A stretch of 9,685 nt of DNA from assembly GCA_027728145.1 (NCBI GenBank), contig JAQBZV010000022.1, positions 1-9,685 of the forward strand, written 5' to 3'. Source of the stretch: Actinomycetota bacterium (GTDB taxonomy: Bacteria > Actinomycetota > Actinomycetes > Actinomycetales > Microbacteriaceae). This document shows, one piece after another, positions 1 through 9,685 of this stretch (position 1 is the first letter of the stretch; each line of letters begins with the position of its first letter). Below the pieces are notes generated by a model, which made no database searches, was not told the origin of the DNA, and was given only the letters and a program-made list of their open reading frames with translations. The position numbers were made by a program, and so were the translations under genes.

Positions 1-427
1 TGCTGAGAGGAATTGTTCCGGCCAGAAGGATCCAGGGTGAGCCATGCGAGCGAGCAAGAGACACTGTTGCGTCAACGATGTCTGACCATTGGGCGGGAGT
101 GAGCGGTTGTGCTTGTTGGTTGATCTTGGTTGTCTGCCCAGCTTTATCCAGGATGGTGATGTTGACCCGAAGGGCACCCGACACCTCATGGGCATGGATG
201 GCCTCCTCGGAAAACTGCTCGGCATCTTCCCTCGAGAGAGGGACCACGGCGAGCGAAGAAGTGCCTCCCACTATCAAGCTCTTGGTGACGTTGACTCCCT
301 TGCCGGCAAGCTCTGAGGGAACCTCCTGAGCCCGGTGTACTTCGCCGGGGTGGAGAGAATCGAGCAGATATGTCCGGTCAATTGCGGGTGCTGGAGTCAG
401 GGTGATGACGCGGACTGGACTGTTCAC
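1..427 (-). CDS. PfkB-family sugar kinase, 1-phosphofructokinase-like (3' part outside the window)
   Basis: Translating the minus strand from GTG at 427 gives 142 residues open to the window edge. The N-terminus (VITLTPAPAIDRTY, residues 7-20) matches the first strand of the FruK/LacC branch of PfkB kinases, which usually reads TLNPALDRT; here the family Asn is Thr. AGKGVNV (41-47) is the conserved sugar-binding GKG(I/V)NVA segment, RVNITILD (87-94) followed by TTKIN (99-103) is the lid region, and ILLAGTIP (133-140) corresponds to the LSGSLP strand. The family phosphorylates sugar phosphates such as fructose 1-phosphate with ATP in the cytoplasm. A TGA lies directly upstream of the GTG in frame, so this is the first usable start, and GAGG (435-438) is 7 bases before it. 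The catalytic GAGD motif lies beyond the window, so substrate and integrity cannot be judged. It is transcribed away from pstS. Family is secure; exact substrate is not. Confidence 0.85.
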   Translation of the reverse strand, partial: MNSPVRVITLTPAPAIDRTYLLDSLHPGEVHRAQEVPSELAGKGVNVTKSLIVGGTSSLAVVPLSREDAEQFSEEAIHAHEVSGALRVNITILDKAGQTTKINQQAQPLTPAQWSDIVDATVSLARSHGSPWILLAGTIPLS

Positions 428-442
428 TCAAGGACCTCACTG

Positions 443-471
443 TTGTCGCGGTAATGAGCACAAAGTATAGG
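443..471 (+). promoter_or_regulatory. Candidate distal promoter of pstS
   Basis: TTGTCG (443-448), a 17-base spacer and TATAGG (466-471) each match 4 of 6 consensus positions with ideal spacing. Transcription would begin near 478 and leave a leader of about 125 bases before pstS. A second, weaker candidate is TTAACC (505-510) with TATAGA (527-532) and a 16-base spacer. The sequence alone does not decide between them. Confidence 0.3.
464..469 (-). promoter_or_regulatory. Candidate -10 box for the PfkB-family kinase
   Basis: TATACT on the minus strand matches 5 of 6 positions of TATAAT and lies 36 bases before the GTG at 427, giving a leader of about 30 bases that contains the GAGG ribosome site. 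No good -35 hexamer is seen at 15-18 bases. It shares its TATA bases with a plus-strand -10 candidate, so transcription in the two directions may compete. Confidence 0.4.
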
Positions 472-555
472 CAGAGCGGTCAGCTTGGAATTGTTTGCCT
501 TGCGTTAACCATCCCCACACCCACCGTATAGACAGCGAAACAACTGTTGAGACAG

Positions 556-575
556 GTGACAGTGATCTCTGTCAC
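556..575. promoter_or_regulatory. 20-bp palindrome with a CRP/GlxR-type core upstream of pstS
   Basis: The bases GTGACAG-TGATCT-CTGTCAC form an inverted repeat in which 9 of 10 base pairs match. Within it, 562-575 reads GTGA-TCTCTG-TCAC, an exact GTGA-N6-TCAC core as bound by cAMP receptor protein and the actinobacterial GlxR. It ends 28 bases before the pstS start codon. GlxR is reported to regulate pstSCAB in Corynebacterium glutamicum, which gives a precedent. If transcription starts upstream of 556, the same bases could form a 7-bp RNA hairpin in the leader. Binding here is inferred, not shown. Confidence 0.5.
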
Positions 576-589
576 GACAAAAGCCCAAG

Positions 590-594
590 AGGAG
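590..594 (+). promoter_or_regulatory. Ribosome binding site that fixes the pstS start
   Basis: AGGAG, 9 bases before GTG 604. It decides for this start against an upstream in-frame TTG at 547, which lacks such a site and would bury the lipoprotein signal behind 19 extra residues. Confidence 0.8.
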
Positions 595-603
595 AAATAC
601 ACA

Positions 604-1593
604 GTGAAGAAAAACATCATTGCTCCGGTCGCTCTCGCAGCTGCCGGACTTTTGCTGTTGTCTGCATGTGCAACAGAAGCGGAAGAAGCCGCTCCTGCCC
701 CTGCACCTGCCGCAACCGAGACCGAAGAGGCCGCCCCTGAGTTGTCGGGTGCGATCACCTTGGACGGTTCCAGCACCGTTGGTCCTTTCGCTGAAGCAGC
801 TGCAGAGCTCTTCATGGACGCCAACCCCGGTGTGACCGTGACCGTTGGTATCTCCGGTACCGGTGGTGGCTTCGAGAAGTTCTGTAACGGTGAGACCGAT
901 GGCTCCAACGCGTCGCGTGGCATCAAGGACGAAGAAGCAGCACTCTGCGCCGAGAACGGAATTGAGTTCGGAACCATTTCGGTTGCCAACGACGCTCTCT
1001 CCGTAATCGTCAACCAGGACAACCCCCTCGACTGCATCTCAACCGATGCGCTCAAGGCTCTCTGGGAGCTTGACTCCTCCGTCATGACTTGGGGCGAAAT
1101 CCCCGGCGTCGACGCTGGTGACCTGGCTTCTGAAGAGGTTGTTCTCTACGGTCCTGGAACTGACTCCGGAACCTTCGACTTCTTCACCGACGAAATCAAC
1201 GGTGACAGCGGAAACATCCGCACCGACTACAACAACATCGGTGAAGATGACAACCAGGCTGTTCAGGGTGTCTCCGGTGGACTGGGTGCCATGGCATTCA
1301 TTCCTTACTCCTTCTACCAGGAGTACTCCGACTCTGTGAAGGGTCTTGCCATTGACAGTGGCGCAGGCTGCATCGACCCCACCATCGATAACCTTCTCGC
1401 TGGTGACTACACGCCGCTTGGCCGTCAGCTGTTCATGTTCCCCGCCTCGCCCACAATTGAGCGTGCAGAGGGACTGGCGTTCTACCAGTTCGTGATCAAC
1501 GAGAATGAGGCCATTGCTGCGGCATCCGGTCTGATCGCGTTGACTGCGGACCAGAAGGCCGAGCAGCTCGCTGTTGTTGCAGGTCTCGGCTAA
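604..1593 (+). CDS. pstS: Phosphate ABC transporter substrate-binding lipoprotein PstS
   Basis: This 329-residue protein is the extracytoplasmic phosphate receptor of the Pst importer. A short positively charged start (VKKN), a hydrophobic stretch and the lipobox LSAC (residues 19-22) mark a lipoprotein signal, with Cys22 as the lipid-anchored first mature residue. Residues 23-48 are an Ala/Pro/Glu-rich acidic linker, typical of surface tethers in Gram-positive lipoproteins. The phosphate-binding fold follows: DGSSTVGPF (54-62), the glycine-rich GTGGGFEKF loop, SNASRGI, and GPGTDSGTFDFF, all characteristic of PstS/PhoX binding proteins. GTG is chosen as start because AGGAG sits 9 bases upstream and the signal peptide begins there. 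It is first in pstSCAB; a 59-base gap containing a possible hairpin separates it from pstC, in keeping with the usual excess of binding protein over permease. Phosphate-starvation control is expected for the family, but no clear Pho box was recognised. Confidence 0.96.
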   Translation: MKKNIIAPVALAAAGLLLLSACATEAEEAAPAPAPAATETEEAAPELSGAITLDGSSTVGPFAEAAAELFMDANPGVTVTVGISGTGGGFEKFCNGETDGSNASRGIKDEEAALCAENGIEFGTISVANDALSVIVNQDNPLDCISTDALKALWELDSSVMTWGEIPGVDAGDLASEEVVLYGPGTDSGTFDFFTDEINGDSGNIRTDYNNIGEDDNQAVQGVSGGLGAMAFIPYSFYQEYSDSVKGLAIDSGAGCIDPTIDNLLAGDYTPLGRQLFMFPASPTIERAEGLAFYQFVINENEAIAAASGLIALTADQKAEQLAVVAGLG

Positions 1594-1594
1594 A

Positions 1595-1623
1595 CCCGAG
1601 GTTCAACCCAACATATAACCGGG
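1595..1623 (+). other. Possible weak hairpin between pstS and pstC
   Basis: CCC (1595-1597) plus GGTT (1600-1603) can pair with AACC (1617-1620) plus GGG (1621-1623), leaving a 2-base bulge and a 13-base loop. It starts one base after the pstS stop codon. No U-run follows, so it is not a classical terminator; it might protect the pstS 3' end. Confidence 0.3.
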
Positions 1624-1652
1624 ACGATGGAGAAATTAGGAGTTATTGACTA

Positions 1653-2600
1653 GTGTCTTCATCTGTGACGTCGGCGCGGAGTGGTCCAGCACGGACTCTC
1701 CGCGCCGACAACCCCCGGTACGGGGAGAAGGCCATCTTCGGATTCCTTTTCTTCACCGCCGCGGTATCGGTTCTCGTCACCACCTCGATTGTTTTCGCTC
1801 TCTTTTATCCACTTCCTCGTCTGTTCAGCGAGATTTCCATTGTTGAGTTCTTCACCGCGACCGAATGGTCACCTGGGTTTCTGAAGCCCCAATACGGTGT
1901 ATGGCCGATCGTCGTCGGAACGGTCATCGTCGTAATCACCGCGCTCATAGTTGCAATACCCATCGGGCTCCTGTCAGCGATTTACTTGTCTGAATTTGCT
2001 GCTGAGCCGGTTCGCAAGACCATCAAGCCGGTTCTCGAGATTCTTGAGGGAATCCCCACCGTGGCGACGGGTTTGTTTGCCTTCTTCTGGTTGCGACCAT
2101 TCCTGGAATACATGACACCCTGGTTACCGTGGGGTGGATTGTTTTCCACCGGTGTTGCGGGGGTTGCGGTTGGTCTCATTATCATCCCGCTCATCGCTTC
2201 CGTTGCCGATGATGCGATGCGTTCCGTTCCCCGCTCCCTCCGCGAAGGTGCTTACGCGCTGGGAGCCTCCAAGTTGCGCGTCTCGCTGAAGGTTGTCGTT
2301 CCTGCAGCGATTTCAGGAATTATCGCTGCCTTTGTTTTGGGAGGCTCTCGTGCCGTGGGAGAGACGATGATCGTGTTGCTCGTTGCCGGAGCCGGTTCGC
2401 CCGGATTAAATTTCAACCCCTTCGAAGGAATCCAGACGATGACCGCGTACATCGCCTCACGGGCGACCGGAGAGATTGCTGTGGGGTCCGTTGTCTACGA
2501 CACCATCTTTGCGGTGGGCTCGCTCTTGTTCCTTATTACTCTCGCCATGAACATGATTGCCATCCGCTTCGTCGCTCGCTTCCGGGAGGTGTACGAATAA
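1653..2600 (+). CDS. pstC: Phosphate ABC transporter permease PstC
   Basis: This 315-residue integral membrane subunit forms the phosphate channel together with PstA. About six hydrophobic segments are visible (roughly 27-51, 84-111, 132-150, 166-186, 216-245 and 281-305). The cytoplasmic EAA loop that docks on the ATPase reads EGAYALGAS (198-206), followed by VVPAAISGI. The N-terminal part up to FSEISIVEFFTATEWSP and the order of segments match PstC rather than PstA. The start is GTG 1653, with AGGAG (1638-1642) 10 bases upstream; a TGA lies in frame just before it, and the only other nearby in-frame candidate is GTG 1665. The stop codon shares one base with the pstA start (TAATG), implying coupled translation. 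Codons 6-19 contain a perfect 12-bp inverted repeat that should fold strongly in the mRNA. Confidence 0.95.
   Translation: MSSSVTSARSGPARTLRADNPRYGEKAIFGFLFFTAAVSVLVTTSIVFALFYPLPRLFSEISIVEFFTATEWSPGFLKPQYGVWPIVVGTVIVVITALIVAIPIGLLSAIYLSEFAAEPVRKTIKPVLEILEGIPTVATGLFAFFWLRPFLEYMTPWLPWGGLFSTGVAGVAVGLIIIPLIASVADDAMRSVPRSLREGAYALGASKLRVSLKVVVPAAISGIIAAFVLGGSRAVGETMIVLLVAGAGSPGLNFNPFEGIQTMTAYIASRATGEIAVGSVVYDTIFAVGSLLFLITLAMNMIAIRFVARFREVYE
1670..1709 (+). repeat. 12-bp perfect inverted repeat (mRNA hairpin) at the start of pstC
   Basis: GTCGGCGCGGAG (1670-1681) is the exact reverse complement of CTCCGCGCCGAC (1698-1709). The 16-base loop extends the stem further: after a one-base bulge at 1682, a G-U pair (1683/1697) and GTCC (1684-1687) with GGAC (1693-1696) close a 5-base AGCAC loop. 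The structure begins 17 bases after the pstC GTG, inside coding sequence, between the pstS gene and the bulk of the permease genes. Confidence 0.8.
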
Positions 2601-3541
2601 TGTCGGATTCGTTCTCTCAACTTCCTGGCAGGGCCAAGTTTGCTGCGGCGGGAGCTGGGCTGGCTGTCCAAAACCAGTTCAAGTCTCAAGGCTCGCGAGG
2701 CAATGGCCCGAGCATCGTATTTTCCGCTCTCATGCTCCTTGCCCTCACCATTGCTATCACGGCGATTATTGCGATTCTTGCGTGGGCGTTTTTTGAGGGG
2801 CGCACCAGACTTGACATGGATTTGATTTTCAACGGGCCCTCCACCGTGAACAAAGCCACCGCCGGTTACAGTGTGGCCATCTTGGGAACACTCCAAATCG
2901 TGGGAGGCGTGATCGCTCTCATCGTTCCGTTGGGGGCTGGAGCCGCCCTCTATCTCGAGCAGTTTGCTGATAAGTCCCGATGGTGGAATCGCCTCATCGA
3001 GCTCAACATTCAGAACCTGGCCGGTGTTCCCTCGATCGTCTTCGGAATCCTGGGCCTCGCATTCTTTGTTCGCGCGCCCTTCAACCTGGGGTTGGTAGCG
3101 GCAGCCGGATCGGCCACTATCGCCCTCCTCGTTCTTCCCACCGTGATCTTGGCTTCGAGAGAAGCCATCAAGGCCGTTCCTCCCTCAATTCTGGAGGGCT
3201 CGTTGGCTCTGGGAGCAACCCGCTGGCAAGCCGTGTGGCGGCAGGTGCTTCCTGCTGCTGCTCCCGGGATGCTCACGGGCGTGATTCTGGCGGTGTCCCG
3301 GGCGATTGGTGAGGCAGCGCCGCTGCTTCTCGTCGGCGCACTGACCTTTGTGACCTTTGCCCCCAACTTCTTTGAGGGTGGTTATTCCGCGCTTCCCGTC
3401 TTGATCTATAACTACGCGGGTCGTCCTCAGGAGGAGTTCCAAATCCTGGCAGCAGCGGGAGTGCTTCTCATGCTTGCGGTCCTTATTGTCATCAACTCGT
3501 TCGCCATTTGGCTCCGTGCTCGATACGAAAGAAGCTGGTAG
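2600..3541 (+). CDS. pstA: Phosphate ABC transporter permease PstA
   Basis: This 313-residue membrane protein is the second channel subunit. A cytoplasmic N-terminal extension of about 38 residues precedes the first membrane segment (about 39-65). Further hydrophobic segments lie near 90-117, 141-157, 163-184, 222-252 and 281-304. The EAA loop reads EGSLALGAT (199-207) followed by QVLPAAAPGM, and SRAIGEAAPLLLVG (233-246) is characteristic of PstA. The ATG overlaps the pstC stop by one base, so its translation probably depends on ribosomes finishing pstC. Twelve bases separate its stop codon from pstB, and the pstB ribosome site overlaps that stop (TAGGAG). Confidence 0.95.
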   Translation: MSDSFSQLPGRAKFAAAGAGLAVQNQFKSQGSRGNGPSIVFSALMLLALTIAITAIIAILAWAFFEGRTRLDMDLIFNGPSTVNKATAGYSVAILGTLQIVGGVIALIVPLGAGAALYLEQFADKSRWWNRLIELNIQNLAGVPSIVFGILGLAFFVRAPFNLGLVAAAGSATIALLVLPTVILASREAIKAVPPSILEGSLALGATRWQAVWRQVLPAAAPGMLTGVILAVSRAIGEAAPLLLVGALTFVTFAPNFFEGGYSALPVLIYNYAGRPQEEFQILAAAGVLLMLAVLIVINSFAIWLRARYERSW

Positions 3542-3553
3542 GAGAAGAAACCC

Positions 3554-4363
3554 ATGAACGTCCCGATTGGAGAAGAGACCGTGCCCAACGAGGTATTCAC
3601 TCTGAAAGACGTGTCGGTCTACTACGGCAAGAACCTTGCCGTAGAGAAGGTCAACCTGCCGGTATACGAGAACCAGATCACCGCGCTGATTGGTCCCTCG
3701 GGATGTGGAAAATCCACCATCCTACGAAGCCTCAACCGCATGAACGACCTCATCCCCGGGGCCAAAGTGACTGGTGAAGTGCTGTATCACGGCCAGGACG
3801 TGTATGGCGCAGATGTTGATCCGGTCCAGGTCCGCAAGGTTATTGGCATGGTCTTCCAAAAGCCGAACCCTTTCCCCAAGTCGATCTACGACAACATTGC
3901 CTTTGGTCCCCAGACTTTGGGGATGAAGGGCAACATGGACGACATCGTCGAGCAAGCACTTGTCGGAGCCGCGCTCTGGGATGAGGTCAAAGACCGACTC
4001 AAGGACAACGCCTTTGGAATGTCCGGTGGTCAGCAGCAGCGTCTTTGTATCGCGCGTGCGATTGCCGTTCAGCCCGATGTGATTCTGATGGACGAGCCGT
4101 GTTCCGCTTTGGACCCCGTATCAACCTTCAAGATTGAAGACTTGATGAACGAGCTCAAGAAGGACTACACCATCGTCATCGTGACCCACAACATGCAGCA
4201 GGCTGCCCGCGTGGCAGACCGCACCGCCTTCTTCACTGTGGTGTCGGATGACGAGGCGGGAAGTCGGGTCGGAACTCTTGTTGAGCACGACAACACCGAC
4301 AAGATCTTCTCTAGCCCCGCCAACGAGAAGACCTTGGATTACGTCACCGGCCGCTTCGGATAA
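3554..4363 (+). CDS. pstB: Phosphate ABC transporter ATP-binding protein PstB
   Basis: This 269-residue ATPase energises phosphate import on the inner face of the membrane. Walker A is GPSGCGKST (47-55), the Q-loop Gln is 102 in VFQKPNPFP, the signature is [16 protein letters not shown] (156-171), Walker B is VILMDEP (176-182) with catalytic Glu181, followed by the D-loop SALDP (184-188) and switch His212 in [22 protein letters not shown] and the [10 protein letters not shown] signature are diagnostic of PstB. The first signature residue is Met instead of the usual Leu, a mild change. GGAG (3541-3544) lies 9 bases before the ATG. It is the last pst gene; no phoU follows, and kynU begins 32 bases downstream. 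A 10-bp perfect hairpin lies at codons 23-31. Confidence 0.97.
3622..3644 (+). repeat. 10-bp perfect inverted repeat with a 3-base loop in pstB
   Basis: CTACGGCAAG (3622-3631), loop AAC, then CTTGCCGTAG (3635-3644). The arms are exact reverse complements. It lies about 70 bases into pstB, at codons for YYGKNLAVE. It may be an mRNA structure or a by-product of coding. Confidence 0.7.
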
Positions 4364-4367
4364 TCCT

Positions 4368-4391
4368 CCGGCTTGCTCATCCCTAAGCTGG
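4368..4391 (+). other. Hairpin between pstB and kynU
   Basis: CCGGCTT (4368-4374) pairs with AAGCTGG (4385-4391) in a 7-bp stem with one G-U pair and a 10-base loop. It begins 5 bases after the pstB stop. No U-run follows, so intrinsic termination would be weak at best. It overlaps the kynU -10 candidate. The whole pstB-kynU gap (4364-4395) is only 32 bases. Confidence 0.35.
4384..4389 (+). promoter_or_regulatory. Candidate -10 of a leaderless kynU transcript
   Basis: TAAGCT fits the actinobacterial TANNNT pattern and is exactly 6 bases before ATG 4396, so transcription could begin at the start codon. The only purine-rich stretch (GGGGG, 4390-4394) is one base from the ATG, too close for a ribosome site, which favours a leaderless reading. 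No clear -35 is seen. Confidence 0.4.
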
Positions 4392-4395
4392 GGGT

Positions 4396-5709
4396 ATGAC
4401 GGAAGAACTACCGGGAGTGGCAACTAAGCGCTCCACCGCTGAGTTGCTGGATAGCCGGGATCCACTCGCGTCCTTTCGTTCCGAGTTTTTCCACGCGGAT
4501 CCGGACCAGTGTTACCTGGATGGCAATTCACTGGGCAAGTTGCCGCTGGCCACCAGAGACTCAGTCGCCTCGTTTGTCACCAATGAGTGGGGGACTGAGC
4601 TCGTCGAAGGGTGGGGCCATTGGATCGATGAAGCCCAGGTCGCCGGTGACCTCCTGGGTTCTGCGACCTTAGGGGTGGGGCCCGGGCAAACGTTGGTCTG
4701 TGACACCACGTCGATGAACTTCTACCAACTCGCCATCGCTGCTATTCGCTCAAGGCCTGGGCGGAAGACCGTCATCATCGACTCGGCAAACTTTCCCACC
4801 GACCGTTACATCCTTGAGGGAATTGCCGAGGATCTCGGGTTGACCCTCATCACGCTGGATACGGATGGTCAGGGTGGACCGGGGGCTGTGACGGTGTCGG
4901 CAGAGCACGAGCGGGTGACGGCCGAAGCACTCGCCCCCCACCTGAGCAAGGACGTCGCACTGGTGACCTTGCAGGCCATCAACTATCGCTCCGGAGCACG
5001 CTCTGAACTCGCCGAGATTCAAGCCGCGGTCACCGCGGTCGGTGCTCACATGCTCTGGGACTGCTCCCACGCCGGAGGGGCTATCGACCTCGATTTTGAG
5101 GGCAACAAGATTAAGTTGGCCGTGGGCTGTACATACAAGTATGGAAACTCAGGGCCTGGCTCTCCGGCGTGGTTGTTTGTCCGTTCTGAGCTGCAGCAGG
5201 AACTCCAGGTGCCGATCAAAGGCTGGTTTGCTCAAGAAGACCAGTTTGTGATGGGTCCCTGGTTTGAGAAAGCCCGGGGAATCCGAGGATTTCAAGTGGC
5301 GAGTCCCTCGATTGTCGGAATCCGAGGTGTTCAAGCCAGTTACGAGATGATTCAGCGGGCGGGAATTGCCGAGATCGAGAAGAAGGCGCGACTTGGCACC
5401 GAACTGATGATCCAGCTCGTGGACGCCTGGCTGGTGCCCCACGGGTTCACCCTGGGAACGCCCCGCGAGGCCGCCCATCGGGGCGGGCACATCATCATTA
5501 ACCATCCGGAGGCTCCCACCATTGCCCGGGCGCTTCGCCAACTGGCCAATGTGGTGCCGGATTATCGCCAGCCCGATTCGATTCGGCTGGCGATATCGCC
5601 ACTGCCCACCTCCTATGTTGAGGTGTGGGATGGTTTCGACCGACTGCGAGGCCTCATGGAATCTGGTGCATATCGGGAGGTGGCTCCGCAGGAGACTAGG
5701 GTTACCTAA
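4396..5709 (+). CDS. kynU: Kynureninase
   Basis: This 437-residue, PLP-dependent cytoplasmic enzyme hydrolyses kynurenine to anthranilate and alanine. Family marks are YLDGNSLG (40-47), WGTELVEGWGHWID (65-78), the phosphate-site segment CDTTSMNFYQ (102-111), FPTDRY (133-138), the PLP-binding WDCSHAGG (221-228), and TYKYGNSGPGSPAW (246-259), in which Lys248 is the expected Schiff-base lysine. Length is normal for bacterial KynU. The protein shows a short internal echo, GIRGFQVA and GIRGVQA 13 residues apart, backed by a 17/19-base direct repeat. The ATG lacks a well-placed ribosome site and may be leaderless; GTG at codon 8 is a weaker alternative. The stop overlaps the kynA ATG (TAATG). It follows pstB by 32 bases, so some read-through from pst is possible. 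The product could serve tryptophan catabolism or supply anthranilate. Confidence 0.93.
   Translation: MTEELPGVATKRSTAELLDSRDPLASFRSEFFHADPDQCYLDGNSLGKLPLATRDSVASFVTNEWGTELVEGWGHWIDEAQVAGDLLGSATLGVGPGQTLVCDTTSMNFYQLAIAAIRSRPGRKTVIIDSANFPTDRYILEGIAEDLGLTLITLDTDGQGGPGAVTVSAEHERVTAEALAPHLSKDVALVTLQAINYRSGARSELAEIQAAVTAVGAHMLWDCSHAGGAIDLDFEGNKIKLAVGCTYKYGNSGPGSPAWLFVRSELQQELQVPIKGWFAQEDQFVMGPWFEKARGIRGFQVASPSIVGIRGVQASYEMIQRAGIAEIEKKARLGTELMIQLVDAWLVPHGFTLGTPREAAHRGGHIIINHPEAPTIARALRQLANVVPDYRQPDSIRLAISPLPTSYVEVWDGFDRLRGLMESGAYREVAPQETRVT
5563..5600 (+). repeat. 11-bp perfect inverted repeat plus adjoining 12-bp palindrome near the 3' end of kynU
   Basis: TATCGCCAGCC (5563-5573) is the exact reverse complement of GGCTGGCGATA (5585-5595), with an 11-base loop made of a CGATT tandem. 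The right arm overlaps a second perfect palindrome, GGCGATATCGCC (5589-5600). The ATCGCC unit therefore occurs three times in alternating orientation and allows alternative pairings. It lies about 110 bases before the kynA start. Confidence 0.65.
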
Positions 5710-6545
5710 TGCCTCCTGCAGAACACCAGAAAGCCGTCACCTACACGACCTATCTCAAGGTCGAGGAACTTCTGTCGCTTCAGGAGCCGCTTTCGGATGG
5801 TCCCGAGCACGATGAGTTGCTCTTCATCACCATCCACCAGGTTTATGAGCTCTGGTTCCAACAAATTCTTCACGAGCTTTCGGCGCTGCAGCCAGCGCTC
5901 GAGAAGGGTGACACCCACCGGTCTCTGGCGCTCCTCGGTCGAGTTCGCTCCATCCTGAAGACCTGTGTTCAGCAGATTGATGTGTTGGAAACGATGACGC
6001 CGTTGCAGTTTCAGTCGTTTCGTTCCCGTTTGTCCTCGGCCAGTGGGTTCCAGTCAGCCCAGTTTCGCGAAGTGGAGGCGGTTCTTGGCCGCAGAGACCA
6101 CGCGGGAGAGGACGCGAAAGAGGGAACCGGCATGAAAATGGCGGAGCACTTAGTGCCCGGGTCGCTAGCCAGAAACCGAGTGGAGGCCGCGATGGCCAGA
6201 CCGAGTGTTTGGGACTCTGCTCTCCGGTATTGCCACTCTCGAGGACATGAGATGCCACCCGAGGTTCTCGAGCGCGATGTGAGTACACCGTGGGAGGCGA
6301 GGGGCGATGTGCAAGCGGTCTTGGTGTCCCTTCACCACACCGATCCCGAGTCGGCGATGGTCTGCGAAGCTCTCGTGGACCTCGACGAGGGTCTTGGGGA
6401 GTGGCGCTATCGCCACGTGAAAATGGTGGAGCGCACCATTGGGCGCAAGCCCGGCACCGGAGGATCTTCCGGCGTGGGCTATTTGGCCTCGACTCTGTTT
6501 AACCCGGTGTTCCCTGACTTGTGGGCTATTCGAAGCCAGCTCTAA
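5709..6545 (+). CDS. kynA: Tryptophan 2,3-dioxygenase
   Basis: This 278-residue haem enzyme catalyses the first step of the kynurenine pathway, oxidising L-tryptophan to N-formylkynurenine in the cytoplasm. Family marks are TTYLKVEELLSLQ (13-25), HDELLFITIHQVYELWF (34-50) with distal His43, FQSFRSRLSSASGFQS (101-116) with Arg105 placed to hold the substrate carboxylate, EWRYRHVKMVER (231-242) with His236 as the expected haem ligand, and GTGGSSGVGYL (249-259). Length fits bacterial TDO. The ATG shares one base with the kynU stop, and AGGAG (5690-5694) is 14 bases upstream, so translational coupling is likely. Both kyn genes form one unit. The formamidase linking their reactions is not in the window and must lie elsewhere or be replaced. 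The 3' end overlaps the convergent DUF4395 gene by 4 bases. Confidence 0.95.
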   Translation: MPPAEHQKAVTYTTYLKVEELLSLQEPLSDGPEHDELLFITIHQVYELWFQQILHELSALQPALEKGDTHRSLALLGRVRSILKTCVQQIDVLETMTPLQFQSFRSRLSSASGFQSAQFREVEAVLGRRDHAGEDAKEGTGMKMAEHLVPGSLARNRVEAAMARPSVWDSALRYCHSRGHEMPPEVLERDVSTPWEARGDVQAVLVSLHHTDPESAMVCEALVDLDEGLGEWRYRHVKMVERTIGRKPGTGGSSGVGYLASTLFNPVFPDLWAIRSQL

Positions 6546-7114
6546 AGGGCATGAGAATGGGCGTCGGAGCTAAACAGCGTTCGACGCTTCGGTGGGGTGT
6601 AATCGCAGACGTCCCCAGGACATAACCGGGGCTTCTCTTTCGAGAACACTCGATACAGCTCACACCCCACGCATATTCCAAACGCCGTCTCCAAGAACAT
6701 CAGGCTGAGGCAGAAGCCACAAAACAACAGCATGTATTCGTTCTGGAGACCCAAAAACCCCATGCCCATGCACGCCACAAAAGCCATTCCAAATCCCAGG
6801 GACCAAGCGAGTCGCTTTTGTGCCGCACCCACCCACTCGGGTCGTTGGCGACGCACAATCAGAGCACCAACGGCCATCGAGGGAGCGAAGCGATGGTTGA
6901 GTCCGATGCGGATTCCCATGTCGATCAAGAACAGGATGGCGAACCCGCGAACCGGTCCGAAGTCACCGGTGAAGAATGCGGAGGAGACGGCCATGAACCC
7001 TACGAGAAAGAGGATGCCGGCGGATGCTCGGACGGCGCGCTCGTTGAAGACGGGGATGTCGATGCCCTCGACTTTTTCGCCAAAATCGTACGTTTCTGTG
7101 CGTGCAGAGGGCAT
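6542..7114 (-). CDS. DUF4395 family membrane protein, cysteine-rich
   Basis: This 190-residue protein has about four membrane segments (near 29-48, 54-71, 103-121 and 126-146) after a short hydrophilic start. The pattern of HRFAPSMAVGALIV (74-87), the QKRLAWSLG stretch and ETAFGICVGCELY (142-154) identifies the DUF4395 family, whose function is unknown to me; members are often found near thioredoxin or rhodanese-type genes. Seven cysteines include three close pairs: Cys132/135 (CGFC), Cys148/151 (CVGC) and Cys165/170 (CPGDVC). Several methionines surround Cys115 in ACMGMGF. Thiol, persulfide or metal chemistry in the membrane is therefore plausible, but unproven. The ATG has no ribosome site; a perfect TATAAT lies 6 bases upstream, so the mRNA is probably leaderless. 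A CsoR/CstR-type operator covers that promoter. It is a single gene, convergent with kynA and divergent from psuG. Family is fairly secure; role is open. Confidence 0.85.
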   Translation of the reverse strand: MPSARTETYDFGEKVEGIDIPVFNERAVRASAGILFLVGFMAVSSAFFTGDFGPVRGFAILFLIDMGIRIGLNHRFAPSMAVGALIVRRQRPEWVGAAQKRLAWSLGFGMAFVACMGMGFLGLQNEYMLLFCGFCLSLMFLETAFGICVGCELYRVFSKEKPRLCPGDVCDYTPPKRRTLFSSDAHSHAL

Positions 7115-7120
7115 GACAGA

Positions 7121-7150
7121 ATTATACCCCAGGGGGTATCAGTAGGGCAA
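7121..7150 (-). promoter_or_regulatory. Leaderless promoter of the DUF4395 gene
   Basis: On the minus strand, TTGCCC (7150-7145, 4/6 of TTGACA), an 18-base spacer and a perfect TATAAT (7126-7121) are followed 6 bases later by ATG 7114. Transcription should begin at the A of the start codon. No Shine-Dalgarno sequence lies before the ATG, which agrees. Confidence 0.75.
7124..7139. promoter_or_regulatory. CsoR/CstR-type operator palindrome
   Basis: ATACCCC-AG-GGGGTAT is a 16-bp palindrome with perfect 7-bp arms and a 2-base centre. A/T-flanked C-tract/G-tract repeats of this form are the known operators of the CsoR/RcnR/CstR repressor family, which sense Cu(I), other metals or persulfides. It overlaps three bases of the DUF4395 TATAAT box and fills part of the promoter spacer, the position expected for repression. 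It also lies about 43 bases before psuG. No csoR-like gene is in the window, so the regulator is encoded elsewhere. Confidence 0.7.
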
Positions 7151-7169
7151 CGGAGAAGGGGGAGGCCAA

Positions 7170-7175
7170 TACGCT
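7170..7175 (+). promoter_or_regulatory. Candidate -10 of a leaderless psuG transcript
   Basis: TACGCT fits TANNNT and is exactly 6 bases before ATG 7182. The purine-rich GGAGG (7161-7165) is 16 bases from the ATG, too far for a normal ribosome site, favouring a leaderless start. No clear -35 is visible. Confidence 0.45.
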
Positions 7176-7181
7176 AGAACC

Positions 7182-8090
7182 ATGAGTCTGGTCCACGTTT
7201 CCGATGAAGTTCAGGATGCTCTGTCTGAGGGGAGACCCATTGTCGCCCTGGAGTCCACCATCATTTCCCACGGGCTTCCCCGTCCCAACAACCTCACTGC
7301 GGCCAGGGGTTTCGAGGACCAGATTCGCGTGGCTGGCGTGACGCCCGCCACGGTCGCTGTCCTCGATGGTGTCCCCACAGTGGGGCTCAGTGATAGCCAG
7401 CTGGAGCGGATTGCCGATGAGGACGTGGCGAAAGCGAGTGTCCGGGATCTCCCCATTGTCATGGGTAAAGGAATCTCGGGCGCGACCACGGTCGCGTCGA
7501 CAGCCTCCTTGGCGTCCCTCGTGGGTGTCAGAGTTTTCGCCACCGGTGGCCTGGGCGGTGTGCATCGAGGAGCGAGCGAGTCCTTTGACGAGTCTGCTGA
7601 CATCTCGGTCCTTGCTTCGACACCCATCACCGTGGTGTCAGCGGGCGTGAAGTCAATCCTGGATATCTCGGCTACTCTCGAGCGGCTCGAGACCCTCAGT
7701 GTTCCGGTTCTGGGTTATCGCACCAACATCTTTCCTGCTTTTTGGTTGAGTGAGAGTGACTATCCCTTGGACTGGCGGGTTGATGATGCCAGCGAAGTCG
7801 CGCAGATCATGCAGTCGCGCGATGCTCTGGGCTATCGCCATGGAATTGTCGTCGCTAATCCTGTTCCCCGCGAGCAACAGTGGGATCCCACCACCCACGA
7901 CCGGATGCTGGAGGAGGCGCTCGCGACAGCAACGTCGGAGGGTATCCGCGGCAAAGACGTGACGCCTTTTGTTCTGTCGTACATCGTGGAGCACTCCCGG
8001 GGTGAAAGCCTCGCCGTTAATCTGGATCTGGTCTCTCACAACATCGCGGTGGCAACCGACATTGCGAAAGCCTGGGTAGCTCTGTCGTGA
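7182..8090 (+). CDS. psuG: Pseudouridine-5'-phosphate glycosidase
   Basis: This 302-residue cytoplasmic enzyme cleaves the C-C bond of pseudouridine 5'-phosphate to uracil and ribose 5-phosphate. ALESTIISHGLPRPNN (22-37) is the family signature and carries Glu24, equivalent to the active-site Glu of E. coli PsuG. VAKASVRDLP (82-91) carries Lys84, the expected Schiff-base lysine, and SAGVKSILDI (153-162) carries Lys157, the second conserved lysine. ATGGLGGVHRGA (120-131) and SFDESADI (134-141) form the phosphate- and metal-binding parts; YRTNIFPAFW (179-188) is also conserved. Length matches the family. Its stop overlaps the start of the next kinase gene (GTGA), which fits the two-step pseudouridine salvage pathway. 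Confidence 0.95.
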   Translation: MSLVHVSDEVQDALSEGRPIVALESTIISHGLPRPNNLTAARGFEDQIRVAGVTPATVAVLDGVPTVGLSDSQLERIADEDVAKASVRDLPIVMGKGISGATTVASTASLASLVGVRVFATGGLGGVHRGASESFDESADISVLASTPITVVSAGVKSILDISATLERLETLSVPVLGYRTNIFPAFWLSESDYPLDWRVDDASEVAQIMQSRDALGYRHGIVVANPVPREQQWDPTTHDRMLEEALATATSEGIRGKDVTPFVLSYIVEHSRGESLAVNLDLVSHNIAVATDIAKAWVALS

Positions 8091-8968
8091 GGCCACCCCG
8101 TGTGCTGGTGGTGGGGGATGTCATTCATGACATCCTGGTGACCTTGTCGATGCCGCTTCGACGCAACACTGACACCCCAGCGCACATCCACAGGAGCTCC
8201 GGGGGCTCTGCTGCGAACACCGCGGTGTGGTTGGGTCACCTCGGGGTGGACGTGGATTTTGTTGGTCGTGTTGGAGCAGAGGATGTGCCTCGGTTTGACA
8301 ACCAGTTCGTTGCAGCGGGTGTGCGAGCTCATCTCAGCGCCGACACAGAAAAACCCACCGGGTCCATCGTCATTGTGGTCGAGGGTGAGTCCCGAACCAT
8401 GCTTACTGATCGCGGTGCCAACACGGCACTGGACTTTGGAGCAATTGACGCAGGTCTCGTGACACAGTCCTCATGGGTTCATCTCACCGGGTACAGCATG
8501 TTCCATCACTCCCAGCCTGAGGCAATCCCCGAGTTCATCAGCTCTGTCCGGGGCGTGGGAGCCCAGGTCATGATGGATGCCTCGTCGAGTGGGTTCCTCG
8601 AGGACTTTGGGGCGCAACGTTTCCTCGAGTACGCCGCCGAGGTGTCCCTGTTGCGATGCAATGCAGAGGAAGCTCTCATGCTTGCTGGCCAGGGATCAGT
8701 GTCCGACTCGGTGGCCGTTTTGGGAGAGCGCTTCCCCACCGTCGTGGTCACCCAGGGACCGGAGGGTGTCTGGGTCACTCAGGGGAATCCACCGACCTTG
8801 GTTCCCGTTACACATCCCCTCACCAGCGTTGACCCAACTGGCGCGGGGGACTCGTTCAATGCGGGACTCCTGGCCGGCTTAACCCGACAAGAGTCAGTGG
8901 TGAATGCTGTTGGCCAAGGAATTGCAGTGGCGGGAGAGTGCATTACGAGGGTTGGCGCAAGGCCTTAA
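8087..8968 (+). CDS. psuK: PfkB-family kinase, probable pseudouridine kinase
   Basis: This 293-residue ribokinase-fold enzyme opens with VLVVGDVIHDILV (6-18), carries the substrate-site SSGGSAANTAVWLG (37-50), and has DPTGAGDSFNAGLLAG (249-264) near the C-terminus, where Asp255 is the expected catalytic base and GAGD forms the anion hole. The family assignment is clear. Specificity for pseudouridine is inferred from its place: GTG 8087 overlaps the psuG stop by 4 bases (GTGA), so the two are translationally coupled and should act on one pathway. The protein alone could equally be a ribokinase or another nucleoside kinase. No good ribosome site precedes the GTG. Its 3' end runs 26 bases into the convergent photolyase gene. 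An 18-base coding stretch with 9-bp arms (8116-8135) is palindromic. Confidence 0.85.
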   Translation: MRPPRVLVVGDVIHDILVTLSMPLRRNTDTPAHIHRSSGGSAANTAVWLGHLGVDVDFVGRVGAEDVPRFDNQFVAAGVRAHLSADTEKPTGSIVIVVEGESRTMLTDRGANTALDFGAIDAGLVTQSSWVHLTGYSMFHHSQPEAIPEFISSVRGVGAQVMMDASSSGFLEDFGAQRFLEYAAEVSLLRCNAEEALMLAGQGSVSDSVAVLGERFPTVVVTQGPEGVWVTQGNPPTLVPVTHPLTSVDPTGAGDSFNAGLLAGLTRQESVVNAVGQGIAVAGECITRVGARP

Positions 8969-9685
8969 GTTCATCGAATGCCTGGAGGGCCCTATCCCGG
9001 CTGGCTTTGAGGTCAACGATGGGCTCACTCGGGTAGTCAGGCGTACCGAACTCGGGGACCCAGCGCTTGATGTATTCCTGTTGGGGATCAAATTTTTCTG
9101 CCTGCAGCATGGGGTTGAACACTCTGAAATAGGGGGCAGCATCGGCACCACTGCCGGCAACCCACTGCCAGCTGGCGGGGTTGTTGGCCTCATCAGCGTC
9201 CACCAGCGTGTCCCAGAACCAGGCCTCTCCCACTCGCCAATCGACCAGCATGTTCTTGATGAGGAACGAGGCCACGACCATCCGCACCCGGTTGTGCATA
9301 TAGCCGGTGTGCCATAGTTCACGCATACCGGCATCCACCAGTGGCACACCGGTCATGCCCTTCTGCCAGGCCTTCAGAAGTGGGGGCTCTACGTCCCCCC
9401 AGGGGAACTGGTCAAACTCTGGCCGGAAATTCTTGGCATGGAGCTCGGGGAAGTGGAAAAGGATGTTGTAGGAGAACTCACGCCAGCCCACCTCAGAGAG
9501 AAACTTGGCCTTGTTCTTCTCGGCGTCCGCAGGAAGAGTGCGATCAACCTCAGCCCAGATCTGATGGGGGCTTATTTCCCCAAAACGCAGGTGCGGACTG
9601 AGCCTCGATGTCGTCACCGGACCCGGCTCATCCCGTCGGTGATAGAGCTTCAGGGTGTTGTGGACAAAATCTTCAAGTCTCTGGT
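8943..9685 (-). CDS. phr: Deoxyribodipyrimidine photolyase, C-terminal part (5' part outside the window)
   Basis: The minus strand is open from the window edge to a TAA at 8945-8943, giving 246 residues of the FAD-binding domain. The frame continues upstream of an internal GTG at 9617 (QRLEDFVHNTLKLYHRRDEPGP), so that GTG is not the start. TTSRLSPHLRFGEIS (24-38 of the fragment) is the FAD phosphate-binding loop; WREFSYNILFHFP, GMTGVPLVDAGMREL, GYMHNRVRMVVASF and WQWVAGSGADAAPYFRVFNP are hallmarks of class I CPD photolyases. Tryptophans in KAWQKG, DWRVGE and SWQW align with the E. coli electron-transfer triad (Trp306, 359, 382). The enzyme repairs cyclobutane pyrimidine dimers with blue light. 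The N-terminal antenna domain is not in view, so a cryptochrome-like relative cannot be strictly excluded. It converges on psuK with a 26-base overlap. Confidence 0.93.
   Translation of the reverse strand, partial: QRLEDFVHNTLKLYHRRDEPGPVTTSRLSPHLRFGEISPHQIWAEVDRTLPADAEKNKAKFLSEVGWREFSYNILFHFPELHAKNFRPEFDQFPWGDVEPPLLKAWQKGMTGVPLVDAGMRELWHTGYMHNRVRMVVASFLIKNMLVDWRVGEAWFWDTLVDADEANNPASWQWVAGSGADAAPYFRVFNPMLQAEKFDPQQEYIKRWVPEFGTPDYPSEPIVDLKASRDRALQAFDELKALRQPS

Follow-up and report, generated by a model that had tools for sequence, protein, structure and literature searches.

The CsoR-family repressor ScCsoR of Streptomyces coelicolor binds a 16-bp operator, ATACCn6GGTAT, which is present in two copies in its target promoter, one of them at −9 from the transcription start, and it leaves the DNA when Cys37 is persulfidated (PMC7533328). 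The circuit outlined there consists of four genes, encoding CsoR, a persulfide dioxygenase, TauE and a rhodanese (PMC7533328). The same source indicates that copper regulators, Geobacillus CsoR and mycobacterial RicR, use similar palindromes (PMC7533328), so that an operator of this kind cannot by itself name the signal. CstR of Enterococcus faecalis controls two sulfurtransferases and a CoA-persulfide reductase whose C-terminal part is a rhodanese domain (PMC9405070). In Thermus thermophilus, the CsoR-like regulator TTHA1953 is modulated through cysteines, and its targets include a thioredoxin and the uncharacterised predicted membrane protein TTHA1730 (PMC10318464).

We analyzed a stretch of 9,685 nt (the window), contig C16 of a 914-kb assembly that is 79% complete and whose host, we infer, belongs to the genus Pontimonas (Microbacteriaceae). 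Read directly, its plus strand carries attatacccc agggggtatc at positions 7121–7140, and the palindrome in this segment, ATACCCC-AG-GGGGTAT, pairs at 7/7 positions of its arms, with the central AG alone not self-complementary. On the minus strand, ATACCCCCTGGGGTAT is followed by AATTCTGTC and then by the ATG of a DUF4395 gene. The outer TAT of the palindrome forms half of a TATAAT, the last three operator bases opening this −10 element, and six bases (7120–7115) separate it from the start codon (7114–7112). Direct reading bore out the earlier note on this DNA, which had described a 16-bp palindrome on a TATAAT six bases before the DUF4395 ATG. Judging from the 6-nt spacing between the −10 element and the ATG, transcription of the DUF4395 gene is probably leaderless. 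The palindrome also matches ATACCn6GGTAT, the consensus of the ScCsoR operator. Allowing up to three mismatches, the window contains a single match to the operator, which is exact, against a mean of 0.17 in 200 shuffles of the window, 29 of which held at least one match. From base composition, an exact 14-base match is expected ~4e-5 times per window and 0.004 times per 914-kb genome. We consider it very probable that this site is the operator of the only known CsoR-family repressor of the genome, likely a CstR-type sulfur sensor, and that it controls DUF4395 (Table 1).

Table 1. Features at and around the predicted operator, in positions of the window.
Feature	Position	Strand	Remarks
Predicted CstR-type operator	7124-7139	-	16-bp palindrome; ATACCCCAGGGGGTAT on the plus strand, ATACCCCCTGGGGTAT on the minus strand
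-10 element TATAAT	7121-7126	-	7126-7121 as read on the minus strand; shares three bases (7124-7126) with the operator
Possible weak -35 element TTGCCC	7145-7150	-	18-nt spacer; not conserved in orthologues
DUF4395 membrane protein gene	6542-7114	-	190 aa; ATG at 7114; Pfam PF14340
psuG	7182-8090		divergent from the DUF4395 gene

The host genome contains four exact copies of the palindrome, against the 0.004 expected, preceding the genes for DUF4395, a thioredoxin (starting 27 nt past its operator), a rhodanese lipoprotein and a 38-aa cysteine-rich ORF, hereafter the microprotein. At two mismatches, six places were found compared to three for the reversed control, and for this reason only exact sites are informative in this genome. 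Two places at two mismatches were recorded, at G000:C25:7707 (L006) and G000:C64:4569 (L007).

The DUF4395 subclass represented in the window was found in 10/19 Pontimonas genomes, and all ten genes carry the operator, nine in its strict form and one with a single mismatch. In 9/9 aligned orthologues, the operator lies exactly 9 nt from the start codon, and a −10 element (TATAAT, TATAGT, TATACT or TATGCT) occupies the same place. Conservation among these nine is concentrated in the operator, where 14/16 columns are invariant vs 0/60 upstream, and mean pairwise identity reaches 95%, compared to 58% over the 60 bases that open the coding sequence and 34% upstream. The tenth orthologue, from G005, carries ATACCCCCCCTGGTAT, which has one mismatch to the strict pattern and fully matches ATACCn6GGTAT, with a GTG at 10 nt. 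In G001, the DUF4395 frame (L116) appears shifted near its start, which could be an assembly error and was left uncorrected.

The fixed spacing also bears on whether the operator might instead serve the divergent psuG, leaving DUF4395 as a mere neighbor. The psuG start lies 42 nt from the operator, on its other side, and psuG is found beside the site in eight genomes; its distance to the operator, however, varies from 39 to 53 nt (mostly 41–42), against the constant 9 nt in 9/9 on the DUF4395 side. In addition, G001 keeps the site with DUF4395 while the other side is occupied by the end of a photolyase-like gene, and psuG has a TACGCT box of its own near its ATG (both by reading). Assignment of the operator to psuG is very unlikely on these grounds, and we retain DUF4395 as its predicted target.

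Searching the 19 Pontimonas genomes with the strict pattern ATACCCNNNNGGGTAT returned 84 sites (3 to 7 per genome), whereas the reversed pattern returned 0. The genes beside 83 of these, all except the fifth site of G017, were read, 79 being assigned by a motif script and four by reading; L081 and L096 were read as the microprotein and L126 as an unnamed lipoprotein with no Pfam match, and L142 was assigned as CoA-disulfide-reductase-like through its blastp cluster. Pfam was run on one representative per gene type, and the remaining genes were named from similarity or motif. The next gene encodes a thioredoxin at 18 sites, a rhodanese lipoprotein at 17, a CoA-disulfide-reductase-like protein with a rhodanese domain (the cstR locus) at 15, the microprotein at 15 and DUF4395 at nine, these five types accounting for 74/83 sites. 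The other four of the nine gene types are a YgaP-like membrane protein (4), the SLAC1 family (2), a peroxidase family (2) and the unnamed lipoprotein (1). In 15/19 Pontimonas genomes a site precedes the CoA-disulfide-reductase-like gene at the cstR locus, whose product scores below the NCBIfam cut-off (391.6 vs 578.8 bits). In the host genome, contig C103, which carries cstR, begins within this upstream gene and the operator there is unreadable. Sulfurtransferase, persulfide reductase or dioxygenase genes, as expected of a CstR-type regulon, are among the predicted targets both in Pontimonas and in other genera. Sites are likewise present in the 9/19 Pontimonas genomes, several of them incomplete, where DUF4395 of this subclass was not found. 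Together, these sites predict the greater part of the regulon that a putative persulfide sensor would control in a genus of small-genomed actinobacteria.

As an inverted repeat, the palindrome might also be a product of chance or a structural feature, such as an attenuator hairpin, that involves no repressor. We regard this as extremely improbable given its recurrence, its spacing, its invariance and the zero control matches to the strict pattern; moreover, because it overlaps the −10 element, a hairpin would fall outside the transcript if the start is leaderless. In G005 (L080) and G013 (L092), less symmetric copies of the operator pattern lie ~67 nt ahead of a gene for a KatG-like peroxidase.

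The host genome contains one CsoR-family gene (DUF156, PF02583), and 18/19 Pontimonas genomes have one each. In the host, this gene directly follows an ORF with a rhodanese domain at its end, which in relatives corresponds to the C-terminus of the CoA-disulfide-reductase-like protein. Given the completeness of the host assembly (79%), a second regulator could be missing. All 17 full-length Pontimonas copies read retain both conserved cysteines, with AMxxC (alanine) replacing HxxxC, the Cu(I) ligand set of copper CsoR and RicR, which is thus absent from the Pontimonas regulator. The copper-type HxxxC occurs in 8/26 readable CsoR copies from 13 genomes of other genera; two of the 28 other-genus matches (L191 and L210) and the partial L072 were not classed by pattern. 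The regulator falls below every NCBIfam cut-off, its best sub-threshold matches being FrmR, RicR and RcnR. CstR proteins are not known to have the copper-ligand histidine, a distinction supported here by alignments with the Pontimonas and other-genus copies and with the best solved relatives. The chains of 7mq1–7mq3, deposited as copper-sensing CsoR, we take to be a streptococcal CstR.

The earlier note had claimed a CsoR/CstR-type operator and had tied this claim to a CsoR-family gene in the same genome, whose absence it set as refuting, to further copies of the palindrome there and to its conservation before DUF4395 orthologues, the lack of which it likewise set as refuting. The single regulator gene, the four exact copies in total and the operator on 10/10 Pontimonas genes of the subclass all support that claim. 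Because operator sequence, regulator type and gene set jointly match sulfur sensors, we interpret the site as that of a CstR-type repressor.

Of 199 genomes of the family, 16 were found to hold the subclass at E ≤ 1e-30, three of them Pontimonas; a class search gave one more. The resulting non-Pontimonas set comprises 15 loci in 14 genomes. At 8/15 loci (three in g103, three in g15 and one each in g105 and g106), operators with 0 or 1 mismatch head clusters of sulfur genes that hold DUF4395. These operator-headed clusters encode an MBL-rhodanese protein in 7/8 cases (by Pfam for L215 and by reading for the others) and TauE in 5/8, and a rhodanese gene follows DUF4395 in 6/8; the g105 cluster starts with the microprotein instead. 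Seven of the eight have a cstR-type gene no more than 4 kb away, and in G197 that gene is found elsewhere in the genome. In g80 (2/15 loci, in two genomes), operators flank DUF4395 and none is on its promoter, and the remaining 5/15 loci, three from g102 and two from g14, showed no site at up to two mismatches in the stretch fetched. The link between operator and DUF4395 is not universal, since some members have no operator. Three of the operator-less loci, both from g14 (L223 and L224) and one from g102 (L220), lie near HMA- or copper P-type ATPase-like genes (by reading, with Pfam for L224), suggesting a second, metal-linked setting for the subclass. An ArsR gene is also present in L223 (Pfam).

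These three genomes, and the similar palindromes of copper CsoR and RicR (excerpt of PMC7533328), are what would favor a copper-CsoR operator, with DUF4395 acting in copper handling. We consider this improbable. The sole regulator found has no copper-type histidine, the copper-linked DUF4395 loci carry no operator, and among the 83 sites read no copper export gene stands behind the operator. HMA was found in 17/19 Pontimonas genomes, yet among the HMA/copA genes and sites listed none are 10 kb or less apart on one contig, which is a partial test given the fragmentation of many assemblies; the G012 contig, moreover, begins with its HMA gene. Persulfide or sulfane sulfur is the most likely signal of the regulator, because its two cysteines come without the copper-type histidine and because the listed sites and listed HMA/copA genes lie apart in this way; sulfur is further favored over copper by the remaining sites, most of which stand before thioredoxin, rhodanese or CoA-disulfide-reductase-like genes. 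Of the two kinds of stress left open by the earlier note, metal or sulfur, the cysteine pattern and target genes thus speak for sulfur, while the missing histidine and, as a partial test, the lack of listed HMA genes near listed sites speak against copper.

In the mechanism we propose, the CstR-type repressor would sit between the −35 and −10 elements of the DUF4395 promoter, blocking it, and would come off the DNA once both of its cysteines are modified by reactive sulfur. The gene for DUF4395 is likely to be one that is switched on through a repressor that would sense reactive sulfur, and its product would be made together with the thioredoxin, the rhodanese lipoprotein, the CoA-disulfide (persulfide) reductase-like protein and the small cysteine-rich protein, whose genes share the same operator.

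With the ScCsoR system, the predicted regulon has in common a two-cysteine CsoR-family repressor, the operator ATACCn6GGTAT and a rhodanese target, and the clusters of related genera also contain its MBL-rhodanese dioxygenase and TauE (excerpt of PMC7533328). Unlike in that circuit, for which the excerpt names neither DUF4395 nor the microprotein (PMC7533328), the Pontimonas sites are dispersed, thioredoxin is a predicted target and a CoA-disulfide-reductase-like protein bearing a rhodanese domain is encoded in the cstR operon. The cst-like operon of E. faecalis belongs to a Firmicutes host, and the excerpt mentions neither DUF4395 nor thioredoxin among its targets (PMC9405070). The TTHA1953 regulon shares a cysteine-modulated CsoR-like regulator and a thioredoxin target with Pontimonas but differs, as far as the excerpt describes it, in its operator, TACNNTACNNNNGTANNGTA, and in its Sox genes (PMC10318464). 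The Thermus genome included as a control holds DUF4395.

The DUF4395 protein of the window matches PF14340 with 83.1 bits (cut-off 24.5) and has four predicted transmembrane helices; its AlphaFold model consists of four long helices (mean pLDDT 84.3). It contains seven cysteines, at positions 115, 132, 135, 148, 151, 165 and 170, all of which are present in 105/105 aligned sequences, comprising the window's protein and 104 of the 120 homologues listed among 718 found. Two CxxC pairs (132/135 and 148/151) lie on one predicted helix, the last (residues 125–158), and the C-terminal tail contributes a CxxxxC at 165/170. Among the operator-less members read, the cysteine pattern is whole in 4/5, L224 having no cysteine at 165. 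Compared to the canonical PF14340 copies of Pontimonas, which score ~116–126 bits against ~83 for the window's subclass, the latter adds C115, C132, C135, C165 and C170. The canonical subfamily has only the cysteines at 148 and 151 in common with it, and the CxGC motif they form (148–151) is invariant in both PF14340 subfamilies in a 53-sequence alignment. Canonical Pontimonas copies (L084 and L143) adjoin thioredoxin-like and OsmC-like genes on the cstR contig, as judged by reading.

Basic residues in the loop 72–96 and in the tail suggest a cytoplasmic location for the second CxxC pair and the tail, both of which thioredoxin or CoA-persulfide could serve there, the first pair (132/135) then being turned towards the exported rhodanese. 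On this arrangement we tentatively propose, as the likeliest of the roles considered though well short of even odds, that the protein may be a membrane thiol or persulfide relay. The idea derives from cysteine placement alone, because a PDB search with the AlphaFold model returned no clear match, known membrane thiol relays (DsbD/CcdA, VKOR) included. The two CxxC pairs and the cysteine tail would pass electrons or sulfane sulfur between cytosolic thioredoxin or CoA persulfide and the exported rhodanese.

Alternatively, DUF4395 could be a transporter or an anchor for a sulfur oxyanion or a sulfane-sulfur carrier, like TauE or the membrane domain of YgaP, with no thiol relay. Its position after TauE in five clusters of other genera would agree with such a function, as would the few Pontimonas sites that precede SLAC1 and YgaP-like membrane genes. 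The seven conserved cysteines, with two CxxC pairs on one helix, fit a redox role better, as do the thioredoxin-like and OsmC-like genes (by reading) that accompany the canonical copies in Pontimonas, and TauE is already present for export. We view transport or anchoring as slightly less probable than the relay. As for the relay, it is possible, though less likely than not, that DUF4395 is a new kind of transmembrane relay which, along with the widespread six-cysteine microprotein that shares its operator, constitutes a so far unrecognised branch of the response of actinobacteria to reactive sulfur. Through the predicted regulation, an uncharacterised membrane family gains a physiological setting in reactive sulfur, a first testable role and a list of residues.

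The microprotein of the host genome, 38 aa long and cysteine-rich, is encoded behind an exact operator at L002:1562–1675 (G000:C1). Members of its family (38 to ~60 aa, six cysteines) were found in 47/100 Microbacteriaceae genomes. Half of the 30 loci returned by the search (L229–L258), which are a subset of the matches, have an operator at 0 or 1 mismatch no more than 300 nt upstream (15/30), and the reversed control gave no match with fewer than five mismatches at these loci. Neither Pfam nor NCBIfam gave a match for the members tested, and our analysis thus points to a cysteine-rich microprotein that is unnamed in the family libraries searched. Elsewhere in the window, kynureninase-like and tryptophan 2,3-dioxygenase genes (4396–6545) lie next to each other and are convergent with the DUF4395 gene.
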